A stretch of 64,000 nucleotides of DNA from Halobaculum rubrum. GTDB taxonomy: Archaea; Halobacteriota; Halobacteria; Halobacteriales; Haloferacaceae. Below are positions 1 to 64,000 of the stretch, piece after piece. Made by a program: the position numbers and the translations under genes. Position 1 is the first letter of the stretch, and every line of letters starts with the position of its first letter. The DNA lies in contig NZ_CP082284.1 in NCBI RefSeq assembly GCF_019880225.1, positions 1,364,001 through 1,428,000 of the forward strand, written 5' to 3'. The notes under the pieces are model-generated. The model saw only the letters and a list, made by a program, of their open reading frames with translations. It did no database searches and had not been told where the DNA came from.

Positions 1-678
1 TCCGCCCGCGCGAGCGCCGTCGAGAAGCTGGAGAACGCCGGGATGGAGCCGCTTCGTCCCCGAACGCGCTTCCTCGACCGCAACGCCGACGAGGACGCCT
101 TCGAGGCGCTCATCGAGGCGGTGCCCGGCGAGAAGCGCGTCTTCGACGCCCACATCGACTCCTTCGAGTTGGATCGGGAGGACGCCGAGGAGTTGGCTCG
201 CGAGGTCGAGGTCGACAACGGCGGGTTCGGCTTCTACACGCCCTCCTCGATCTACCACCGCTTCATGACCGGCCTGACGGGCGGGAAGATGTCCTCCTCC
301 ATCGAAGCGAGCCACATCTCGCTGCTCGACGACCCCGAGGAAGGGTACGACAAGGTGAAGTCCGCGACGACCGGCGGCCGCGAGACGGCCGACAAGCAGC
401 GCGAACTCGGCGGGAAGGCCGACGAGTGCCCGGTGTACGAGCTGTACGCGTACCTGCTCGCGAACGACGACGACGGCTTCGCCGAGGAGGTGTACGAGGA
501 GTGCGTCGGGGGCGAGCGGCTCTGTGGCGGCTGCAAGGAGCAGGCGGCGACGTTGATGAAGGAGTTCCTCGCCGACCACCAGGAGAAACGTGAGGAGGCA
601 GAGGAGTTGCTCGCGGACCTTGACATCGATCTCGACGTGGACGGGTCGCGGCGGGGGATCCCCGGCGACGAGGAGTAG
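1..678 (+). CDS. trpS: Tryptophanyl-tRNA synthetase, C-terminal 225 residues (5' end outside window)
   Basis: Charges tRNA-Trp in the cytoplasm; class I aminoacyl-tRNA synthetase. The frame is open from base 1, so the gene enters from the left and the Rossmann core and HIGH motif are not visible. The class I KMSSS signature is seen as GKMSSSIE at about bases 283-306, followed by the helical anticodon-binding region containing GGERLCGGCKEQAA. The C-terminus is acidic, typical of a haloarchaeal protein. The stop is TAG at 676-678. About half of a normal-length archaeal TrpRS is present, and nothing suggests damage. Confidence 0.93.
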   Translation, partial: SARASAVEKLENAGMEPLRPRTRFLDRNADEDAFEALIEAVPGEKRVFDAHIDSFELDREDAEELAREVEVDNGGFGFYTPSSIYHRFMTGLTGGKMSSSIEASHISLLDDPEEGYDKVKSATTGGRETADKQRELGGKADECPVYELYAYLLANDDDGFAEEVYEECVGGERLCGGCKEQAATLMKEFLADHQEKREEAEELLADLDIDLDVDGSRRGIPGDEE

Positions 679-800
679 CGAGGTCGAACGAGCGGAGCGA
701 GTGAGGCCTCGGATACGCGAACGGCGAGCGGAGCGAGCCGTGAGCGAAGCGAGCGCCTCGGCGGGACGGCGTTCACAAATCGCGCCGCGATCTGTCAGCT

Positions 801-821
801 CACGAGACCCCAGGTCTCGTG
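801..821. repeat. 9-bp perfect inverted repeat (hairpin)
   Basis: CACGAGACC and GGTCTCGTG are separated by three bases. The site lies in the 254-base gap between trpS and the small zinc-ribbon gene. It could be the trpS terminator hairpin or a protein-binding palindrome. The rest of the gap holds only low-complexity gagcgagcggagcgag-type sequence and the promoter area of the next gene. Confidence 0.6.
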
Positions 822-932
822 AACGGCGAGGTCTCCGTGCCGAGCCACCCCGGGAGGATAGCGCGGCCGGGAAATCAGATCCGGAACCTCGACCGAAAGA
901 CGTTTTGACACGTCTTGCATGGACCACATACG

Positions 933-1082
933 ATGGAGTATTCGTTCGAGTGTGAGTGCGGCGAGGAGGTGTCGGACTTCACGCGCGGCGGCGACGTGGA
1001 AGTCAGCACCGTCGCGGTCTGCGAGGAGTGCGGCACGACCTACGGACTCACGATCACGGCGATCCAGAGCGGCGGCGAGTAG
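933..1082 (+). CDS. Small zinc-ribbon protein, 49 residues
   Basis: The start is ATG at 933 and the stop TAG at 1080-1082, giving 49 codons. Two cysteine pairs, C7-x-C9 (FECECG) and C30-x2-C33 (CEECG), can form one zinc ribbon; almost nothing else is in the protein. Haloarchaea encode many such proteins of under 80 residues, and some act in regulation or biofilm traits, but this one cannot be assigned a role. A small inverted repeat (AAGACG/CGTCTT, 897-916) lies just upstream around the expected promoter. An overlapping frame starting at 919 lacks the cysteine pattern and is rejected. Confidence 0.75.
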   Translation: MEYSFECECGEEVSDFTRGGDVEVSTVAVCEECGTTYGLTITAIQSGGE

Positions 1083-1127
1083 CCGACGGCCTCTCGCTCA
1101 GTAACCCTCCGCCGTTCGCACCCGCGT

Positions 1128-2111
1128 TCAGAACGCGATCTCTTCCCCGTCTTTCTCACTCGCTTCCCCCCACAGGTAGTTCGCGGTCGCCGTGTCCAAC
1201 ACCGCCGAGCCGACGCTCTCGACGACGATCACCTCGTCGGCCGATTCCCGCCCGGCCGCACCCGCGAGTACGTCCGACAGCGGTCGCAGTCGATCCGGAT
1301 CGACGCCGTTGTCGACGATGTCGCCGATAGCGGCGACCTCCTCGGGCACGTCCGCGAACACCCGGTCGGCCCGCTCGAACGTCGTCACGTCGAGTTCGCA
1401 CATCCCGGCCTCGTAGGCGCCGACAGCGACGACGAGCGCGCCCTCGGCGAGCGCGTCGCCCGGGAACACCGGCGTCTCGCTCGTCGTCGCGGTGACGACC
1501 ACGTCGGCGTCGCGGACGGCCGCCGCCGCCGAGTCGACCGCCTCGGCGGCGATCCCCTCGTGGCGGAGGTCCGCCGCACAGCCCTCGCGCGAATCGGGGG
1601 TCGGGGAGTAGATCCGCGCCCCGTCGACGCCGCGGGCCGCGTCGATCGCGCGGGTCTGCCAGCGCGCCTGCTGGCCGGCCCCGATCACCGCGAGGTCAAC
1701 CGGGCCGGCTCCGGATGTAAGCTCCCGCGCCGCCAGTCCGCCGATACAGCCCGTCCGAGCGTTCGTGATCCGCTCGCCGGCGAACAGCGCGAGCGGTTCG
1801 CCGTTCGCCGCGTCCGTGAGCAGCACCTGCGCCTGTACCGTCGGCCGGTCGATTTCGGGATCGGCGTTGCCGGGGAACACGGACGCGAGCTTCGTCGCGT
1901 ACGCCGGGTCGCCGTGGACGTACGCGGGCATCGCGAGCCCGGTTCCCGCCGGCTCGTCGCGGCCGTCGAGCCCCTCGCCGACCGGGAAGTGCGGCCGGTC
2001 GGGACGCTCGACCTCGTCGCGGCCCTGCTTCAGGAACGCCCGCTCGACGACCCCGAGGAGGTCGTCGAGCGCGAGCAACGAGGCGACCGCGTCGTCGTCG
2101 AACACGTGCAT
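1128..2111 (-). CDS. Ornithine cyclodeaminase / mu-crystallin family protein
   Basis: 327 residues, the normal length for this NAD(P)-dependent family, which includes ornithine cyclodeaminase, archaeal alanine dehydrogenase and 1-pyrroline-2-carboxylate reductases. The N-terminal substrate domain has YATKLASVFPGN with the usual catalytic-region Lys. The dinucleotide-binding motif follows as VIGAGQQARWQ, and the late DADVVVTATTS strand is typical. The start MHVFDDDAV is chosen because that is where family similarity begins; the frame stays open upstream. It is divergent from a DAO-family flavoenzyme only 105 bases away, which hints at amino acid or imino acid catabolism. The exact substrate cannot be read from sequence. 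Confidence 0.85.
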   Translation of the reverse strand: MHVFDDDAVASLLALDDLLGVVERAFLKQGRDEVERPDRPHFPVGEGLDGRDEPAGTGLAMPAYVHGDPAYATKLASVFPGNADPEIDRPTVQAQVLLTDAANGEPLALFAGERITNARTGCIGGLAARELTSGAGPVDLAVIGAGQQARWQTRAIDAARGVDGARIYSPTPDSREGCAADLRHEGIAAEAVDSAAAAVRDADVVVTATTSETPVFPGDALAEGALVVAVGAYEAGMCELDVTTFERADRVFADVPEEVAAIGDIVDNGVDPDRLRPLSDVLAGAAGRESADEVIVVESVGSAVLDTATANYLWGEASEKDGEEIAF

Positions 2112-2216
2112 GGGGAACAGGTCGCGGCCGGCGGACTTCGATGTTTCCTCGCCCTCCGAACCGTCGGTGGACCGCCCGTGGGCCGATCGGCGGCAACGTT
2201 CATGTGACGGGATGTC

Positions 2217-3383
2217 ATGAGTCCGGCCATGCACGTCGCGGTCGTCGGCGGCGGGATCGTCGGGGTGGCGAGCGCGTACGAGCTCGCCGCCCGCGGCGTC
2301 GACGTGACGCTGTTCGAGCGCGGGAGCCTCGGCGCCGGCAGCACCGACCGCGCGCTCGGCGGGATCCGCGCGCAGTTCTCCACCCGCGTCAACGTCGAGC
2401 TCTCGGTCGCGTCGATCAACGTGTGGGACGCCTTCGAGGAGCGCTTCGGCGTCGACATCGACCGCCGACACACGGGTTATCTGTTTTGTACCCGCGACCC
2501 CGAGACCGCCGACGCCTTCGCCGAGCAGGTGGCGATGCAAAACGAGTGCGGCGTCGCGAGCCGGACCGTCTCCCCCGAGGAAGCCGCCGAGTTGTGTCCT
2601 GGACTCCGCGCCGAGGAGTTCGTCGCGGGGACGTACTGCCCGGACGACAGCTTCGCCGACCCGCACCTCGCGCTCCAGGGGTACGCACGCGCGGCGCGCG
2701 GGGAGGGCGCCGAGATCCGAACGAACACGCCCGTCGCAGGGCTGCGCCCCCGGGAGTCGGGTGTGCGGGTCGAACTGACAGACGACCCGGACGGGACCGT
2801 CACGGTCGACGCCGCCGTCAACGCCGCCGGCGCGTGGGCGCCGCGACTCGCCGAGACCGCGGGCTACGACCTCCCGATCGTGCCCCATCGCAGGCAGACC
2901 GCCGTCGTCGAGCCGGAACGCCCGGTTCCCGAGTCCGACCCGCTCGTTATCGACGCGGACACGACCGCGCACTTCCGGCCCGAACGCGACGGACGCGCGC
3001 TCGTCGGCGGCCACTTCGGGGGGCGGGACCCGGTCGTCGATGCCGACCGCTTCTCGGAGACGCCCGACACCGACTGGGCCGTCGAGGCGGTCGAGCGCGC
3101 CGGGGACGCCGCCGACTACTTCGGCCCTGAGACACGCCTCGCGGGCGGGTGGGCCGGCCTGTACGCCGTGACGCCCGACCACCACGCCATCGTAGAGGAG
3201 TCGGTTCCGGGCGTCGTCACCGCCGCGGGGTTCTCGGGGCACGGGTTCCAGCACGCGCCCGCAACGGCGACGATCGTCGCGGAGCTGGTGCTCGACGGCG
3301 AGTCGTCGACCGTGGACGCGTCGGGGCTCGGCAGGGAGCGCTTCGAGCACGGCGACGGTCCGGTCGAGCGGAACGTCGCGTGA
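2217..3383 (+). CDS. FAD-dependent oxidoreductase of the DAO family (D-amino acid/glycine/sarcosine oxidase-like)
   Basis: 388 residues. The N-terminus carries the Rossmann FAD motif VVGGGIVGVASAYELA, followed by ERGSLGAGSTDRA, a usual DAO-family segment. The C-terminal FAD loop is AGFSGHGFQHAPA, characteristic of glycine/sarcosine oxidase-like enzymes. The likely reaction is oxidation of an amine or secondary amino acid with electrons passed to FAD and then to oxygen or the respiratory chain. ATG at 2229 is an equally good start because the FAD motif begins right after it. It is divergent from the ornithine-cyclodeaminase-like gene, so the two may share a promoter region. The substrate is unknown. 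Confidence 0.85.
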   Translation: MSPAMHVAVVGGGIVGVASAYELAARGVDVTLFERGSLGAGSTDRALGGIRAQFSTRVNVELSVASINVWDAFEERFGVDIDRRHTGYLFCTRDPETADAFAEQVAMQNECGVASRTVSPEEAAELCPGLRAEEFVAGTYCPDDSFADPHLALQGYARAARGEGAEIRTNTPVAGLRPRESGVRVELTDDPDGTVTVDAAVNAAGAWAPRLAETAGYDLPIVPHRRQTAVVEPERPVPESDPLVIDADTTAHFRPERDGRALVGGHFGGRDPVVDADRFSETPDTDWAVEAVERAGDAADYFGPETRLAGGWAGLYAVTPDHHAIVEESVPGVVTAAGFSGHGFQHAPATATIVAELVLDGESSTVDASGLGRERFEHGDGPVERNVA

Positions 3384-3471
3384 GCGGGGTATCGGATCGG
3401 GTGAGATGGCTATGGGTGAGACGGCTATCGGGTCAAGCGGGCGGCAGAGAATCGGGCGCCGAGCGGGTCGA

Positions 3472-3963
3472 TCAGACGCCCGCCGACTCGTCGATCGGTT
3501 CGTCGAACTCGGTCAGCTCCGGGTCGGGGTCCGGGCCGAGACCCGATTCGGCGTCCCGAGCGTCGCCGCGGAGCCGGGCAGGATCCGTCTCGACGGGGCC
3601 GTCGAACTCCTCGTTGAGCAGCGCGCCGAGGAAGCCGCCGACGGCACCGAGGACGCCGCCGTAGACGACGGTGAACAGCAGCGCCACGAGAAACACGCCG
3701 AACGCGACGAGGAACGCCGAGCGTTGGCCGGGACCGACGATGACGAAGATCGACGCGACGAGCGTGACGAGCACCGCGCCGGGCACCGCCGCGAGCAGCC
3801 CGGAGAGTCCGCCGACCTTCGCTCCCTCCGTCCGGTCTGGGCCGTGGAGGTAGCCGGCGACGCCGCCGCCGATCGCCGGCGAGAACGGCAGGAAGAACGT
3901 CACGAGCGAGACGGCCGCGCCGATGGCCGCGTGCTTGAGGGAGCCGGTGTTGGAGGAGTCCAT
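3472..3963 (-). CDS. DUF5518-like integral membrane protein
   Basis: 163 residues with about four hydrophobic segments: AAIGAAVSLVTFFLPFSPAI, a glycine-rich LSGLLAAVPGAVLVTLVASI segment, FLVAFGVFLVALLFTVVYGG and VLGAVGGFLGALL. A charged cytoplasmic tail rich in Asp, Glu and Pro follows. The spacing and glycine-rich second segment resemble the haloarchaeal DUF5518 family, which has no known function. The start Met begins MDSSNTGSLKH, and no good start lies further upstream. It is convergent with the flavoenzyme gene and divergent from pheS. The family name is from memory; the membrane topology is directly visible. Confidence 0.7.
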   Translation of the reverse strand: MDSSNTGSLKHAAIGAAVSLVTFFLPFSPAIGGGVAGYLHGPDRTEGAKVGGLSGLLAAVPGAVLVTLVASIFVIVGPGQRSAFLVAFGVFLVALLFTVVYGGVLGAVGGFLGALLNEEFDGPVETDPARLRGDARDAESGLGPDPDPELTEFDEPIDESAGV

Positions 3964-4311
3964 GGCGATCGGACGCCGGCTGAGAGCATAAGGAGCGCTG
4001 CAACGTGCGCTACCACTCGGCAGCGTCCGTTCCATCGGCCGAACGCTTTTGTCGGCCCGGAGCCGGATCTCCGGTATGGCGACCGGACCCGCCGCGACGA
4101 CGCAGGCATCGCACCCGACCACCGACTGGGACGGGTCCGGCTTCTTCTTCCCGCGTCGCTGACCCCGGCGGAGCGCGGGGGCGGTCGAGGGGTCGCCGCC
4201 GCGCGAAACCGAACCGGGTCGCCGCCGCGGGTATCGACCGGTTCCCGGCCGAACGGCGCGCACGGGAACGACACGACTAACCACCGACCACACCGACACG
4301 CATACAACCGA
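3964..4311. other. 348-base divergent intergenic region upstream of pheS
   Basis: This stretch separates the leftward membrane-protein gene from pheS. Both promoters should lie here. Nothing resembling a T-box or other known riboswitch is present, and I see no convincing small gene. A weak TATA-like stretch (GACTAACC, about 4275-4283) is roughly 30 bases before the pheS ATG, which would fit a nearly leaderless transcript. Confidence 0.4.
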
Positions 4312-5808
4312 ATGCGACTCCCACAGGCGCAGGTCGCGTTGCTGGAGGCCGCCAGCGCGACCGACGCGAAGCCGATCGAACAGCTCGCAGACGAGACGGA
4401 CCTGAAGCCCGAGGCGGTGACACGGGCGGCCTTCGACCTCCGCGACGAGGGGCTCGTCGCCGTCGAGGAGCGCGTCGAGGAGTCGGCGACGCTCACCGAC
4501 GAGGGCGAGACGTACCGCGGCGAGGGGCTGCCCGAGGTCCGCCTGTTCCGCGCCGCCCGCGACGCCGGCGGCGACGTGGGGATGGGCGAGGCCATCGGCG
4601 CCGCCGGGCTGGAGGGGCCGGAGGTCGACATCGCGCTCGCCAACTACGCCCGGAAGGGGTACGGCGTCGTCGACTCCGGGGAGGTCTCCGCGGACGCGGA
4701 CGCCGACCCCGACGCCGACCCCGAGGCCGCCGCGCTCTCGGCGCTCGCCGAGGGCGAACCCGTCGACGACGACGACGTGCTCGACCGACTGGAGAGCCGG
4801 GGACTCGTCGACCTCGACGAGCGGACCGTCCGCTCGGTGACGCTCACCGACGAGGGCGTCACCGCGCTGATGGAGGGTGTCGAGGCAGCCGAGACGGTCG
4901 ACCGACTCACGCCCGAACTCCTGACGAGCGGCGAGTGGAAGGACGTGGAGTTCGCGGAGTACAACGTCGAGGCCGACGCGCCGGCCGTCGAGGGCGGTCG
5001 CGAGCACGTCCTCCGCGGCATGTCCGAGCGCGTGAAGGACGTGCTCGTCGGCATGGGATTTCGGGAGATGGACGGCCCCCACGCCGACGCCGACTTCTGG
5101 ATCAACGACTGTCTGTTCATGCCGCAGGACCACCCGGCGCGAACCCACTGGGACCGCTTCGCGCTGGACGTGCCGCCGGTGGCCGACCTCCCCGAGGGAC
5201 TGGTCGACCGCGTCGAGGGCGCCCACCGCGACGGCGTCGGCGAGGACGGCGACGGCTACCACTCGCCGTGGTCGGAGGACTTCGCGCGGGCGATCGCCTT
5301 GCGCGGCCACACCACGTCGCTGTCGATGCGCTACCTCTCGGGGTACGCGAACGCCGACATCGACCCCCCCAAGCGGTACTTCTCGGTCCAGAAGGCGTAC
5401 CGCAACGACACGCTCGACGCCACCCACCTGCTGGAGTTCTACCAGATCGAGGGGTGGGTGATGGCCGAGGACCTCTCGGTGCGCGACCTCATGGGCACCT
5501 TCGAGGAGTTCTACCGGCAGTTCGGCATCGAGGAGATCCGGTTCAAGCCGCACTACAACCCCTACACTGAGCCGAGCTTCGAGCTGTTCGGCGAGCATCC
5601 CGAGACGGGCGAGGAGATCGAGATCGGCAACTCGGGCATGTTCCGCGACGAGGTGCTCGAGCCGCTGGGGATCGACTGCGACGTGATGGCGTGGGGGCTC
5701 GCCTTGGAGCGCCTCGCCATGCTCACGACCGGTGCCGAGGACATCCGCGACCTGCACGGCACGCTCGCGGATCTGGAGTTCCTGCGGAACGCGGAGGTGA
5801 CCTACTGA
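4312..5808 (+). CDS. pheS: Phenylalanyl-tRNA synthetase alpha subunit
   Basis: Catalytic subunit of the (alpha-beta)2 enzyme that charges tRNA-Phe. 498 residues. The N-terminal 90 residues form winged-helix-like modules (LPQAQVALLEAA...), as in archaeal/eukaryotic PheS. The class II core follows, with motif 2 around YFSVQKAYRNDTLD, the Phe-site region YNPYTEPSFELF and motif 3 GLALERLAML near the C-terminus. A short run of DADADPDADPEA near residue 130 is a halophile-type acidic linker. ATG at 4312 is chosen because homology begins there although the frame is open far upstream. The stop overlaps the pheT start (TGATG), indicating translational coupling. Confidence 0.96.
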   Translation: MRLPQAQVALLEAASATDAKPIEQLADETDLKPEAVTRAAFDLRDEGLVAVEERVEESATLTDEGETYRGEGLPEVRLFRAARDAGGDVGMGEAIGAAGLEGPEVDIALANYARKGYGVVDSGEVSADADADPDADPEAAALSALAEGEPVDDDDVLDRLESRGLVDLDERTVRSVTLTDEGVTALMEGVEAAETVDRLTPELLTSGEWKDVEFAEYNVEADAPAVEGGREHVLRGMSERVKDVLVGMGFREMDGPHADADFWINDCLFMPQDHPARTHWDRFALDVPPVADLPEGLVDRVEGAHRDGVGEDGDGYHSPWSEDFARAIALRGHTTSLSMRYLSGYANADIDPPKRYFSVQKAYRNDTLDATHLLEFYQIEGWVMAEDLSVRDLMGTFEEFYRQFGIEEIRFKPHYNPYTEPSFELFGEHPETGEEIEIGNSGMFRDEVLEPLGIDCDVMAWGLALERLAMLTTGAEDIRDLHGTLADLEFLRNAEVTY

Positions 5809-7649
5809 TGCCAGTCGTCGACATCGACACGGACGAGCTTCGAGGATTGACCGGCGAGGACAAAAGCGACGAGGAGTTCAAGCAGGACCTGTTCGCGCTC
5901 GGACTGGAGTACGAGGGCGACACCGACGACGGCCTGCTTCAGTTCGAGTTCGGCCCCGATCGCCTCGATCGACTCTCGGTCGAGGGCGTGGCGCGCTCGC
6001 TGCGCTATCAGTACGGCGCCGACCGCGGCGTGTACGTCCCGGACACGAACGACGCCGGCTGGACCATCGAGGTCGACCCGTCGGTGCCGGACGAGCGTCC
6101 GTACGTCACCGGCGCGGTCGTCCGCGGCGTCGAACTCGGCGAGTCCGGCCTGGAGTCGCTGATCCAACTGCAGGAGAAGCTCCACGCGACGATGGGGCGC
6201 GGCCGGGCGAAGGGCGCGATCGGCGTCCACGACCTGACGATGCTGAAGGGACAGGCGCTCACCGAGGAGAACGAGCCGTCGGGCACCATCGACGCCGCCA
6301 CCGCAGATCTCGGTGCGACCGAGAAGACGATCACCTACCGCGGGGTCGAGCCCGATGGCGACCGGTTCGTTCCGCTGGACGCGAACGCCGAGATGACGCC
6401 CGGAGACGTGCTGGCGGACCACGACACGGGCGAGACGTACGCCGACCTCGTCGGGGACCTCGATCGATACCCCGCGATCTACGACGAGCTCGGGCTGTTC
6501 TCGTTCCCGCCGGTGATCAACGGGAAGCGCACGGAGGTCGACACCGACTCCCGGGACCTGTTCATCGAGCTGACCGGGACCGACCAGTGGACCATCGACA
6601 AGATGTGCGTGGTCCTCTGTTATGCCCTCTCCGCGCGCGGCGGCACCGTCGAGGAGGTGCAGGTCGACTACACGGACGGGGCGACGTACCCCGACGAGTA
6701 CGGCCCGGAACTGATCCGGCCGGATCTCGAGGTCGACGAGAAGTCCGTCACGCACGACCGCATCGAGACGATGCTCGGGGTCGAGTTGGAGCGCGACGAG
6801 GTCGTCGATCTGTTCGAGCGGTCGGGGCTCGACGCCGCCTACTCGCTGCGTCGCGACGAGGCGGAGACGGACTCCGCCGAGGTGGACGAGGAGGAGACCG
6901 TCTACGACGTGGATGTCCCGCCGTACCGCGTCGACGTGCTCCACCCGCTGGACCTGGTCGACGACGTGGGGCGCGCGTACGGCTTCAACGAGCTGGAGCC
7001 GACGTACCCCGACATCGGCACCATCGGCGGGCGCCACGAGCGCTCGCGGCTGGAGCGGGCGGTGCGCACGAGCCTCGTCGGCCTCGGCTTCGAGGACATG
7101 CTGAACTTCCACATGACATCGGGCGCGGAGAACTACGACCGGATGCGCCTCGACGAGCGCGAGCCGGGCGCGGACCTGTCGGACGCCCCGTTGGGCGCCG
7201 AGCCGCGTGCGGAGATCACCAGCCCGTACAGCGAGGATTACACCCAGCTTCGGACGTGGGCGCTCCCCTCGCTGGTGCAGGTGCTGGAGAACAACACCCA
7301 CCGGAGCTACCCGCAGGACCTCGCGGAGGTCGGCTTCGTCGCCCGCCGCGACGACGGCGTGAACACCCGCGTCGCCGAGGACCACCGCGTCGCCGGCGTG
7401 CTCGCGCGCACCGACGCCACCTACGAGGACGCGAAGGCGCGGCTTCAGGCCGTCTGCGACGACTTCGACGCCGAACTGGAGACGCCCGCGACAGAGCACC
7501 CCAGCTTCCTCGACGGCCGCGTCGGCGCGGTCGTCGTCGACGGCGACTCGGTCGGCGTCGTCGGCGAACTCCACCCCGAGGTGCTGGTCGACCGGGACGT
7601 GGAGGTCCCCGTCGCCGCCTTCGAGCTCTCGCTGTCGGCGCTGGAGTGA
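5808..7649 (+). CDS. pheT: Phenylalanyl-tRNA synthetase beta subunit
   Basis: Non-catalytic beta subunit partnering PheS. 613 residues, as expected for the archaeal/eukaryotic type without the bacterial extensions. B3/B4 editing-region features are followed by a B5-type DNA-binding-like domain (around ELIRPDLEVDEKSVTHDRIETMLG) and the class II-like pseudo-catalytic domain (EITSPYSEDYTQLRTWALPS). The ATG shares its A with the TGA stop of pheS, so the two are co-translated. An acidic insertion (DEAETDSAEVDEEE) sits near residue 360. No frameshift or missing domain is evident. Confidence 0.96.
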   Translation: MPVVDIDTDELRGLTGEDKSDEEFKQDLFALGLEYEGDTDDGLLQFEFGPDRLDRLSVEGVARSLRYQYGADRGVYVPDTNDAGWTIEVDPSVPDERPYVTGAVVRGVELGESGLESLIQLQEKLHATMGRGRAKGAIGVHDLTMLKGQALTEENEPSGTIDAATADLGATEKTITYRGVEPDGDRFVPLDANAEMTPGDVLADHDTGETYADLVGDLDRYPAIYDELGLFSFPPVINGKRTEVDTDSRDLFIELTGTDQWTIDKMCVVLCYALSARGGTVEEVQVDYTDGATYPDEYGPELIRPDLEVDEKSVTHDRIETMLGVELERDEVVDLFERSGLDAAYSLRRDEAETDSAEVDEEETVYDVDVPPYRVDVLHPLDLVDDVGRAYGFNELEPTYPDIGTIGGRHERSRLERAVRTSLVGLGFEDMLNFHMTSGAENYDRMRLDEREPGADLSDAPLGAEPRAEITSPYSEDYTQLRTWALPSLVQVLENNTHRSYPQDLAEVGFVARRDDGVNTRVAEDHRVAGVLARTDATYEDAKARLQAVCDDFDAELETPATEHPSFLDGRVGAVVVDGDSVGVVGELHPEVLVDRDVEVPVAAFELSLSALE

Positions 7650-7822
7650 CCTGTCGACGCTGAAGTAGTCTTCCGCGGTGGGGTACCCTGCCGGCGCCGA
7701 GTACTCCGGACGACCGATCGCCGCGAGGGCGGGGGTGACTCACGTCCCGAACCCACGGACTGCGGGGGATCGCGGCGTACCCGAGGGGAACACCTTTCAC
7801 GCCATCCGCCGCAGGCATCCGT

Positions 7823-8269
7823 ATGAGCCTGACCGTCGAACGCGTGCTGGTCCCAGTGGACGGGAGCGACGAGTCACTGACGGCGGTCGAGTACGCCGTC
7901 GCCGTCGCCGAGCGGTACGACGCGCAGGTCCACGCCGTGTACGTGCTCGGCGAGGAGGTCGTCCGCGCCATCGAGGAGTCGGTCGTCGATCAGTCTGAGA
8001 TCGCCGAGGACACCGAGGCGTTCACCGACACGGTCCGGGATCTCGCCCACGGGGAGGACGTCGAGGTCTCCTCGTCGATCGCGTACGGCTTCTCGACGAA
8101 ACGCAAGACCACCCACCCCGGGTCGGTCATTCTCGACACCGCCGAGGACATCGACGCCGACTTCATCGTCATCCCGCGCGAGCCGCTCACCGGCGAACCC
8201 GGGGAGGTGCTGGAGAAGGCCGCCGAGTACGTGCTGCTGTACGCGAGCCAGCCCGTGCTGTCGGTGTGA
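7823..8269 (+). CDS. Universal stress protein (UspA family)
   Basis: 148 residues, a single Usp domain. It begins with ERVLVPVDGSDESLTAVEYA, the family's first strand with the Asp that contacts nucleotide, and ends with VLLYASQPVLSV, the usual last strand. The ATP-binding signature G-2x-G-9x-G(S/T) is not clearly intact: the C-terminal part reads PREPLTGEPGEVLEKAAEYVL. It may therefore be a non-ATP-binding member. A small cytoplasmic dimer is expected. A second Usp gene lies 600 bases further on in the opposite orientation. Its role cannot be narrowed beyond a general stress-response family. Confidence 0.88.
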   Translation: MSLTVERVLVPVDGSDESLTAVEYAVAVAERYDAQVHAVYVLGEEVVRAIEESVVDQSEIAEDTEAFTDTVRDLAHGEDVEVSSSIAYGFSTKRKTTHPGSVILDTAEDIDADFIVIPREPLTGEPGEVLEKAAEYVLLYASQPVLSV

Positions 8270-8347
8270 CCGACACAGAGGCGGACGAGAAACCGGAATC
8301 ACACCGACCGACACCGCAGTCGGAAGCCGAAACCGACGCGTGAACCG

Positions 8348-8908
8348 CTACGCCGGATCCGCCAGCGCCGCCGTCATCTCCAGCTCGAACGACTCGGCGT
8401 CGCTCGTCTCGAAGCCGACCTTCTTGTAGAGGCCGACCGCCGCGCGGTTCCACCGCTCGACGGTGAGCCACACCCTGTCGACGCCGTTGGCGGTGCCGTA
8501 CCCCAGCAACGCCTCCATGAGGTGCGTGCCGATGCCGGCGCCCTGGTACGCCTGAAGCACGAAGATCGCCAGCTCGTAGGCGTCGCCGTCGGGGACGAGC
8601 GTCGCGTGGCCCGCGACGGTGTCGCCGTCCCACGCGACGACGTTGTAGCCGTCGTTGCCGAGGATCGTCTCCAGCCACGAGCGCACGTCCGACTCCCGGC
8701 CCGGGGGGATCCCCTGCGCGCGGTCGGCCGGATCGAACGCGGTGTACATCTCCACGAGCGACTCGAACTCGTCCTCGCCGGACTCGCCGTCGGCGTCGTC
8801 GGGGTACGGTCGGATCTCGATGTCGCGGTCCTCGCCGTCGACGAACTCCAGCGGCGGCGCCTCGAACGGGCCGGCGGGCTCGTCGGGGTAAACGCGATCG
8901 CCGCTCAT
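8348..8908 (-). CDS. GNAT-family N-acetyltransferase
   Basis: 186 residues. The acetyl-CoA-binding motif A is visible as FVLQAYQGAGIGTHLMEALL (Q-x-x-G-x-G), followed by VDRVWLTVERWNRAAVGLYKKVGF, the typical motif B region. The N-terminus holds an acidic variable stretch. Its start codon overlaps the stop of the upstream Usp gene (ATGA), so the two are one transcript. Substrate unknown: GNAT enzymes acetylate proteins, amines or small metabolites. Related proteins in haloarchaea are commonly annotated only as GNAT family. Confidence 0.88.
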   Translation of the reverse strand: MSGDRVYPDEPAGPFEAPPLEFVDGEDRDIEIRPYPDDADGESGEDEFESLVEMYTAFDPADRAQGIPPGRESDVRSWLETILGNDGYNVVAWDGDTVAGHATLVPDGDAYELAIFVLQAYQGAGIGTHLMEALLGYGTANGVDRVWLTVERWNRAAVGLYKKVGFETSDAESFELEMTAALADPA

Positions 8909-9273
8909 CGGACCAGTTTCACCGAGACGTGGGAGTTCAGCAGGACGAACTGCGCGATGCTACCGAGGTTGATCTTCCCCATCGGGCTGGTCTCGCCGCC
9001 CCCGATGGCGATCATGTCGAAGCCCTCGTCCTCGGCGATCGCGACGAGTCGGCTGCCCGCATTGCCTTCGACGTGGCGGACGGCGGCGTCGATGTCCGCG
9101 TCCGCGAGCACCGTTCGAACGCGGTCGTCGACCTCCTCGGGCGAGCGCTCCGAGCGGGGGTTCTCGACGACCGCGACGGTGAGGTCGTCGCCGGCGGCCG
9201 TCGCGCGCTCGACGGTGTCCTCGAGCGCCCGGAGAGAGTCGTCGCTTCCGCCGATGCCCAGCAGTACCTTCAT
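8905..9273 (-). CDS. Universal stress protein (UspA family), short
   Basis: 122 residues beginning MKVLLGIGGSDDSLRALE. The nucleotide-binding C-terminal motif is well kept: MIAIGGGETSPMGKINLGS followed by LLNSHVSVKLV, close to the G-2x-G-9x-G(S/T) ATP-binding pattern. This copy looks more like an ATP-binding Usp than the one at 7823. The frame extends to 9300, but the Met at 9273 starts exactly at the conserved first strand. Its stop overlaps the GNAT gene start by four bases, so it is the first gene of a two-gene operon. Confidence 0.87.
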   Translation of the reverse strand: MKVLLGIGGSDDSLRALEDTVERATAAGDDLTVAVVENPRSERSPEEVDDRVRTVLADADIDAAVRHVEGNAGSRLVAIAEDEGFDMIAIGGGETSPMGKINLGSIAQFVLLNSHVSVKLVR

Positions 9274-9399
9274 GCGCCGACGGTCGGGAGGCCCGGACAA
9301 AAGCGTGCCGCCGACTCGGCCGTCGGGCCGCCGAGTCGTCCGCCGACCGTCGGACGCGCGGGGGACGGGTTTTTCACGGTCGCTCGGTTACGGAGCGCC

Positions 9400-10221
9400 A
9401 TGACCGACGACGCGGGAAGCGAGGCCGGCGACGCCGACGCGACCGCCGCCGGCGGTGCCGACGGTTCCGACGGACGGACCACCGACGGCGGCGAGGGCGC
9501 CGGCGAAGAGGTCGTCGGCGCTCCCCCCGACAACGGGGCGGATCCGGCCGACGACAGCTCGGGCGGCGACCGATCGACGGAGGACGCGTCGGGGTCGGTT
9601 CCCGGACCGGACGTCGGCGCCGACGAGGCCGACGGCGACGCCACCGGGGACGCGGCCGACGACGGTCCCGAGTCGTCGGACTCGGGGGCGCCTCGGGACG
9701 TCCCTGACGACGTGGCGAAGTACGACCGCTTCCAGAAGATGGAGCGCGCGGAGTACGACCGCGTCAACGAGTTCCTTCGCGACCGGACGTACGTGACGGC
9801 GCGGGAGTGGGCGATCGCGCGGCTGTGTGCGGACTTCCGGACGGAGACGGGCGTCGAGATGACGAAGATCGGCGAGAACCTCCCGCAGCTGGTGCCGTTC
9901 ATGACGGACACGTACACCCCGCAGGCGGTGAACCAAGCGCGCGCCTCCTTCGAGGAGAAGGTACGTAAGGCGGGCGCGACGTTCCTCTACGGCGCGATGT
10001 CCGGCTTCTTCACCGCCGAGGACCTGGACGACGTGATGTACGAGTCGACGGAGGTCGCGAAGTTCCTCCTGGAGGTCGAGGGCGCGGACCTGACCGTCGA
10101 GGAGGAGCTGGCCGCGGAGGACAAGATCTCGTCGGTGATGCGCGACGTTCGCGAGGCGAGCGCGGAGGTGCGCGGGGAGGAAGTGAAGTGCCCCGAGTGC
10201 GGGCACGTCCACGAGCCGTAG
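9400..10221 (+). CDS. Haloarchaeal conserved protein (DUF5806-like) with long acidic N-terminus
   Basis: 273 residues. Residues 1-105 are an Asp/Gly/Ala-rich, almost certainly disordered acidic stretch. The folded part begins at VAKYDRFQKMERAEYDRVNEFL and is helical. The last residues contain CPECGHVHEP, half of a zinc-binding site. The arrangement matches a halophile-specific family that I recall as DUF5806. Its function is unknown. It lies 78 bases before hel308 on the same strand. Single cysteine pairs like this one usually need a partner chain to bind zinc, so dimerisation is a reasonable guess. Confidence 0.7.
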   Translation: MTDDAGSEAGDADATAAGGADGSDGRTTDGGEGAGEEVVGAPPDNGADPADDSSGGDRSTEDASGSVPGPDVGADEADGDATGDAADDGPESSDSGAPRDVPDDVAKYDRFQKMERAEYDRVNEFLRDRTYVTAREWAIARLCADFRTETGVEMTKIGENLPQLVPFMTDTYTPQAVNQARASFEEKVRKAGATFLYGAMSGFFTAEDLDDVMYESTEVAKFLLEVEGADLTVEEELAAEDKISSVMRDVREASAEVRGEEVKCPECGHVHEP

Positions 10222-10273
10222 CGTCCCGGCCCCGTCACGGCCCACGCCCCAGACGACTTCTCCGACAAGTTAA

Positions 10274-10298
10274 ACCCGAGAACCCCGCTACCTCGGGT
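10274..10298. promoter_or_regulatory. Inverted repeat and TATA-like element before hel308
   Basis: ACCCGAG and CTCGGGT flank a 11-base centre and end two bases before the hel308 ATG at 10300. A TATA-like GTTAAAC sits at 10269-10275, about 25 bases before the ATG. The transcript is therefore probably leaderless, and the palindrome would lie between TATA and the start codon, a usual place for a repressor site. Confidence 0.5.
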
Positions 10299-10299
10299 A

Positions 10300-12777
10300 A
10301 TGAGACCCTCCGATCTCTCGACCCTGCCCGACGGCGTCCCCGAGGCGCTGGAGGCGGAGGGGATCGAGGAGTTCTATCCGCCCCAGACGGCGGCGGTGGA
10401 GGCCGGCGTCGCCGACGGCGCGAGCGTCGTCGCCTCCGTGCCCACCGCCTCCGGCAAGACGCTCATCGCCGAGTTAGCGATTCTGTCGGCGGTCCAGCGG
10501 GGCGGGAAGGCGCTGTACATCGTCCCGCTGCGGGCCCTCGCCAGCGAGAAGAAAACGGAGTTCGAGCGCTGGGAGGAGTTCGGCGTCGACGTGGGCGTCT
10601 CCACCGGCAACTACCAGTCCGACGGCGAGTGGCTCGCGAGCCGGGACGTCATCGTCGCCACGAGCGAGAAGGTCGACTCCCTCGTACGCAACGGCGCGCC
10701 GTGGGTGAGCGACCTCACCTGCGTCGTCGCCGACGAGGTCCACCTCGTCGACGACGGCGGCCGCGGGCCGACGCTGGAGGTGACGCTCGCGAAGCTCCGG
10801 AAGATCAACCGCGACCTGCAGGTCGTCGCGCTCTCGGCGACGGTCGGCAACGCCGACGAGGTCGCCGACTGGCTCGACGCCGAGTTGGTCGAGTCCGACT
10901 GGCGCCCGATCGACCTGCGGATGGGCGTCCACTACGGCAACGCGATCAATTTCGACGACGGGAGCCAGCGCGAGGTTCCGGTGGGAAAGGGGCAGAAACA
11001 GACGGCCGCGCTCGTCGCCGACGCCCTCGACGAGGAAATCGACGGCCAGCGCGGCTCCTCGCTCGTGTTCGTCAACTCCCGCCGCAACGCCGAGGGCGCG
11101 GCCAAGCGCCTCGCGGACGTGACCGCCGACCGGCTCGACCCCGGCGAGCGAGCGGAGTTAGAGGGGCTGGCGGCCGACATCCGCGACGTGTCCGACACCG
11201 ACACCTCCGACGATCTGGCCGACTGCGTCCGGAAGGGTGCGGCCTTCCACCACGCCGGACTCGCCAGCGAGCACCGAAGCCTGATCGAGGACGCCTTCCG
11301 CGACCGCCTCGTGAAGTGCATCTGTGCGACGCCCACACTCGCCGCGGGGGTGAACACGCCCGCCCGCCGCGTCGTCGTCCGCGACTGGAAGCGCTACGAC
11401 GGCGAGTTCGGCGGCATGAAACCGCTGGACACGCTGGAGGTCCACCAGATGATGGGCCGTGCCGGGCGACCGGGACTCGACCCGTACGGGGAGGCGGTCC
11501 TGCTGGCGAAGGACCGCGACACCATGGACGAGCTGTTCGAGCGCTACATCTGGGCCGAGCCGGAGGACGTTCGCTCGAAACTGGCCGCCGAGCCCGCCCT
11601 CCGCACGCACGTCCTCGCGACCGTCGCCTCCGGGTTCGCGACGACTCGCGAGGGCCTGCTGGAGTTCCTCGATCGCACCCTGTACGCGAGCCAGACGGGC
11701 GACGACGCGCGCCTCGCGGAGGTCACCGACCGCGTGCTGGAGTACCTCGCGGTCAACGACTTCCTCGAGCGCGAGGACGGGACGCTCACCGCGACGGGGA
11801 TCGGGCACACCGTCTCCCGGCTCTACCTCGACCCGATGTCGGCCGCCGAGATCGTCGACGGCCTCCGCGAGGGCGTCGACTCCGGCGGCGCCGACGCGGT
11901 GACAGCGAACCGGCGGAGCCGCCCGGCGGGAGACGGCGAGGTGGCCGACGACACCGCCGAAGTACCCGAGGACGCCGCCGACGCCGGCTTCGTCACCGGG
12001 AACGACCTCGTCGCCGACGGCCCCACGGACGGCACGGACGGCGACGCCGGCGGAGCGGACGGCTCCACGTCGGCCGACAGCGACGATCCCACGATCACTC
12101 CGCTCGGCCTGTACCACCTCGTCGCGCGAACGCCCGACATGTACCAGCTGTACCTGAAGTCGGGCGACCGCGAGACGTACGGGGAGGAGTTCTACGAGCG
12201 CGAGGAGGAGTTCCTCGGGCACGCGCCCTCGGAGTTCGAGGACGTGGCGTGGGAGGACTGGCTAGCGGCGCTCAAGACCGCGCGGCTGTTGGAGGACTGG
12301 GCCAGCGAGTTGGACGAGGACGCCATCACCGAGCGCTACGGCGTCGGCCCGGGCGACATCCGCGGAAAGGTCGACACCGCCGAGTGGCTCCTCGGCGCCG
12401 CAGAGCAACTGGCGAACGAACTCGATCTCGACGTGGTGCTCGACGTCCGCGCGGCGAGAAAGCGCGTGGAGTACGGCGTGAGCGAGGAACTGCTCGATCT
12501 GGCAGGCGTGCGCGGCGTCGGCCGCAAGCGCGCCCGCCGGCTGTTCGAGGCCGGCATCGAGACCCGCGCGGAGCTGCGCGAGGCCGACAAGTCGGTCGTG
12601 CTCGGCGCGCTGCGCGGGCGCGAGAAGACCGCCGAGAACGTCCTGCAGGCCGTCGGCCGACAGGATCCCTCGATGGACGGCGTCGAGAAGGACGCGACCG
12701 CGTCGGCGGCTGCGACCGCCGGAAGCGACGCGGACGACGACGGGAGCGGGCAGGCGACCTTCGGTGATTTCTCGTGA
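10300..12777 (+). CDS. hel308: ATP-dependent DNA helicase Hel308
   Basis: Superfamily 2 Ski2-like 3'-5' helicase that unwinds stalled forks in archaeal replication repair. 825 residues. Q-motif PPQ at 27-29, Walker A PTASGKT at 48-54, DEVH box near 145, SAT (LSATVG) and motif [12 protein letters not shown] near 384. A winged helix, ratchet domain and C-terminal helix-hairpin-helix ([21 protein letters not shown]) follow. Longer than the usual 700-750 residues because of a disordered acidic insert at about 530-605. The stop overlaps the cgi121 GTG start (GTGA), a pairing common in haloarchaea. Confidence 0.96.
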
Positions 12778-13283
12778 GACTCGTCGAAGGCGAGGCGGGG
12801 ATCGACGACCTCGACGCGTTTCTGGACGAGCTGACCGCGATCGGCGAGGAGACCGGCTGCACCGTCCAGGCGTTCGACGCCCGCTACGTCGTCGACCGTA
12901 CACAGCTGGAACGCGCACTGGAGTTGGCCGACCGCGCCTTCGACCGCGGCGAGAACGTCGCCCGCGACCGCGGCGTCGAGGTCATGCTGTACGCCGCCGG
13001 CAGGCGGCAGATCGACCGCGCGCTCACGCTCGGCGTTGCCGAGGGCGAGTGCGCCGTCGTCGTGCTCGTCGCCGCCGAGGAGGGAGCTGACCGCCCCGGC
13101 GACGAGGCCGCGGCCGCGTCGGCCGTCCGCGATCTGTTGGAACCGGCGGAGACGCTCGGCGACTACGACGAAACGCTCGTTCGGGCGTACTTCGACATCA
13201 GCGACACGGAGTTGGCGGCAACGACGGGATCCCTCGCGGACGTGATCCACGAGCGCGTCGCGCTGCTGGACGTCAGGAAGTAG
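12774..13283 (+). CDS. cgi121: KEOPS complex subunit Cgi121
   Basis: 169 residues. It starts with GTG at 12774, overlapping the hel308 stop by four bases, so translation is coupled. The sequence [20 protein letters not shown]...[22 protein letters not shown] is typical Cgi121/TPRKB. The family recruits tRNA to the KEOPS complex, which makes threonylcarbamoyl-adenosine at position 37 of ANN-decoding tRNAs together with Kae1-Bud32 and Pcc1. The catalytic subunits are not in this window. There is a helical core plus a loop [18 protein letters not shown]. Confidence 0.92.
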
Positions 13284-13318
13284 CGGGCCCCCGTATGAGG
13301 CGACCGACCGGGGGAGGC

Positions 13319-14272
13319 TTACCGAAGGAAGTCGAGGGCCCAGTTGACGGCGTTCACCGCGATCAGCAGCGCCCCCTCGGGTTTCGAGAGCACGCGACGC
13401 GTGCCGAAGAGCACGGCGACGAGCACGACCGTCCCGAGGAGCCACGTCGTCCCCGAGACCGCCGCAGGGCTCACGGGAAGCGGGGCGACGACGGCGGCGA
13501 CGCCGAGGACGCCCAGGAAGTTGAACACGCAGCTCCCGACGAGGTTCCCGGCCGACAGTCCCGCGCGTCCCCGGCGTGCGGCCGCGACGGAGGTGACGAA
13601 CTCCGGGGCCGACGTGCCCAGCGCGACGACCGTCGCGCCGACAACCCAGTCGGAGACCCCCGCCGCGCCGGCGAGGTCGGCCGCCGAACCGACCAGGAGG
13701 TGAGCGGCCCCGACGACGATCCCGAGCCCGACGACGAGCCGGGCGGCGTCCGTCCGCTCGAACGAACTCACTGTGGCCGTGTCCACGGCCCCGCCGACGG
13801 ATCCCGACCGGACGAGCACGGCGAGGTACCCGACGAGGAGACCGAGCAGGAGGACCCCCTCGAGCCGTTCGAGTCGGAGGTCCCACAGCAGTCCGAGGAC
13901 GAGCGCGGTGACGCCGACGAGGACGAGCGAGTCGCGCCACACGAGATCCCGGGAGGTGGGCAGCGCCCGGACGAGCGCCGCGCCGCCGAGAACGAACCCG
14001 AGGTTGACGACGTTCGACCCGACGACGTTCGCGACGGAGATGTCCGGGTTGCCCGCGACCGCCGCGTCGACCGTGACCGCGAACTCGGGCGCGGACGTCC
14101 CGAACGCCACGACCGTGAGCCCGATCACCAGCCCCGAGAGGCCGAGGCGACGGGCCAGCCTCGTGGCCCCGGCGACGAACCAGTTCGCCCCGACCCACAG
14201 GCCGCCGACGGCCGCCGCCACGAACCCGAGGTCGACGGCGATCGCTACCGCCGTCCCCTGGAGAAGCGGCAT
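13319..14272 (-). CDS. Calcium/sodium antiporter-family protein (CaCA, YrbG-like)
   Basis: 317 residues with about ten membrane helices in two inverted repeats. Each repeat carries the family signature: GLTVVAFGTSAPEF with a following NVVGSNVVNLGF, and GATVVALGTSAPEF with NLVGSCVFNFLG. The acidic GTSAPE residues bind the cation. The family exchanges Ca2+ (or other cations) for Na+ across the membrane. It follows the CNNM/CorC-type gene by 30 bases on the same strand, so the pair is probably one operon for divalent cation extrusion. It is convergent with cgi121. Confidence 0.9.
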   Translation of the reverse strand: MPLLQGTAVAIAVDLGFVAAAVGGLWVGANWFVAGATRLARRLGLSGLVIGLTVVAFGTSAPEFAVTVDAAVAGNPDISVANVVGSNVVNLGFVLGGAALVRALPTSRDLVWRDSLVLVGVTALVLGLLWDLRLERLEGVLLLGLLVGYLAVLVRSGSVGGAVDTATVSSFERTDAARLVVGLGIVVGAAHLLVGSAADLAGAAGVSDWVVGATVVALGTSAPEFVTSVAAARRGRAGLSAGNLVGSCVFNFLGVLGVAAVVAPLPVSPAAVSGTTWLLGTVVLVAVLFGTRRVLSKPEGALLIAVNAVNWALDFLR

Positions 14273-14302
14273 GTGCCCGTGCGTCCGCCGCCGGGAGTAA
14301 GA

Positions 14303-15607
14303 CTATTCCGGAGACCCCTCCCCGACCGACGACGGTCCCGTCGACCCGGTCCGTTCAACGAACATCCGTCGGACGCGCTCGCCGTCGATCTGTTCGATCG
14401 TCACGGCGATCCCGTCGAGGTCAACCCGCTCGCCAGAGCGAGGGACGCGCCCGAGCCGGTGGTACACGTAGCCGGCGAGCGTCCCGGCGTCCGCGGGCGC
14501 GTCCGCCGAGAGCGTCGTCCCGAAGACGGCGTCGAGGCGGTCGAGGAACACGTCGCCGCGGACCATCACCCCGTCGGCGACCGCCCGGATGCTCGCCTCG
14601 GTCCCTACGTCGAACAGGTCGCCGACGACCTCCTCCAGCACGTCCTGCGTGGTCACGAGCCCGACGACCCTGTCGGCGTCGTCGACGACCAGCGCCATCC
14701 GGACGCGCGCGTCCTGCATCCGAGTCAGCAGGGTGTCGATCGGCTCGGAGGCCGGAACCGACGGCGTCGCCGTCGCGAGCCGCTCGATCGGCACCGACTC
14801 GTCGAGCGCGAGCGTCCGCTCTAAGTCGCGGAGGTCGACGACCCCGCGGGGCTCGTCGAGCGACCCGTCGTACACCGGAAGGCGGGTCACCCGCTCGTCG
14901 GCCGCCAGCGTCGCCGCGTCGCGGATCGAGGTGCTCGCGTCGACGGCGACGACGTTCTCGCGGGGAACCATCACGTCGCCGGCGGTGATCTCGTGGAGCC
15001 CGAGCACCGACTCCACCATCTCGCGCTCGTCGGCGTCGATCTCGCCGCCGCGCTCGGCCGAGCGGACCAGCGCCGCCAGCTCGTCGCGGGTGACGTACGG
15101 CGCCTCGATCGCCGCCTCGCCGCCGACGGCCGCGCTCAGCCGTCGCGTCACGAGGTCGAACCCCGTTACGACCGGGCCGGCGAGCCGCTGGAAGCGCCGG
15201 ACGGTCGGCGCCGTCCGCAGCGCCCACGACTCCGCGTTCGCCACGCCGTAGGACTTGGGAACGATCTCCCCGAACACCAGCACGACGACCGTGAGGAGGA
15301 CCGTCGACACCGTCACGGCGACGCCGGCGGGGAACGCGGCCACGAGGATCGCCGTCGCAACCGACGACATGGCGATGTTGACGACGTTGTTTCCGACGAG
15401 GATCGTCACGAGCAGCCGATGGGGGTCCGAGCGCAGCGCCTCCAGCACGGCGCCGTTCCCGCCACCCTCGGCGAGCACGCCGACGCGGTAGCGCTCGACG
15501 CTGAATATCGCGATCTCGCTGCTGGAGAAGAACGCCGAACACGCGAGCAACACGAGGATGACGCCCGCCCCGACGACCGGGAGCGAGAGCGGATCGAGAG
15601 CGACCAT
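14303..15607 (-). CDS. CNNM/CorC-type transporter (DUF21-CBS-CorC domain protein)
   Basis: 434 residues. The N-terminal DUF21 membrane domain (about 1-140) includes ACSAFFSSSEIAIFSVERYR and VGNNVVNIAMSSVATA. A CBS pair covers about 205-330 (AGDVMVPRENVVAVDAS and MALVVDDADRVVGLVTTQDV), and a CorC_HlyC domain ends the protein. Characterised archaeal CorB and animal CNNM proteins export Mg2+ and bind Mg-ATP in the CBS module. The frame is open beyond 15607, but MVALDPLSLPVVG starts right at the first helix. It is the first gene of the probable operon with the CaCA antiporter downstream. Confidence 0.9.
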   Translation of the reverse strand: MVALDPLSLPVVGAGVILVLLACSAFFSSSEIAIFSVERYRVGVLAEGGGNGAVLEALRSDPHRLLVTILVGNNVVNIAMSSVATAILVAAFPAGVAVTVSTVLLTVVVLVFGEIVPKSYGVANAESWALRTAPTVRRFQRLAGPVVTGFDLVTRRLSAAVGGEAAIEAPYVTRDELAALVRSAERGGEIDADEREMVESVLGLHEITAGDVMVPRENVVAVDASTSIRDAATLAADERVTRLPVYDGSLDEPRGVVDLRDLERTLALDESVPIERLATATPSVPASEPIDTLLTRMQDARVRMALVVDDADRVVGLVTTQDVLEEVVGDLFDVGTEASIRAVADGVMVRGDVFLDRLDAVFGTTLSADAPADAGTLAGYVYHRLGRVPRSGERVDLDGIAVTIEQIDGERVRRMFVERTGSTGPSSVGEGSPE

Positions 15608-15744
15608 GCGCGGACGTGACGTCGGGAACGTAAATCGGTCGGGGACCCCGTAACAACGGGAGTGTCGGTGGGACCGGCGACAACCAGTGTGGCGAGGACG
15701 GTCGCACCCCACGGAGAGCAAGCGACGGACCGTGGACCGGGTAG

Positions 15745-15765
15745 ACCCCCTTGTTTCGTGTGGAA
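15745..15765 (-). promoter_or_regulatory. ORB-like sequence near tRNA-Gln (Orc1 binding candidate)
   Basis: On the minus strand this reads TTCCA-CA-CGAAAC-AA-GGGGGT. It differs at one of 17 fixed positions from the ORB pattern seen at the origin at 35 kb. It lies in the 210-base gap between the CNNM/CorC-type gene and tRNA-Gln. No AT-rich stretch or second inverted ORB accompanies it, so it is not a complete origin. Confidence 0.55.
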
Positions 15766-15767
15766 AC

Positions 15768-15790
15768 CCCGTTGCTACGGTACGAACGGG
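15768..15790. terminator. Short inverted repeat downstream of tRNA-Gln
   Basis: CCCGTT and AACGGG flank about 11 bases, beginning 28 bases beyond the tRNA 3' end on the tRNA strand. It may be a terminator or processing hairpin; a six-base stem is modest evidence. Confidence 0.35.
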
Positions 15791-15817
15791 TTCGACATGA
15801 AGCGCGCGAAGAGAAGT

Positions 15818-15890
15818 AGTCCATCCTGGATTCGAACCAGGGTCGTTGCCCCCAGAAGGCAACAGGATTGGCCAGCTACCCCAATGGACT
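15818..15890 (-). tRNA. tRNA-Gln (anticodon CUG)
   Basis: 73 bases. The acceptor stem AGTCCAT pairs with ATGGACT over seven pairs. The anticodon stem TTGCC/GGCAA encloses the loop TT-CTG-GG, giving anticodon CUG (glutamine, codon CAG). The T arm is CTGG-TTCGAAT-CCAG. CCA is not encoded, as is common in archaea. Being archaeal, Gln-tRNA is expected to be made through Glu-tRNA and GatDE; neither is in the window. No intron is present. Confidence 0.95.
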
Positions 15891-16060
15891 GAGACGTTGC
15901 CGATCCGCGTTCGTCTTTCGGCATCGACTGTAGGTCGGTGGGAGTTATGAGTGTTGCGAAGTCGAGATCGGCCGACGACGGACGAATACGGCGGTGTTCC
16001 GGTCGGATTCGGGTAGCGACGGTATACTGATGTCCCGTCGCGGTCCACGTATACGGAGAG

Positions 16061-17113
16061 ATGCCCCCGCTCGAACTCGACGGACTCACGAAGTACTACG
16101 GAGACGTCCGCGGCGTCGAGGACCTCTCCTTTGCCGTTGACTCCGGCGAGGTGTTCGGCTTCCTCGGTCCCAACGGCGCGGGAAAGACGACCGCCATCAG
16201 GACGCTCATGGGCTTTCAGTCGCCGAGCGCGGGCACCGCGCGGGTACTCGGCGCCGACATCACCGACGTCCGCGCGCTCCGGCGGGCCCGTGCGAACGTC
16301 GGCTTCCTCCCGAGCGAGCCGTCGTTCGACGACCGCGTCACCGGCCGGCGCATCCTCGAGTATCACGCGGGGCTCCGGGGCGACGTCCGAAGCGACGAAC
16401 TGCTGGATCTGTTCGATCCGCCGCTCGACCGCAATGTCGGCGAGTACTCGCGCGGCAACCGGCAGATGCTCGCGATCGTGATCGCGTTCATGCACGACCC
16501 CGATCTCGTGATCATGGACGAGCCGACGACCGGCTTGGACCCGCTGAAACAGGAGCAGTTCCATCAGTTCGTCCGCGACGAGCGCGACCGCGGGACGACG
16601 TTCTTCTTCTCCTCGCACGTGCTGAGCGAGGTCCGGAAGGTGTGCGATCGCGTGGGGATCATCCGAGACGGCAGGCTGGCGGCCCTGGAGGACGTCGAGG
16701 CGCTGCTCGAACGCAGCGGGAAGACCGTCCGCGTTCACGCTACAAATGCGCTCGCGCCCGAGGACGTCACGCTCGCGGACGCCCACGACGTCGAGGTGAC
16801 CGAGACCGCCGCCGAGGCCGACGACGGCGCCTCGACCGTCTCGTTCACCTACACCGGCGCGTACGAGCCGCTGCTCGAGTGGCTCGGCGGGTTCGATCTG
16901 CTCGATCTCACCATCGAGGAGGCGCCGCTGGAGGCGGTGTTCATGCGGTTTTACGACGAGGGGCAACGCGAGGGCGCGGCGACCCGTCGACCGACCGAGG
17001 CGGGCGCCGACGACCGCGGCGCCGAGCACGCAGCCGACGCCCGCGAGCGCGAGCCCGAACGCGACCGTGACGGCGACCGGGGAGAGCGTCCCACGGAGTC
17101 CACCGATGGTTGA
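16061..17113 (+). CDS. ABC transporter ATP-binding protein (ABC-2 exporter)
   Basis: 350 residues. Walker A is FLGPNGAGKTTAIRTLMGF, Walker B LVIMDEPTTGLD, and the H-loop is FFFSSHVLSEV. The signature motif reads YSRGNRQML instead of LSGGQ, a degenerate form known in this exporter subgroup. A regulatory C-terminal domain (about 215-300) ends with a charged tail rich in Glu, Arg and Asp that may be disordered. The ATPase drives the two permeases encoded downstream; its stop lies eight bases into the first permease gene. The substrate is unknown; such haloarchaeal systems are generally annotated as drug or copper-type exporters without proof. Confidence 0.9.
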   Translation: MPPLELDGLTKYYGDVRGVEDLSFAVDSGEVFGFLGPNGAGKTTAIRTLMGFQSPSAGTARVLGADITDVRALRRARANVGFLPSEPSFDDRVTGRRILEYHAGLRGDVRSDELLDLFDPPLDRNVGEYSRGNRQMLAIVIAFMHDPDLVIMDEPTTGLDPLKQEQFHQFVRDERDRGTTFFFSSHVLSEVRKVCDRVGIIRDGRLAALEDVEALLERSGKTVRVHATNALAPEDVTLADAHDVEVTETAAEADDGASTVSFTYTGAYEPLLEWLGGFDLLDLTIEEAPLEAVFMRFYDEGQREGAATRRPTEAGADDRGAEHAADAREREPERDRDGDRGERPTESTDG

Positions 17114-17891
17114 GGTCGCCCGCTACGAGGGCGAGCGCCGGATCGTGGGCGCCGTGGTCGCCTCGGCGTCGCTGGCGGCCTTCGGCGGAACGATGCTGCT
17201 CGTCGCCCCCGGCCTGCTCGAACAGGTCGACCTGACGGCGTACGCCGAACAGCTGCCGCCGTCGCTCGTCGAGTCGTTCGGCCTGGAGCAGATCGGAACG
17301 CTCGCGGGGTTCATGGCGGCGGAGCTGTACGTGTTCGGCTGGGTGTTCGGGCTGGGAACGTACGTCGCGTACCTGGCGGCCGGGAGCCTCTCGGGCCGGA
17401 TCGACGACGGCACGATCGAACTGGTGCTCGCGGCGCCGATCTCGCGGACACAGTTGCTCGCGGAGACGTACGTCGCGCACCTCCTCCCGGTGGCGCTCGC
17501 GAACGTCGTCGTCGCCGCCGTCGTGTACGGCGGGTCGGTGCTGATCGACGACCCGCTCCGGATCGCTGACGTGGTCGCCGTCCACGCGCTGTCGGTGCCG
17601 TACCTCCTGTGTTGTGTCGCCGTCGGGACGCTGTGTTCGGTGCTCGCGCCGAGCCGACGGATCGCTGAGGCAACCGGAGCAGGTGCGATCGCCGCCACGT
17701 ACGTCGTCAGCGTCGCCGTGACCGGCACCGACCTCGACTGGCTGGCGATGGTCGCACCGGCACACTACTACGACCCGGTCGCGGTGCTCACCGCGAGCGA
17801 GTACGACCTCGCCGGAGCCGGGATACTGCTTGGCGCGGCCGCCGTCCTGCTCGCGGCGGCGACCGTCCGGTTTCGGGAGGTGGACGTGTGA
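17106..17891 (+). CDS. ABC-2 type permease, first subunit
   Basis: 261 residues with about six membrane helices. The first is followed by an extracellular loop (LLEQVDLTAYAEQLPPSLVESFGL) and then the ABC-2 core. The same layout occurs in the next gene (LPPALRALFGLESLGS), so the two are paralogous half-permeases and probably form a heterodimer with the upstream ATPase. The start ATG at 17106 overlaps the ATPase end by eight bases; an ATG at 17067 would add 13 residues and is less likely. The stop overlaps the next gene start (GTGA). Confidence 0.87.
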   Translation: MVEVARYEGERRIVGAVVASASLAAFGGTMLLVAPGLLEQVDLTAYAEQLPPSLVESFGLEQIGTLAGFMAAELYVFGWVFGLGTYVAYLAAGSLSGRIDDGTIELVLAAPISRTQLLAETYVAHLLPVALANVVVAAVVYGGSVLIDDPLRIADVVAVHALSVPYLLCCVAVGTLCSVLAPSRRIAEATGAGAIAATYVVSVAVTGTDLDWLAMVAPAHYYDPVAVLTASEYDLAGAGILLGAAAVLLAAATVRFREVDV

Positions 17892-18757
17892 CGAACGACG
17901 TGGCGGACGCGGACGCCGCGCGGCGGCGACGCGGCGGCGACGCCACCGACCCTCGAGCGCCGTCGAGCGCGACGCTGACGATCGCTCGCTACGAGGCGGA
18001 GCGACTGGTCGGTCCGTCGGTCGCCGCCGCCGTGGTGCTGTCGCTGTTCGGGTCGCTGTACGTCTGGATCGGTCCGCAGGTCACCGCCGGCGTCGACATC
18101 GAGGCGATGACCGAGGCGCTGCCGCCGGCGCTGCGTGCGCTGTTCGGCCTGGAGTCGCTCGGAAGCGTCGCCGGCCTGCTCGCGTCCGAGTTCTACACGC
18201 TGGGGTGGATCGTCGGACTCGCGGCGTACGTCGCCTACGTCGCCGCCGGTCGTGTCGCCGGCGGCGTCGCCTCCGATCGGCTGGACGCGACGCTGTCGGC
18301 ACCGACGCCGCGTGCGAGCGTCCTCGTCGGGACGTTTCTCGCGCTGCTGGTGCCGATCGCCGTCGTGAACCTCGTCGTCCCACTGGCGTTGTACGGCGTC
18401 TCCGTCGCCGTCGGCGATGGGCTTTCCGTGACCCGGCTGTTGGCACTGCACGCGCTGTCGATACCGTACCTCCTCGCGTGGGGCGCCGTCGGCCTGTTCC
18501 TCGGCGTCGTCGTCGACGGCGGGCGCACCGCCGGACGGGTCGCCCTCGGCGCCGTGTTCGCCACGTGGATCGTCGAGGCGGTCGTCACCGGCAGCGACTA
18601 CGAGTGGGTCGGCGCGCTCTCGCCGGCGCGGTATCTGGACCCCACGGCCGTCCTCGTTCGCGGCGAGTACGCCCTCGACTCGGTCGCGGTGCTGGTGGGC
18701 GTGACGGCGCTGTTCCTGCTCGCGGCGATCGCGCTGTTCGCCCGCCGCGACGTGTAG
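17888..18757 (+). CDS. ABC-2 type permease, second subunit
   Basis: 289 residues beginning with GTG at 17888, which overlaps the previous stop by four bases. An Asp/Arg-rich N-terminal 30 residues precede LTIARYEAERLVGP, matching VEVARYEGERRIVG in the first permease. About six helices follow. This is the third gene of a three-gene, fully overlapping exporter operon. It ends convergently against the membrane protein at 18795, with only 37 bases between. Substrate unknown. Confidence 0.87.
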   Translation: MTNDVADADAARRRRGGDATDPRAPSSATLTIARYEAERLVGPSVAAAVVLSLFGSLYVWIGPQVTAGVDIEAMTEALPPALRALFGLESLGSVAGLLASEFYTLGWIVGLAAYVAYVAAGRVAGGVASDRLDATLSAPTPRASVLVGTFLALLVPIAVVNLVVPLALYGVSVAVGDGLSVTRLLALHALSIPYLLAWGAVGLFLGVVVDGGRTAGRVALGAVFATWIVEAVVTGSDYEWVGALSPARYLDPTAVLVRGEYALDSVAVLVGVTALFLLAAIALFARRDV

Positions 18758-18794
18758 TCACCGAGCGCGCGGCCGAAGGAGACGAGACCGTCGC

Positions 18795-19217
18795 TCAGTC
18801 GTCCGCCGGCGCGACGCCCGACCGTTCGCTTCCCGCGGAATCGGGGCCGGTCACCGTCTTGTACAGCATGATGAGCATGGACGCGATGAGCGCGCCGCCC
18901 CAGAGGAACCCGGTCGGCATGAGGAACGTGAGGCCGAAGCCTTCGCCGAGCCAGACGATCCCCGGAATTCCCCACTGCCCGGCGATAAACAGCCCGGTGA
19001 CCGCGGTCCGGAGCCGGTCGACCACGCCCACCGCGGGCACCGCGAACCCCATCACGATCGCGAGGATCGACAGCACGCCCAGATGGGCGTGACCGCCGAT
19101 CATCCACGGCGGGACTGCCGACCCCCCCGACAGTATGACGAACTGATGTAGCCCTACCGCCATCATCACCGCCAATCCGAGAAATCCGGACGCCTTGAGT
19201 GCCTTCGTCATCGTCAC
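18795..19217 (-). CDS. Small four-helix membrane protein with HAHLG motif
   Basis: 140 residues, about four membrane helices. Histidines occur within or near helices (GLHQFV and GGHAHLGVLSILAIV). An H-A-H pair at a helix start is also found in several haem- or metal-binding membrane proteins, so cofactor binding is possible but unproven. I do not recognise the family. Met 3 (MTKAL) is an alternative start. The upstream 19218-19300 stretch is very AT-rich and holds several TATA-like elements (for example ATATATCGAATAAAAATC on the minus strand), so it probably has its own promoter. Confidence 0.7.
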   Translation of the reverse strand: MTMTKALKASGFLGLAVMMAVGLHQFVILSGGSAVPPWMIGGHAHLGVLSILAIVMGFAVPAVGVVDRLRTAVTGLFIAGQWGIPGIVWLGEGFGLTFLMPTGFLWGGALIASMLIMLYKTVTGPDSAGSERSGVAPADD

Positions 19218-19325
19218 TGACGCGTGACTGAGAAACAGCTTAGTAATTATTGATTTTTATTCGATATATGTTCTGAAAGCAACTGACGGCGGGGAACGCG
19301 GCCGTCAGTGTGGCCCTGTCGAGCG

Positions 19326-19733
19326 TTACGATCGGTACGCTTCCCGGAGGAACGCCAGCGCCGCGCCGAACATCGCGAGGTTGCCGAAGAACGCGAGCCG
19401 TTCGCCGCTCGCGTCGCCCTCCTCGTTCCAGAAGTCGTGCATCGTCGGCGTCACCGCCGCGAGGAACGTGACGACCGCGCCCGTCGCGATCCGCGGGAGC
19501 CGCCAGAGGGCGATCCCGACCCCGCCGACGAGCATCATCCCCGAGGCGAACGGCGCCGCGAGTTCGGGAACGGGCACGCCCGCGGACTCGGCGTACTCGA
19601 TCGAGTCCTCCATGTCGCGGAAGTCCTCCGAGGCCTGCACCGCGAGACCGAGGCCGAACAGTACGCGGCCGAGGCGCGAGAGGCTCCGGGTGGTCGTCGA
19701 CGCTGACGAGTCTGCAGTCGAGTCGTCTGCCAT
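19326..19733 (-). CDS. DoxX-like small membrane protein
   Basis: 135 residues. An acidic/Ser-Thr N-terminus is followed by LSRLGRVLFGLGLAVQASEDF and about four membrane helices, including PFASGMMLVGGVGIALW and FFGNLAMFGAALAFL. The spacing and the late PTMHDFWNEEGDASGERLAFFGN segment match DoxX/DUF6790-like haloarchaeal proteins, whose roles are unclear (some relatives act with quinones). The frame continues to 19994, but the Met at 19733 is preceded at about 30 bases by GGCTTTTCACG, a plausible TATA element. A TetR regulator lies directly upstream on the same strand. Confidence 0.75.
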   Translation of the reverse strand: MADDSTADSSASTTTRSLSRLGRVLFGLGLAVQASEDFRDMEDSIEYAESAGVPVPELAAPFASGMMLVGGVGIALWRLPRIATGAVVTFLAAVTPTMHDFWNEEGDASGERLAFFGNLAMFGAALAFLREAYRS

Positions 19734-19777
19734 ATGATATGACAGTTCGGCCGGCGTGAAAAGCCTGTGCTCGGCGA

Positions 19778-20545
19778 TCACTCCCGCGACGTGTCGGGGT
19801 CGCCGTGATCGGTGTCGGGGTCGCCGTGATCGGCGTCGGGGTCGCCGTCGGCCCCGTCGCCGTGGACAGGGTCGGGCGACGCGCGAGCGAACTCGTCGAC
19901 GTAGCCGTGGAGCATCGCCCGGACCGGAGTGACCACGTCGTAGTCGGCGGTGTGGCGCTGGAGCATCGCGCCGGAAAGCGTCGACAGGAGCCACGTCGCC
20001 GCCTCGTCGGGGTCGATCGTCCCGTCGATCGCACCCGACTCGACACCGTCGGCGATCGCGCTCGCGAGTCGCTCGCGCAGGTGCTCGTCGATGCGCGTGA
20101 ACTCCTCGCGAAAGCGGGGCTCCGAGACCGCCTGCGCCCGGAGGTCGATCATCGCGCGCTGGGCCTCGGCCATCAGGTCCTCGACCTCCGCCCCGAGGTA
20201 GATGTCGACGAACGCGTGGATCCGTTGCACCGGGGAGTCGGCCTCACGCTCGGCCTCGTCGAGCATCGTCAGGAAGTGATCGCCCGCGAACCGGAGGAAC
20301 CCCGCGATCAGGTCGTCCTTGGAGTCGTAGTGGTAGTACAGCAGCGACTTGCTCTTCTCGAACTCCGCGGCGATGTGGGAGACGCTCAACTCGGCGTAGC
20401 CGTGCTCGCACAGCGCGCGGTAGGTTGCCTCCATGATGAGCGTGTCAACGTCCGGCTCATCGTTCACGTCGTCCGCGTCGCCCGCAGTGGACCCGTCGTT
20501 GGTTCCGTTGCCCGCGTCGGATCCGCCGTTGGTGCCGTCGCTCAT
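19778..20545 (-). CDS. TetR/AcrR family transcriptional regulator
   Basis: 255 residues. An acidic disordered N-terminus (1-35) precedes the DNA-binding helix-turn-helix IMEATYRALCEHGYAELSVS...SKSLLYYHYDSKDDLIAGFL, which has the classic TetR YYHYDSKDDL ending. The ligand-binding C-terminal domain ends near residue 225; after it come copies of the 7-residue unit DHGDPDT encoded by a 21-base DNA repeat. It lies downstream of the ABC/CARDB operon on the same strand. A TetR-type palindrome occurs at the head of that operon (23797-23812), so autogenous or local control is likely. Confidence 0.88.
   Translation of the reverse strand: MSDGTNGGSDAGNGTNDGSTAGDADDVNDEPDVDTLIMEATYRALCEHGYAELSVSHIAAEFEKSKSLLYYHYDSKDDLIAGFLRFAGDHFLTMLDEAEREADSPVQRIHAFVDIYLGAEVEDLMAEAQRAMIDLRAQAVSEPRFREEFTRIDEHLRERLASAIADGVESGAIDGTIDPDEAATWLLSTLSGAMLQRHTADYDVVTPVRAMLHGYVDEFARASPDPVHGDGADGDPDADHGDPDTDHGDPDTSRE
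19793..19850. repeat. 21-bp tandem repeat in the tetR 3' end
   Basis: Units starting GTCGGGG at 19793, 19814 and 19835 repeat every 21 bases. Being a multiple of three, they encode repeated DHGDPDT heptapeptides at the C-terminus of the TetR protein and keep the frame open. Confidence 0.75.
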
Positions 20546-20641
20546 CCCTCGACACCTCTCGAAGACGAGCGGTAATGAACTCCCCGAAGCCGGCGGAACC
20601 GTCGCCGCCGACGGGGAGGACGCCTCGGGGTCGCAGCGATG

Positions 20642-21823
20642 TCAGCCACGCAGCGCCTCCACGGGCCGCTCACGGGCGGCCGTCCACGCGGGATAGATTC
20701 CCGCGAGCAGGCTCGCGATCACGCCGAACACCATTCCCACGGCGACGTACTGGAGCGATCCCGGCGGGAACGCGAACGGGTCCCCGAGCAGGGCGTCGTT
20801 GATCACCGCGACGATCCCGAGCGTGACCGCGCCGCCGAGCAGCGACCCGACGACGCCGAGCAGCGTCGCCTCCGCGAGCATGATCCGAACGATATCGAGC
20901 TTCTGGTAGCCGACCGCGCGCAACACGCCGATCTCCTCGCGGCGCTCGATCGCCGACATGAGCATCACGTTGGCGATGGAAACGCCCGCGACGACCAGCG
21001 AGATGGCGCCGATGCCGACGAGGAAGAGGTTGATCAGCCGGAACGCCTCGTCGATCTGCTCGGCGATGTCGCCGCGCTCGAACACGGCGACCAGCTGCCG
21101 GCGGCCGTTGAACGTTCGCTTGATCTCCATCGCGGTCTCGTTGGCCGCCGTCGCGTCCTCTGAGCGGACGATCACCTGCGCGAAGGCGTCGTCGTCGAAC
21201 TCCTGTGGCGGGAGCACGAACGCCTCGTTGGGATTGGCGATGTCGGCTCGTCCGCCCTGCGCCAGCACGGCCGTCACGCGGTACTCCTCGGTCCGCCGGA
21301 CGGTCTCCCCGTCCTCGGTGACCGTGCGGCGGAGCGTCACCTTCGAGCCGGGGCGCAGGTCGTACCGCTCGGCGAGCGTCGACCCGACGAGCACGCCCTT
21401 GCGCCAGTTCGCCGGGATCGAGCCCTCGCGTACCTCGTACAGCGTCGACGGCTCCCCGACGCCGTACAGGGTCGCCCGCCCGGCGGTCGAGCCACCTCGG
21501 ATCACGTCGGCGCTCTCCTGTTTCAGCGGGACGATCTCCGCTTGCCCGCTGACGCGGTCGATCCGACCGACGTCGGCCGCGGTGAGGTAGCCGTTCTCGT
21601 TGTCCTCGCCGGCGAACACCTGTATGTCCGCGCCGATGGAGCCGAGCGTCTCGAACTGCGACTCCTGGAAGGCGACGCCGCCGGCCCCGATGGCGCCGAT
21701 GGCGACGACGCCGATGAGGATGACCGCGACCGCCAGCGCCGAGCGCGTCTTCGCCCGCGCCACGTTCCGGCGCGCCATGAGGAACGCCGGGAACGCCCCC
21801 CACAGGCGGTCGAGGGGGTTCAT
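20642..21823 (-). CDS. ABC transporter permease, MacB/FtsX type
   Basis: 393 residues. The first helix (ALAVAVILIGVVAIGAIGAG) is followed by a large extracytoplasmic MacB-type domain of about 220 residues. Three C-terminal helices of the FtsX fold then follow (FLVGIGAISLVVAGVSIANV, LGVVGSLLGGAVTLGIVAVI, VAVGMVFGVIASLLAGIYPAW). MacB/LolC-type permeases move substrates or lipoproteins in the periplasmic space mechanically. It overlaps the ATPase gene by four bases (ATGA). With the secreted protein upstream, it forms a three-gene operon. Confidence 0.92.
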   Translation of the reverse strand: MNPLDRLWGAFPAFLMARRNVARAKTRSALAVAVILIGVVAIGAIGAGGVAFQESQFETLGSIGADIQVFAGEDNENGYLTAADVGRIDRVSGQAEIVPLKQESADVIRGGSTAGRATLYGVGEPSTLYEVREGSIPANWRKGVLVGSTLAERYDLRPGSKVTLRRTVTEDGETVRRTEEYRVTAVLAQGGRADIANPNEAFVLPPQEFDDDAFAQVIVRSEDATAANETAMEIKRTFNGRRQLVAVFERGDIAEQIDEAFRLINLFLVGIGAISLVVAGVSIANVMLMSAIERREEIGVLRAVGYQKLDIVRIMLAEATLLGVVGSLLGGAVTLGIVAVINDALLGDPFAFPPGSLQYVAVGMVFGVIASLLAGIYPAWTAARERPVEALRG

Positions 21824-22563
21824 CCGGTGACCGCCTCCTCGTCCTCGCGGACGGTGCCGTCGATGAGGTTGACGACGCGGTCGGCGGACTGTGCGACGTA
21901 GTCGTCGTGGGTGACGGTGACGACCGCGACGCCCTCGTCGGTGATCGCGTCGAACTCCGCGAGGATCTGATCGCCGGTATCCCGGTCGAGGTTGCCCGTC
22001 GGCTCGTCCGCCAGCAGGAGCCGGGGCTCGTTCACGAGCGCGCGGGCGATGGCGACGCGCTGTTTCTGCCCGCCCGACAGCTCGTCGGGATAGTGTGTGA
22101 GCCGGTCGCCCAAGCCCACCCGTTCGAGGAGGTCGGCCGCGGCGTCGCGGGTCTTCCGGGGTGTGCGGTCGAGCAGGCGGGGCACCTCGACGTTCTCTAC
22201 GGCCGTCAGCGTCGGGATGAGGTGGAAGCTCTGAAACACGAAGCCGATGGTCTCCTTGCGCTTGCGGGTGCGCTCGGCGTCGCCGAACGTCTCCACGTCG
22301 ACCCCGTCCAACTCGACGAGCCCGCTCGTCGGCACGTCGAGCAGGCCGAGCATGTTCAGGAGTGTGGACTTGCCCGACCCCGAGGGACCGACGATCGCGA
22401 CGAACTCGCCGGGGTCGACCCGGAAGTCGATGCCGCGCAGCGCACGCACCGTCTCGCCGCCGGTGACGTACTCTTTCACCACGTCGTGGCCGGCGATGAC
22501 CGGGCGGGTCGTCCCCTCATTAGGATCCGCGTCGTCGGTGTCGGCACCGTCGCGTCCCGCCAT
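21820..22563 (-). CDS. ABC transporter ATP-binding protein, MacB/LolD type
   Basis: 247 residues. Walker [21 protein letters not shown]-loop [10 protein letters not shown], signature [15 protein letters not shown], Walker [13 protein letters not shown] and H-loop VTVTHD are all intact. [13 protein letters not shown] is diagnostic of the LolD/MacB subfamily. The ATG at 22563 overlaps the TGA of the upstream gene (TGATG). A GTG three bases earlier (22566) is an alternative start. It couples to the FtsX-type permease downstream. Confidence 0.94.
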
Positions 22564-23774
22564 CACCGGCGGAGCACGAGCGCGCCCCCGAGCACGACGA
22601 CGAGCACGGCGAGCGCGGTCGGGAGCAGCGGAAGCGCTCCGAGCGGGCCGCCCTGCGGTTCGGGCGTCGGGGTCGCGAGCGCGGCCTGGCTCACGCGCAC
22701 GTCGGTCGTGTACGAGCGCCGGACGTCGTCGACGACGTACTCGACGCGGACGGGCACGGTGGTTCGATCGCCGGTCAGCTCGGCGTTGAGATCGAACGAG
22801 GCGAAGTCGCTCCCTTCCACGCCGCCGACGAAGTAGTCGGGCTGCGGGTCGGCGGCCCGGACCCCGTCGCCGTCGACGACGCTGACGAGGACGCTCTCCA
22901 CGTCGCTGCTGCCGACGTTGGCAGCGCTGCCGGCGATCCGGAGCACGCCGCCGGGGCCCCGCGTCACGCTCACCCCGGTGAGTCGGATCTCGCCGGGGTT
23001 TTGCGGCTCGGAGAAGTCGGCGTCGAACGTCCGGGTGACGGTTCGACGGTCGCCCTCGAGGGAGTACGCGAGCGTCACCTCGACGGGGAACTGGCCCGAC
23101 TCGGTCGCCCTCGCCGGGAACGTGAACGCGGCGGTGTCGCCGGCGGCGAGCGTCGCGCGAACGCGGCCCTTCGTTCGGAACGCCAGCGCGCCCGAGGAGG
23201 AGGCGACCCGCACGTCGATCTGGCTGACCGTCGTGTCGAGCCCGTTGGCGACGGTGACGTTCACCGTCCGCTCGGCGCCGACGACGGCGTCGCTCACGTC
23301 GAGTTCGAGCTGCGGGTCGGGTCGGTCGACGTCGACGGTCACCGGCTGGACGACGTACTTGCGCTCGCCGCGGGAGCTGAGCAGCGTCGCGTGGACGTAG
23401 ACTGTCTGCTGGCCAGCGTCCTCGAGCGTGACCGAGAAGTCGTAGGTCCGCTCGGATCCCGGTTCCAGCGGGTCGGAAACGTCGAGAACCGCTAACTCCT
23501 CGTCATCCTCGTCGTAGTTGCGGTTCGATACCTCCGCGACCGAGAGGTCGGTGACGCGGTACGTGTCGTCGCTGTCGTCGTCGTTCGCCAGCGTCGTCGT
23601 GACCGTGAACGCCTCGTCGGGGACGGGATCCTCCGTGGAAACGTCGGTGGTCATCGTGACGAACGCGTCGGCGGCGGCGGGCGCGGCGACGCCCGCGACG
23701 CCGCCGACGACGAGCAGCAGACAGACGGCAACGACGGAAGCTGAAGGGGTTCGCACGGGTTTCGATCGATTCAC
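22563..23774 (-). CDS. Secreted CARDB/COG1361-like protein anchored by a C-terminal helix
   Basis: 403 residues. An N-terminal Sec signal is evident (VVAVCLLLVVGGVAGVAAP, then AAADAF). Three or so immunoglobulin-like beta domains follow, with NEW3/CARDB-type phrases such as VNVTVANGLDTTVSQ and IAGSAANVGSSDVESVLVSV. A single C-terminal helix and two arginines end it (LAVLVVVLGGALVLRR), giving an extracellular protein held in the membrane. The GTG start at 23774 is preferred over the longer frame to 23867, because the TetR-type palindrome at 23797-23812 would otherwise be coding. It leads the operon with the MacB-type exporter, for which it may be a partner or adaptor. Confidence 0.82.
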   Translation of the reverse strand: MNRSKPVRTPSASVVAVCLLLVVGGVAGVAAPAAADAFVTMTTDVSTEDPVPDEAFTVTTTLANDDDSDDTYRVTDLSVAEVSNRNYDEDDEELAVLDVSDPLEPGSERTYDFSVTLEDAGQQTVYVHATLLSSRGERKYVVQPVTVDVDRPDPQLELDVSDAVVGAERTVNVTVANGLDTTVSQIDVRVASSSGALAFRTKGRVRATLAAGDTAAFTFPARATESGQFPVEVTLAYSLEGDRRTVTRTFDADFSEPQNPGEIRLTGVSVTRGPGGVLRIAGSAANVGSSDVESVLVSVVDGDGVRAADPQPDYFVGGVEGSDFASFDLNAELTGDRTTVPVRVEYVVDDVRRSYTTDVRVSQAALATPTPEPQGGPLGALPLLPTALAVLVVVLGGALVLRR

Positions 23775-23796
23775 GTCGTCCGCCCCGATAAGGGTT

Positions 23797-23812
23797 CTGA
23801 ACGTTCGTTCAG
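23797..23812. promoter_or_regulatory. TetR-type operator palindrome
   Basis: CTGAACG-TT-CGTTCAG: two perfect 7-base half sites with a 2-base centre. Its middle is 30 bases upstream of the GTG start of the CARDB-like gene, where TATA/BRE elements of a leaderless haloarchaeal promoter are expected. This pattern is typical of TetR-family operators, and a tetR gene lies 3 kb downstream in the same gene cluster. Confidence 0.65.
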
Positions 23813-23853
23813 CGTCGGGTGTCGTGTGAGTCCGCGAGCGAAACCGCACACGT

Positions 23854-23863
23854 GCATATATCA
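23854..23863 (+). promoter_or_regulatory. TATA box for purO
   Basis: GCATATATCA lies about 36-45 bases before the purO ATG at 23899, implying a transcript start near 23885 and a short leader. Confidence 0.5.
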
Positions 23864-23898
23864 TCACCTACTTGTCGGCTCGTGGTACACGGTCGTGT

Positions 23899-24483
23899 AT
23901 GTATATCGGACGATTCGTCGTCGTCGGGCCGAAGGTCGGCGCGTACCGCGTCTCCTCACGGTCGTTCCCGAATCGAAAGGTGACGCGGCGGGACGACGAC
24001 ACGCTCACCGTGGTCCCGACCGCCGACGCCGAGGAGACGGACAACCCGTACGTCTCGTACAACTGCGCGCGGGCGGCGGGCGAGGGGGCCGTCGTCGGCA
24101 ACGGCTCACACGTCGACCCCGTCGCCGAGAAGTACGACCGCGGCTACCCCGCCCGCGACGCGCTCGTCGAGGCCCTGCACGCGATGGACTACGAGAAGGA
24201 CGACTACGACACCCCGCGCGTCGCGGGCGTGATCGAGCAGGACGCCGGGTACGTCGGGATCGTCCGTCGCGACGCCCTGCTGGTCCGTGAGGTCGACGAA
24301 CCCCACCTCGTGGCGACGTACGAGGAGAACGAGCCCCGGGCGTTCGAGTTCGAGCCTCGAACTGCGGTGGCGGCCGCCCGGACGGCGTACGGACTCGACT
24401 ACGAGCACGCGGTCTGTGCGGCGGGAGTCCACGTCGGCGACGGGGGGAGTTCCTTCGCCGTGCAGAACACGAGCGAGGAGTGA
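23899..24483 (+). CDS. purO: IMP cyclohydrolase (archaeal PurO)
   Basis: 194 residues. Closes the ring of formyl-AICAR to IMP in the last step of purine synthesis. PurO is the archaeal enzyme unrelated to bacterial PurH. The typical start [26 protein letters not shown] and the [21 protein letters not shown] region are present. The C-terminus is shortened by an acidic NTSEE. The frame could begin at 23872, but ATG at 23899 matches the family start and sits at the right distance from a TATA box. No other purine gene is nearby. Confidence 0.92.
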
Positions 24484-24619
24484 GCCGAACGGAGTGAGGC
24501 GAACTCCTCGGGACGGCGGCGGCGAGGTTGCGGGCGAGCCGCCCACAAAGAGCGAGGACGAGTGAAGCGAGGCGCGAGACGCCGCCGGAACTACTACCGC
24601 GGAGTTCCTGTGCAAGGAC

Positions 24620-25312
24620 GTGCGACTGGGCCTGCTCTCAGATATCCACGGCAATCGGATCGCGTTGGAGGCGGTACTCGACGACATACCGCCCGTCGAC
24701 GGACTCGTCTGTGCGGGCGACGTGGTCGGATACAACCCCTGGCCCGCCGAGTGCGTCACGGCGGTCCGGGATCGCTCGATCCCGACCGTACAGGGGAACC
24801 ACGACCGCGCGGTCGCCGCCGGCTCGGCGCCGGGGTTCAACGCGATGGCCCGCGCGGGCGTCGACCACGCGCGGGAGGCGCTCGACGACGACGCGATCGC
24901 GTGGCTCGACGGACTCCCCGAACGCCGAACGGTCGCCGAGGGGCGCGTCGCCGTCGTCCACGGTCACCCCGACAACCCCGACCACTACACCCAGCCGCGG
25001 GAGTTCGCCGGCGGCCTGATCGGCAGCGCCGCCGACCGGCTCGGCGTCGACGACGGCGATCTCGACGCGCTCGTGCTCGGCCACACCCACGTCCAGCACC
25101 ACGGCGTGTACCCCGAGGGAGTGGTCGTCAATCCCGGGAGCGTCGGCCAGCCGCGCGACGGCGATCCTCGCGCCGCCTACGCGGTCCTCGACGTCGACGA
25201 GCGAACGGTCGAGGAACGGCGCGTCGAGTACGACACCGACGCGGTCGCGGCGGGGGTTGTAGACGCCGGGCTTCCGGAACGGATCGGGAGTCGGCTCGCG
25301 GAGGGACGGTGA
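24620..25312 (+). CDS. Calcineurin-like metallophosphoesterase (YfcE/MJ0936 type)
   Basis: 230 residues. The full set of metal-ligand motifs is visible: SDIHGN at 8-13, AGDVVGY, GNHDRA, HGHPDN and GHTHVQ. This arrangement is typical of small single-domain phosphodiesterases with two metal ions in the active site. The physiological substrate is not known. The start is GTG at 24620 (VRLGLLSDIHG), where similarity begins; no in-frame ATG lies between it and the preceding stop. A strong hairpin follows the stop codon. Confidence 0.88.
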   Translation: MRLGLLSDIHGNRIALEAVLDDIPPVDGLVCAGDVVGYNPWPAECVTAVRDRSIPTVQGNHDRAVAAGSAPGFNAMARAGVDHAREALDDDAIAWLDGLPERRTVAEGRVAVVHGHPDNPDHYTQPREFAGGLIGSAADRLGVDDGDLDALVLGHTHVQHHGVYPEGVVVNPGSVGQPRDGDPRAAYAVLDVDERTVEERRVEYDTDAVAAGVVDAGLPERIGSRLAEGR

Positions 25313-25322
25313 GCGGCTGAGG

Positions 25323-25349
25323 CCGGAACCCGACCGGATCGGGTTCCGG
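25323..25349. terminator. 11-bp perfect hairpin after the phosphoesterase gene
   Basis: CCGGAACCCGA and TCGGGTTCCGG flank a 5-base loop, 11 bases after the stop codon. There is no T-run behind it, so it may end the transcript or only protect the 3' end. Confidence 0.55.
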
Positions 25350-25440
25350 ATCGTGATCACGGAACTCTCGGCCGCTGTGCCGGCCTTGTCTCCCGGTCAT
25401 GTCGGGGAATTAAGAGCGTCCAACCGGATCGCCCCCAGTA

Positions 25441-27054
25441 ATGGATTGGATAGATCGGAACCTCCCCGACGACCTCGAGATCTCCGTCGTCAACGAGACG
25501 GGATCGCGGACGAGGGCGAACGTCGGCTGTCGGGCGGACGGGGACGTCCTGTTCGTCGACCGGGTGACGCTCGCCCCCGGCGAGCGGCGCGAGTGGTCGA
25601 AGTCGGTCACCGGAACTGTCGATGTCGGCGTGCAGGTCCGGGACGGACCGGAGGCGACCGAGCGATTCGACCCGACCGACGGATCCGGCCGCGTGTCGGC
25701 GACGATCGCCGCGAGGTCCATCTCGTTCTCGACCGCCGGGGGCCGAGGTGACGCCGGCGGCGTCGGGAGCGGTGGTGGCGTCGACTCGTTCGCCGCGGCC
25801 GAGACGAGTGACGACGCCGGCTTCGGGGCAGCCGCACACGACGGCGACGACGGCTGGGGGTTCGACGGGAACTCGACCGACGACGACGCGTGGGGCTTCG
25901 ACGACGGAACGGCCGGAGCCGACGCGGACCACGCCGCGGACACCGTCGATACCGGCTCGTCAGAGTCGACGTCGGCGTCGTCCGACGACAGCGGGTGGGG
26001 GTTCGGTGACGAGAACGACACCGGCGATGGCGACGCCACCGACGGGAGGAGCGACAACGACGACCGCGGGTCGTCGGATCGGAACCGGACGGGCGGATCC
26101 GACTCGACGGAGCGGTCGAGCGCGTCGACCGACGCCGGCGGGTCGACCGATCGGTCGTCGTCGCGAGGGCGGACCGGTTCCGCCGGCGACAGCGACGAGA
26201 GCACGGCTCCGGACCGGACCGCCCGCGGAGGATCGCGACGGAGCGGTCGCGGCGGCGACGCCGACCGCAGCGACGGCGTACACGAGACGGAAGCGACCGA
26301 CGCGACCGATGCCGGCGTCGACGGGGTCGACCGCGACGGTGGCGTCGACGACCGGGGCGGCGGTTCCGGCGACGAGTCCGACGGGAACGCCGAACCCGGC
26401 AAGGCCGGGGAGGATGCGGGCGGACCCGACGGAACCGAAGTCGACGAATCCGGCGAGGAGGAGAACCGACAGGCGGGCGCCGGCGAGAAGTACTGCCGCA
26501 GTTGCGGCGCGGTGATCAAACAGGAGGCCGCGATCTGTCCCGAGTGCGGCGTCTCTAACGAGGGGAGCGTGGGCGGCGGCGCCGGGGCCGCCGGGGCCGC
26601 CGGGGCCGGACCCGAGCCCGAGCCGTCCGACTGGGGAACCGGCGTGCTGTTCGGCGGTGCGCTGTGGGGGATCAACCTCGTCGTCGTCCTCCTGCTCGTC
26701 GTGACGTTCCGCAGCAGTATGGCGGGTGGCCTCGACGCCGGCGGCGCACTGCGGTCGCTGGGTCTGGCCACGGTGTTGCCCCTGACGCAGTTCCTCGCGT
26801 GGCTTGTGTTCGCTGTCGCGATCTACTACGACATGAAGTACGTCCGCTACCACGTTCCCGACTGGCCGCTCAGCGGGACGCTGTACATCGCCGCGGCGAT
26901 CGTTCTCCCCGTCTTTACGCAGGTGTTCGGGGCCGCAGCGTTGTTCGTCGGCGGGCCCGTCGGTCTCGCCGTCGCGGCGCTCGTACCCGCGGTACTGTTG
27001 GGGCTCGCCGTGCGGCACACCCGTACCCGGAAGCGGCTGATATCGTCCGCCTGA
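25441..27054 (+). CDS. Zinc-ribbon membrane protein with long acidic linker and WGF repeats
   Basis: 537 residues. Residues 1-100 are a compact beta-rich domain (LEISVVNETGSRTRANVGCRADG). Residues 100-340 are low-complexity Asp/Gly/Ser/Thr sequence with three spaced WGF motifs (DDGWGFDGN, DDAWGFDDG, DSGWGFGDE). A zinc ribbon follows (CRSCG at 352 and CPECG at 367), then about four membrane helices and a basic tail (RHTRTRKRLISSA). A TATA-like GAATTAAGAG at about 25406 suggests a leaderless ATG. I do not recognise the whole architecture. The zinc-ribbon-plus-helices module is common in haloarchaea, but the tandem WGF motifs look like short docking peptides. Confidence 0.8.
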   Translation: MDWIDRNLPDDLEISVVNETGSRTRANVGCRADGDVLFVDRVTLAPGERREWSKSVTGTVDVGVQVRDGPEATERFDPTDGSGRVSATIAARSISFSTAGGRGDAGGVGSGGGVDSFAAAETSDDAGFGAAAHDGDDGWGFDGNSTDDDAWGFDDGTAGADADHAADTVDTGSSESTSASSDDSGWGFGDENDTGDGDATDGRSDNDDRGSSDRNRTGGSDSTERSSASTDAGGSTDRSSSRGRTGSAGDSDESTAPDRTARGGSRRSGRGGDADRSDGVHETEATDATDAGVDGVDRDGGVDDRGGGSGDESDGNAEPGKAGEDAGGPDGTEVDESGEEENRQAGAGEKYCRSCGAVIKQEAAICPECGVSNEGSVGGGAGAAGAAGAGPEPEPSDWGTGVLFGGALWGINLVVVLLLVVTFRSSMAGGLDAGGALRSLGLATVLPLTQFLAWLVFAVAIYYDMKYVRYHVPDWPLSGTLYIAAAIVLPVFTQVFGAAALFVGGPVGLAVAALVPAVLLGLAVRHTRTRKRLISSA

Positions 27055-27136
27055 GCCCCCACCGACTCGCTGGCTCCTGAGCTCCGGGGATCCGGCTTGA
27101 ATTGCGCCGAAACACAACTCGGACAGTCGACAAAGA

Positions 27137-27577
27137 TCAGAACACGGAGTCGGCCGTCGCCGCGCCGATCACCGAGAAGACGGAGCCGACGCTCATCGCC
27201 TTCAGGGTGATATAGATCTGATCGCGCATCGCCACCGGCGGGTCGACGTGGTTCGGGATGAGCGTCGCCGGCGCGTCGAACGACAGCGCGAGGATCCCGA
27301 CCGAGAGGTACGAGACGGCGATGAGCGAGACGAACCGCAGCGGGACCCCGGCGACCTCCGCCTCGCGGTCGGGGTCGCGCTCGTCGTCGGCCTTGTACAG
27401 CGCCCCGTACCCGACCGTGAGAACGATGCCGACGGTCACGACTACCTGATACCACGCCATCCCGACGGCGAGGCCCCACACCTCGTCGGTGACGACGAAC
27501 GGTCCCGCGAGGAGGAACCCACCGACGACCTGTTGGGCGGTGTCCGCGATGGCGAACCGCCGGCTGCGTCCGACCAT
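27137..27577 (-). CDS. DUF2391-like integral membrane protein
   Basis: 146 residues, four membrane helices. The sequence opens MVGRSRRFAIADTAQQVVGG, followed by FLLAGPFVVTDEVW, as in DUF2391 (TIGR02587-related) proteins. The charged loop KADDERDPDREAEV separates helices 2 and 3. Function unknown. The frame runs on to 27748 through the 25-base tandem repeats, but the Met at 27577 is where the family begins, so the repeats are taken as upstream non-coding sequence. It is convergent with the zinc-ribbon membrane protein. Confidence 0.75.
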   Translation of the reverse strand: MVGRSRRFAIADTAQQVVGGFLLAGPFVVTDEVWGLAVGMAWYQVVVTVGIVLTVGYGALYKADDERDPDREAEVAGVPLRFVSLIAVSYLSVGILALSFDAPATLIPNHVDPPVAMRDQIYITLKAMSVGSVFSVIGAATADSVF

Positions 27578-27613
27578 GTCGCTTCGTTGCGGGGACGGAT
27601 GAAAACTCCCCGT

Positions 27614-27696
27614 GACCGCGGATCGGCGAGGATACCGCGACCGCGGATCGGCGAGGATACCGCGACCGCGGATCGGCGAGGATACCGCGACCGTGG
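27614..27696. repeat. 25-bp tandem repeat, 3.3 copies
   Basis: Units beginning GACCGCGGATCG start at 27614, 27639 and 27664 and are identical; a partial fourth copy ends at 27696. The repeat lies between the DUF2391-like gene (promoter side) and the lysC promoter. The units themselves contain CCGCGG. There are no spacers, so it is not a CRISPR. Confidence 0.9.
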
Positions 27697-27797
27697 ACCA
27701 GAAAGCGGACCGGACGGCCGAGTGCGGCTCGGAGTCGCAACCGTGCACGGCCGCGGGGGCAGTGAGTGCCGCGGCCGGCGACCCTTGCGACAGAGGA

Positions 27798-27806
27798 CAG
27801 CGTTAA
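27798..27806 (+). promoter_or_regulatory. TATA-like element of the lysC transcript
   Basis: CGTTAAACG lies 26-34 bases before the ATG at 27832 of the small leader ORF and 82 bases before the lysC ATG, suggesting that the transcript starts at or near the leader ORF. Confidence 0.45.
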
Positions 27807-27831
27807 ACGCGAACCGGTGTTATCCGGCGCC

Positions 27832-27888
27832 ATGAATCGCGGAGAATCTGACGTACGTCCACCGCTGGTGGTCGAGGTGCGGTCGTAA
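27832..27888 (+). CDS. Possible 18-residue leader peptide upstream of lysC
   Basis: ATG at 27832 opens an 18-codon frame (MNRGESDVRPPLVVEVRS) whose TAA stop shares its last base with the lysC ATG (TAATG). A TATA-like element is at the distance expected for a leaderless start at this ATG. The lysC ribosome would then arrive by termination-reinitiation. The peptide has no run of Lys, Thr or Met codons that would indicate classical attenuation. It could equally be a chance frame; this is a candidate only. Confidence 0.4.
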   Translation: MNRGESDVRPPLVVEVRS

Positions 27889-29069
27889 TGCGCGTCGTCG
27901 CGAAGTTTGGCGGTACCTCGCTCGGCTCGGGCGACCGGGTGGAGCGCGCCGCCGACTCCATCGCCGCCGCCGTCGAGCAGGGCCACGAGATCGCCGTCGT
28001 CGCGAGCGCGATGGGGTCGACGACCGACGACCTCCTCGACGAGATCACCTTCGAGATCGGCGACAAGGACCGCGCCGAGATCGTCTCGATGGGGGAGCGC
28101 ACCTCCGTGCGCATGCTGAAGGCGGCGCTGGCCGCCCGCGGCGTGAACGCGATGTTCCTCGAACCGGGACGCGACGAGTGGCCGGTTATCACCGACGAGG
28201 TCGGCGAGGTCGACGTCGCTGCGACGCAAGAGCGCGCAGCCGCGCTGGCCGCGCAGATGGACGGCGTCGTCCCGGTCATCACGGGCTTTCTCGCGCAGAC
28301 GCTTGACGGCGGGGTAACCACCCTCGGCCGCGGCGGTTCGGACACGACGGCCGTGATGCTCGGCAGGTACATGGACGCCGACGAGGTCGTCATCGTCACC
28401 GACGTGGAAGGCGTGATGACCGGCGACCCCCACGTCGTCGAGGGGGCGCGCAACGTCGCGAGTATCACCGTCGACGAGCTCCGGAACCTCTCGTTCCGCG
28501 GCGCCGAGGTGATCGCTCCGTCGGCGCTCGTGTACAAAGACGAGAGCCTCGACGTCCGCGTCGTCCACTACCAGCACGGCGACCTCCTCGGCGGCGGGAC
28601 CCGCATCGAGGGGAGTTTCGAGAACCTCATCGACATGCGGGAGGACCCGCTTTCGTGCATCACGGTCGCCGGGCGCGCGATCCGAAACCGACCGGGAATT
28701 CTGGCCGATCTCTCGGAATCGCTCCGCAAAGAGGAGATCAACATCGACGCCGTCGCCTCCGGAATGGACTCGGTGACGTTCTACGTCGACACGGAGGTAT
28801 CCGACCGCGCCGAGGCGGCGCTTCACGACGAAGTCGTCGTCGGCGACGGCTCGCTGTCGTCGGTCAGTACGGAGGCCGATTACGCCGTCATCCGTGTCAT
28901 GGGCGGAGAACTCCCGAACCGGCCGGGCGTCGTCTCAAGCATCGTCGGCCCCGTGGCGAACGCGGGGATCAACGTCCACGACATCATCACCTCCGCCACC
29001 TCCGTCGCGATCTTCGTCTCCTGGGACGATCGCGAGGAGGTGCTCGAGATCGTCCAAGCCGAGTTCTGA
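27888..29069 (+). CDS. lysC: Aspartate kinase
   Basis: Phosphorylates aspartate, the first step toward lysine, threonine and methionine. 393 residues. The amino acid kinase domain starts with MRVVAKFGGTSLGSG (K-F-G-G-T-S signature) and includes FLAQTLDGGVTTLGRGGSDTTA. Two ACT domains at the C-terminus (from about 250: CITVAGRAIRNRPGILADLS and VIRVMGGELPNRPGVVSSIV) are the usual feedback-binding module. It is shorter than many bacterial forms but normal for archaea. The start is preceded by a small ORF that overlaps it. Confidence 0.94.
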   Translation: MRVVAKFGGTSLGSGDRVERAADSIAAAVEQGHEIAVVASAMGSTTDDLLDEITFEIGDKDRAEIVSMGERTSVRMLKAALAARGVNAMFLEPGRDEWPVITDEVGEVDVAATQERAAALAAQMDGVVPVITGFLAQTLDGGVTTLGRGGSDTTAVMLGRYMDADEVVIVTDVEGVMTGDPHVVEGARNVASITVDELRNLSFRGAEVIAPSALVYKDESLDVRVVHYQHGDLLGGGTRIEGSFENLIDMREDPLSCITVAGRAIRNRPGILADLSESLRKEEINIDAVASGMDSVTFYVDTEVSDRAEAALHDEVVVGDGSLSSVSTEADYAVIRVMGGELPNRPGVVSSIVGPVANAGINVHDIITSATSVAIFVSWDDREEVLEIVQAEF

Positions 29070-29161
29070 TCGCCGGGGGTCGTGTGACCGGTCGGGCACT
29101 GAACGACCGACTGGCTCGGAGCCGCAACGGAATTTAAGTTCGAGCGGTCGCTGTCAGGTAC

Positions 29162-29767
29162 ATGGACTACACGCTCGCCGTCAGCGACACCGAGACGACG
29201 ATCCCCGGCGGAACGGGGGTGCTGCTTCTCCACCCGAGCATCGGCGAGACCGACCGCATCGACACGGACTTCCTGAAGGCCGACACCGACAACTTCCTCG
29301 TCGTCTCCACGCGAACCACCGCCCGCGAGGTCGAACAGAAGCTCGAACATTACGACGTAGACGAGTCGCGTGCGGAGATCCTCGACACGATCTCCGTCGA
29401 GCGGGGCTACTCCCGGCGCAGTTCGGACCATTTTCATTACGTCTCGTCTCCGGATGACCTCGACGGCGTCGTCAAGCAGGTCGAACGCTTCCTCGCCGCC
29501 CACGCCGGGAAGCGACGGATCAGCGTCGACTCACTCACCGAATTGGCCTATTACGCCGACGTCGACGGCGTTCACGATGCAGCAGAGAGGATGCTCAGCC
29601 TACTGGCAGAGCACGAGGCAGTCGGTCTGTTTCACCTCTCGCGAGAGGTCCACGACGACGCCGAGATCCGACGGTTCCGCGAGCTGTTCGACGTGGTTAT
29701 CGACCTCACCGACGACGGCGACGTGACTGTCGAACTTCCCGGGGAGGACTCCTCGAACGGGGTCTGA
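29162..29767 (+). CDS. Haloarchaeal conserved protein (DUF7090-like, RAD55/DUF835-like fold)
   Basis: 201 residues. The first 115 residues alternate strand and helix in a way that resembles a RecA/KaiC-type or DUF835 core: GTGVLLLHPSIGETDRIDTD, then FLVVSTRTTAREVEQKL. No intact Walker A motif is present, so it is probably not an ATPase. The rest is helical, with VGLFHLSREVHDDAEIRRFRELFDVVIDL recalling the gas-vesicle/RAD55-type ending. ATTTAAG about 25 bases upstream of the ATG supports a leaderless start. I recall this as a haloarchaea-specific family (DUF7090); the function is unknown. Confidence 0.65.
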   Translation: MDYTLAVSDTETTIPGGTGVLLLHPSIGETDRIDTDFLKADTDNFLVVSTRTTAREVEQKLEHYDVDESRAEILDTISVERGYSRRSSDHFHYVSSPDDLDGVVKQVERFLAAHAGKRRISVDSLTELAYYADVDGVHDAAERMLSLLAEHEAVGLFHLSREVHDDAEIRRFRELFDVVIDLTDDGDVTVELPGEDSSNGV

Positions 29768-29793
29768 AACGCCTTACGAAGCAAATCTGAGGG

Positions 29794-30621
29794 TTACTCG
29801 CCGAGCTTCTCGAACGTCTTCTCGGCCCACCGGACCGCGTAGCTTGGCCCGTGGTCGCGGTACGCCGCGGTGTCCAGCGCCGAGAACGGCGCGGGGAGGT
29901 CGAGGTCGTGTTTCACCGCTGCGCACGCGTACTCCGTCGCCGCGGTAAACGAGAGGTCGCCGCGGGCCACCTCCGACGGGAGGTTTTCCAGACGGCCGAC
30001 GAGCCGGTCGCCGGCGTCGACCCACGCGGCGTGGATCTCGGGGTTCGACAGGGGTTCGGTGCCGATGCCAGCGTCGGTGTCGGCGTCGTCCGCCCACGAC
30101 CGGAACACCTCGCGTGTCTGAACGCCGACCCAAGCGTCGAACAGTGCTGCCGCGAGCTGGTACGTCTCGTTGGGGGCCAACGGCGTCGCCGCTGCGAGAT
30201 CGCGATACGACTCCCCGAAGAACGGGAGGAAGTGCTCCGGAACGTCGAGCGACAGTTCGACGAACGCCTCCGCCAGTAGGAACGCGAGGAAGTCCTCGGG
30301 TGTCCCCTCCGCGCGCTTCTTCGCGATAATCGTCGGCGGGGTCGTCTGACGCGTCCACACGACGGTGCCGTCGCCGGGCATCCCGATGGTGAAATCCGAG
30401 CCGGCGTACCGCCGCAGCTGCGCCGGCGCGTCGTCCGGAAGCCACTCCGCGGGATACGCCGCGGGATCGAGCGCGTCGACCAGTAAGCCGAGTTCCTCGG
30501 CGGCTTCCGGCGGGAGCGTCTCGAAGTCCGCTCCCGCGTCGAGGACGACGCACTCCGGGGCGTACGCCTCGCGGACGGTCGCGACGGGCGGCGCAAGCGT
30601 TCGTCGCTCGAAGCCGGCCAT
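29794..30621 (-). CDS. Haloarchaeal conserved protein (DUF7089-like)
   Basis: 275 residues, soluble, mainly helical and acidic, with aromatic conserved-looking patches (VPEHFLPFFGESYRDLAAATPLAPNETYQLAA and YAVRWAEKTFEKLGE). No catalytic motif is recognisable. Its start follows the stop of a 29-residue membrane ORF directly (TAG then ATG), which implies co-translation. It is convergent with the DUF7090-like gene. I recall these two families as neighbours in other haloarchaea, but I cannot check that here. Function unknown. Confidence 0.65.
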   Translation of the reverse strand: MAGFERRTLAPPVATVREAYAPECVVLDAGADFETLPPEAAEELGLLVDALDPAAYPAEWLPDDAPAQLRRYAGSDFTIGMPGDGTVVWTRQTTPPTIIAKKRAEGTPEDFLAFLLAEAFVELSLDVPEHFLPFFGESYRDLAAATPLAPNETYQLAAALFDAWVGVQTREVFRSWADDADTDAGIGTEPLSNPEIHAAWVDAGDRLVGRLENLPSEVARGDLSFTAATEYACAAVKHDLDLPAPFSALDTAAYRDHGPSYAVRWAEKTFEKLGE

Positions 30622-30711
30622 CTACCCGAACGCGAGAACGAGGATGATGCCGACCGCGAGGACGGCCGACACGCCGACGGTACCGAGCACGATCTTCGTC
30701 GCCTTACTCAT
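30622..30711 (-). CDS. 29-residue single-helix membrane peptide
   Basis: ATG at 30711, stop TAG at 30624-30622; the next gene starts at the next base. The product, MSKATKIVLGTVGVSAVLAV then GIILVLAFG, is one positively charged cap plus a 24-residue hydrophobic helix. It is too hydrophobic and too well placed (immediately before, and in step with, the 275-residue gene) to dismiss as chance. It may anchor or regulate a membrane partner. Function unknown. Confidence 0.65.
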   Translation of the reverse strand: MSKATKIVLGTVGVSAVLAVGIILVLAFG

Positions 30712-30790
30712 GCCTCGACGTGGCAAGGCGTGGTGCATAAAGGCTTCATTCCGTCGCCGTCAGCCGACGGCGAGCCACGCGGACGGTCGT

Positions 30791-30858
30791 GAAGTGTCGG
30801 CCCCGGATAGCAGGTGCGAAGTGTCGGCCCCGGATAGCAGGTGCGAAGTGTCGGCCCC
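30791..30858. repeat. 27-bp tandem repeat, 2.5 copies
   Basis: Units beginning GAAGTGTCGGCC start at 30791 and 30818 and are identical; a 14-base third copy starts at 30845. They lie between the end of the MATE gene and the start of the small membrane ORF, in the promoter area of the latter. Confidence 0.85.
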
Positions 30859-30890
30859 GACGGTCGGGTCATCGGGCCGTCAGTACGCGA

Positions 30891-32396
30891 TCAGTCCGCC
30901 GACGTGCCGACGCCGGATTCACGAGCGACAGCCTTCCACGCGTCGCTGTAGTAGCGAACGACGTTGACGGCGGCCCGGGCGTACATGTCCCCGAGGATGG
31001 CCGCGAACACCGCGACCAGCCCGAGGCCCATCCCCGGAAGCGGAACGACCAGCGGGGCGATCCCGAGCGTCGCCGCGAACGGTCCGGTGAACAACGTGGC
31101 GGCGTACCCCGCGGGAAGTGCGAGCGCCGCGATCGGCAGTCGAACGACGTACGTGCCGATGATGCCGCCGTAGAACGGCCAGCGCGTGTCGCCGGCGCCG
31201 CGAAGTCCGCCGCGCATCGTCCGCGAGACAGCGAAGCCGGCGACGCCGAGCCCGAACACGCGGACGAACGTCACCGTGAGCGTGAGGTTCTCCGAGCCGA
31301 AGGCGGCCGCGATAGGTCGTGCGGCCACCGCGATGACCGCCCCGATGAGGAGTTGGGTGACGAGCGCGAGTCGGAGGGTCTGCCAACCGTACTCGTCGGC
31401 CTCATCGGGATCGCCGGCGCCGATCGCCTGCCCGACGAGTGTCGAGGCGGCCGTGGAGTATCCCCACGCGGGCATCAGCGCGAGCAGCATCACCCGCCGA
31501 CCGATCGCGTAGGCCGCGACGACGTCCGTCCCGAGCACCCCCAACAGGAACAGGAACGGGAACCGACCGAACGTCCGGGAGAGCCTGGTTCCCGCCAGCG
31601 GGAGGCTCACCCGGACGAGTTCGCGCGCGATCCCCGTGTCCCACTGCTTGCCGCGGATCGGCAGGCGAACGGAGTAGCGACCCGAGAGGAGGGCCCAGGC
31701 GAACACGACCCCCGCGAGCGTCGTCGCGGCGACAGTTCCCCACGCCGCGCCGACGACGCCGAGTTCCGGGAACGGGCCGAGCCCGAAGATGAGCGCGGCG
31801 TTGAGCCCGACGTTCGTCGGGAGCGTGAGCAGGCGGACGTACATCGGGGTACGGGTATCGCCCGAACCGGCGAGTGCGCGGGCGGCGATCATCGACCAGA
31901 AGCGGAACCCGACGGAGTACATCACGACGCGGAGGTAGTCGCCGCCGAGGGCGATCGTACGCGGGTCGTTGGTGAGAACGCCGATAAGTTCCTCGGCGAA
32001 AAAATGCGTGAAGACAGTGATCGGCACCGCGAGTGCGATCGCCAACCACAGGGACTGCTTGATCGCGAAGTTCGCCTCCGCGGGATCGTCGGCACCCTGA
32101 AAGCGGGAGACGACGCTGATCGTCCCGGACGTGAGCGCGAGCGCGAGGCCGAACGGAACGAAGTAGTACTGAAAGCCGAACTCCAGCGCCGCGATCGCCG
32201 CGCCGCCGGCGTACATCCCGACCATCAGGAAGTCGGCGACGCGGAGGAGCGTCCGCAGGCCGCCGGTCACCATCACCGGGACCGCCAGATCGAACGCCTC
32301 CTCGCCTTTCCTCCGATCGATCAGCCCGAACGCTGCTAATACCGAGGGGAAGGCGAACAGCGCCGATCGGAGGCGCTCACGGAGCGCAGAGAGCAT
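30891..32396 (-). CDS. MATE-family efflux transporter (first copy)
   Basis: 501 residues with 12 predicted membrane helices in two MatE halves. The first half begins EEAFDLAVPVMVTGGLRTLL and contains ALAGSGDTRTPMYVRLLTLPTN; the second begins ARELVRVSLPLAGTRLSRTF and contains MRGGLRGAGDTRWPFYGGII. These paired GSGDT/GAGDT segments are family signatures. MATE proteins export cationic compounds using Na+ or H+ gradients. A second member is encoded at 55759. Substrate unknown. The region upstream of the gene (32397-32761) carries the 36-base repeat array. Confidence 0.9.
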   Translation of the reverse strand: MLSALRERLRSALFAFPSVLAAFGLIDRRKGEEAFDLAVPVMVTGGLRTLLRVADFLMVGMYAGGAAIAALEFGFQYYFVPFGLALALTSGTISVVSRFQGADDPAEANFAIKQSLWLAIALAVPITVFTHFFAEELIGVLTNDPRTIALGGDYLRVVMYSVGFRFWSMIAARALAGSGDTRTPMYVRLLTLPTNVGLNAALIFGLGPFPELGVVGAAWGTVAATTLAGVVFAWALLSGRYSVRLPIRGKQWDTGIARELVRVSLPLAGTRLSRTFGRFPFLFLLGVLGTDVVAAYAIGRRVMLLALMPAWGYSTAASTLVGQAIGAGDPDEADEYGWQTLRLALVTQLLIGAVIAVAARPIAAAFGSENLTLTVTFVRVFGLGVAGFAVSRTMRGGLRGAGDTRWPFYGGIIGTYVVRLPIAALALPAGYAATLFTGPFAATLGIAPLVVPLPGMGLGLVAVFAAILGDMYARAAVNVVRYYSDAWKAVARESGVGTSAD

Positions 32397-32482
32397 CCGA
32401 TTCGGATCGGTGGTGGCGATGGCAAGGCACTATCGGAACCAGAAGCTGACACGAGGGGAACCGTACGGGTCGGGAGAAGGGG

Positions 32483-32645
32483 GCTAGTTCGAGTGGAGGG
32501 TATCGTTCGGAAGGAGGGGCTAGTTCGAGTGGAGGGTATCGTTCGGAAGGAGGGGCTAGTTCGAGGGGAGGGTATCGTTCGGAAGGAGGGGCTAGTTCGA
32601 GTGGAGGGTATCGTTCGGAAGGAGGGGCTAGTTCGAATGGAGAGT
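32483..32645. repeat. 36-bp tandem repeat, about 4.5 copies
   Basis: Units beginning GCTAGTTCGAGT start at 32483, 32519, 32555, 32591 and (partial, diverged) 32627. Copies are nearly identical, purine-rich on the plus strand, with one substitution in the third. They fill most of the 365-base gap between oapC (3' side) and the MATE gene (5' side). There are no spacers, so this is a minisatellite and not a CRISPR. The remainder of the gap shows no gene. Confidence 0.92.
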
Positions 32646-32761
32646 GTGATTGGATGGAGAGGATGAGGTCTCCTGGGCCGATGTGAAACAGGTCGGATCA
32701 GCGAGTCGTCCGATTGCGAAAGGGAGCCGTTTCGGGTGGCGCAGATCGTTCGGGCCCGCGT

Positions 32762-33364
32762 TCAGCGGTCGTCCCAGCCTTCGGGCATCTCGATGACGTA
32801 TCGGCCGTCCTCACGCAACGAGATGATGTACTCCTCTCGGTCGTACAGCTCCATGAGGTTCAGTTCGTACTGTCCCGGACTGACGATGCGGATGGACTCG
32901 AACTGGTCGTTGAGCTTCTGCCGGAGGGCATCCAGGTTCGGGTCCGAATCCTCCGTATCCGCCGAATCGGCGTCGTCAGCTGACGAGGATACCTCATTCT
33001 GTTCGGTTCGATCGGTCACCGGTTCAGTGGATTCGGCGGCCGCCGCGAGTTCGTCGGGCGAGACGACGTCAGAGCGGGCGCTCGCCTGTGCGCCGTCTTC
33101 CGTGTCGGGTGCCGTCCGGGACGACGTGTTCGTTCCCGCCACGTCGTCTGGGTTCGTTCCCGCCACGTCGTTAGCGCTCGGTTCATCGCTCGAGACTGTC
33201 GAAGCGGTTCGGTCCGTGGTATCCTCCGTTTCGGGTGGAGCGGTATCGCTCCCGCCGTCCGGGTCGAACTGGAACTTGTTGCCGCCGCAGTCGGGACACC
33301 CCGAGAGCATCTCCTTCGATCCGTCGGCGAACGTCCGTCCGCAGTTGGTACACTGGTGCGGCAT
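32762..33364 (-). CDS. oapC: Origin-associated protein OapC (zinc-ribbon protein)
   Basis: 200 residues. The N-terminal zinc ribbon is C5-x2-C8 and C23-x2-C26 (HQCTNCGRTF and GCPDCGGNKF). A disordered acidic linker (35-140) contains the duplicated AGTNPDDVAGTN. The C-terminal domain (LRQKLNDQFESIRIVSPGQYELNLMELY) is conserved in OapC. In haloarchaea the oapABC genes lie beside the orc gene of oriC1; their biochemical role is not established. It is the last gene of oapA-oapB-oapC: two bases separate it from oapB. The Met at 33364 starts the zinc ribbon, so the longer frame upstream is rejected. Confidence 0.88.
   Translation of the reverse strand: MPHQCTNCGRTFADGSKEMLSGCPDCGGNKFQFDPDGGSDTAPPETEDTTDRTASTVSSDEPSANDVAGTNPDDVAGTNTSSRTAPDTEDGAQASARSDVVSPDELAAAAESTEPVTDRTEQNEVSSSADDADSADTEDSDPNLDALRQKLNDQFESIRIVSPGQYELNLMELYDREEYIISLREDGRYVIEMPEGWDDR
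33129..33171. repeat. 24-bp period direct repeat inside oapC
   Basis: TTCGTTCCCGCCACGTCGT occurs at 33129 and 33153. It encodes the duplicated DVAGTN segment of the OapC linker and keeps the frame. Confidence 0.8.
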
Positions 33365-33366
33365 CG

Positions 33367-33759
33367 CTACTTGCGTGAGACGAGCGCGCTGATGAGGTCC
33401 TCGTCTTTGTGCAGCGTCTCGATCTGGTTTGCCGGCCCGATCACGGTCAGCTTCTTCGCGGTCTCCTCCTTGCCGAGGAGCCGACCGACGAGTCCCTGGT
33501 TCGGCTGTTGACTCGAGGGGTACGTCTCGATCTCGATGCCCGAGAAGTCGTCGGGGCTGATCTCGGTCATCGTGACCTCGATGAGCTTCGATTCCTCCTC
33601 GGGCGAGAGGCCGGCCTCGAGAACGACGATATCGCCGTCGCGGACGGAGTCGAGAATGAGCCGGATCTTCTCCATCGAGGTGAGTCCCTCCATCCGGCCG
33701 CCGCTGATCAGGTCGATACGGACGCCGTCCCCGTCGTCGGGAGCGGTTGCTTCGGACAT
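33367..33759 (-). CDS. oapB: Origin-associated protein OapB (DUF2073)
   Basis: 130 residues, a single compact domain: VRIDLISGGRMEGLTSMEKI, then LILDSVRDGDIVVLEAGLSPEEE, and a C-terminal KLTVIGPANQIETLHKDEDLIS. This is the DUF2073 pattern. In other archaea DUF2073 proteins are encoded next to Era-like GTPases, as here. An RNA- or nucleoprotein-binding role has been suggested for the family, but nothing in the sequence proves it. Its start shares a base with the oapA stop, so the genes are coupled. Confidence 0.88.
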   Translation of the reverse strand: MSEATAPDDGDGVRIDLISGGRMEGLTSMEKIRLILDSVRDGDIVVLEAGLSPEEESKLIEVTMTEISPDDFSGIEIETYPSSQQPNQGLVGRLLGKEETAKKLTVIGPANQIETLHKDEDLISALVSRK

Positions 33760-34400
33760 TATCCGAAGTACTCCGCGATCTTCTCGTACACTTCGTCCAT
33801 GTTGTCCCCCTCAAGCGCCGACAGCGGCACGGTCTCGTGTTGCGGGAACGCGTCGGCGATGCGCTTCACGTCGGCGTCGTCGAGGTCGACCTTGTTCGCG
33901 AAGATGAGCACCGGGAGGTCCTGACTCTCGATGATCCCGATGAGCATCGTGTTGACCTGCGTGAACGGGTCCGTGGTCGAGTCGAGCACGTAGATGACGC
34001 CGTCGACGTCCTCGCGGAGCCAGTGCATCGCCTCCGCGACACCCTCGGTCGCTTCCCGCGACCGCTTGACGGCGTCCTCCTTCTCCATGTCGTGATCGAG
34101 GAACTCCTTGTAGTCCACCTTCGTGGTCACGCCCGGCGTGTCCACGATGTCGATGGTGACGGTCTTGCCGTTCCGTTCGATCTCGACGTTCTCTTTCCTT
34201 CGCGCGCGACGCGTCTCGTGCGGGATGTGGCTCTCCGGCCCGACGGCGTCGCCGGTCCAGTCGCGGGCGATCCGATTCGCCAGCGTCGTCTTGCCCGCGT
34301 TCGGCGGGCCGTATATCCCGATCCGTTTGGGCTCGTCGTCGGCAAAAAGCCGATCGGTGACCCGTGTAATACTGTCCCTGAGATTGGTGAGCAGACCCAT
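33759..34400 (-). CDS. oapA: Origin-associated GTPase OapA (Era-like)
   Basis: 213 residues. G1 YGPPNAGKTTLANRIA, G3 VDTPG and G4 FANKVDLDD are intact, so GTP binding is expected. SALEGDNMDEV at the end provides G5. The start at 34400 (MGLLTNLRDS) is preferred to one at 34463: a TATA-like CTTAAG lies at about 34466, so a transcript would begin near 34440, and GGAGG stands 5-10 bases before this ATG, an uncommon leadered arrangement. It is the first gene of oapA-oapB-oapC, transcribed away from the origin. Confidence 0.9.
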   Translation of the reverse strand: MGLLTNLRDSITRVTDRLFADDEPKRIGIYGPPNAGKTTLANRIARDWTGDAVGPESHIPHETRRARRKENVEIERNGKTVTIDIVDTPGVTTKVDYKEFLDHDMEKEDAVKRSREATEGVAEAMHWLREDVDGVIYVLDSTTDPFTQVNTMLIGIIESQDLPVLIFANKVDLDDADVKRIADAFPQHETVPLSALEGDNMDEVYEKIAEYFG

Positions 34401-34863
34401 CCTGGCCTCCGTTCCCCTCCGTCCCGTGTGGAGGGCGTTATCGCTCCAAACCATCGGCGCCACTTAAGCACTACGTCAGACAGGGTACGCTACGGTTTCT
34501 CGCCGACGAACGGGTAGTACGAACGATCAACCTGTATGTAACCGATTGCAAGCCGAACGCTCGGGAGTGACAGCTGATTGGAGGAATCACGGTAGCCGGT
34601 CGGAAGGGAGGACTGCAGTTGGGGACATCCAACCTGAGAGGGGTGAATTGAGGTGATCGCTGTGAACACGCGTAGACGGGATAACGCCCGAAACGGATGC
34701 TAGGAAGGACTGCTAGCGCTCCGGGAGGACACCCAACCTCCGATCGGGACGATATCCCGACTCGGTATCGACTCGTATCTGGGTCGTGTGTCTGGTTGTA
34801 GTGATCTACTACCAACAGTAACGTGCGGAGGCTGCTAGATCACAGTCGGGTCCGATCACCCCC

Positions 34864-34884
34864 ACCCCTCTGTTTCGTGTGGAA
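34864..34884 (-). promoter_or_regulatory. Origin recognition box (ORB), left, inverted
   Basis: On the minus strand it reads TTCCA-CA-CGAAAC-AG-AGGGGT, followed by a G-rich tail (GGGGGTG). It faces away from the AT-rich segment. It matches the ORB pattern exactly. Confidence 0.9.
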
Positions 34885-35047
34885 CTCATCGATCACGGGG
34901 AGTGGGGGTCGTCGAGAAGAGGTTCTCTAGATCAGATAACACACCAAATAAATCGTATTTGCTAGTCGTTCGGATATTGTTAAATCTGCTGTGGCATAAA
35001 TACTTCTGATCTGAATAAGGTCCTTCCCCCTCCCCCTCTACGAGCGT

Positions 35048-35068
35048 TTCCACCGGAAACGAAGGGGT
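35048..35068 (+). promoter_or_regulatory. Origin recognition box (ORB), right
   Basis: It reads TTCCA-CC-GGAAAC-GA-AGGGGT, one mismatch to the pattern, followed by GGGGGGG. It is the inverted partner of the left ORB across the AT-rich region. Confidence 0.9.
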
Positions 35069-35433
35069 GGGGGGGATACGAAGCGCGGCCCAGCTACGGA
35101 CTCGGCATCGAGTATAGGTTCGACGCCACCAGGAGAACTTCTAGTCGAATCCGGGTACAACGTAGATCGATTCGAGCCGATGAAACTGCGGTCCTCGGTC
35201 GCAAAGCGAGCGAGTAATCCGTGTATCGTATCGGGATGTCCCGTAGTCGAAGACCGCTCATCTGACCGATCGCACACCCGAAACTTCGTATGTTGCACCC
35301 TTCTTTCTCGTCGAACGACCGCTCTCGAACTCGCCCGCATCGACGCCGTTCGAGCGAACAGTAACGTTTTTTAACAGGCTGTCCATCCTCTTCGATTGCA
35401 TCATCTGGACACGATCGGTCACTGCTCCGGGTT

Positions 35434-35450
35434 CAATATACTCTATACAC
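35434..35450 (+). promoter_or_regulatory. TATA-like promoter element of orc1
   Basis: CAATATACTCTATACAC is the only good TATA-like stretch before orc1. A transcript starting about 25 bases later (near 35470) would carry the third ORB in its leader. Confidence 0.5.
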
Positions 35451-35489
35451 GGGTCGAAGACCCGTTATCCGGCAGATGCCCGCTATGGA

Positions 35490-35510
35490 TTCCAGTCGAA
35501 ACAAAGGGGT
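35490..35510 (+). promoter_or_regulatory. Third ORB, in the orc1 leader
   Basis: TTCCA-GT-CGAAAC-AA-AGGGGT, an exact match to the ORB pattern, ends 12 bases before the orc1 ATG. Binding of Orc1 here would block or regulate its own transcription. Confidence 0.85.
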
Positions 35511-35521
35511 ACAAGAGACCG

Positions 35522-37351
35522 ATGACACGGGACGACGAACCGGAACACAGTTCGAACGACGGCGGAACCGACGACCGGTCGGAGGCGACGGTGAACTCCG
35601 ACGAAAACAACGACTCCACCCGAAGTGACGGACGGTCGTCCGACTCCGGGAGCGGCGGCTCGGGAATCGAGTCCGAGTCGGACACGGAACCGGAATCTGC
35701 CCCCACTGTACCCTCCGCCGCGGACGATGACGGCGGGAAAAGCGGCGATCACGACGGCGATATCGGTCAGGACGCTAGCGGCGACACCGATCGGAACGCT
35801 GACGGCGACACCGATCGGAACGCTGACGGCGACACCGATCGGAACGCTGACGGCGACACCGATCTCGATGCGGGTGGAACGTCATTCGACTTCGGGTCCG
35901 GGTCGCGGTCGCGAACGGACGTCGATCTCGACGTCGACGAGGTACTCGCGGACGAGGACGACGAAGCGAGCACCGGATTGTTCGACGACCTCCTCTCCGG
36001 CGAGCCTATCTTCGAGAACAAGGAGGTGCTTCGTCCCTCGTACACGCCCCACGAGCTTCCCCATCGGAAAGACCAGATCAACAAGATGGCGACGATTCTC
36101 GTGTCCGCACTGCGCGGGGAAACGCCGTCGAACATCCTCATCTACGGGAAGACGGGGACGGGGAAGACGGCCTCGGCGAAGTTCGTCTCCCAGGAACTCG
36201 AGTCGACCAGTCAGAAGTACGACGTTCCCTGTGAGGTCGAGTACATTAACTGCGAGGTGACGGACACCCAGTACCGCGTGCTCGCACAGCTCGCGAACAA
36301 GTTCATCGAGAAGAACGAACGAGTCATCGACGATCGCCTCGACGACCTCCGCGACCTCCGTTCGACGGCTGCCGACGACGACAGAGCGCTCGAGGGGACC
36401 GAGTTCGCCTCCGTCGCCGATGTCGACGAGCGTATCGCCGACCTCGAGTCGGATCGCGAAGAGATGCAGGAAGTACCGATGACGGGATGGCCGACGGACC
36501 GCGTCTACTCGACGTTCTTCGACGCCGTCGACTATCACGAGCGCGTCGTCGTTATCATGCTCGACGAGATCGACAAGCTCGTCGAGAAATCCGGCGACGA
36601 CACGCTGTACAACCTCTCGCGGATGAACTCTGAACTGACCAACTCACGCATCTCCATCATGGGGATCTCCAACGACCTGAAGTTCACCGACTTCCTCGAC
36701 CCCCGTGTCAAGTCGAGCCTCGGGGAGGAAGAGATAGTCTTCCCGCCGTACGACGCCAACCAGCTGCGAGACATCCTCCAGCACCGGTCGGACATCGCGT
36801 TCAAGCCCGACGCCCTCACCGAGGACGTGATACCGCTGTGTGCCGCCTTTGCCGCGCAAGAACACGGGGACGCCCGGCGCGCGCTGGATCTCCTGCGCAC
36901 CGCGGGCGAACTCGCCGAACGCTCGCAGGCAGACCTCGTCGAGGAGGCACACGTCCGACAGGCACAGGACAAAATCGAGTTGGATCGCGTCGTCGAGGTG
37001 GTGCGTACGCTCCCGACGCAGAGCAAGATCGTCCTCTTTTCGATCATCCTCCTCGAGCAGAACGGCGTTCACAACGTCAACACCGGCGAGGTGTTCAACA
37101 TCTACAAGCGGCTCTGTGAGGAGATCGACGCCGACGTGCTCACCCAGCGTCGGGTGACCGATCTCATTTCGGAACTCGATATGCTGGGGATCGTCAACGC
37201 GGTCGTCGTCTCGAAGGGCCGCTACGGCCGAACGAAGGAGATCTCCCTGTCCGTCCCGATCGACGAAACCGAGGCCGTTCTCCTCTCGGATTCCCGTCTC
37301 GGGGACATCGAGGACGTCCAGCCGTTCGTCCAGGCCCGGTTCGACAACTGA
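35522..37351 (+). CDS. orc1: Origin-binding replication initiator Orc1/Cdc6
   Basis: 609 residues. An acidic, disordered N-terminus of about 150 residues contains copies of the octapeptide DTDRNADG. The AAA+ core follows: Walker A YGKTGTGKTAS at about 208, Walker B VVIMLDEIDK at about 345, sensor 1 IMGISNDL and sensor 2 GDARRALDLLRTAGE. A winged-helix DNA-binding domain ends the protein (LLEQNGVHNVNTGEVFNIYK). It is long because of the tail. The frame opens earlier (35396), but the ORB at 35490 and the sequence DDEPEHSS support ATG at 35522. It binds ORBs and loads MCM. Confidence 0.95.
   Translation: MTRDDEPEHSSNDGGTDDRSEATVNSDENNDSTRSDGRSSDSGSGGSGIESESDTEPESAPTVPSAADDDGGKSGDHDGDIGQDASGDTDRNADGDTDRNADGDTDRNADGDTDLDAGGTSFDFGSGSRSRTDVDLDVDEVLADEDDEASTGLFDDLLSGEPIFENKEVLRPSYTPHELPHRKDQINKMATILVSALRGETPSNILIYGKTGTGKTASAKFVSQELESTSQKYDVPCEVEYINCEVTDTQYRVLAQLANKFIEKNERVIDDRLDDLRDLRSTAADDDRALEGTEFASVADVDERIADLESDREEMQEVPMTGWPTDRVYSTFFDAVDYHERVVVIMLDEIDKLVEKSGDDTLYNLSRMNSELTNSRISIMGISNDLKFTDFLDPRVKSSLGEEEIVFPPYDANQLRDILQHRSDIAFKPDALTEDVIPLCAAFAAQEHGDARRALDLLRTAGELAERSQADLVEEAHVRQAQDKIELDRVVEVVRTLPTQSKIVLFSIILLEQNGVHNVNTGEVFNIYKRLCEEIDADVLTQRRVTDLISELDMLGIVNAVVVSKGRYGRTKEISLSVPIDETEAVLLSDSRLGDIEDVQPFVQARFDN
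35780..35865. repeat. 24-bp tandem repeat in the orc1 N-terminal region
   Basis: Units beginning GGCGACACCGAT start at 35780, 35804 and 35828, with a partial fourth at 35852. They encode repeats of DTDRNADG and keep the frame. Confidence 0.9.
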
Positions 37352-37390
37352 GCTGTCGAACCCCGGCTACGCGGCCGGACGCACTCGCGA

Positions 37391-37434
37391 CCGGATTCGA
37401 ACAGTCGATCGATACACGGATTCGAACAGTCGAC
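37391..37434. repeat. 26-bp direct repeat downstream of orc1
   Basis: CGGATTCGAACAGTCGA occurs at about 37392 and again 26 bases later. It lies in the 186-base convergent gap between orc1 and sec11. It resembles a tRNA T-arm only by chance; no tRNA fits. Confidence 0.65.
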
Positions 37435-37537
37435 ACGTCCACGTGGTTGACGGGCGGCCCGACTCGCAAGGTACCGGAGACAGTCGATATCCCCTTTCTT
37501 TCGACTCCACGATCCGCTTTCAGTATTCGAATTTCGG

Positions 37538-38296
37538 TTAGGCTATAGTTCCACCTGAAATGCTCCTGTTCACGCTCGTACTCGGGTTCGGCTGCGGGGT
37601 TCGCTCGCCGCCGAGTTCGGCGGCAGTTGCGAGCCCGCTTCCGGCGCCGTCAGTCTGCACGAGCACCACCTCCGAGAAGACGAGCCGAACGTACCCGAGG
37701 TACGGGACGCGAACGCGCGCGACGCCGCGGACCCATTCGGACTTCACGACGGGAGCGATACCGCTCACCTGATCGTATTCGGCGTTCGCGTCACCTTTCG
37801 TGATGAACCCATCGTACGGAGCCGGGCAGGCGGGAACGTCTTCACAGGAGGTCGCGGGCAGATAGTCGGGGTTCGCACGGTCGATCCAGTTTTCGTCCTC
37901 CTCGACGTGCAGCCGTGCCCGGTGAATGATCGGCGAGCCGCCCGATCCCGGCGGGTGATACACGATCACGGACCCTGGATCGCCGAAGGTGGCGTACGCT
38001 TCGGCCGCGCCGGTCTCGTAGGTAACGATCCCGGTGTCGCCGTACGCGAACTCAGGGGAGAACCGGTCCGGTTCCGTGATGAACACGAGGTCGCCACGCT
38101 CCATGTGCGGTTCCATGCTGCCGGATTCGACGGCGACCATCGGCGGCCAGACGCCCGAGACGGCGAACAGCAGGAGCCCGATCAGCGCGACCGCGAGCAC
38201 CGACGTGAGCACCTCGCGGATGAACACCAACGCACCCGTCTCGGCGTGAAGGAACCGTGACAGCGGGTCGTCGGGTGACCGCCCGTCGTCGCTCAT
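37538..38296 (-). CDS. sec11: Signal peptidase I (archaeal/ER type, Sec11)
   Basis: Cleaves signal peptides of Sec-secreted proteins at the outer face of the membrane. 252 residues. The N-terminal helix (VLTSVLAVALIGLLLFAVSG) anchors the protein. The catalytic serine is S60 in VESGSMEP; the archaeal-type histidine is in GGSPIIHRA (about 125), replacing the bacterial Lys. TKGDANAEYDQ holds the conserved acidic residues. A second hydrophobic segment near 210 may be a C-terminal helix. It is convergent with orc1 and divergent from the polymerase gene. The same gene order is, as I recall, found at oriC1 of Haloferax volcanii. Confidence 0.92.
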   Translation of the reverse strand: MSDDGRSPDDPLSRFLHAETGALVFIREVLTSVLAVALIGLLLFAVSGVWPPMVAVESGSMEPHMERGDLVFITEPDRFSPEFAYGDTGIVTYETGAAEAYATFGDPGSVIVYHPPGSGGSPIIHRARLHVEEDENWIDRANPDYLPATSCEDVPACPAPYDGFITKGDANAEYDQVSGIAPVVKSEWVRGVARVRVPYLGYVRLVFSEVVLVQTDGAGSGLATAAELGGERTPQPNPSTSVNRSISGGTIA

Positions 38297-38442
38297 TACT
38301 CACTTGAACCCGGGGACCGGTGTTGAACTTTCTGTTACCGCGTCATCTTCCGGAGTTTGGTCCCGTTGATACCCACACTGTCAGATCGGACTGTCGCTAC
38401 GTGAGGCTATCAACGCCGCGATTCAAGCACTGGTCACGATAA

Positions 38443-38481
38443 ATCCGGGGTTGGTCAGGAGGCATCCGGGGCAGGTCACGA
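38443..38481. repeat. Imperfect 21-bp direct repeat upstream of sec11/DP1
   Basis: ATCCGGGG-TT-GGTCAGGA at 38443 and ATCCGGGG-CA-GGTCACGA at 38464 differ at three positions. It lies in the 398-base gap between sec11 and the polymerase gene. Confidence 0.6.
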
Positions 38482-38520
38482 GATCTGTTTGGTATCACCG
38501 CGACCATGGATCGCATGGTC

Positions 38521-38645
38521 GACACCGCCGACACCCCTGAAACCGCCGACACCCCGAAACCCCCGACACCCCTGAAACCGCCGACACCCCTGAAACCGCC
38601 GACACCCCGAAACCCCCGACACCGCCGAAACCCCCGACACCGTTC
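38521..38645. repeat. Array of 17-18-bp repeats (ACCGCCGACACCCC type)
   Basis: About seven copies of GACACCCCTGAAACCGCC and its variant GACACCCCGAAACCCCC follow each other. If read in the frame of the next gene they would give Pro/Thr/Lys repeats, but a promoter (38659-38670) separates them from the true start codon, so they are taken as non-coding. Confidence 0.85.
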
Positions 38646-38658
38646 CGGGTACCTATCC

Positions 38659-38670
38659 GCTATCCTTTTG
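38659..38670 (+). promoter_or_regulatory. TATA-like element of the polymerase D small-subunit gene
   Basis: CTATCCTTTTGC centres about 30 bases before the GTG at 38695, so the mRNA is probably leaderless and the proline-rich upstream frame is not translated. Confidence 0.5.
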
Positions 38671-38694
38671 CCTCCCCCCGGCGGACCTCCCCTC

Positions 38695-40287
38695 GTGCCG
38701 CTGGAGACGTCCTCCCGAGTCGTGCAGGCGCTCACCCGTCGCGGGTACAACGCCGAACGGGAGGCCGTTACGCTCATTGCCGAGTCGGAGACGCCGGAAC
38801 TCGCTCTCGAAGCGGCTATCGAGACCGCGCCCGGGGACGCACTCGTCCTCACCGCGGATCACGTCCGTGAGGCGCTCGAAACCGACCCCGTTCCGGACCC
38901 CGAACAGATCGACGACGGGACACGATCGCCCGAGTCGACTGCCGCCACGTCCTCGGCGACGGACCCCGAGACCGATCACTCCGGCTCCTCCGTTTCGACT
39001 GGAGCAACGGGAAGAGAATCACCACACGATACCGGACCGGTTCCAAGCGAAACGGAGGGGTCCGCGGTCGGCGATCGATCCCCGAAGACGCCCGTCGTCG
39101 CGAACGATATGACCGGCGCGTCGACGGGGACGGGAGCCTACGACGAGTTCGTGGGCGTGTTCCGCGACCGGTACGAGCGGCTCTCCGGACAGCTTCGGGG
39201 TCGCGTCAACCATCGCCCCGCCGACTCCATCGAGGCGATGGGCGGCGGCGCTGACGTGGAGACGATCGGCCTCGTCAACGACATCCGGTCGACCGCATCG
39301 GGCCACTGGCTCATCGAGTTGGAGGACACCACGGGGACGTTCCCGTGTCTCGTGATGAAGGACCGCGACTTCGCGGACCTGGTCGACGAACTGCTGCTGG
39401 ACGAGTGTATCGCCGTGTCGGGGACGCTCGCGGACGACGCGGGCATCGTCTTCGTCGACGCGATCCACTTCCCGGACGTTCCCCGCACGTACCGCCCGAG
39501 CACCGCTGACCGCCACGTACAGGCGGCGCTGATCTCCGACGTGCACGTCGGCTCACAGGAGTTCCTCGCCGACGCGTGGGGTCGGTTCGCCGACTGGCTC
39601 CACACGGAGGAGGCCGAACACGTCGAGTATCTCCTCCTCGCGGGAGACATGGTCGAGGGCGTCGGTGTCTACCCGGGCCAGGACGAGGAGCTCGACATCG
39701 TCGACATCTACGAGCAGTACGAGGCCTTCTCGGAGCACCTCAAGGCGGTGCCGGGCGACATGGAGGTCGTGATGATCCCCGGGAACCACGACGCGGTTCG
39801 ACTCGCCGAACCCCAGCCGGGATTCGACGAGGAGCTTCGGGAGATCATGAGCGCCCACGACCCGCAGATCGTGAGCAACCCCGCGATGGTCAACGTGGAG
39901 GGTGTGAACGTCCTCATGTACCACGGCGTCTCTCTCGACGAGGTGATCGCCGAACTGCCGGAGGAGAAGGCCAGCTACGACGAGCCGCACAAGGCGATGT
40001 ACCAGCTCCTCAAGAAACGACACGTCGCTCCGCAGTTCGGCGGGAAAACCCGCGTCGCCCCGGAGGAGCGCGACTACCTCGTCATCGACGAGGTGCCGGA
40101 CGTGTTCCACACGGGGCACGTCCACAAGCTCGGCTGGGGAAAGTACCACAACGTCCTCGCGGTCAACTCCGGCTGCTGGCAGGCCCAGACCGACTTCCAG
40201 AAGTCGGTCAACATCGACCCCGACGTCGCCCACGCGCCGATCCTGGACCTGGACACGCTCGACATGACGGTTCGGAAGTTCACCTGA
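38695..40287 (+). CDS. polD1: DNA polymerase D small subunit DP1 (exonuclease subunit)
   Basis: 530 residues from GTG at 38695 (VPLETSSRVVQALTRRGYN). An N-terminal helical domain is followed by an acidic Ser/Thr-rich linker (about 65-150), an OB-fold (ETIGLVNDIRSTASGHWLIELEDTTG) and a calcineurin-like phosphoesterase domain. All phosphoesterase motifs are kept: ISDVHVGS, AGDMVEGVG, PGNHDAVR, MYHGVS and HTGHVHKLG, so 3'-5' exonuclease activity is expected. DP1 partners the large subunit DP2, which is not in the window. An ORB-like sequence lies in the linker-coding DNA at 39041. Its position beside oriC1 is shared with other haloarchaea. Confidence 0.94.
   Translation: MPLETSSRVVQALTRRGYNAEREAVTLIAESETPELALEAAIETAPGDALVLTADHVREALETDPVPDPEQIDDGTRSPESTAATSSATDPETDHSGSSVSTGATGRESPHDTGPVPSETEGSAVGDRSPKTPVVANDMTGASTGTGAYDEFVGVFRDRYERLSGQLRGRVNHRPADSIEAMGGGADVETIGLVNDIRSTASGHWLIELEDTTGTFPCLVMKDRDFADLVDELLLDECIAVSGTLADDAGIVFVDAIHFPDVPRTYRPSTADRHVQAALISDVHVGSQEFLADAWGRFADWLHTEEAEHVEYLLLAGDMVEGVGVYPGQDEELDIVDIYEQYEAFSEHLKAVPGDMEVVMIPGNHDAVRLAEPQPGFDEELREIMSAHDPQIVSNPAMVNVEGVNVLMYHGVSLDEVIAELPEEKASYDEPHKAMYQLLKKRHVAPQFGGKTRVAPEERDYLVIDEVPDVFHTGHVHKLGWGKYHNVLAVNSGCWQAQTDFQKSVNIDPDVAHAPILDLDTLDMTVRKFT
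39041..39061 (+). promoter_or_regulatory. ORB-like sequence inside the DP1 gene
   Basis: TTCCA-AG-CGAAAC-GG-AGGGGT matches all 17 fixed positions of the ORB pattern. It lies in the part of the gene coding for the disordered linker, 4 kb right of the origin and in the same orientation as the right ORB. Confidence 0.6.
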
Positions 40288-40616
40288 ACCGCTTTTCGCC
40301 TCGGGTTTCCTCGCGCTCGCTTCGCTCGCGCTGCGGGAACCGCTCGGCGAAACCCCGTTCATGTTGTCGGATTCCTCCGAAATCCGACTACTAATCAGAA
40401 CCGCGAAGCGGTGCTGATGATGCTGTCGGAACGCTCCGCGTTCCGACTGCTGACGAGAAATCTTCGACTTCCCGTAATGACAAAACTGCCGCTCACTCGG
40501 GTCGCCTTCGGCGACCCTCGCTCGCGGTGAGCGACCCGGTGACCCGCGACCGCACCGGATCCGCGTCGTCTCGAACTGCGAGAGGGTTCTTTCGTGTGGG
40601 CGCCGTATGCACTGGT
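40288..40616. other. Hairpin-rich 329-base intergenic region
   Basis: Five hairpins stand in series: a long imperfect one at 40294-40352; GTCGGATT/AATCCGAC at 40366-40388; ATCAG-ACCGC/GCGGT-CTGAT at 40394-40418; GTCGGAACGC/GCGTTCCGAC at 40425-40447 (10 bp, 3-base loop); and GCTCAC/GTGAGC at 40491-40532 enclosing GGGTCGCC-TTC-GGCGACCC, which has a C(UUCG)G tetraloop. No gene fits here. The hairpins may terminate the polymerase transcript or form a structured RNA. Confidence 0.6.
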
Positions 40617-41195
40617 ATGCCACCGTCCCCGACACGCCGGGAATTGCTCGTCGCCGGCGCGAGCGCGTCGGCCGCCGCGTTCGCCGGCTGTCTCGACGCC
40701 GGCGACGACAACTCGGCGACGACCGACGGTGACAGCGGGGGCCCTGACTCGGGGCCCGCGACGACAGCCGACACCGACGGAACCGCCGTCGCGACGACCG
40801 CGGAGAATTCGGACGGAACCGTAACCCCCGGCGACGACCTCGACCTCCGCGAGGCCAACGTCACGGCGGTCTCGGTCGACTGTGACAGTGGGGAGTGTCG
40901 TTTCGACGTGACGCTGTACCACGATGACGACGGCGAGGACGGCTACGCGAACTGGTGGCAGGTGAACTCCCGCGACGGCGAGCGGCTCGGTCGACGCGAT
41001 CTCGTCCACGCACACGGGACGCGGGAGTTCACGCGGTCGGCGACGATACGGGTCCCCGAGGGGATCAGCGAGGTGGTCGTCCGCGGGCACGATCGAACCC
41101 ACGGCTACGGGGGCCAGGCGATGATCGTCGACCTCACGACCGGGGAGACGCGGGCCGTCCGACAGGGTTCCGGGCCGGACTGGTTCGCCGAGTGA
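40617..41195 (+). CDS. Tat-exported lipoprotein of unknown function
   Basis: 192 residues. A twin-arginine signal (TRRELLVAGASASAAAFAGC) ends in a lipobox whose cysteine is residue 23, so the mature protein is exported folded and lipid-anchored. A threonine/aspartate-rich spacer follows (about 25-80), then one beta-rich domain with a cysteine pair (CDSGEC) and VTLYHDDDGEDGYANWWQV. The start at 40617 is chosen because the signal begins right there; the frame is open earlier. I do not recognise the domain. Confidence 0.8.
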   Translation: MPPSPTRRELLVAGASASAAAFAGCLDAGDDNSATTDGDSGGPDSGPATTADTDGTAVATTAENSDGTVTPGDDLDLREANVTAVSVDCDSGECRFDVTLYHDDDGEDGYANWWQVNSRDGERLGRRDLVHAHGTREFTRSATIRVPEGISEVVVRGHDRTHGYGGQAMIVDLTTGETRAVRQGSGPDWFAE

Positions 41196-41412
41196 TGACG
41201 GGCGGGGCTCTCGCCTCATTCCGTTGCTCCCGTGGTCCCCCCGGAGTGCTCCCGTGGTCCGTCCGGAGTCGTGTCACACGACACCCGACCTGGTCACGTT
41301 GGTCGCGTTCCAGCCGGACGCCTCGCTCGGCGATCCTGAGGTCCCGAGCGACGACTGATGCACGGACGGATCCGCTCTCGCTTCCGGTTCGACTCCGGTC
41401 GGTTTCCCCGTA

Positions 41413-41841
41413 CTACGGCTCGTCGACGCGGTAACGCGTCGTCGCGCGCCCTTCGAACCGTGGTCCCGCTCCGGTCGCCTCGAACCCCGCGCTCTCGGCC
41501 GCATCCCGGAGATCGTTTTCGTCCTCAGTCACGAGTAGTTCGACGGCCATCCCCTCGTTCGCGGCGAAGCGAAGCGGTTCGGCGAGCAGCTGTTCGGCGG
41601 CCTCACGGGTGCCGCCGAACTGCGTGACGTGAACGGCGTCGCCGCGGACGTCGAAGCTGACGAACCCCAAGAGATCGACGGGATCCGCGTCGACGTCCTC
41701 GTTCGGGTCGGTCGCGGCCTCCTCCTCGACGGCGACGCGGACCGTCCGGTCGTGGACCAGCCCCCGCATCGCGTCCGACGGCGCGTCGGCGATGGCTGCC
41801 AGCGCCTCGGCGTCCGCCTCCACCGCGTCCCGGACGTGCAT
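41413..41841 (-). CDS. Small GNAT-like acetyltransferase
   Basis: 142 residues. The start MHVRDAVEADAEALAAIADAP is the common GNAT beginning. A strand VDLLGFVSFDVRGDAVHVTQFGG and a C-terminal DAAESAGFEATG fit the fold. The Q-x-x-G-x-G pyrophosphate loop is not recognisable (GGTREAAEQLLAEPLRFAAN stands at that place), so acetyl-CoA binding is uncertain; a degenerate or non-enzymatic member is possible. It is divergent from the methyltransferase gene across the 20-base repeats. Confidence 0.7.
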   Translation of the reverse strand: MHVRDAVEADAEALAAIADAPSDAMRGLVHDRTVRVAVEEEAATDPNEDVDADPVDLLGFVSFDVRGDAVHVTQFGGTREAAEQLLAEPLRFAANEGMAVELLVTEDENDLRDAAESAGFEATGAGPRFEGRATTRYRVDEP

Positions 41842-41873
41842 ACTCCCGCTTGGCCCGCATCCACCCTAAAGCC

Positions 41874-41934
41874 TCACCCCGCACGCTACAATCGTCACCC
41901 CGCACGCTACAATCTCACCCCGCACGCTACGATC
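41874..41934. repeat. 20-21-bp tandem repeat, three copies
   Basis: Units beginning TCACCCCGCACGCTAC start at 41874, 41895 and 41915. They lie in the divergent promoter region between the GNAT-like gene and the methyltransferase gene. Confidence 0.9.
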
Positions 41935-42012
41935 CCGCCACGTACCCCACAGGGACACTCCGCCTCGGGCGACACCGGCGGGATATTACACGGCGGACAC
42001 GAACTCGAGCAC

Positions 42013-42705
42013 ATGAGTGTTCGCAAGGAGTTCGACGCCTGGGCCGCGGACGGCCGCGATACGGGGATGGAGGAGCGCCACTGGCACACCGCAAAGCACG
42101 TGCTCGCGCGGATGCCCGTCGAGGACGGCGACCGCGTGCTCGATCTGGGAACCGGGAGCGGATACGCGCTGCGCGCGCTCGCCGAGTCGACCGGGATGGC
42201 TCGCGGGTACGGCCTCGACGGCGCCCCCGAGATGGCGCACAACGCCCGCGGGTACGCCCTCGACGCGTCGCCGGCCGCCGATCTCGGCTTCGTCGTCGGC
42301 GACTTCGGACAGCTCCCGTTCGCGGACGACTCGCTGGATCACGCGGTCACGATGGAGGCGTTCTACTACAGCGCCGACCCGGGCGAGACGCTCCGGGAGG
42401 TCGCCCGCGTCCTGCAGCCGGGCGGTACGTTCTACTGCGCGGTCAACTACTACGAGGAGAACGTCCACAGCCACGACTGGCAGGAGCACATCTCCGTCGA
42501 CATGACCCGCTGGAACGCCGCCGAGTACCGCGCTGCCTTCCGCGAGGCCGGACTCCACGTCGCCGAGCAGGACAACGTCGCCGACACGGAGATCGACATC
42601 CCGCCCGCCGAGGAGTTCCCGACGGAGAACTGGGACACTCGCGAGGCCATGGTCGAGCGCTATCGCGAGTTCGGAACGCTGCTCACCGTCGGCGTCGCCC
42701 CGTAG
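42013..42705 (+). CDS. SAM-dependent methyltransferase (class I)
   Basis: 230 residues. The SAM-binding motif I is VLDLGTGSGYALRAL, motif II FVVGDFGQLPFADDSLDHAV, and the later EVARVLQPGGTFYCAVNYYEEN is typical of UbiE/Methyltransf_11 proteins. The substrate cannot be read; quinones, lipids and small metabolites are all used by the family. The start ATG at 42013 lies 22-31 bases after GATATTACAC, fitting a leaderless transcript, and the longer frame is rejected. No quinone biosynthesis genes surround it. Confidence 0.88.
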   Translation: MSVRKEFDAWAADGRDTGMEERHWHTAKHVLARMPVEDGDRVLDLGTGSGYALRALAESTGMARGYGLDGAPEMAHNARGYALDASPAADLGFVVGDFGQLPFADDSLDHAVTMEAFYYSADPGETLREVARVLQPGGTFYCAVNYYEENVHSHDWQEHISVDMTRWNAAEYRAAFREAGLHVAEQDNVADTEIDIPPAEEFPTENWDTREAMVERYREFGTLLTVGVAP

Positions 42706-42802
42706 GTGAGCGAGCACACGTCGTTGTCGGCATGGAGACGGCGTCAGTACCGAGAAGGCGTGAGATCGAACAGAAGCGGTCACCGGTCGCCGGTCGACAT
42801 CC

Positions 42803-43327
42803 TCACAGGAGGTATCGGAGCAGCCCGTCCTCCCGGAGGTCGAACCGCTCGGCCAGCAGGCCGTCGACGCCGAGCACGCGGCCGGCGGCGAACACGCCGA
42901 CGGTCACGAACGCGACCAGGCCGAGCAGGTCGCCGTTGACGTAGCCGTGCGCCCAGTCGGCGTTCCCGAGGTAGAACAGCACCATCAGGAGGCCGCCGAA
43001 GAGGGCGGCCAGCCGGGTGAGCGCGCCGACCACGAGTCCCAGCCCGATGAGCGCCTCGCCCACGGGGATGGCCACGTCGGTGAACGCCAGCAGCCACGGG
43101 GTGTTCGCGACCCACACGAACAGGCCGTGGAGGGGGCTCGCGCCGGTCGCGTTCGCCAGCCACCCGCCCGCGGCGAACGGCTCGGGGCCGATCAGCTTCG
43201 TCACACCCGCCTGCAGGAACCACCAGCCGGTGATCAGCCGGAGGGCGACAAGCCAGTAAGCGCCGACGTTTCCGACGCGGTGGGTTCCGAAGTCGAATCT
43301 CGTCTCGGTTGCAGCAGTTGTCGACAT
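42803..43327 (-). CDS. DoxX/DoxD family membrane protein
   Basis: 174 residues, four or five membrane helices. WLVALRLITGWWFLQAGVTKLI and WLLAFTDVAIPVGEALIGLGLVVG are typical of DoxX/thiosulfate:quinone oxidoreductase small-subunit (DoxD) relatives. Whether it acts in sulfur metabolism is unproven. The start Met at 43327 is preceded on the minus strand by AGGAGGAACAACT, a strong ribosome binding site, and by GGTATATAATCG about 90 bases upstream, so this mRNA seems to have a leader of about 60 bases, unlike most genes here. Confidence 0.82.
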   Translation of the reverse strand: MSTTAATETRFDFGTHRVGNVGAYWLVALRLITGWWFLQAGVTKLIGPEPFAAGGWLANATGASPLHGLFVWVANTPWLLAFTDVAIPVGEALIGLGLVVGALTRLAALFGGLLMVLFYLGNADWAHGYVNGDLLGLVAFVTVGVFAAGRVLGVDGLLAERFDLREDGLLRYLL

Positions 43328-43330
43328 AGT

Positions 43331-43340
43331 TGTTCCTCCT
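43331..43340 (-). promoter_or_regulatory. Shine-Dalgarno sequence deciding the doxX start
   Basis: GGAGGAACAA on the minus strand, with GGAGG about 7 bases before the ATG. It is one of the few strong sites in the window; most genes here seem leaderless. Confidence 0.6.
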
Positions 43341-43456
43341 ACAGGTGAAGCAACGACCCCCACCGTGAGGAACCCCGGTGCTGACTCTCTCCGGCGGGGG
43401 TCCACCGTCTCGATTATATACCGGCTCGGTGCCGCTCGCTATCGTTTAGCATCCGG

Positions 43457-44752
43457 TCACAACCGCTCGACGACCCGAACGTCCGCGGAGTCGACGCCGA
43501 GGGCCACGGGTTCGCCCGCCTCGAACGACCGGCGTCCGTCGGTCCGGACGGTCACGTCGACGCCGTTCCAGTCGCAGTTGAGCCGCGTCGCGTCGCCGAG
43601 GAACTCCGTGCTCTCGACGGTCGCCGGCAGCAACGCGTCGGCGTCGCGGGTTCGGCCCGGATCCGCCGTCGGGTCCTCGCGGCCGAGCGGATCGCCGTCG
43701 TCCTCCCGACGGACGCGGATCCGCTCGGGACGCAGGCAGACGACGAGGCGCTCGCCCGCGTCGAACCGTCCGCCGTCGTCGAACTGTCCGCCCAAATCGG
43801 CTTCGATCCCATCGTCGGGGGCACTCGCGGTCGATCCGCCGGTAGCCGACAGCGGCAGCGTGTCGCTTCCATCGACGCGGAGCACGAGATGGTTGTCGCC
43901 GGCGGCGACCGCGCTCGTGGCCTCGGTCACGCGTTCCGAGATCTCGATCCCCGCCGCCCCGCCCCCGACGCGTTCGACCGCGCCCGCGAACACGTTGTTG
44001 TCGCCGAGGAACTCCGCGACGAACCGGGTCGCCGGCGCGTCGTACAGTTCGCGGGGCGGCCCGACCTGCTCGACCGTGCCGCCGTCGACGACGGCGACGC
44101 GGTCGGAGACCGAGAGCGCCTCCTCCTGATCGTGGGTGACGTACACCGTCGTGATGCCCAGTTCCCGTTGGATATCCCGCACCTGCACTCGGAGGCGCTC
44201 GCGAAGGCGCGCGTCCAGCGCCGACATCGGCTCGTCGAGCAGGAGGAGCCGCGGTTCGGGCGCGAGCGCTCGCGCGAGCGCCACCCGTTGTTGTTGGCCG
44301 CCCGAGAGCGTGTCGGGGTCGCGGTCGGCGAACCCCGGAAGGTCGACGAGTTCGAGCAGCTCCGCGACGCGCTCTTCTCTGGTGGTCCCCTCCGGCGGCC
44401 CCGAAAAGCGGAGCCCGTACGCGACGTTCTCGCCGACCGTCATGTGCGGGAACAGCGCGTAGTTCTGAAACACGACGCCGATCCCCCTCGATTCGGGTGG
44501 AACGCCGGCCATCGACTCGCCGGCGATGTGTATCGAGCCCGCGGTCGGCTCCTCGAAGCCCGCGAGACACCGAAGCGTGGTGGTCTTCCCGCACCCGGAG
44601 GGGCCGACGAGGGTGAAGAACTCGCCCTCCTCGACGGTCACGTCGACGCCGCCGAGCGCGGTCGTCGACCCGTACTCGACGCGGAGGTCCTCCACTCGAA
44701 CCGCCGGGTCGGACCGCTCGGCCGGCCCGGATCCCTCACCCACGGAACTCAC
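43457..44752 (-). CDS. thiQ: ABC transporter ATP-binding protein (thiamine-type importer)
   Basis: 431 residues. Walker A VGPSGCGKTTTLRCLAGFE, Q-loop VFQNYALFPHMTVGEN, signature LSGGQQQRVALARAL, Walker B LLLLDEPMSALD and H-loop VYVTHDQEEAL are intact. The extension after 250 is a TOBE-type regulatory domain with an acidic linker, so the protein is much longer than bacterial ThiQ and resembles PotA/FbpC ATPases. It overlaps the permease gene by 17 bases and drives the importer. The thiamine assignment rests on the binding protein, so the symbol is provisional. Confidence 0.85.
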   Translation of the reverse strand: MSSVGEGSGPAERSDPAVRVEDLRVEYGSTTALGGVDVTVEEGEFFTLVGPSGCGKTTTLRCLAGFEEPTAGSIHIAGESMAGVPPESRGIGVVFQNYALFPHMTVGENVAYGLRFSGPPEGTTREERVAELLELVDLPGFADRDPDTLSGGQQQRVALARALAPEPRLLLLDEPMSALDARLRERLRVQVRDIQRELGITTVYVTHDQEEALSVSDRVAVVDGGTVEQVGPPRELYDAPATRFVAEFLGDNNVFAGAVERVGGGAAGIEISERVTEATSAVAAGDNHLVLRVDGSDTLPLSATGGSTASAPDDGIEADLGGQFDDGGRFDAGERLVVCLRPERIRVRREDDGDPLGREDPTADPGRTRDADALLPATVESTEFLGDATRLNCDWNGVDVTVRTDGRRSFEAGEPVALGVDSADVRVVERL

Positions 44753-46508
44753 CCCCGACGCGCTCGATGACGACGAACGAGGCGGCCGTCACCGCCAGCA
44801 ACACCGTCCCCATGGCGGTCGCGGGGCCGAGCCGCCGGCCGATGAACCGCTCGACGGCGACGGGCATAGTGTAGGTTCCGCCGCCCTCCGCGAGGATGAC
44901 GGTCGCGTCGAACTCGCCGATGGAGATGGCGAACGCGAACGCGGCGCCGGCGACGACGCCCGGCCACACGAGCGGCAACTCGACGTCGAGGACGGTCCGC
45001 GCGCGGGAGGCGCCGAGCGCCCGCGCCGACTCCACGAGCGCCCGGTCGAGGCGGTCCAGCGGCGGGGCGACCGTCCGCACGACGAACGGGTAGGCGCCGA
45101 CCGCGTGGGCGGCGACGACGGCGACGGCGCCGGTGACGGTGAACCGGTAGCCGAACGCCTCGAACCCGAACACGAGCCCGCGGAGCAGCCCGAGGCCGAC
45201 GACGATCCCAGACACCGCAAGCGGCGCCATCGACAGCGCGTCGACGAGCCAGCGCCCGCGGAACCGCCGGGTCGTGAGCACGCCCATCGCGACGCCGAGC
45301 GGAAGCGCGACGGCGAGGGCAGCCACCCCGAACAGCAGCGAGTTGACGATCGCCGGGAACGGTTTCACCTGGAACGCCGCGCCGGTCGCCTGCCGCTCCA
45401 AGAGGAACCGGTAGGCGTCGAGCGTGAACCGCCCGTCGACGCTGACGCTCGCGTAGAGCATGCTCGCGAGCGGCGCGACGAACACGAACGCGACGACGAC
45501 GGCGTAGCCGGCGATCGCGAGCCGACGCGCGGCGCGCTCGCGGCTCCACGAGTCGGGCCACAGCGGCCGGCGCGCGAGCGTCCGGACCCCGCGGCGCTCG
45601 GCCGCCTGCGCGCGCTCGTACCGGAGGTACAGCGCCATCAGCGACAGCGAGACGCCGGTCTCCAGCGCCGCAAGCGACGCGGCGCGGCCGTACTCCAGCT
45701 GCCGCCGGGCCGAGTAGATGAACACCTCGATGGTTGCGTACTGCGAGCCGCCCAGCGCCAGCGGGATGGCGAACGTCGCGAACGTGAACACGAACGTCAG
45801 CGTCGCGCCCGTCAGGAGTGCGGGGAGCAGTTGCGGAACCACCACGTCGCGGAACGCGCGCCGCCGCGAGGCGCCCAGCGAGCGGGCTGTCTCGACGGCG
45901 CCGGCGTCGACGGACTCCCACGCGGCGGCGACGACCCGCGTCACGAGCGGGGCGTTGTAGAACGCGTGCGCGACGAGGATCGCCCCCAGCGACGGGAGCA
46001 GATCGAGTTCGGGGAGCCCGAGCGCCGACAGCGCGGCGTTGAGCGTTCCGCTCGCGCCGAACGTGGCGTAGAACGCGGCGGCGACGAGCACCGACGGGAC
46101 GACGAACGGTACCATCGTCACCGACCGGAGCGTGTCGCGGCCGCGGAACTCGAAGCGCGCGAGCACCCACGCCCCCGGGAGCCCGAGGAGGACGCTCAGC
46201 AGGGTCGACAGCAGCGCCTGATACGCGGTGAACCCCACTACGCGCACGAGATAGAACTCGTCGGTGAGCACCTCGACGAGCGGGCCGAAGGTGACTCGGC
46301 CGTCCTCGACGACGGCGTCGACGAACACCGTCGCCACCGGGTAGTAGAACAGCACCGCGAGGAGGAGGGCCGTGACGGCCGCCAGCAGGGGCAACGCGAA
46401 CCGCTCCGCGAGCGCCGCGGGGCCGGCGCCCCGGGCGCGACGGAGGAGTCGACCGGGCCGGGCGTCGCTCACCCGCCGGCGAAGCGCCGCGCCCACTGGT
46501 CGGTCCAT
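44736..46508 (-). CDS. thiP: ABC transporter permease with two transmembrane domains (ThiP-like)
   Basis: 590 residues with about 12 helices in two binding-protein-dependent halves. Each half has an EAA-type coupling motif: VETARSLGASRRRAFRDVVV in the first and VESARALGASRARTVLDVEL in the second. A fused dual-domain permease is typical of thiamine (ThiP) and iron(III) (FbpB/AfuB) importers. It overlaps its neighbours on both sides (17 bases with the ATPase, 40 with the binding protein), so the three genes form one tight operon. The N-terminal Arg-rich start may be shorter in reality. Confidence 0.87.
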   Translation of the reverse strand: MDRPVGAALRRRVSDARPGRLLRRARGAGPAALAERFALPLLAAVTALLLAVLFYYPVATVFVDAVVEDGRVTFGPLVEVLTDEFYLVRVVGFTAYQALLSTLLSVLLGLPGAWVLARFEFRGRDTLRSVTMVPFVVPSVLVAAAFYATFGASGTLNAALSALGLPELDLLPSLGAILVAHAFYNAPLVTRVVAAAWESVDAGAVETARSLGASRRRAFRDVVVPQLLPALLTGATLTFVFTFATFAIPLALGGSQYATIEVFIYSARRQLEYGRAASLAALETGVSLSLMALYLRYERAQAAERRGVRTLARRPLWPDSWSRERAARRLAIAGYAVVVAFVFVAPLASMLYASVSVDGRFTLDAYRFLLERQATGAAFQVKPFPAIVNSLLFGVAALAVALPLGVAMGVLTTRRFRGRWLVDALSMAPLAVSGIVVGLGLLRGLVFGFEAFGYRFTVTGAVAVVAAHAVGAYPFVVRTVAPPLDRLDRALVESARALGASRARTVLDVELPLVWPGVVAGAAFAFAISIGEFDATVILAEGGGTYTMPVAVERFIGRRLGPATAMGTVLLAVTAASFVVIERVGGEFRG

Positions 46509-47647
46509 GTCCCGAGGTCGGCTTCGAGTTCGTCGTACGTGAAGGTGACCGACTCGGGCGGTTCCTTGGCGTACTGGGCGTAGTCGTCGGGCAGCGGGGC
46601 GTCCGCGATCGCCGGGAACGCGACGTTACGCTGGGCGATCCCGGCCTGGATCTCCGGCCGGAGCATGAACTCCATGAACGCCTCGGCGAGGCGGGGGGCG
46701 TCGCTGTCGGCGAACCGGCCCATGCCCTCGGGGTTGGCGTACCCCTGGTCGTTCAGGAACCGGATCTGGTGTTTGTCGAGGTCCTGTCCCTCCGCCGAGG
46801 CGAACACCTGGTCGGTGGAGTAGGAGACGACTATCGGCGCCTCCTCGTTGAGATACGCCGAGTAGGAATCCGACCAGTTGCCGAGCACGGTGACGCCGTT
46901 GTCCTGGAGCCGTTCCCAGTAGTCGAGGTAGCCGTCCGCGCCGAAGGCGTCGATGGTGTGGAGCATGAACGCCTCGCCGGTGGTCGAGGTGGCCGGGTTC
47001 TGCGCGATGAGGTCGCCCGCGAACTCGGGGCGGGTCAGATCCTCGAACGTCTCGGGGGCGACGAACTCGCCGTCGTCCATCGTCGCGTTCCACACCAGCG
47101 AGACGTAGCCGGTGTCGAACGGGACGGCCCGCCCCTGCGGGTCGAACTGGAGGCCGTCGCGGACGGCGTCGAGTCCCTCGATGGCTCCCGCCTCCGCGAA
47201 CAGCGGGTCCGTGAACTGCCCCTCGCCGCGCTGCCCGTCGACGTCGATGAGTTGTCCGGTGTCGAGTCCGACGTACACGTCGGCCTCGAAGTCGACGCCC
47301 TGCACCGCGCGCTCGATGTAGTAGTTGAGCTCGCTGTCGGGCGTCTGGTACACGAGCGTCGCGTCGAACGCCGACTCGAACTCCCGCTTCAGCCACGCGC
47401 CCGGGCTCGTCGACGGCGCGTTCACGAACGGCGGGTACGTCGCGACCACGAGCGTGTCCGCCATCGACTCGGTCGGCTCGCCCGTCGTCGTGCCGGCGGT
47501 CGGTTCGTCGGTGTCGACCGCGTCGGTCGGTTCGCTCGTCGCCCCGTCGTCGACGGATTCGGCCGAGCACCCGGCCAGCCCGGCGACGCCGGCGGCGCCG
47601 ACCGCCGTGAGGAATCGCCGTCTGCTGCGTCCGTTCGCGTCTGTCAT
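46469..47647 (-). CDS. thiB: ABC transporter substrate-binding lipoprotein (ThiB/TbpA-like)
   Basis: 392 residues. A Tat lipoprotein signal (SRRRFLTAVGAAGVAGLAGC) is followed by a Thr/Glu spacer. The binding domain has EADVYVGLDTGQL, AVPFDTGYVSLVWNATM and NWSDSYSAYLNEEAPIVVSY, each aligning by eye with bacterial thiamine-binding TbpA. Thiamine, or a phosphate ester of it, is therefore the likely ligand. No TPP riboswitch core (CUGAGA or ACCUGA elements) is seen upstream; GGAATTAATTATCTCC, a TATA-like stretch, sits about 25 bases before the ATG. It is the first gene of the importer operon. Confidence 0.85.
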   Translation of the reverse strand: MTDANGRSRRRFLTAVGAAGVAGLAGCSAESVDDGATSEPTDAVDTDEPTAGTTTGEPTESMADTLVVATYPPFVNAPSTSPGAWLKREFESAFDATLVYQTPDSELNYYIERAVQGVDFEADVYVGLDTGQLIDVDGQRGEGQFTDPLFAEAGAIEGLDAVRDGLQFDPQGRAVPFDTGYVSLVWNATMDDGEFVAPETFEDLTRPEFAGDLIAQNPATSTTGEAFMLHTIDAFGADGYLDYWERLQDNGVTVLGNWSDSYSAYLNEEAPIVVSYSTDQVFASAEGQDLDKHQIRFLNDQGYANPEGMGRFADSDAPRLAEAFMEFMLRPEIQAGIAQRNVAFPAIADAPLPDDYAQYAKEPPESVTFTYDELEADLGTWTDQWARRFAGG

Positions 47648-47765
47648 TACTCGGTGGTCACACCCGGAGATAATTAATTCCCGCGATCCGCGCCGGAACT
47701 CGGGGACGACGCCGGACCGGCGCGTACGGGCAATCGTTTTGTACCGAGCAGTCCGGGGTAGGCGT

Positions 47766-48836
47766 ATGCAGCCCAGTCGGCGGACCGCGCTCGCGGTGCT
47801 GCTGGCCGGGCTCCTCGTGCTCGCGGCGTTCGTCCTCCAAAGCGTGCTTTCGACGGTCGTGTTCGCGATCACCGTCGCGTACGTGTTGTACCCCTTCCGG
47901 GAGCTGGTGAGCGAGTACGGCTACTCCGAGCGGGTCGCCGCCGGCGCCGCCACGGCCGCGGGCTTTCTCGGGGTCGTGGCGCTCGCCTTGCCGCTCGCGT
48001 ACGTGTTGTACCGTCGTCGTCTCGACCTGCTCGTGTTCCTCGGGGCGGTTCCCGAGCGGATCGTCGTCGATCTCGGGGCGTTCGTGTACGTGCTGGAGAC
48101 CGCACCGGTGTTCCAGATCGCCCAGGCGACCCTGCGGAGTCTCGCGATCTCGCTGGCGGCGGCCGCCCCGGTCATCGCGCTGAAGCTGGTCGTGTTCGTC
48201 ATCCTCGTGTACGGACTCCTGTTGAAGCCGAACGCGCCGCGCGTGGCTGCGCTGCGACTGTGTCCGAGCGAGTACCACGACGTGCTCTTCGCGCTCCACC
48301 GGCGCACGGCGTCGACGCTGCGGGCCATCTACGTGCTTCAGGGGGCGACCGCCGTGGCGACGTTCGCGGTCGCGCTCGTGACGTTCGTCGCGCTCGGGTA
48401 CGAGTCGCCGTTCGCGCTGGCGGTCGTCGCCGGCGTGCTCCAGTTCGTCCCGGTGTTGGGGCCCAGCGTCGTCATCGTCGCGCTGGCGGTCGTCGACGTC
48501 GTCGCCGGCAACGCCTTCCGCGCGACGATCGTCCTCGTCGTCGGGCTGATCCTCGTCGGCTTCGTCCCCGATGCCGTGGTCCGCCCGCGACTCGCCGGCG
48601 GCGCCACCGACCTCCCCGTCTCGGTGTACTTCGTCGGCTTCGTCGGCGGCCTGCTCACGCTGGGCGCGGTCGGGTTCGTCGTCGGGCCGCTCGTCGTCGC
48701 GCTGTTGGCGGAGACGGTGCGGCTGCTTTCGGAGAACGGGATTCCCACTCAACAACAGCTCCCGGGGGTCGGTCCGGATTCGAACCCGGCGGTCGATGGC
48801 ACGCAGTCGGAGAGCGACGACGAGTCGACACCCTGA
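47766..48836 (+). CDS. AI-2E family membrane transporter (PerM/UPF0118)
   Basis: 356 residues with seven or eight membrane helices. AVLLAGLLVLAAFVLQSV, then VVFAITVAYVLYPFRELV and the C-terminal GVLQFVPVLGPSVVIVALAV mark the AI-2E/PerM family. Some members are exporters or Na+/H+ antiporters; the autoinducer link of the name does not apply broadly. The ATG at 47766 begins the first helix. It is divergent from thiB with 118 bases between. A C-terminal acidic tail is present. Confidence 0.85.
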   Translation: MQPSRRTALAVLLAGLLVLAAFVLQSVLSTVVFAITVAYVLYPFRELVSEYGYSERVAAGAATAAGFLGVVALALPLAYVLYRRRLDLLVFLGAVPERIVVDLGAFVYVLETAPVFQIAQATLRSLAISLAAAAPVIALKLVVFVILVYGLLLKPNAPRVAALRLCPSEYHDVLFALHRRTASTLRAIYVLQGATAVATFAVALVTFVALGYESPFALAVVAGVLQFVPVLGPSVVIVALAVVDVVAGNAFRATIVLVVGLILVGFVPDAVVRPRLAGGATDLPVSVYFVGFVGGLLTLGAVGFVVGPLVVALLAETVRLLSENGIPTQQQLPGVGPDSNPAVDGTQSESDDESTP

Positions 48837-48845
48837 TCTGGGCGC

Positions 48846-49628
48846 CTACTCGGCCACGATCTCCCCGCTGCGCTCCTCCCACTCGGCGAGGCTCCCCTCG
48901 TAGAACAGCACGTCCTCGTACCCGAGATGACGAAGCACGAGGTAGGTGTGACTGATCCGACGGGCCGTGTTGCAGTACAGGAGGACCTCTCGACCCGGAG
49001 GTATCCCCCGCTCGCGAAGCGTCGTCTCCAAGTCCGCACGTGGCTGCAGCCCGCGCGTATCGGGGTCAACCAACTCCAGCCAGTCGAGGTTCACTGCGCC
49101 TGGGAGGTGACCCGCCCCGTACTCCTCGGGATCGCGGGTGTCGACGATCACCGCGTCGCCGCCGAGCCGATCGCGAACGCCCTCGAAGTCGACCAACGGG
49201 GAGGTCGCCGGTTCGCCGGGCTCGTAGTTCGTGGGGTCGACGTCGGTAGCCTCGCGTGCAGTTTCGTGTTCACGGCTCCACGAGCTGTAGTCGCCGTCGA
49301 GGACGTGCAGCCGTCCGGGATCGTGGCCGTACAGCTCCGCCGTAACGAGAAACCGCGCCGCGAACACGCCGTGTTCGTCGTCGTAGGCGACGATCTCGTC
49401 GCGCTCGTGGATTCCCGCCTCGGACAACAGCCGGCCCCACCGGTCGACGCCCGGGAGCAGTCCCTCGTCGCCGTCGCTCGACCGGAACTCGTCGAACGGG
49501 ATCGAGACGGCACCCGGGACGTGGCCGATGCCGTCGTACTCCCACGCGTCGCGCACGTCGACGACGCGGACGTCGGAGTCGTCCAGTCCGTCCGCGAGCC
49601 ACGCCGCGGACACGAAGGTGTCGCTCAT
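48846..49628 (-). CDS. Thiosulfate sulfurtransferase (two-domain rhodanese)
   Basis: 260 residues with two rhodanese domains. The first (VRVVDVRDAWEYDGIGHVPG) lacks a catalytic cysteine and is structural. The second ends in the active-site loop LLYCNTARRIS, whose cysteine would carry the persulfide. Such enzymes move sulfur from thiosulfate to cyanide or to cellular acceptors. It is divergent from a second sulfurtransferase gene 250 bases away, and the two may be co-regulated. The frame end is close to the end of the AI-2E transporter gene. Confidence 0.9.
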   Translation of the reverse strand: MSDTFVSAAWLADGLDDSDVRVVDVRDAWEYDGIGHVPGAVSIPFDEFRSSDGDEGLLPGVDRWGRLLSEAGIHERDEIVAYDDEHGVFAARFLVTAELYGHDPGRLHVLDGDYSSWSREHETAREATDVDPTNYEPGEPATSPLVDFEGVRDRLGGDAVIVDTRDPEEYGAGHLPGAVNLDWLELVDPDTRGLQPRADLETTLRERGIPPGREVLLYCNTARRISHTYLVLRHLGYEDVLFYEGSLAEWEERSGEIVAE

Positions 49629-49844
49629 ACCCGTCGTTCACACGGCGCGACCAAAAGGCCGGCCGACCCGGCGAGGCCCGCGGTGCGTCAGAGAAACCAG
49701 AGAGTGTTGCCCGTTCCTACCCGTCCTCGCTCCGTCGGTAGTCGTGGTCGTCGCCGGTGACACGTCTCCCGAGATGACGGCGAAATTATGAGGCAATATA
49801 TTCCGCTTCAGGGGACGAATGGCCGCCTCTGCCGGGGATGCGGG

Positions 49845-49853
49845 TATTATACG
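49845..49853 (+). promoter_or_regulatory. TATA box of the rightward sulfurtransferase gene
   Basis: GTATTATAC ends 25 bases before the ATG at 49879. A further AATATATT at 49793-49802 may serve the divergent gene. Confidence 0.5.
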
Positions 49854-49878
49854 GCGGGGAAACGTACAGGCTATCGCA

Positions 49879-50748
49879 ATGTCAAATTACGCGAAGGACG
49901 TCCTCGTCGACGCCGATTGGGTGGCGGACCACCTCGACGAGTTCCAGTCCGACGACCCGGCGCACCGACTGGTCGAGGTGGACGTCGACACCGAGGCGTA
50001 CGACACCGAACACGCCCCCGGCGCCATCGGCTTCAACTGGGAGACGGATCTCCAGGACCAGACTCAGCGTGACGTGCTCACGAAGGACGACTTCGAGGCG
50101 CTGAACGCCGAACACGGCATTTCGGAGGACTCCACGGTGGTCCTCTACGGCGACAACTCGAACTGGTTCGCCGCCTACACCTACTGGCAGTACAAGTACT
50201 ACGGCCACGACGACGTGAAGCTGCTCGACGGCGGCCGCGAGTACTGGCTGGAGCACGACTACCCGACCACCGACGAGGTGCCGTCGTTCTCGGAGACGAG
50301 TTACACCGCCGACGACCCCGACGAGTCCATCCGCGCGTACCGCGACGACGTGGACGACGCCATCGGCGCGGGCGTTCCCCTCGTCGACGTTCGCTCGCCC
50401 GAGGAGTACAGCGGCGAGATCCTCGCCCCGCCGGGCCTGCAGGAGACGGCCCAGCGCGGCGGCCACATCCCCGGCGCCCGCAACATCTCGTGGGCCTCGG
50501 TCACCAACGACGACGGGACGTTCAAGACGCAGGCGGAACTTGAGGAGCTGTACGACGACGTGCTCGCGGAGGGGGACGACGAGATCGTCGCGTACTGCCG
50601 CATCGGCGAGCGCTCGTCGGTCGCGTGGTTCGCGCTGCACGAGCTCGTCGGCGCCGACCAGACCGTCAACTACGACGGCTCCTGGACCGAGTGGGGCAAC
50701 CTCGTGCGCGCGCCGATCGTCAAGGGCAGCGAGCCCGGCGGCGAATAA
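49879..50748 (+). CDS. Thiosulfate/3-mercaptopyruvate sulfurtransferase (two-domain rhodanese)
   Basis: 289 residues. An N-terminal rhodanese domain (LVEVDVDTEAYDTEHAPGAI) without catalytic Cys is followed by a catalytic one with VAYCRIGERSSVAW; the loop Cys-Arg-Ile-Gly-Glu-Arg suits thiosulfate. The C-terminal VNYDGSWTEWGNLVRAPI is characteristic of bacterial/archaeal TST. ATG at 49879 (MSNYAKDVLVDADWVADHL) follows a TATA box at the distance for a leaderless mRNA; the longer frame is not used. It is divergent from the first rhodanese gene. Confidence 0.92.
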   Translation: MSNYAKDVLVDADWVADHLDEFQSDDPAHRLVEVDVDTEAYDTEHAPGAIGFNWETDLQDQTQRDVLTKDDFEALNAEHGISEDSTVVLYGDNSNWFAAYTYWQYKYYGHDDVKLLDGGREYWLEHDYPTTDEVPSFSETSYTADDPDESIRAYRDDVDDAIGAGVPLVDVRSPEEYSGEILAPPGLQETAQRGGHIPGARNISWASVTNDDGTFKTQAELEELYDDVLAEGDDEIVAYCRIGERSSVAWFALHELVGADQTVNYDGSWTEWGNLVRAPIVKGSEPGGE

Positions 50749-50790
50749 GCGGCTCGCCGTTTCGTCCTCAGTCTCGGCTTTATCGCGTCG

Positions 50791-52389
50791 CTACCCGCCC
50801 AGCACTGCCGCCGCGATCCGTGGCGTGAGGAACGCCTCGATGGCCGAAGCGATCACCAGCAGGACCCCGATCCCCACGAGCACGTACGCCGCTCGTTCCA
50901 ACTCGCCGGCGACGGTCTCGGCGTCCGCGCGGCCCCGCACCGCGCGCCAGCCGACGCCGCCGAGCTGGAGCCCGAGCCCCCCGGCGACGGCGATCACCGG
51001 GAGTTCGAGCACGCCGTGGGGCGCCACGAGCGCGAGGAACGCCGTCCGGTCGAACACGCCCGCGAGCGCGCCCACGAGGACGCCGTTGAACAGCAGTCCC
51101 GACACCGCCGGGACGCCGAGCGCGACGCCGCCGTACACCAGTCCCGCGCTCACGAGCCAGTTGTTCGCCGCGATCGTGACGAACGGCCCGATCGGGACCG
51201 CCCCGAACACGCCCGCCACGTCGCTCGGGCCCGACGCCGTCACGCCGTACGGCGCGGTCGTGGCGTACCCCGCGACGATCCCCGCCGCGAGCGTCGCGAG
51301 CGCGGCGAGCACCGCGATCGCATGGCCGCGGACGAACCCCGCCAGCTCGCTCCACCCCAGTCGGAGCGCCCGCCGGGCGCGCGCGCCGGCCCCCGGACGC
51401 TCGACCGGTTCAGCCCCGTCGACGCCGGCGTACAGCGCCGTCGCCCCGGTATCGAGCAGTGGAGCGACCAAAAGCGGTAACACGATTCCGCCGAGGCTTC
51501 CCGCCCCCGCAGCGTTGGCAGCGGCGACGGCGACGGCGACCGCGACGTAGCCGCCGACGGCGACGAGCGCGAACCCGATCGCGTGTGCCGGGTGGTCGCG
51601 GACGAACCCGAGGCTCGCGCGGATCGAGTCGACGGTTCCGGCGTCGTCGACGATCGCGGCCGACTCCGCGAACGCGAGCAGGAAGTACGCGAGGACGACG
51701 AGCAGAGCGCCGAAGCCGACGAGCGCGACGGTCAGCAGGACCGCCGCCACGCCCGCGGCGGCGTCGCCCGCGATCACCGGTTGCGAGACCGCGAGGTTCA
51801 GCCCGACGAACAGCGGGAGCCCGATCGTGACGACAAGGACGGTCGCGCGCACGAGCGCGAGCCCGAGGAACGTCCGCCAGCGGCCGGCGGATCGGACCCC
51901 CGAGACGAGCGGCGCGCGCCCGCCGAGCCCGCCCCAGACGGCCCCGTACGTCACCGCGGACCCGAGCGATCCAGCGAGCAGGCCGACAAGGACCGCGCCG
52001 ACGACCCCGGCCCCGATCGCGGCGACGACCGTCGGCGTCGCGGCGTTGGCCGCGGCGTCGGTCAACGCCTCGCCGGCGCCCGCGGGGAGTCCCCCGGCGC
52101 CGGGATCGGAACCCGCCCCGGGGGCGAGACCGGCGCCGGATCCGCCGTCGGATCTGGCGGCCTCCTGCAGTTCGACGGCGGCGCGCACGAGCGGTTCGAG
52201 TCGACCGGTCGCCGCCAGCGACGCCACGGCGACGCCGATCCCGACCGTCAGCGGGACGCGGGCGGCGGCCGTGAGCCCGATCGAGAGGAGGTACGCGGGA
52301 AGGATCGCGGCGGGACGGTCGCGGAGGAGTCGCCCGGCCGCCGTGAGGGCGGTCGAGACGGACCGGGACTCGTCGGAGGGACGCGACAT
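50791..52389 (-). CDS. Membrane protein with C-terminal SpoIIM (DUF95) domain
   Basis: 532 residues, roughly twelve helices, unusually rich in Ala and Gly. The last third, VTIAANNWLVSAGLVYGG then ALGVPAVSGLLFNGVLVGAL and ALVAPHGVLELPVI, is the stage II sporulation M (DUF95) module found in archaea and bacteria. The first 330 residues (ALTAAGRLLRDRPAAILPAY) form a second, separate membrane module of unclear family. Archaea do not sporulate, so the name is historical; DUF95 proteins are linked to membrane remodelling. It may be a natural fusion. Confidence 0.8.
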   Translation of the reverse strand: MSRPSDESRSVSTALTAAGRLLRDRPAAILPAYLLSIGLTAAARVPLTVGIGVAVASLAATGRLEPLVRAAVELQEAARSDGGSGAGLAPGAGSDPGAGGLPAGAGEALTDAAANAATPTVVAAIGAGVVGAVLVGLLAGSLGSAVTYGAVWGGLGGRAPLVSGVRSAGRWRTFLGLALVRATVLVVTIGLPLFVGLNLAVSQPVIAGDAAAGVAAVLLTVALVGFGALLVVLAYFLLAFAESAAIVDDAGTVDSIRASLGFVRDHPAHAIGFALVAVGGYVAVAVAVAAANAAGAGSLGGIVLPLLVAPLLDTGATALYAGVDGAEPVERPGAGARARRALRLGWSELAGFVRGHAIAVLAALATLAAGIVAGYATTAPYGVTASGPSDVAGVFGAVPIGPFVTIAANNWLVSAGLVYGGVALGVPAVSGLLFNGVLVGALAGVFDRTAFLALVAPHGVLELPVIAVAGGLGLQLGGVGWRAVRGRADAETVAGELERAAYVLVGIGVLLVIASAIEAFLTPRIAAAVLGG

Positions 52390-52466
52390 ATCCTCGCCTC
52401 TCCGGCGCGAGTGGTAAGCGTGTCGCCGGCGGGGGTTTCAAGCGCCACACGGGCGTACGTCCGTGC

Positions 52467-53096
52467 ATGAACGCAGACGCCTTCTCCGAGGAGTTCCGCG
52501 ACGACAACGAAACCCCCCTCTCTCGGCTCGGCTCCTCGAAGTCGCTGTACGCGCTCGCCGGCGGCGAGATGGACGCCGGCGCCGTGCGAACCGCCGTCGC
52601 CGCCGAGTTCGCGCTCGCCGGGCGTGCCTTCGAGTCGTGGAGCGCCGACGAGGCCAACGGCGACGCCGCGGCGCTGTTCGGCGACGTCGCCGAGGACGCG
52701 CGCGGACACCGCGACGTGGCCGACGCCGACTTCGACGCCGAGGCGGACGAGCCCCACGAGTACCCGGAGTACGACGTGCTCGCGGACCTGACAGGCACCA
52801 CCGAGCGCGCCGGCGGGCTGTACGGCCGAGTGGTCGTCGCCCACACCCGCGCCGAACAGACGGTCGGCTTCTTCGTCGGCGACGCGGACCCGGCGTCCTC
52901 GAACGACTTCCGCGGGATCCGCGACGACCTGGCGGACAGTCTCGACGACGCACTCGACGTGCTCGCAGAGGTGTGCGACGGCGACGGGGACTGGAGCGCC
53001 GCCCGCGACGCCGCCGACGCCGTCGTCGACGCCGCCTACGAGGACTACGTGACGACGCTGGAGGGAATGGGCGTCAAGCCGAAGAACGTCTGCTGA
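52467..53096 (+). CDS. Rubrerythrin-like protein (ferritin-type four-helix protein)
   Basis: 209 residues. LSRLGSSKSLYALAGGEMDA opens it, and AVAAEFALAGRAFESW with FGDVAEDARGHRDVADADF supplies the Glu and Glu-x2-His type residues of a di-iron helical bundle. It has no C-terminal rubredoxin domain. The sequence resembles proteins annotated as rubrerythrin-family in haloarchaea. Not every metal ligand is certain, so peroxide reduction is an inference. It is unusually Ala-rich and soluble. It ends GMGVKPKNVC. Confidence 0.65.
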   Translation: MNADAFSEEFRDDNETPLSRLGSSKSLYALAGGEMDAGAVRTAVAAEFALAGRAFESWSADEANGDAAALFGDVAEDARGHRDVADADFDAEADEPHEYPEYDVLADLTGTTERAGGLYGRVVVAHTRAEQTVGFFVGDADPASSNDFRGIRDDLADSLDDALDVLAEVCDGDGDWSAARDAADAVVDAAYEDYVTTLEGMGVKPKNVC

Positions 53097-53129
53097 GGCG
53101 GGCGGACGGTCGCCGCGGTCGGCGCCGAC

Positions 53130-53399
53130 CTAGACGCCGGGGACGTCCTCGCGGTACTCGTTGATGCACCCGATGGCCGCCTCGGCGTGGTCCTGCGCGT
53201 CCTCGCCGGCGTCGCCGGCGGCGTCGCGGATGGTGTGCGTGTGCTTCGCCAGCCAGCCGTGATCGACGCCGCTGTCGTCGGCCGCGGCGGTCGCCAGCGT
53301 GTCCGCCTCCTGATCGAACCGATCTGCCGTCTCGCCCTCGACGGCGTCGGCGGCGCGCCGGAGGTGTTCGGCCGCGTCCGCGAGCAGGTCTGCGGTCAT
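53130..53399 (-). CDS. Small helical haloarchaeal protein (DUF7553-like)
   Basis: 89 residues, acidic, predicted as two or three helices. [20 protein letters not shown], then [21 protein letters not shown] and [10 protein letters not shown] are features of a short halophile-specific family that I recall as DUF7553. No catalytic motif. Convergent with the rubrerythrin-like gene (33 bases between the stops) and divergent from uvrB. Function unknown. Confidence 0.65.
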
Positions 53400-53493
53400 G
53401 GCCTACACGTCTCGGGTTCGGGTTGTAGGCGTTTCGCTGGGTGCAGTCGTCGCCCGTGAACCGGAGCGGCCGACGCGACCGCGCCCGCTCGTG

Positions 53494-53521
53494 GGCGGAG
53501 CGGCACGGAGACCGCTCCGCC
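53494..53521. repeat. 10-bp perfect hairpin upstream of uvrB (first)
   Basis: GGCGGAGCGG and CCGCTCCGCC are separated by 8 bases. It lies about 75 bases before the uvrB ATG, in the 196-base divergent gap. Confidence 0.7.
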
Positions 53522-53527
53522 GTTGGC

Positions 53528-53562
53528 CGCGGTCGCCCCTCCCTCCGGTCGCGGCGACCGCG
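53528..53562. repeat. 10-bp perfect hairpin upstream of uvrB (second)
   Basis: CGCGGTCGCC and GGCGACCGCG enclose a 15-base loop, starting 6 bases after the first hairpin. It ends 33 bases before the uvrB ATG. Confidence 0.7.
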
Positions 53563-53595
53563 CTCGTCAAGTGCCTCGACCCCCACAAACCGCCA

Positions 53596-55683
53596 ATGAG
53601 CGAATCCGAGGGACCCCTCTCGCCGGACCGTCCCGAGGCCGAGAAGCCGTTCCGCGTCGACGCCCCGTTCGACCCCGCGGGCGACCAGCCAGACGCGATC
53701 CGCCAGCTCGTCGACGGGTTCGAGTCCGGGATGACCGAGCAGACCCTCCTCGGGGTCACGGGTTCCGGGAAGACCAACACGGTCTCGTGGGTCGTCGAGG
53801 AGCTGAACACCCCGACGCTCGTCATCGCCCACAACAAGACCCTCGCGGCGCAGCTGTACGAGGAGTTCCGGACCCTCTTCCCCGACAACGCCGTCGAGTA
53901 CTTCGTCTCCTACTACAACTACTACCAGCCCGAGGCGTACGTCGAGCAGACGGACACCTACATCGACAAGGAGATGTCCATCAACGACGAGATCGACCGC
54001 CTCAGACACTCCGCGACGCGGTCGCTGTTGACGCGGGACGACGTGATCGTCGTCGCCTCCGTCTCGGCCATCTACGGCCTGGGCGACCCGACGAACTATC
54101 GCGGGATGGCGCTGGAACTGGAGGTCGGACAGGAGATCGGTCGCGACGAACTGCTCAAGCGGCTGGTGGACCTGAACTACGAGCGCAACGACGTGGACTT
54201 CCAGCAGGGGACCTTTCGCGTGCGCGGCGACACGGTCGAGGTGTTCCCGATGTACGGCCGCCACGCCGTCCGCGTGGAGCTGTGGGGCGACGAGATCGAC
54301 CGCATGCGCAAGGTCGACGTGGTCGACGGCGAAGTCGTCAGCGAGGAGCCGGCGGCCCTCATCCACCCGGCCGAGCACTACTCGCTCCCCGAGGAGCAGA
54401 TCGACCGGGCCGTCTCCGAGATCGAGGAGCTGATGGAGCGGCGCGTCTCGCACTTCGAGCGCCAGGGCGACCTCGTCGCCGCCCAGCGGATCGAGGAACG
54501 CACCACCTTCGACATCGAGATGCTCCAGGAGACGGGCTACTGCTCGGGCATCGAGAACTACTCCGTCCACCTCTCGGATCGGGAGTCCGGCGACGCGCCC
54601 TACACCCTGCTGGACTACTTCCCCGACGACTTCCTCACGGTGATCGACGAGTCCCACCAGACGCTCCCGCAGATCAAAGGGCAGTACGAGGGTGACAAAT
54701 CGCGCAAGGACTCGCTGGTCGGCAACGGCTTCCGACTCCCGACCGCCTACGACAACCGCCCGCTCACTTTCGAGGAGTTCGAGGGGAAGACCGACCGCCG
54801 GCTGTACGTCAGCGCCACCCCCGGCGACTACGAGCGCGAGCGCTCCGAGCGGATCGTCGAGCAGATCGTCCGCCCGACGCACCTCGTCGACCCCGAGGTC
54901 ACCGTCGAGCCCGCCCAGGGGCAGGTGGACGACCTGATGGACCGGATCGACGACCGGATCGAGCGCGGCGAGCGCACCCTCGTCACCACCCTCACGAAGC
55001 GGATGGCCGAGGACCTCACCGAGTACCTCGAGGAAGCCGGCGTCGAGGTGGCGTACATGCACGACGAGACCGACACGCTCGAACGCCACGAGATCATCCG
55101 CTCGCTGCGGCTCGGCGAGATCGACGTGCTCGTCGGCATCAACCTCCTTCGGGAGGGACTCGACATCCCCGAGGTCTCCCTGGTCGCTATCCTCGACGCC
55201 GACCAGGAGGGGTTCCTCCGCTCGGAGACGACGCTCGTGCAGACGATGGGCCGCGCCGCCCGCAACGTCGAGGGCGAGGTGATCCTCTACGCCGACGAGA
55301 CGACGAGCGCGATGGAGGCGGCCATCGAGGAGACGAACCGTCGCCGCGAGATCCAGCGGCAGTTCAACGAGGAGCACGGCTACGAGCCCCGGACCATCGA
55401 CAAGGAGATCGGCGAGACGAACCTCCCCGGGTCCAAAACCGACACCTCGGGCGTCTCTGGCGACGACGTGGCCGACGAGGAGGAGGCGCAGGCGCGCATT
55501 CAGGCGCTGGAGGAGCGCATGGAGGAGGCTGCGAGCAACCTGGAGTTCGAGCTGGCCGCGGACATTCGCGACCGCATGCAGGACCTCCGTCGGGAGTTCG
55601 ACGTGGACCCGGAGGAGGTCGGGATCGAGCCGCCCGCGGAGGACGACGAGGGGATCGCGCCCGTCGACGACGACGGCTTCTGA
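53596..55683 (+). CDS. uvrB: Excinuclease ABC subunit B (UvrB)
   Basis: DNA damage-verifying helicase of nucleotide excision repair; acts with UvrA and UvrC. 695 residues. Walker [18 protein letters not shown] near 54, the beta-hairpin region [20 protein letters not shown], motif [12 protein letters not shown] near 351, motif [14 protein letters not shown], and a C-terminal UVR motif ([20 protein letters not shown]) for UvrC contact are all present. The gene is complete. Bacterial-type UvrABC in haloarchaea is an ancient acquisition. The start ATG at 53596 ([10 protein letters not shown]) precedes the homologous [17 protein letters not shown]. Confidence 0.96.
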
Positions 55684-55758
55684 TCCTCGGGCCGGTCCAG
55701 CCACCTCGGCCCGGACGGGTTCGGGCGCACCTGGACGAATCTGGACCGCTCGGACGGT

Positions 55759-57177
55759 TCAGTCGTCGGCCGCGACCCCGGTCTCGCCGTCGCCGCCGGC
55801 ACCCTCGGCCGCCCGCTCGTGGAGCCCCTCCCCCGTCGAGTGGCGGAAGTAGCCGACGAGCCCGACGGCGGCGACGACGTTCGATATCGTCACCGCCCAG
55901 AACGCGCCGATCGCGCCCCACCCGAGGACGAACGCGCCGATCGCGGCGACCGGCACCCGAACGCCCCAGTACTGCAGCATCGTCGCGTACATGCTCACGT
56001 CCGTGCGGCCGGCGCCGTTGAACCCGGCCTCGACCGTCCAGATCGCCCCGAGCGCCCAGTAGCCGAGCGCGAGTATCTGGAGGTACGCGACCGTGAGCGT
56101 CAGCGCCTCGCCCGCGATCCCGGGGACGAACAGGGTGGCGACCGCCTCGGGCAGGAGGTACTGCACGACGCCGATCGCGCCGAGGCCGATCGCGCCGACG
56201 CCGACGCCGAGCCACGTCGCCCGGGTCGCGCGAGCCGGCTCGTCGGCGCCGAGGTTCTGGCCGACGAGCGTCGTTCCGGCCGAGCCGATCGCGGCGGCGG
56301 GAACGAACACGACGGTCGCGACCCGCGCGCCGATCGTGTAGGCGGTGAGCGCGGCGGCGCCGCCAGTCAGGGAGACGATCGCCACGATCACGAGGCGGGC
56401 GACCTGTCGGGCGACTCCCTGACCGACCTTGGGGACGCCGACGGTGAGGAGTTCACGGAACTCCCCGCGGTCGAGCGAGACGGCGTCGAGATGGAAGGTG
56501 AAGCCCCGATGTCCCGAGCGCGCGGCGGCGATCATGACGAGCGCCCCGACGCCGAAGCCGATCGCCGTCGCGTAGGCGGCGCCCGCGATCCCGTAGCCCG
56601 GGATCGGGCCGTAGCCGAAGATGAGGACCGGGTCGAGCCCGATGCTGATCCCGATCGACAGGAGGTTCACCAGCAGCGGGGTGCGGGAGTCGCCGGCGCC
56701 GATAAACCCGTACTCGAACACGTCGCTGACGGTCGAGACGGTGTACGCCACGGCCATCGTCCCGAGGTAGATCGCGCCGAGCCGCGCGACCTCGGTCCCC
56801 GGATCGAACAGCGCCGTGAGCTGGCGGCCGAACGCGTTCGTTATCAGCACCATCCCCAGCATCACCGCGACGCCCGCGACGAGCGCATGGAACACCGCTC
56901 GGCTGGCGCCCCGCTCGTCGTCGTCGCCGATGCGCTGGGAGACGAGCACGTGTTCGCCGGTGAACACGCCGTTGACCGCCGCCGTCATCAGCCCGATCAA
57001 CGGCGCCACGAGGCCGACGGCGGCGACGGCCTCGCCGCTGAGGCGACCGAGCCAGAGCACGTCGACGATGCTCTGGGCGGTGACCGCGAGCTGCTGGGCG
57101 ACGATCGGGATCGAGAGGAACGCGAGCGCTCTCCCCAGCCGCCCCTCGGTGATCTCCTCGGGGGAGACGTCGAACAT
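55759..57177 (-). CDS. MATE-family efflux transporter (second copy)
   Basis: 472 residues, twelve helices, two MatE halves. It begins ITEGRLGRALAFLSIPIVAQ, and GFIGAGDSRTPLLVNLLSIG in the first half and EAGFNGAGRTDVSMYATMLQ in the second are the paired family motifs. Substrate unknown; cationic drug or metabolite export with Na+ or H+ is usual. It differs clearly from the copy at 30891, so the two are not recent duplicates. TTTATTATATCG lies about 30 bases before the ATG, which fits a leaderless transcript. Confidence 0.9.
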   Translation of the reverse strand: MFDVSPEEITEGRLGRALAFLSIPIVAQQLAVTAQSIVDVLWLGRLSGEAVAAVGLVAPLIGLMTAAVNGVFTGEHVLVSQRIGDDDERGASRAVFHALVAGVAVMLGMVLITNAFGRQLTALFDPGTEVARLGAIYLGTMAVAYTVSTVSDVFEYGFIGAGDSRTPLLVNLLSIGISIGLDPVLIFGYGPIPGYGIAGAAYATAIGFGVGALVMIAAARSGHRGFTFHLDAVSLDRGEFRELLTVGVPKVGQGVARQVARLVIVAIVSLTGGAAALTAYTIGARVATVVFVPAAAIGSAGTTLVGQNLGADEPARATRATWLGVGVGAIGLGAIGVVQYLLPEAVATLFVPGIAGEALTLTVAYLQILALGYWALGAIWTVEAGFNGAGRTDVSMYATMLQYWGVRVPVAAIGAFVLGWGAIGAFWAVTISNVVAAVGLVGYFRHSTGEGLHERAAEGAGGDGETGVAADD

Positions 57178-57202
57178 TCGTGGGTCTGTTCCACACTGTT
57201 AG

Positions 57203-57214
57203 CGATATAATAAA
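57203..57214 (-). promoter_or_regulatory. TATA box of the second MATE gene
   Basis: TTTATTATATCG on the minus strand ends about 25 bases before the start codon at 57177. Confidence 0.55.
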
Positions 57215-57391
57215 TCCCTATCGGTTCAATCTGTTATCACTTCCGATGCACGGAACCGGCCTTCGGTCCCGCCCATCCGTCGGACACGTCAACCCGCGCC
57301 CTCGAACACGCCGCCAGACGCGGCCCCCCCATCCGCGCCGCGATCCGGGGGGATACCGCACGTTTTTGGCCTCCGCGACGAACGATACGGT

Positions 57392-58324
57392 ATGAGTAGT
57401 CGGCGGCGGAAGCCGGACTGGCTGAAGATGCGCCCGCCGTCCGGCCGGCGCTTCACCGAGATCAAGTCCACCCTCCGCGACCGGAACCTCCACACCGTCT
57501 GCGAGGAGGCGAACTGTCCGAACCTCGGGGAGTGTTGGTCCGGGGAGAGCGGTCCCGGGACGGCGACGTTCATGCTGCTGGGCGACCGCTGCTCGCGCGG
57601 CTGCAACTTCTGTGACGTGAAGACCGGCGGGATGGAGCCGCTGGACCCCGACGAGCCGGCGAACGTCGCCGACGCGGTCGCGGAGATCGGGCTCGATTAC
57701 GTCGTGCTCACCTCCGTCGACCGCGACGACCTCGCCGACGGCGGCTCGCGTCACTTCGCGGAGACGATCCGCGAGATCAAGCGTCGCGACGCCTCGGTCC
57801 TCGTGGAGGTGCTCATCCCCGACTTCGGCGGCGACCCCGAGGCGGTCGACCGGATCGTCGACGCCGAGCCGGACGTGATCGCCCACAACATCGAGACGGT
57901 CGAGCGACTTCAATGGCCCGTGCGCGACCGTCGCGCCGGCTATCAGCGGACGCTCGACGTGCTGGAGTGCGTCGACCGAACCTCCGACATCCGCACGAAA
58001 ACGAGCGTCATGCTCGGGCTCGGCGAGTACGACCACGAGGTGTACCGTACGCTGCGGGACCTGCGTGGCGTCGGCGTCGACATCGTCACGCTCGGGCAGT
58101 ACCTCCAGCCGTCGCGATCGCACCTCGACGTGTTCGAGTACGTCCACCCGGACGCCTTCGACACCTGGGCGCGCGTCGCCGAGGAGGACCTCGACTTCCT
58201 CTACTGCGCCTCCGGGCCGATGGTCCGGTCGTCGTACAAGGCGGGCGAGTTCTTCGTCGAGGCGCTCGTCCGCGACGGCGCCAGCGTCGAGGAGGCGCGC
58301 GAGGCCGCACACGCCGCCGACTGA
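57392..58324 (+). CDS. lipA: Lipoyl synthase
   Basis: Radical-SAM enzyme that inserts two sulfurs into octanoyl-protein to make lipoyl groups. 310 residues. The auxiliary cluster cysteines appear in CEEANCPNLGEC and the radical-SAM cluster cysteines in CSRGCNFC; the C-terminal RSSY supplies the serine that ligates the auxiliary cluster. ATG at 57392 is 25-33 bases after ACGTTTTTGG, a TATA-like stretch, fitting a leaderless mRNA. It is next to pdhABC, whose E2 carries the lipoyl domain it would modify. No octanoyl transferase gene is in the window. Confidence 0.95.
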   Translation: MSSRRRKPDWLKMRPPSGRRFTEIKSTLRDRNLHTVCEEANCPNLGECWSGESGPGTATFMLLGDRCSRGCNFCDVKTGGMEPLDPDEPANVADAVAEIGLDYVVLTSVDRDDLADGGSRHFAETIREIKRRDASVLVEVLIPDFGGDPEAVDRIVDAEPDVIAHNIETVERLQWPVRDRRAGYQRTLDVLECVDRTSDIRTKTSVMLGLGEYDHEVYRTLRDLRGVGVDIVTLGQYLQPSRSHLDVFEYVHPDAFDTWARVAEEDLDFLYCASGPMVRSSYKAGEFFVEALVRDGASVEEAREAAHAAD

Positions 58325-58549
58325 CCCCGCTGCGAACGCCGAACTCCCCAGTAGCGCACGCTCCGTCGCGAGTCGGTCCGCGGGGCAGTACCCACCGAGC
58401 CCACACGGCGTCTTCCCGTCCCGCGTCTCCGGCCTGCATTAACGATTGTCAAGAATGTCGGCTCCTTTTCGGCCGTTCGCAAACCAACATCGGGAATACC
58501 CAACGGAATTCGGACGAACGTTCGAGTAGCTGTGTGCATATTCGACGCC

Positions 58550-58566
58550 CTGCCAATTCTTGGCAG
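58550..58566. promoter_or_regulatory. Candidate operator upstream of the pdh operon
   Basis: CTGCCAA and TTGGCAG are perfect 7-base half sites with a 3-base centre. They lie 15 bases upstream of the TATA region of the pdhA promoter, where activators or repressors bind in haloarchaea. The binding protein is unknown. Confidence 0.55.
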
Positions 58567-58580
58567 TATTTCTGTTCACA

Positions 58581-58593
58581 GTAAACTATTTAC
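58581..58593 (+). promoter_or_regulatory. TATA element (palindromic) of the pdh operon
   Basis: GTAAA-CTA-TTTAC, centred 60 bases before the GTG start, would set a transcript start near 58612 and a leader of about 35 bases. Confidence 0.5.
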
Positions 58594-58646
58594 GAAAACA
58601 CTATCAGGCGGGGCGGACAGCGTTCTGGTATGCGAAGGTGGGTACC

Positions 58647-59762
58647 GTGAGCACGCTCGAGCGCGACCCCGGCGACGGAATGGTCCAGGTCCTCGACGAG
58701 GAGGGCGGCGTCGTCGGCGACGTTCCGGACCTCTCCGAGGAGGAGTTCGTCGCGATGTACCGCCACATGAAACTCGCCCGCCACTTCGACGAGCGGGCGG
58801 TGTCGCTCCAGCGCCAGGGGCGGATGGGGACGTATCCGCCGCTGTCCGGACAGGAGGGCGCGCAGATCGGCTCCGCGATGGCGCTGGCCGAGGACGACTG
58901 GCTCGTCCCGTCCTACCGCGAACACGGCGCCGCGATGGTCCACGGACTGTCGCTCACGGAGACGCTGCTGTACTGGATGGGCGACGAGCGCGGGAGCCTC
59001 GTTCCCGAGGACGCGAACGTCTTCACTCCCGCCGTCCCCATCGCGAGTCAGATCCCGCACGCGACGGGGATGGCCTGGGCGGACAAGCTCAAGCACGACG
59101 GCGAGACGGACAGGGCGTTCATCTGCTACTTCGGCGACGGCGCCACCTCGGAAGGCGACTTCCACGAGGGGTTGAACTTCGCGGGCGTGTTCGACACGCC
59201 GAACGTGTTCTTCTGTAACAACAACCAGTGGGCCATCTCGGTCCCGCGCGAGCGCCAGACCGCCAGCGAGACGCTGGCGCAGAAGGCGGTCGCCTACGGC
59301 TTCGAGGGCGTCCAGATCGACGGGATGGACCCGCTGGCGGTGTACAAGGCGACGACGGCGGCGCTGGAGAAGGCGAAAAACCCCGGCGAGGGCGAGCGTC
59401 GTCCGACGCTGATCGAGGCGGTCCAGTACCGCTTCGGCGCCCACACCACCGCCGACGACCCGAGCGTCTACCGCGAGGACGACGAGGTCGAGGAGTGGAA
59501 GGCGAAAGACCCGATCCCACGGCTGGAGCGGTTCCTCCGGAACCAGGACGTCCTCGACGACGAGCGCGTCGCCGCGGTCGAGGAGTCGGTCCGCGAGCAG
59601 GTCGCCGACGCGATCGACGCCGCCGAGTCGACCGTGCGGCCCGATCCGGGGTCGATGTTCGACCACGTGTTCGCCGAGCAGACACCGGAGATCCGGCGGC
59701 AGGCAGCGGAGTTCGCACAGCTACGCGAGAAGTACGGCGACGAGGCGTTCGTCGAGGAGTGA
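58647..59762 (+). CDS. pdhA: Pyruvate dehydrogenase E1 alpha subunit (2-oxoacid dehydrogenase)
   Basis: 371 residues. Thiamine-diphosphate enzyme that decarboxylates the 2-oxoacid. The TPP motif GDGATSEGDFHEGLNFAGV then VFFCNNNQWAISVP is intact (G-D-G followed by N-N). The start is GTG at 58647 (VSTLERDPGDGMVQ), supported by AGGTGG 7-12 bases upstream; the frame continues to 58560 but its beginning lies in the promoter. Haloarchaeal complexes of this type include both pyruvate and branched-chain forms, so pyruvate specificity is an inference. It begins a pdhA-pdhB-pdhC operon. Confidence 0.9.
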   Translation: MSTLERDPGDGMVQVLDEEGGVVGDVPDLSEEEFVAMYRHMKLARHFDERAVSLQRQGRMGTYPPLSGQEGAQIGSAMALAEDDWLVPSYREHGAAMVHGLSLTETLLYWMGDERGSLVPEDANVFTPAVPIASQIPHATGMAWADKLKHDGETDRAFICYFGDGATSEGDFHEGLNFAGVFDTPNVFFCNNNQWAISVPRERQTASETLAQKAVAYGFEGVQIDGMDPLAVYKATTAALEKAKNPGEGERRPTLIEAVQYRFGAHTTADDPSVYREDDEVEEWKAKDPIPRLERFLRNQDVLDDERVAAVEESVREQVADAIDAAESTVRPDPGSMFDHVFAEQTPEIRRQAAEFAQLREKYGDEAFVEE

Positions 59763-59766
59763 GATC

Positions 59767-60780
59767 ATGAGCACGCAAGACCAAGACCGAGAGCAGACGG
59801 CCACGCAGAATCTGACACTGGTACAGTCGGTCCGCGACGCGCTCGCGACCGAGATGGAGTCGGACGACGACGTCCTCGTCATGGGCGAGGACGTGGGGAA
59901 GAACGGCGGCGTCTTCCGGGCGACCGAGGGCCTGTACGACGAGTTCGGCGAGGACCGCGTCATCGACACGCCGCTGGCGGAGTCGGGCATCATCGGCACC
60001 GCCGTCGGCATGGCCGCGATGGGGCTGAAGCCCGTCCCCGAGATCCAGTTCTCCGGGTTCGCGTACCCCGGGTTCGATCAGATCGTGAGCCACATGGCTC
60101 GACTGCGCACGCGCTCGCGGAGCCGCTACACGCTCCCGATGGTGCTGCGCATGCCCTACGGCGGCGGAATCCGCGCGCCCGAGCACCACTCGGAGTCGAA
60201 GGAGGCGTTCTACACCCACGAGGCCGGGCTGAAGGTGGTCATCCCCTCGACCCCGTACGACACGAAGGGGCTGCTCATCTCGGCGATCCGCGACCCCGAC
60301 CCCGTCGTCTTCATGGAGCCGAAGCTCATCTACCGCGCCTTCCGCGGCGACGTACCCGAGGGCGACTACGAGGTGCCGATCGGCGAGGCCGTCACCCGCC
60401 GCGAGGGCTCGGACGTGTCCGTGTTCACCTACGGCGCCATGACCCGACCGACCATGGAGGCAGCCGAGGAACTGGCCGAGGAGGGTATCGACGCCGAGGT
60501 CGTCGACCTGCGCACCGTCTCGCCGATGGACCGGGAATCTATCGTCGAGTCGTTCAAGAAGACCGGCCGCGCGTGCGTCGTCCACGAGGCGCCCAAGACC
60601 GGCGGGCTCGCCGGCGAGATCACCGCGACGCTGCAGGAGGAGGCGCTGTTGTACCAGGAGGCGCCGGTCAAGCGCGTCACCGGCTACGACGTGCCGTACC
60701 CGCTGTACGCGCTGGAGGACTACTACCTCCCGAACGCGGCGCGAGTCGCCGACGGTATCAAGGAGGCCGCGGAGTTCTAA
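59767..60780 (+). CDS. pdhB: Pyruvate dehydrogenase E1 beta subunit
   Basis: 337 residues, the second half of the E1 heterotetramer. NLTLVQSVRDALATEMESDD opens it; the transketolase-type pyrimidine domain includes VMGEDVGKNGGVFRATEGL and EIQFSGFAYPGFDQIVSHMA; the C-terminal domain contains DLRTVSPMDRESIVESFKKT. It starts 4 bases after the pdhA stop region (spacing typical of tight operons) and ends 3 bases before pdhC. Complete. Confidence 0.93.
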   Translation: MSTQDQDREQTATQNLTLVQSVRDALATEMESDDDVLVMGEDVGKNGGVFRATEGLYDEFGEDRVIDTPLAESGIIGTAVGMAAMGLKPVPEIQFSGFAYPGFDQIVSHMARLRTRSRSRYTLPMVLRMPYGGGIRAPEHHSESKEAFYTHEAGLKVVIPSTPYDTKGLLISAIRDPDPVVFMEPKLIYRAFRGDVPEGDYEVPIGEAVTRREGSDVSVFTYGAMTRPTMEAAEELAEEGIDAEVVDLRTVSPMDRESIVESFKKTGRACVVHEAPKTGGLAGEITATLQEEALLYQEAPVKRVTGYDVPYPLYALEDYYLPNAARVADGIKEAAEF

Positions 60781-60783
60781 CCC

Positions 60784-62433
60784 ATGGCCGAGAAGGAGTT
60801 CAAGCTCCCCGACGTCGGCGAGGGCGTCGCCGAGGGGGAGCTCGTCAACTGGCTGGTCGCCACCGGCGACACGGTCACCGAGGACCAGCCGGTCGCCGAG
60901 GTCGAGACCGACAAGGCGCTCGTGGAGGTCCCGTCCCCCTACAACGGGACGGTGAAGCAACTGCACGTCGAGGAGGGGCAGATGGTCCCCGTCGGCGACG
61001 TGATCGTCACGTACGACGTGCCCGAGGAGGGCGACGACGCCTCCGGCGAGTCCGGCGAGCCCGCCGGAGACGAGCCGGAGGCGACTGATCCGGATGGGTC
61101 CGCCGACGCCGACGCCGACGCGGCGAGCGGTGAGCCGGCGACGACCGACTCGGACGCGGGATCGGCGGACGAGGCGCCCGAACCGTCCTCCGGACGCGTG
61201 TTCGCGCCGCCGTCCGCGCGCCGGCTCGCCCGCGAACTCGGCGTCGACATCGCCGCCGTCGAGGGGAGCGGCCCCGGCGGCCGCGTCAGCGAGGGCGACG
61301 TTCGCGCACACGCGGAATCGGGCGAGTCCGGTGACGCCGGTGCCGCCGGCGGCGACTCGTCCGGTCCGAAGCAGGTCGACATGGGCAGCAAGCAGTCCGC
61401 AGTCTCCCGGAAGGGAGGAGACGACGCCGACGGAGCGACCGCCGAGGCCGCCGCCGGTTCCGCACCCTCGTCCGTGGAGGCCGCGGGGCGCGACCGAACG
61501 CTCGCGGTTCCCGCGACCCGCAAGGCCGCGGAGGACGCGGGCGTCGACCTCGACGACGTGCCGACCGACGAGACGCGCGACGGCGAGGCGTTCGTGACGA
61601 GCGAGCAGGTCCAGGGGTACGCGCAGGCAGTCAAGGAGGCGAAGGCTGCCGAAGCTGAAGGAGCCGCGGCCGGCGGCGACGAGACGGGCGCGCCCGACCG
61701 ATCCGCCGCGGCGGGTAACGGCGCGGCCGCCTCGCGCGAGCCGGAATCGGTTCCCTATCGCGGCGTGCGCCGGACCATCGGCGAGCAGATGGAGACCTCG
61801 AAGTACACGGCGCCGCACGTCAGCCATCACGACACGGCCGTCGTCGACGACTTGGTCGACGTGCGCGCGGACCTGAAGGAGCGCGCCGCCGAGCGCGACG
61901 TGCGACTCAGCTACATGCCGTTCGTCATGAAGGCGCTCGTGGCCGGTCTCAAGGAGTTCCCGTACCTCAACTCCGAGCTCCGCGAGGACAACGAGGAGAT
62001 CCTCCTGAAGAAGGAATACAACCTCGGCATCGCCGTCGCCACCGACGCGGGCCTGATGGTCCCCGTCGTGAAGCACGTCGACGAGAAGTCGATCCTCGAG
62101 CTCGCCGCGGAAGTGAACGACCTCGCCTCGCGCGCCCGCGAGCGAAAGGTCTCCCGCGAGGAGATGCAGGGCGGCACCTTCACGATCACCAACTTCGGCG
62201 CCATCGGCGGCGAGTACGCCACGCCGATCATCAACTACCCGGAGACGGCGATCATGGGGCTGGGCGCCATCGACGAGCGTCCGGTCGCCGAGGACGGCAC
62301 GGTCCGCGCGGCCCACACGCTCCCGCTGTCGCTGTCGATCGACCACCGCGTCATCGACGGCGCCGAGGCGGGCCAGTTCACGAACTACGTGATGGAGCGG
62401 CTGGAGAACCCGAGCCTGCTGCTGCTGGAGTAG
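60784..62433 (+). CDS. pdhC: Dihydrolipoamide acyltransferase (E2)
   Basis: 549 residues. The lipoyl domain (1-80) has ETDKALVEVPSP with lipoylation lysine K44. A long acidic linker leads to a peripheral-subunit-binding domain (FAPPSARRLARELGVDIAAV), and a second, similar segment (LAVPATRKAAEDAGVDLDDV) follows near residue 240. The catalytic domain ends with SIDHRVIDGAEAG, holding the active-site His. Two binding-like domains are unusual. Three bases separate it from pdhB. No E3 gene follows; threonine ammonia-lyase is next. Confidence 0.93.
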   Translation: MAEKEFKLPDVGEGVAEGELVNWLVATGDTVTEDQPVAEVETDKALVEVPSPYNGTVKQLHVEEGQMVPVGDVIVTYDVPEEGDDASGESGEPAGDEPEATDPDGSADADADAASGEPATTDSDAGSADEAPEPSSGRVFAPPSARRLARELGVDIAAVEGSGPGGRVSEGDVRAHAESGESGDAGAAGGDSSGPKQVDMGSKQSAVSRKGGDDADGATAEAAAGSAPSSVEAAGRDRTLAVPATRKAAEDAGVDLDDVPTDETRDGEAFVTSEQVQGYAQAVKEAKAAEAEGAAAGGDETGAPDRSAAAGNGAAASREPESVPYRGVRRTIGEQMETSKYTAPHVSHHDTAVVDDLVDVRADLKERAAERDVRLSYMPFVMKALVAGLKEFPYLNSELREDNEEILLKKEYNLGIAVATDAGLMVPVVKHVDEKSILELAAEVNDLASRARERKVSREEMQGGTFTITNFGAIGGEYATPIINYPETAIMGLGAIDERPVAEDGTVRAAHTLPLSLSIDHRVIDGAEAGQFTNYVMERLENPSLLLLE

Positions 62434-62550
62434 CTCGGCTCTCTCCCCTCCCTTCCGTCTCTCTGCCGTCCCTCGACGCTCTCCGACCGCCGACACGGGC
62501 TTCCGATCCGCGCAACTTTTGCACCGCGCTGGCGACACCGCCAGCAACGA

Positions 62551-63771
62551 ATGTCTTCCTCGGTCACGATCACCGATATCCGGCGCGCACGCGAGCGGTT
62601 CGATCCCGACATCGTCCGCGAGACGCCCGTCGAGCGCTCGCGCTCGCTCTCGGAGATGAGCGGCGCGGACGTGCGCCTCAAGATGGAGCACCTCCAGCGC
62701 ACGGGCTCGTTCAAGACACGCGGCGCCTCGAACAAGTTAGCCCAGATCGTCGATGCCGGCGACGCGGAGCGCGTCGTCGCCGCCAGCGCCGGCAACCACG
62801 CCCAGGGCGTCGCGCTCGCGGCCTCGAACGCCGGTATCTCCTCGACGGTCGTGATGCCCGAGGACGCCCCGCAGGCGAAGGTCGACGCGACCCGCGGCTA
62901 CGGCGCGGAGGTCGTCCTCCACGGTCGGGAGTTCCAGGGGGCCGTCGCGCACGCTCGTGACCTCGCCGAGGAGCCCGGCTCCGTCTTCGTTCACGCCTAC
63001 GACGACCCCGCCATCGTCGCCGGCCAGGGAACGCTCGGCCTCGAACTCGCCGAGCAGGTGCCCGATCTCGACACCGTGATCGTTCCCATCGGCGGCGGCG
63101 GACTCATCGGGGGGATCGCCACCGCGCTCGCGTCGGTCGCTCCCGAGGTCCGCGTCGTCGGCGTGCAGGCCGAGGACGCCGCGACGGTGCCCGACAGCCT
63201 CGACAAGGGCGAGCCCGTCGACCGCGAGCACACCCGGACCATCGCCGACGGCATCGCCACCGGAGGCGTCGCCGACCTCACATACGACCTCATCGAGCGC
63301 CACGTCGACGATGTCGTCACCGTCAGCGACGACGAGATCGCCCACGCCATCCTCACGCTGCTCCAGCGCGCCAAGCAGTTGGTCGAGGGCGCCGGCGCCG
63401 CCAGCGTCGCGGGCCTGCTGTCCGGTCGGATCGACGTGGCCGACGAGACGGCCGTCCCGCTGCTGTGTGGCGGTAACATCGACATGTCGATGCTCGACAC
63501 CGTCCTCGAACACGCGATGACCGACCGCGACCAGCTCCTCCGCCTGCGCGTCCGCATCGAGGACGAACCGGGCGAACTGTCGGCGCTCTCGACGGTGCTG
63601 GCCGACCGCGGCGCCAACGTCCGCCACGTCCGCCACGACCGCGCCGTCGAGGACCTGCGCGTCGGCGAGGCGTACCTCGTGTTCGAGGTCGCGGCGGCGG
63701 GCCGCGAGCACGCCGGCCAGCTCATCGACGCGATCCGCGACCGCGGCTACGAGGTCACTCGGATCAACTGA
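62551..63771 (+). CDS. ilvA: Threonine ammonia-lyase (PLP-dependent, with ACT domain)
   Basis: Deaminates threonine to 2-oxobutyrate, the first step of isoleucine synthesis. 406 residues. The PLP lysine is K55 in RTGSFKTRGA; the phosphate-binding loop is IGGGGLIGGIA, and NHAQGVALAA is a family signature. A single ACT domain at the C-terminus (about 325-406, LRVRIEDEPGELSALS) suggests the short allosteric form. It lies 117 bases after pdhC on the same strand and may have its own promoter. It is complete. Confidence 0.94.
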   Translation: MSSSVTITDIRRARERFDPDIVRETPVERSRSLSEMSGADVRLKMEHLQRTGSFKTRGASNKLAQIVDAGDAERVVAASAGNHAQGVALAASNAGISSTVVMPEDAPQAKVDATRGYGAEVVLHGREFQGAVAHARDLAEEPGSVFVHAYDDPAIVAGQGTLGLELAEQVPDLDTVIVPIGGGGLIGGIATALASVAPEVRVVGVQAEDAATVPDSLDKGEPVDREHTRTIADGIATGGVADLTYDLIERHVDDVVTVSDDEIAHAILTLLQRAKQLVEGAGAASVAGLLSGRIDVADETAVPLLCGGNIDMSMLDTVLEHAMTDRDQLLRLRVRIEDEPGELSALSTVLADRGANVRHVRHDRAVEDLRVGEAYLVFEVAAAGREHAGQLIDAIRDRGYEVTRIN

Positions 63772-63837
63772 GGGTCGGATCGCCGCTCGGCATGCGACCG
63801 GTTCGACTATTTACTCGGTTCGTGGTACCGATCCTTC

Positions 63838-63858
63838 TTCCAGTCGAAACCAAGGGGT
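63838..63858 (+). promoter_or_regulatory. ORB-like sequence at the right end of the window
   Basis: TTCCA-GT-CGAAAC-CA-AGGGGT matches all 17 fixed ORB positions and differs by one base in 21 from the ORB in the orc1 leader. It lies 67 bases after ilvA, in a 229-base stretch that continues beyond the window. TCTATATGAAC (63891) is a nearby TATA-like element. No gene is supported in 63772-64000. Confidence 0.65.
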
Positions 63859-64000
63859 TGTCGTCGCCGTGTCTGTCGATTCGAGGGTCTATATGAACAC
63901 GAATCGCGTTTCTCATTGTCTGACGTTCGACTGACGCCGGACCTACGGACGACCTACGCTCGACGGACTCGTTTATCGTTTCCGACACGTCGGCCGTCGC

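Follow-up and report, generated by a model that had tools for sequence, protein, structure and literature searches.

The question raised by polD1 of Halobaculum rubrum, which encodes the DP1 subunit of Pol D, is why its coding sequence contains an ORB of the type found at the replication origin oriC1, and whether this element has been maintained as DNA or as protein. The window analyzed herein is a continuous stretch of 64,000 nucleotides (64 kb). A first-pass annotation had reported an exact ORB at 39041-39061 (+) in the DP1 gene, approximately 4 kb from oriC1, and we confirmed that the sequence TTCCAAGCGAAACGGAGGGGT at this position is an exact match to the ORB pattern TTCCANNNGAAACNNAGGGGT. 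The pattern was used in its 16-position form, which we regard as the right one because the 17-position version with CGAAAC misses the genuine oriC1 ORB at 35048, which reads GGAAAC. Eight matches with three or fewer mismatches were found in the window against 0.13 expected from dinucleotide shuffles. The 3.06-Mb genome contained five exact matches and one with a single mismatch, all six of which were located inside the window, and a reversed control pattern gave no match in the whole genome. These six sites comprise three at oriC1 and orc1 (34864 (-), 35048 (+), and 35490 (+)), one in polD1, and two orphan intergenic sites (15745 (-) and 63838 (+)). The suggestion that the polD1 site was a lone fourth Orc1 site did not hold in view of these orphan ORBs and of a partner at 38984-39004 (-) in the same gene, which had been overlooked because this arm has three mismatches in H. 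rubrum.

The DP1 linker thus carries two inverted ORBs, the starts of which are separated by 57 bp, or 19 codons. Each is built on the TTCCA-N3-GAAAC core followed by AGGGG that is typical of the ORBs at oriC1, and the two are divergent with their GGGG ends pointing outward, as at oriC1, an inverted pair being one of the features by which replication origins are recognized. The coordinates of these elements are listed in Table 1.

Table 1. ORBs and associated genes in the H. rubrum window.
Feature	Position	Strand	Remarks
Orphan intergenic ORB, 1 mismatch	15745..15765	-	beside tRNA-Gln; approximately -20 kb from oriC1
oriC1 left ORB	34864..34884	-	pattern match; with G-string
oriC1 right ORB	35048..35068	+	pattern match; with G-string
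Third ORB, upstream of orc1	35490..35510	+	pattern match; without G-string
orc1 (oriC1-type Orc1/Cdc6 initiator)	35522..37351	+	NF001625, 652 bits; TIGR02928, 469 bits
polD1 (DP1) coding sequence	38695..40287	+	PRK04036.1-1 (NCBIfam), 960 bits, residues 1-530 on profile 1-530; GTG start inferred from homology
(-) ORB of DP1 pair, CTCCAGTCGAAACGGAGGAGC	38984..39004	-	3 mismatches in H. rubrum; 0-2 in all 10 genus relatives
Spacer between DP1 ORBs, 36 bp	39005..39040	.	AT 0.42 here, not AT-rich; mean 0.34 over 49 loci
(+) ORB of DP1 pair, exact	39041..39061	+	codons GTT CCA AGC GAA ACG GAG GGG T; kept in relatives
Orphan intergenic ORB, exact	63838..63858	+	downstream of threonine ammonia-lyase gene; approximately +28 kb from oriC1

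The DP1 gene of each of the 11 genomes of the genus carried the ORBs in the order minus then plus, at exactly 57 bp and in one common frame, each site having 0-2 mismatches in all 10 relatives of H. rubrum. Among 81 loci (80 relatives and the window), at least one DP1 site within two mismatches was present in 74 and both sites were in 39. The spacing, where both sites had three or fewer mismatches, was 57 bp in 43 loci, 54 bp in three, 69 bp in two, and 72 bp in one, always a whole number of codons, and the arrangement recurred in the same frame across haloarchaeal families. Since the 80 relative loci were selected by similarity to the H. rubrum DP1, which may have biased the sample, 16 haloarchaeal genomes, chosen without regard to the linker in a draw spread evenly across the phylum, were used as a control; the pair was found at 54 or 57 bp in 12 of them, the (+) site lay within two mismatches in 11, and a clear (+) site occurred alone in one. 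Both ORBs were missing from the DP1 genes of two genomes in this draw (L131 and L132), which are natural controls for the function of the sites. No pair pattern was found outside the order to which the window belongs in a search of 158 genomes across the phylum, on which the statement of its absence outside haloarchaea mainly rests; no comparable pair was present in those DP1 genes from outside haloarchaea for which anchoring succeeded, the anchor motif having failed for many.

The degree of conservation differed among genera. Halorubrum had the (+) site only, the spacing in Halobellus was 69 bp, and the sites of Haloferax and Halolamina were weaker. The Haloarcula sampled had perfect or near-perfect pairs, two species being perfect (L016 and L020), whereas several sampled Haloferax pairs were degenerate, a contrast that is suggestive only. 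The minus sites of the Haloferax DP1 genes (L030-L062) have TTGCA in place of TTCCA, and the same variant is present in an ORB of the oriC1 region of several Haloferax (e.g., L038:6125), which perhaps reflects co-variation with the specificity of Orc1.

An ORB within a gene may be conserved simply because the encoded peptide is conserved, and the linker motif (PSVSTG...PVETEGS), which is recognizable across genera, would then spell the ORBs by chance. To separate protein from DNA, sites were located by codon positions 1 and 2 only, and the third base was compared at each locus with the expectation from local codon use for the same amino acid. The third base was the ORB base in 622 of 645 cases, about 178 being expected (310 of 322 against 90 in the (-) site and 312 of 323 against 88 in the (+) site); the sequences are related by descent and these statistics cannot be treated as independent, but the genera clearly agree with one another. 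The even-draw genomes gave matches of 62/77 (-) and 65/78 (+). The first-pass annotation had named synonymous drift in close relatives as the result that would speak against a binding site, and such drift was absent: third bases in the 10 genus relatives matched in 50/50 (-) and 49/50 (+) cases, or 99/100 together. The wobble base was also fixed where the residue varies (GTT/GCT/ACT, GGA/GCA/CCA, and GAG/AAG/GGG). When the same peptide was recoded synonymously according to local codon use, the natural pair was not matched in 31 of 33 genera (P<0.001); locations in this recoding test were picked by best match, which introduces a bias that the test based on codon positions 1 and 2 removes. A cluster of rare codons was considered and rejected because it would not fix one particular base, and the AT-ending wobble positions hold one specific base (T in 64/65 and A in 65/65). 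With third bases fixed against codon bias, even when the residue changes, an explanation at the protein level is already contradicted and we consider it extremely improbable. The DP1 ORB pair is kept by purifying selection at the DNA level, which suggests an unrecognised job of the initiator at polD1.

Selection on nucleotides may also act through RNA, and the two arms, being reverse complements, may form a hairpin in the polD1 mRNA. The identity of the arms at variable positions was slightly higher than that in shuffles (0.569 vs 0.516), an excess to which shared ancestry can give rise; however, the same change was present in both arms in only 18 of 221 motif-deviating cells, mostly at position 1, at which C is also common at oriC1, and there was no pattern of compensatory change. 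Furthermore, Halorubrum has kept the (+) arm and not the (-) arm. Since the arms vary independently, an RNA hairpin is very unlikely.

The binding partner of the pair is most readily sought by a comparison with oriC1. The DP1 motif equals the core of the haloarchaeal oriC1 ORBs (TTCCA-GAAAC-AGGGGT) position by position, and the divergent arrangement with the G-ends outward is also the same; therefore, Orc1 is the natural candidate, and we predict from this identity that it is very probably the binder. On the other hand, the DP1 pair is intragenic and its spacing is 54-72 bp against 180-337 bp at oriC1. The extended G-string after AGGGGT was found in only 3 of 98 DP1 sites, but in 124 of 124 oriC1 sites, and the spacer had an AT content of 0.34, close to the locus mean of 0.35, against 0.50 between the oriC1 ORBs. 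The DP1 sites also differ in having GT at positions 6-7 and, in the (-) site, usually G at position 15. These differences may indicate lower affinity or binding by another Orc paralog. Haloarchaea have many Orc paralogs, and the consistent small differences together with the lack of the G-string are what would be expected if such a paralog, or another regulator recognizing the ORB core, occupied the pair. All fixed core positions nevertheless match the oriC1 ORBs, and the specificity of ORBs for their own Orc family has been reported (PMC3528665); a binder other than Orc1 appears improbable.

A secondary origin at DP1 was rejected, the pair having neither an AT-rich spacer nor a G-string and being located inside polD1, not directly adjacent to an orc/cdc6 gene. 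Since the G-string is essential for the autonomous replication of oriC1 in Haloarcula hispanica (PMC3936714) and is absent at the DP1 sites, origin activity is unlikely, and the pair is probably not an origin. It may instead belong to an extended oriC1 as an architectural or helicase-loading site bound by Orc1, with a role in looping, chromosome segregation, or secondary loading. The divergent orientation common to both loci and the distance of 3.2-6.9 kb between the pair and oriC1 in 62 loci are consistent with such a role, which is weakened by the same two deficiencies and by the survival of the pair far from oriC1, and we rate it as improbable.

The distance between DP1 and oriC1 is 3-7 kb in most genera, approximately 4 kb in H. 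rubrum, but is approximately 13, 37, 80, 85, and 130 kb in Natronomonas, Natrarchaeobius, Halosegnis, and two Halorarius species, in which the pair is very well kept in the same host gene. The nearness to oriC1 noted in the first-pass annotation is, thus, not a property on which the pair depends. Its retention at 13-130 kb argues for a role at polD1 and against an extension of oriC1, and leaves room for titration, in which the pair and the orphan ORBs, replicated soon after initiation, would soak up Orc1 and damp re-initiation at oriC1. The ORBs of H. rubrum are found only around oriC1, orphan ORBs lie within tens of kb in other genomes too, and there is a precedent in oriC2D of H. hispanica, a locus away from the origin that was proposed to act through the initiator by titrating Cdc6E (PMC3936714). 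However, oriC2D is intergenic, contains 11 ORBs for Cdc6E, and lies beside the gene for this protein, whereas DP1 has one oriC1-type pair inside polD1 and not a dense cluster. The datA locus of Escherichia coli, which titrates DnaA as far as it is described in PMC3936714, similarly consists of non-origin initiator sites, but involves another initiator in another domain of life, whereas the DP1 pair is located within a replication gene and conserved across the class. Moreover, titration does not explain the fixed host gene and the 57-bp geometry across families, nor the retention of the pair at 80-130 kb from oriC1. We consider titration to be possible, but rather unlikely.

We tentatively favor the reading, which we hold at somewhat less than even probability, that the DP1 pair is an Orc1 (Cdc6A) site serving as an intragenic operator that controls polD1. 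Two Orc1 molecules would bind with the GGGG ends outward as at oriC1, and the DNA would stay unopened without a G-string or AT-rich spacer. The bound pair would constitute an operator approximately 290 bp into polD1, which may restrain or time its transcription according to the level or state of free Orc1, and the supply of Pol D would thereby follow initiation. The least certain part, in which we have slightly less confidence, is that the pair controls polD1 in cis and does not act by titration or in chromosome architecture. Halorubrum with its (+) site only and the two sampled genomes missing both sites also count against the operator.

A broader proposal gives Orc1 a second role in the regulation of Pol D, the dual-coding operator coupling polymerase supply to origin licensing and explaining a vital role of Cdc6A independent of oriC1; this is possible, but doubtful. 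In H. hispanica, cdc6A was far harder to delete than oriC1, leading the authors to infer that it serves a vital function beyond oriC1 (PMC3936714); the DP1 pair is a candidate for the site of this function. In Halobacterium NRC-1, the oriC1-type orc7 was dispensable and polD1 was essential (PMC1906834), and, thus, control of polD1 by Orc1 cannot be indispensable in all genera. Orc1-2 of Sulfolobus, a regulator of transcription in response to DNA damage as far as PMC9738581 describes it, provides a precedent for the action of an archaeal Orc-family protein on gene expression; it is a non-initiator paralog, whereas the predicted binder of the DP1 pair is the initiator of oriC1.

The open-licence literature searched contained no mention of ORBs within polD1, and a description elsewhere is possible. 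Published predictions of haloarchaeal origins covered intergenic regions beside orc/cdc6 genes (PMC3528665; PMC4595724), and intragenic ORBs would, therefore, have escaped them. The base-level conservation of the intragenic pair is real and the pair is apparently undescribed. It would tie the initiator, as the binder predicted from the motif, physically to Pol D, and offers a concrete place to look for a function of Cdc6A independent of oriC1. It also represents a case in which the amino acid sequence of a replication enzyme is shaped by a DNA site, and the function of the pair may be tested by synonymous recoding alone in tractable haloarchaea.

Several other features of the window were observed. 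Directly upstream of the DP1 start, tandem low-complexity repeats of the CCGACACCCC(T)GAAACC type occupy 38520-38645; the frame stays open through them (ORF from 38506), but coding is unlikely. The third ORB of the oriC1 region ends 11 bp ahead of the likely ATG of orc1, a placement that suits autoregulation and makes it a possible autoregulatory site, and a comparable ORB to the right of the oriC1 pair is present in most relatives. ORBs at 6-60 kb from oriC1 all point outward in the genus (19/19), but this was not counted as evidence because it reflects only about two orthologous site groups, and other genera gave 25/36. The orphan ORBs at 63838 and 15745 each form an orthologous site group across much of the genus, in which their neighbors, threonine ammonia-lyase and tRNA-Gln, respectively, are conserved.
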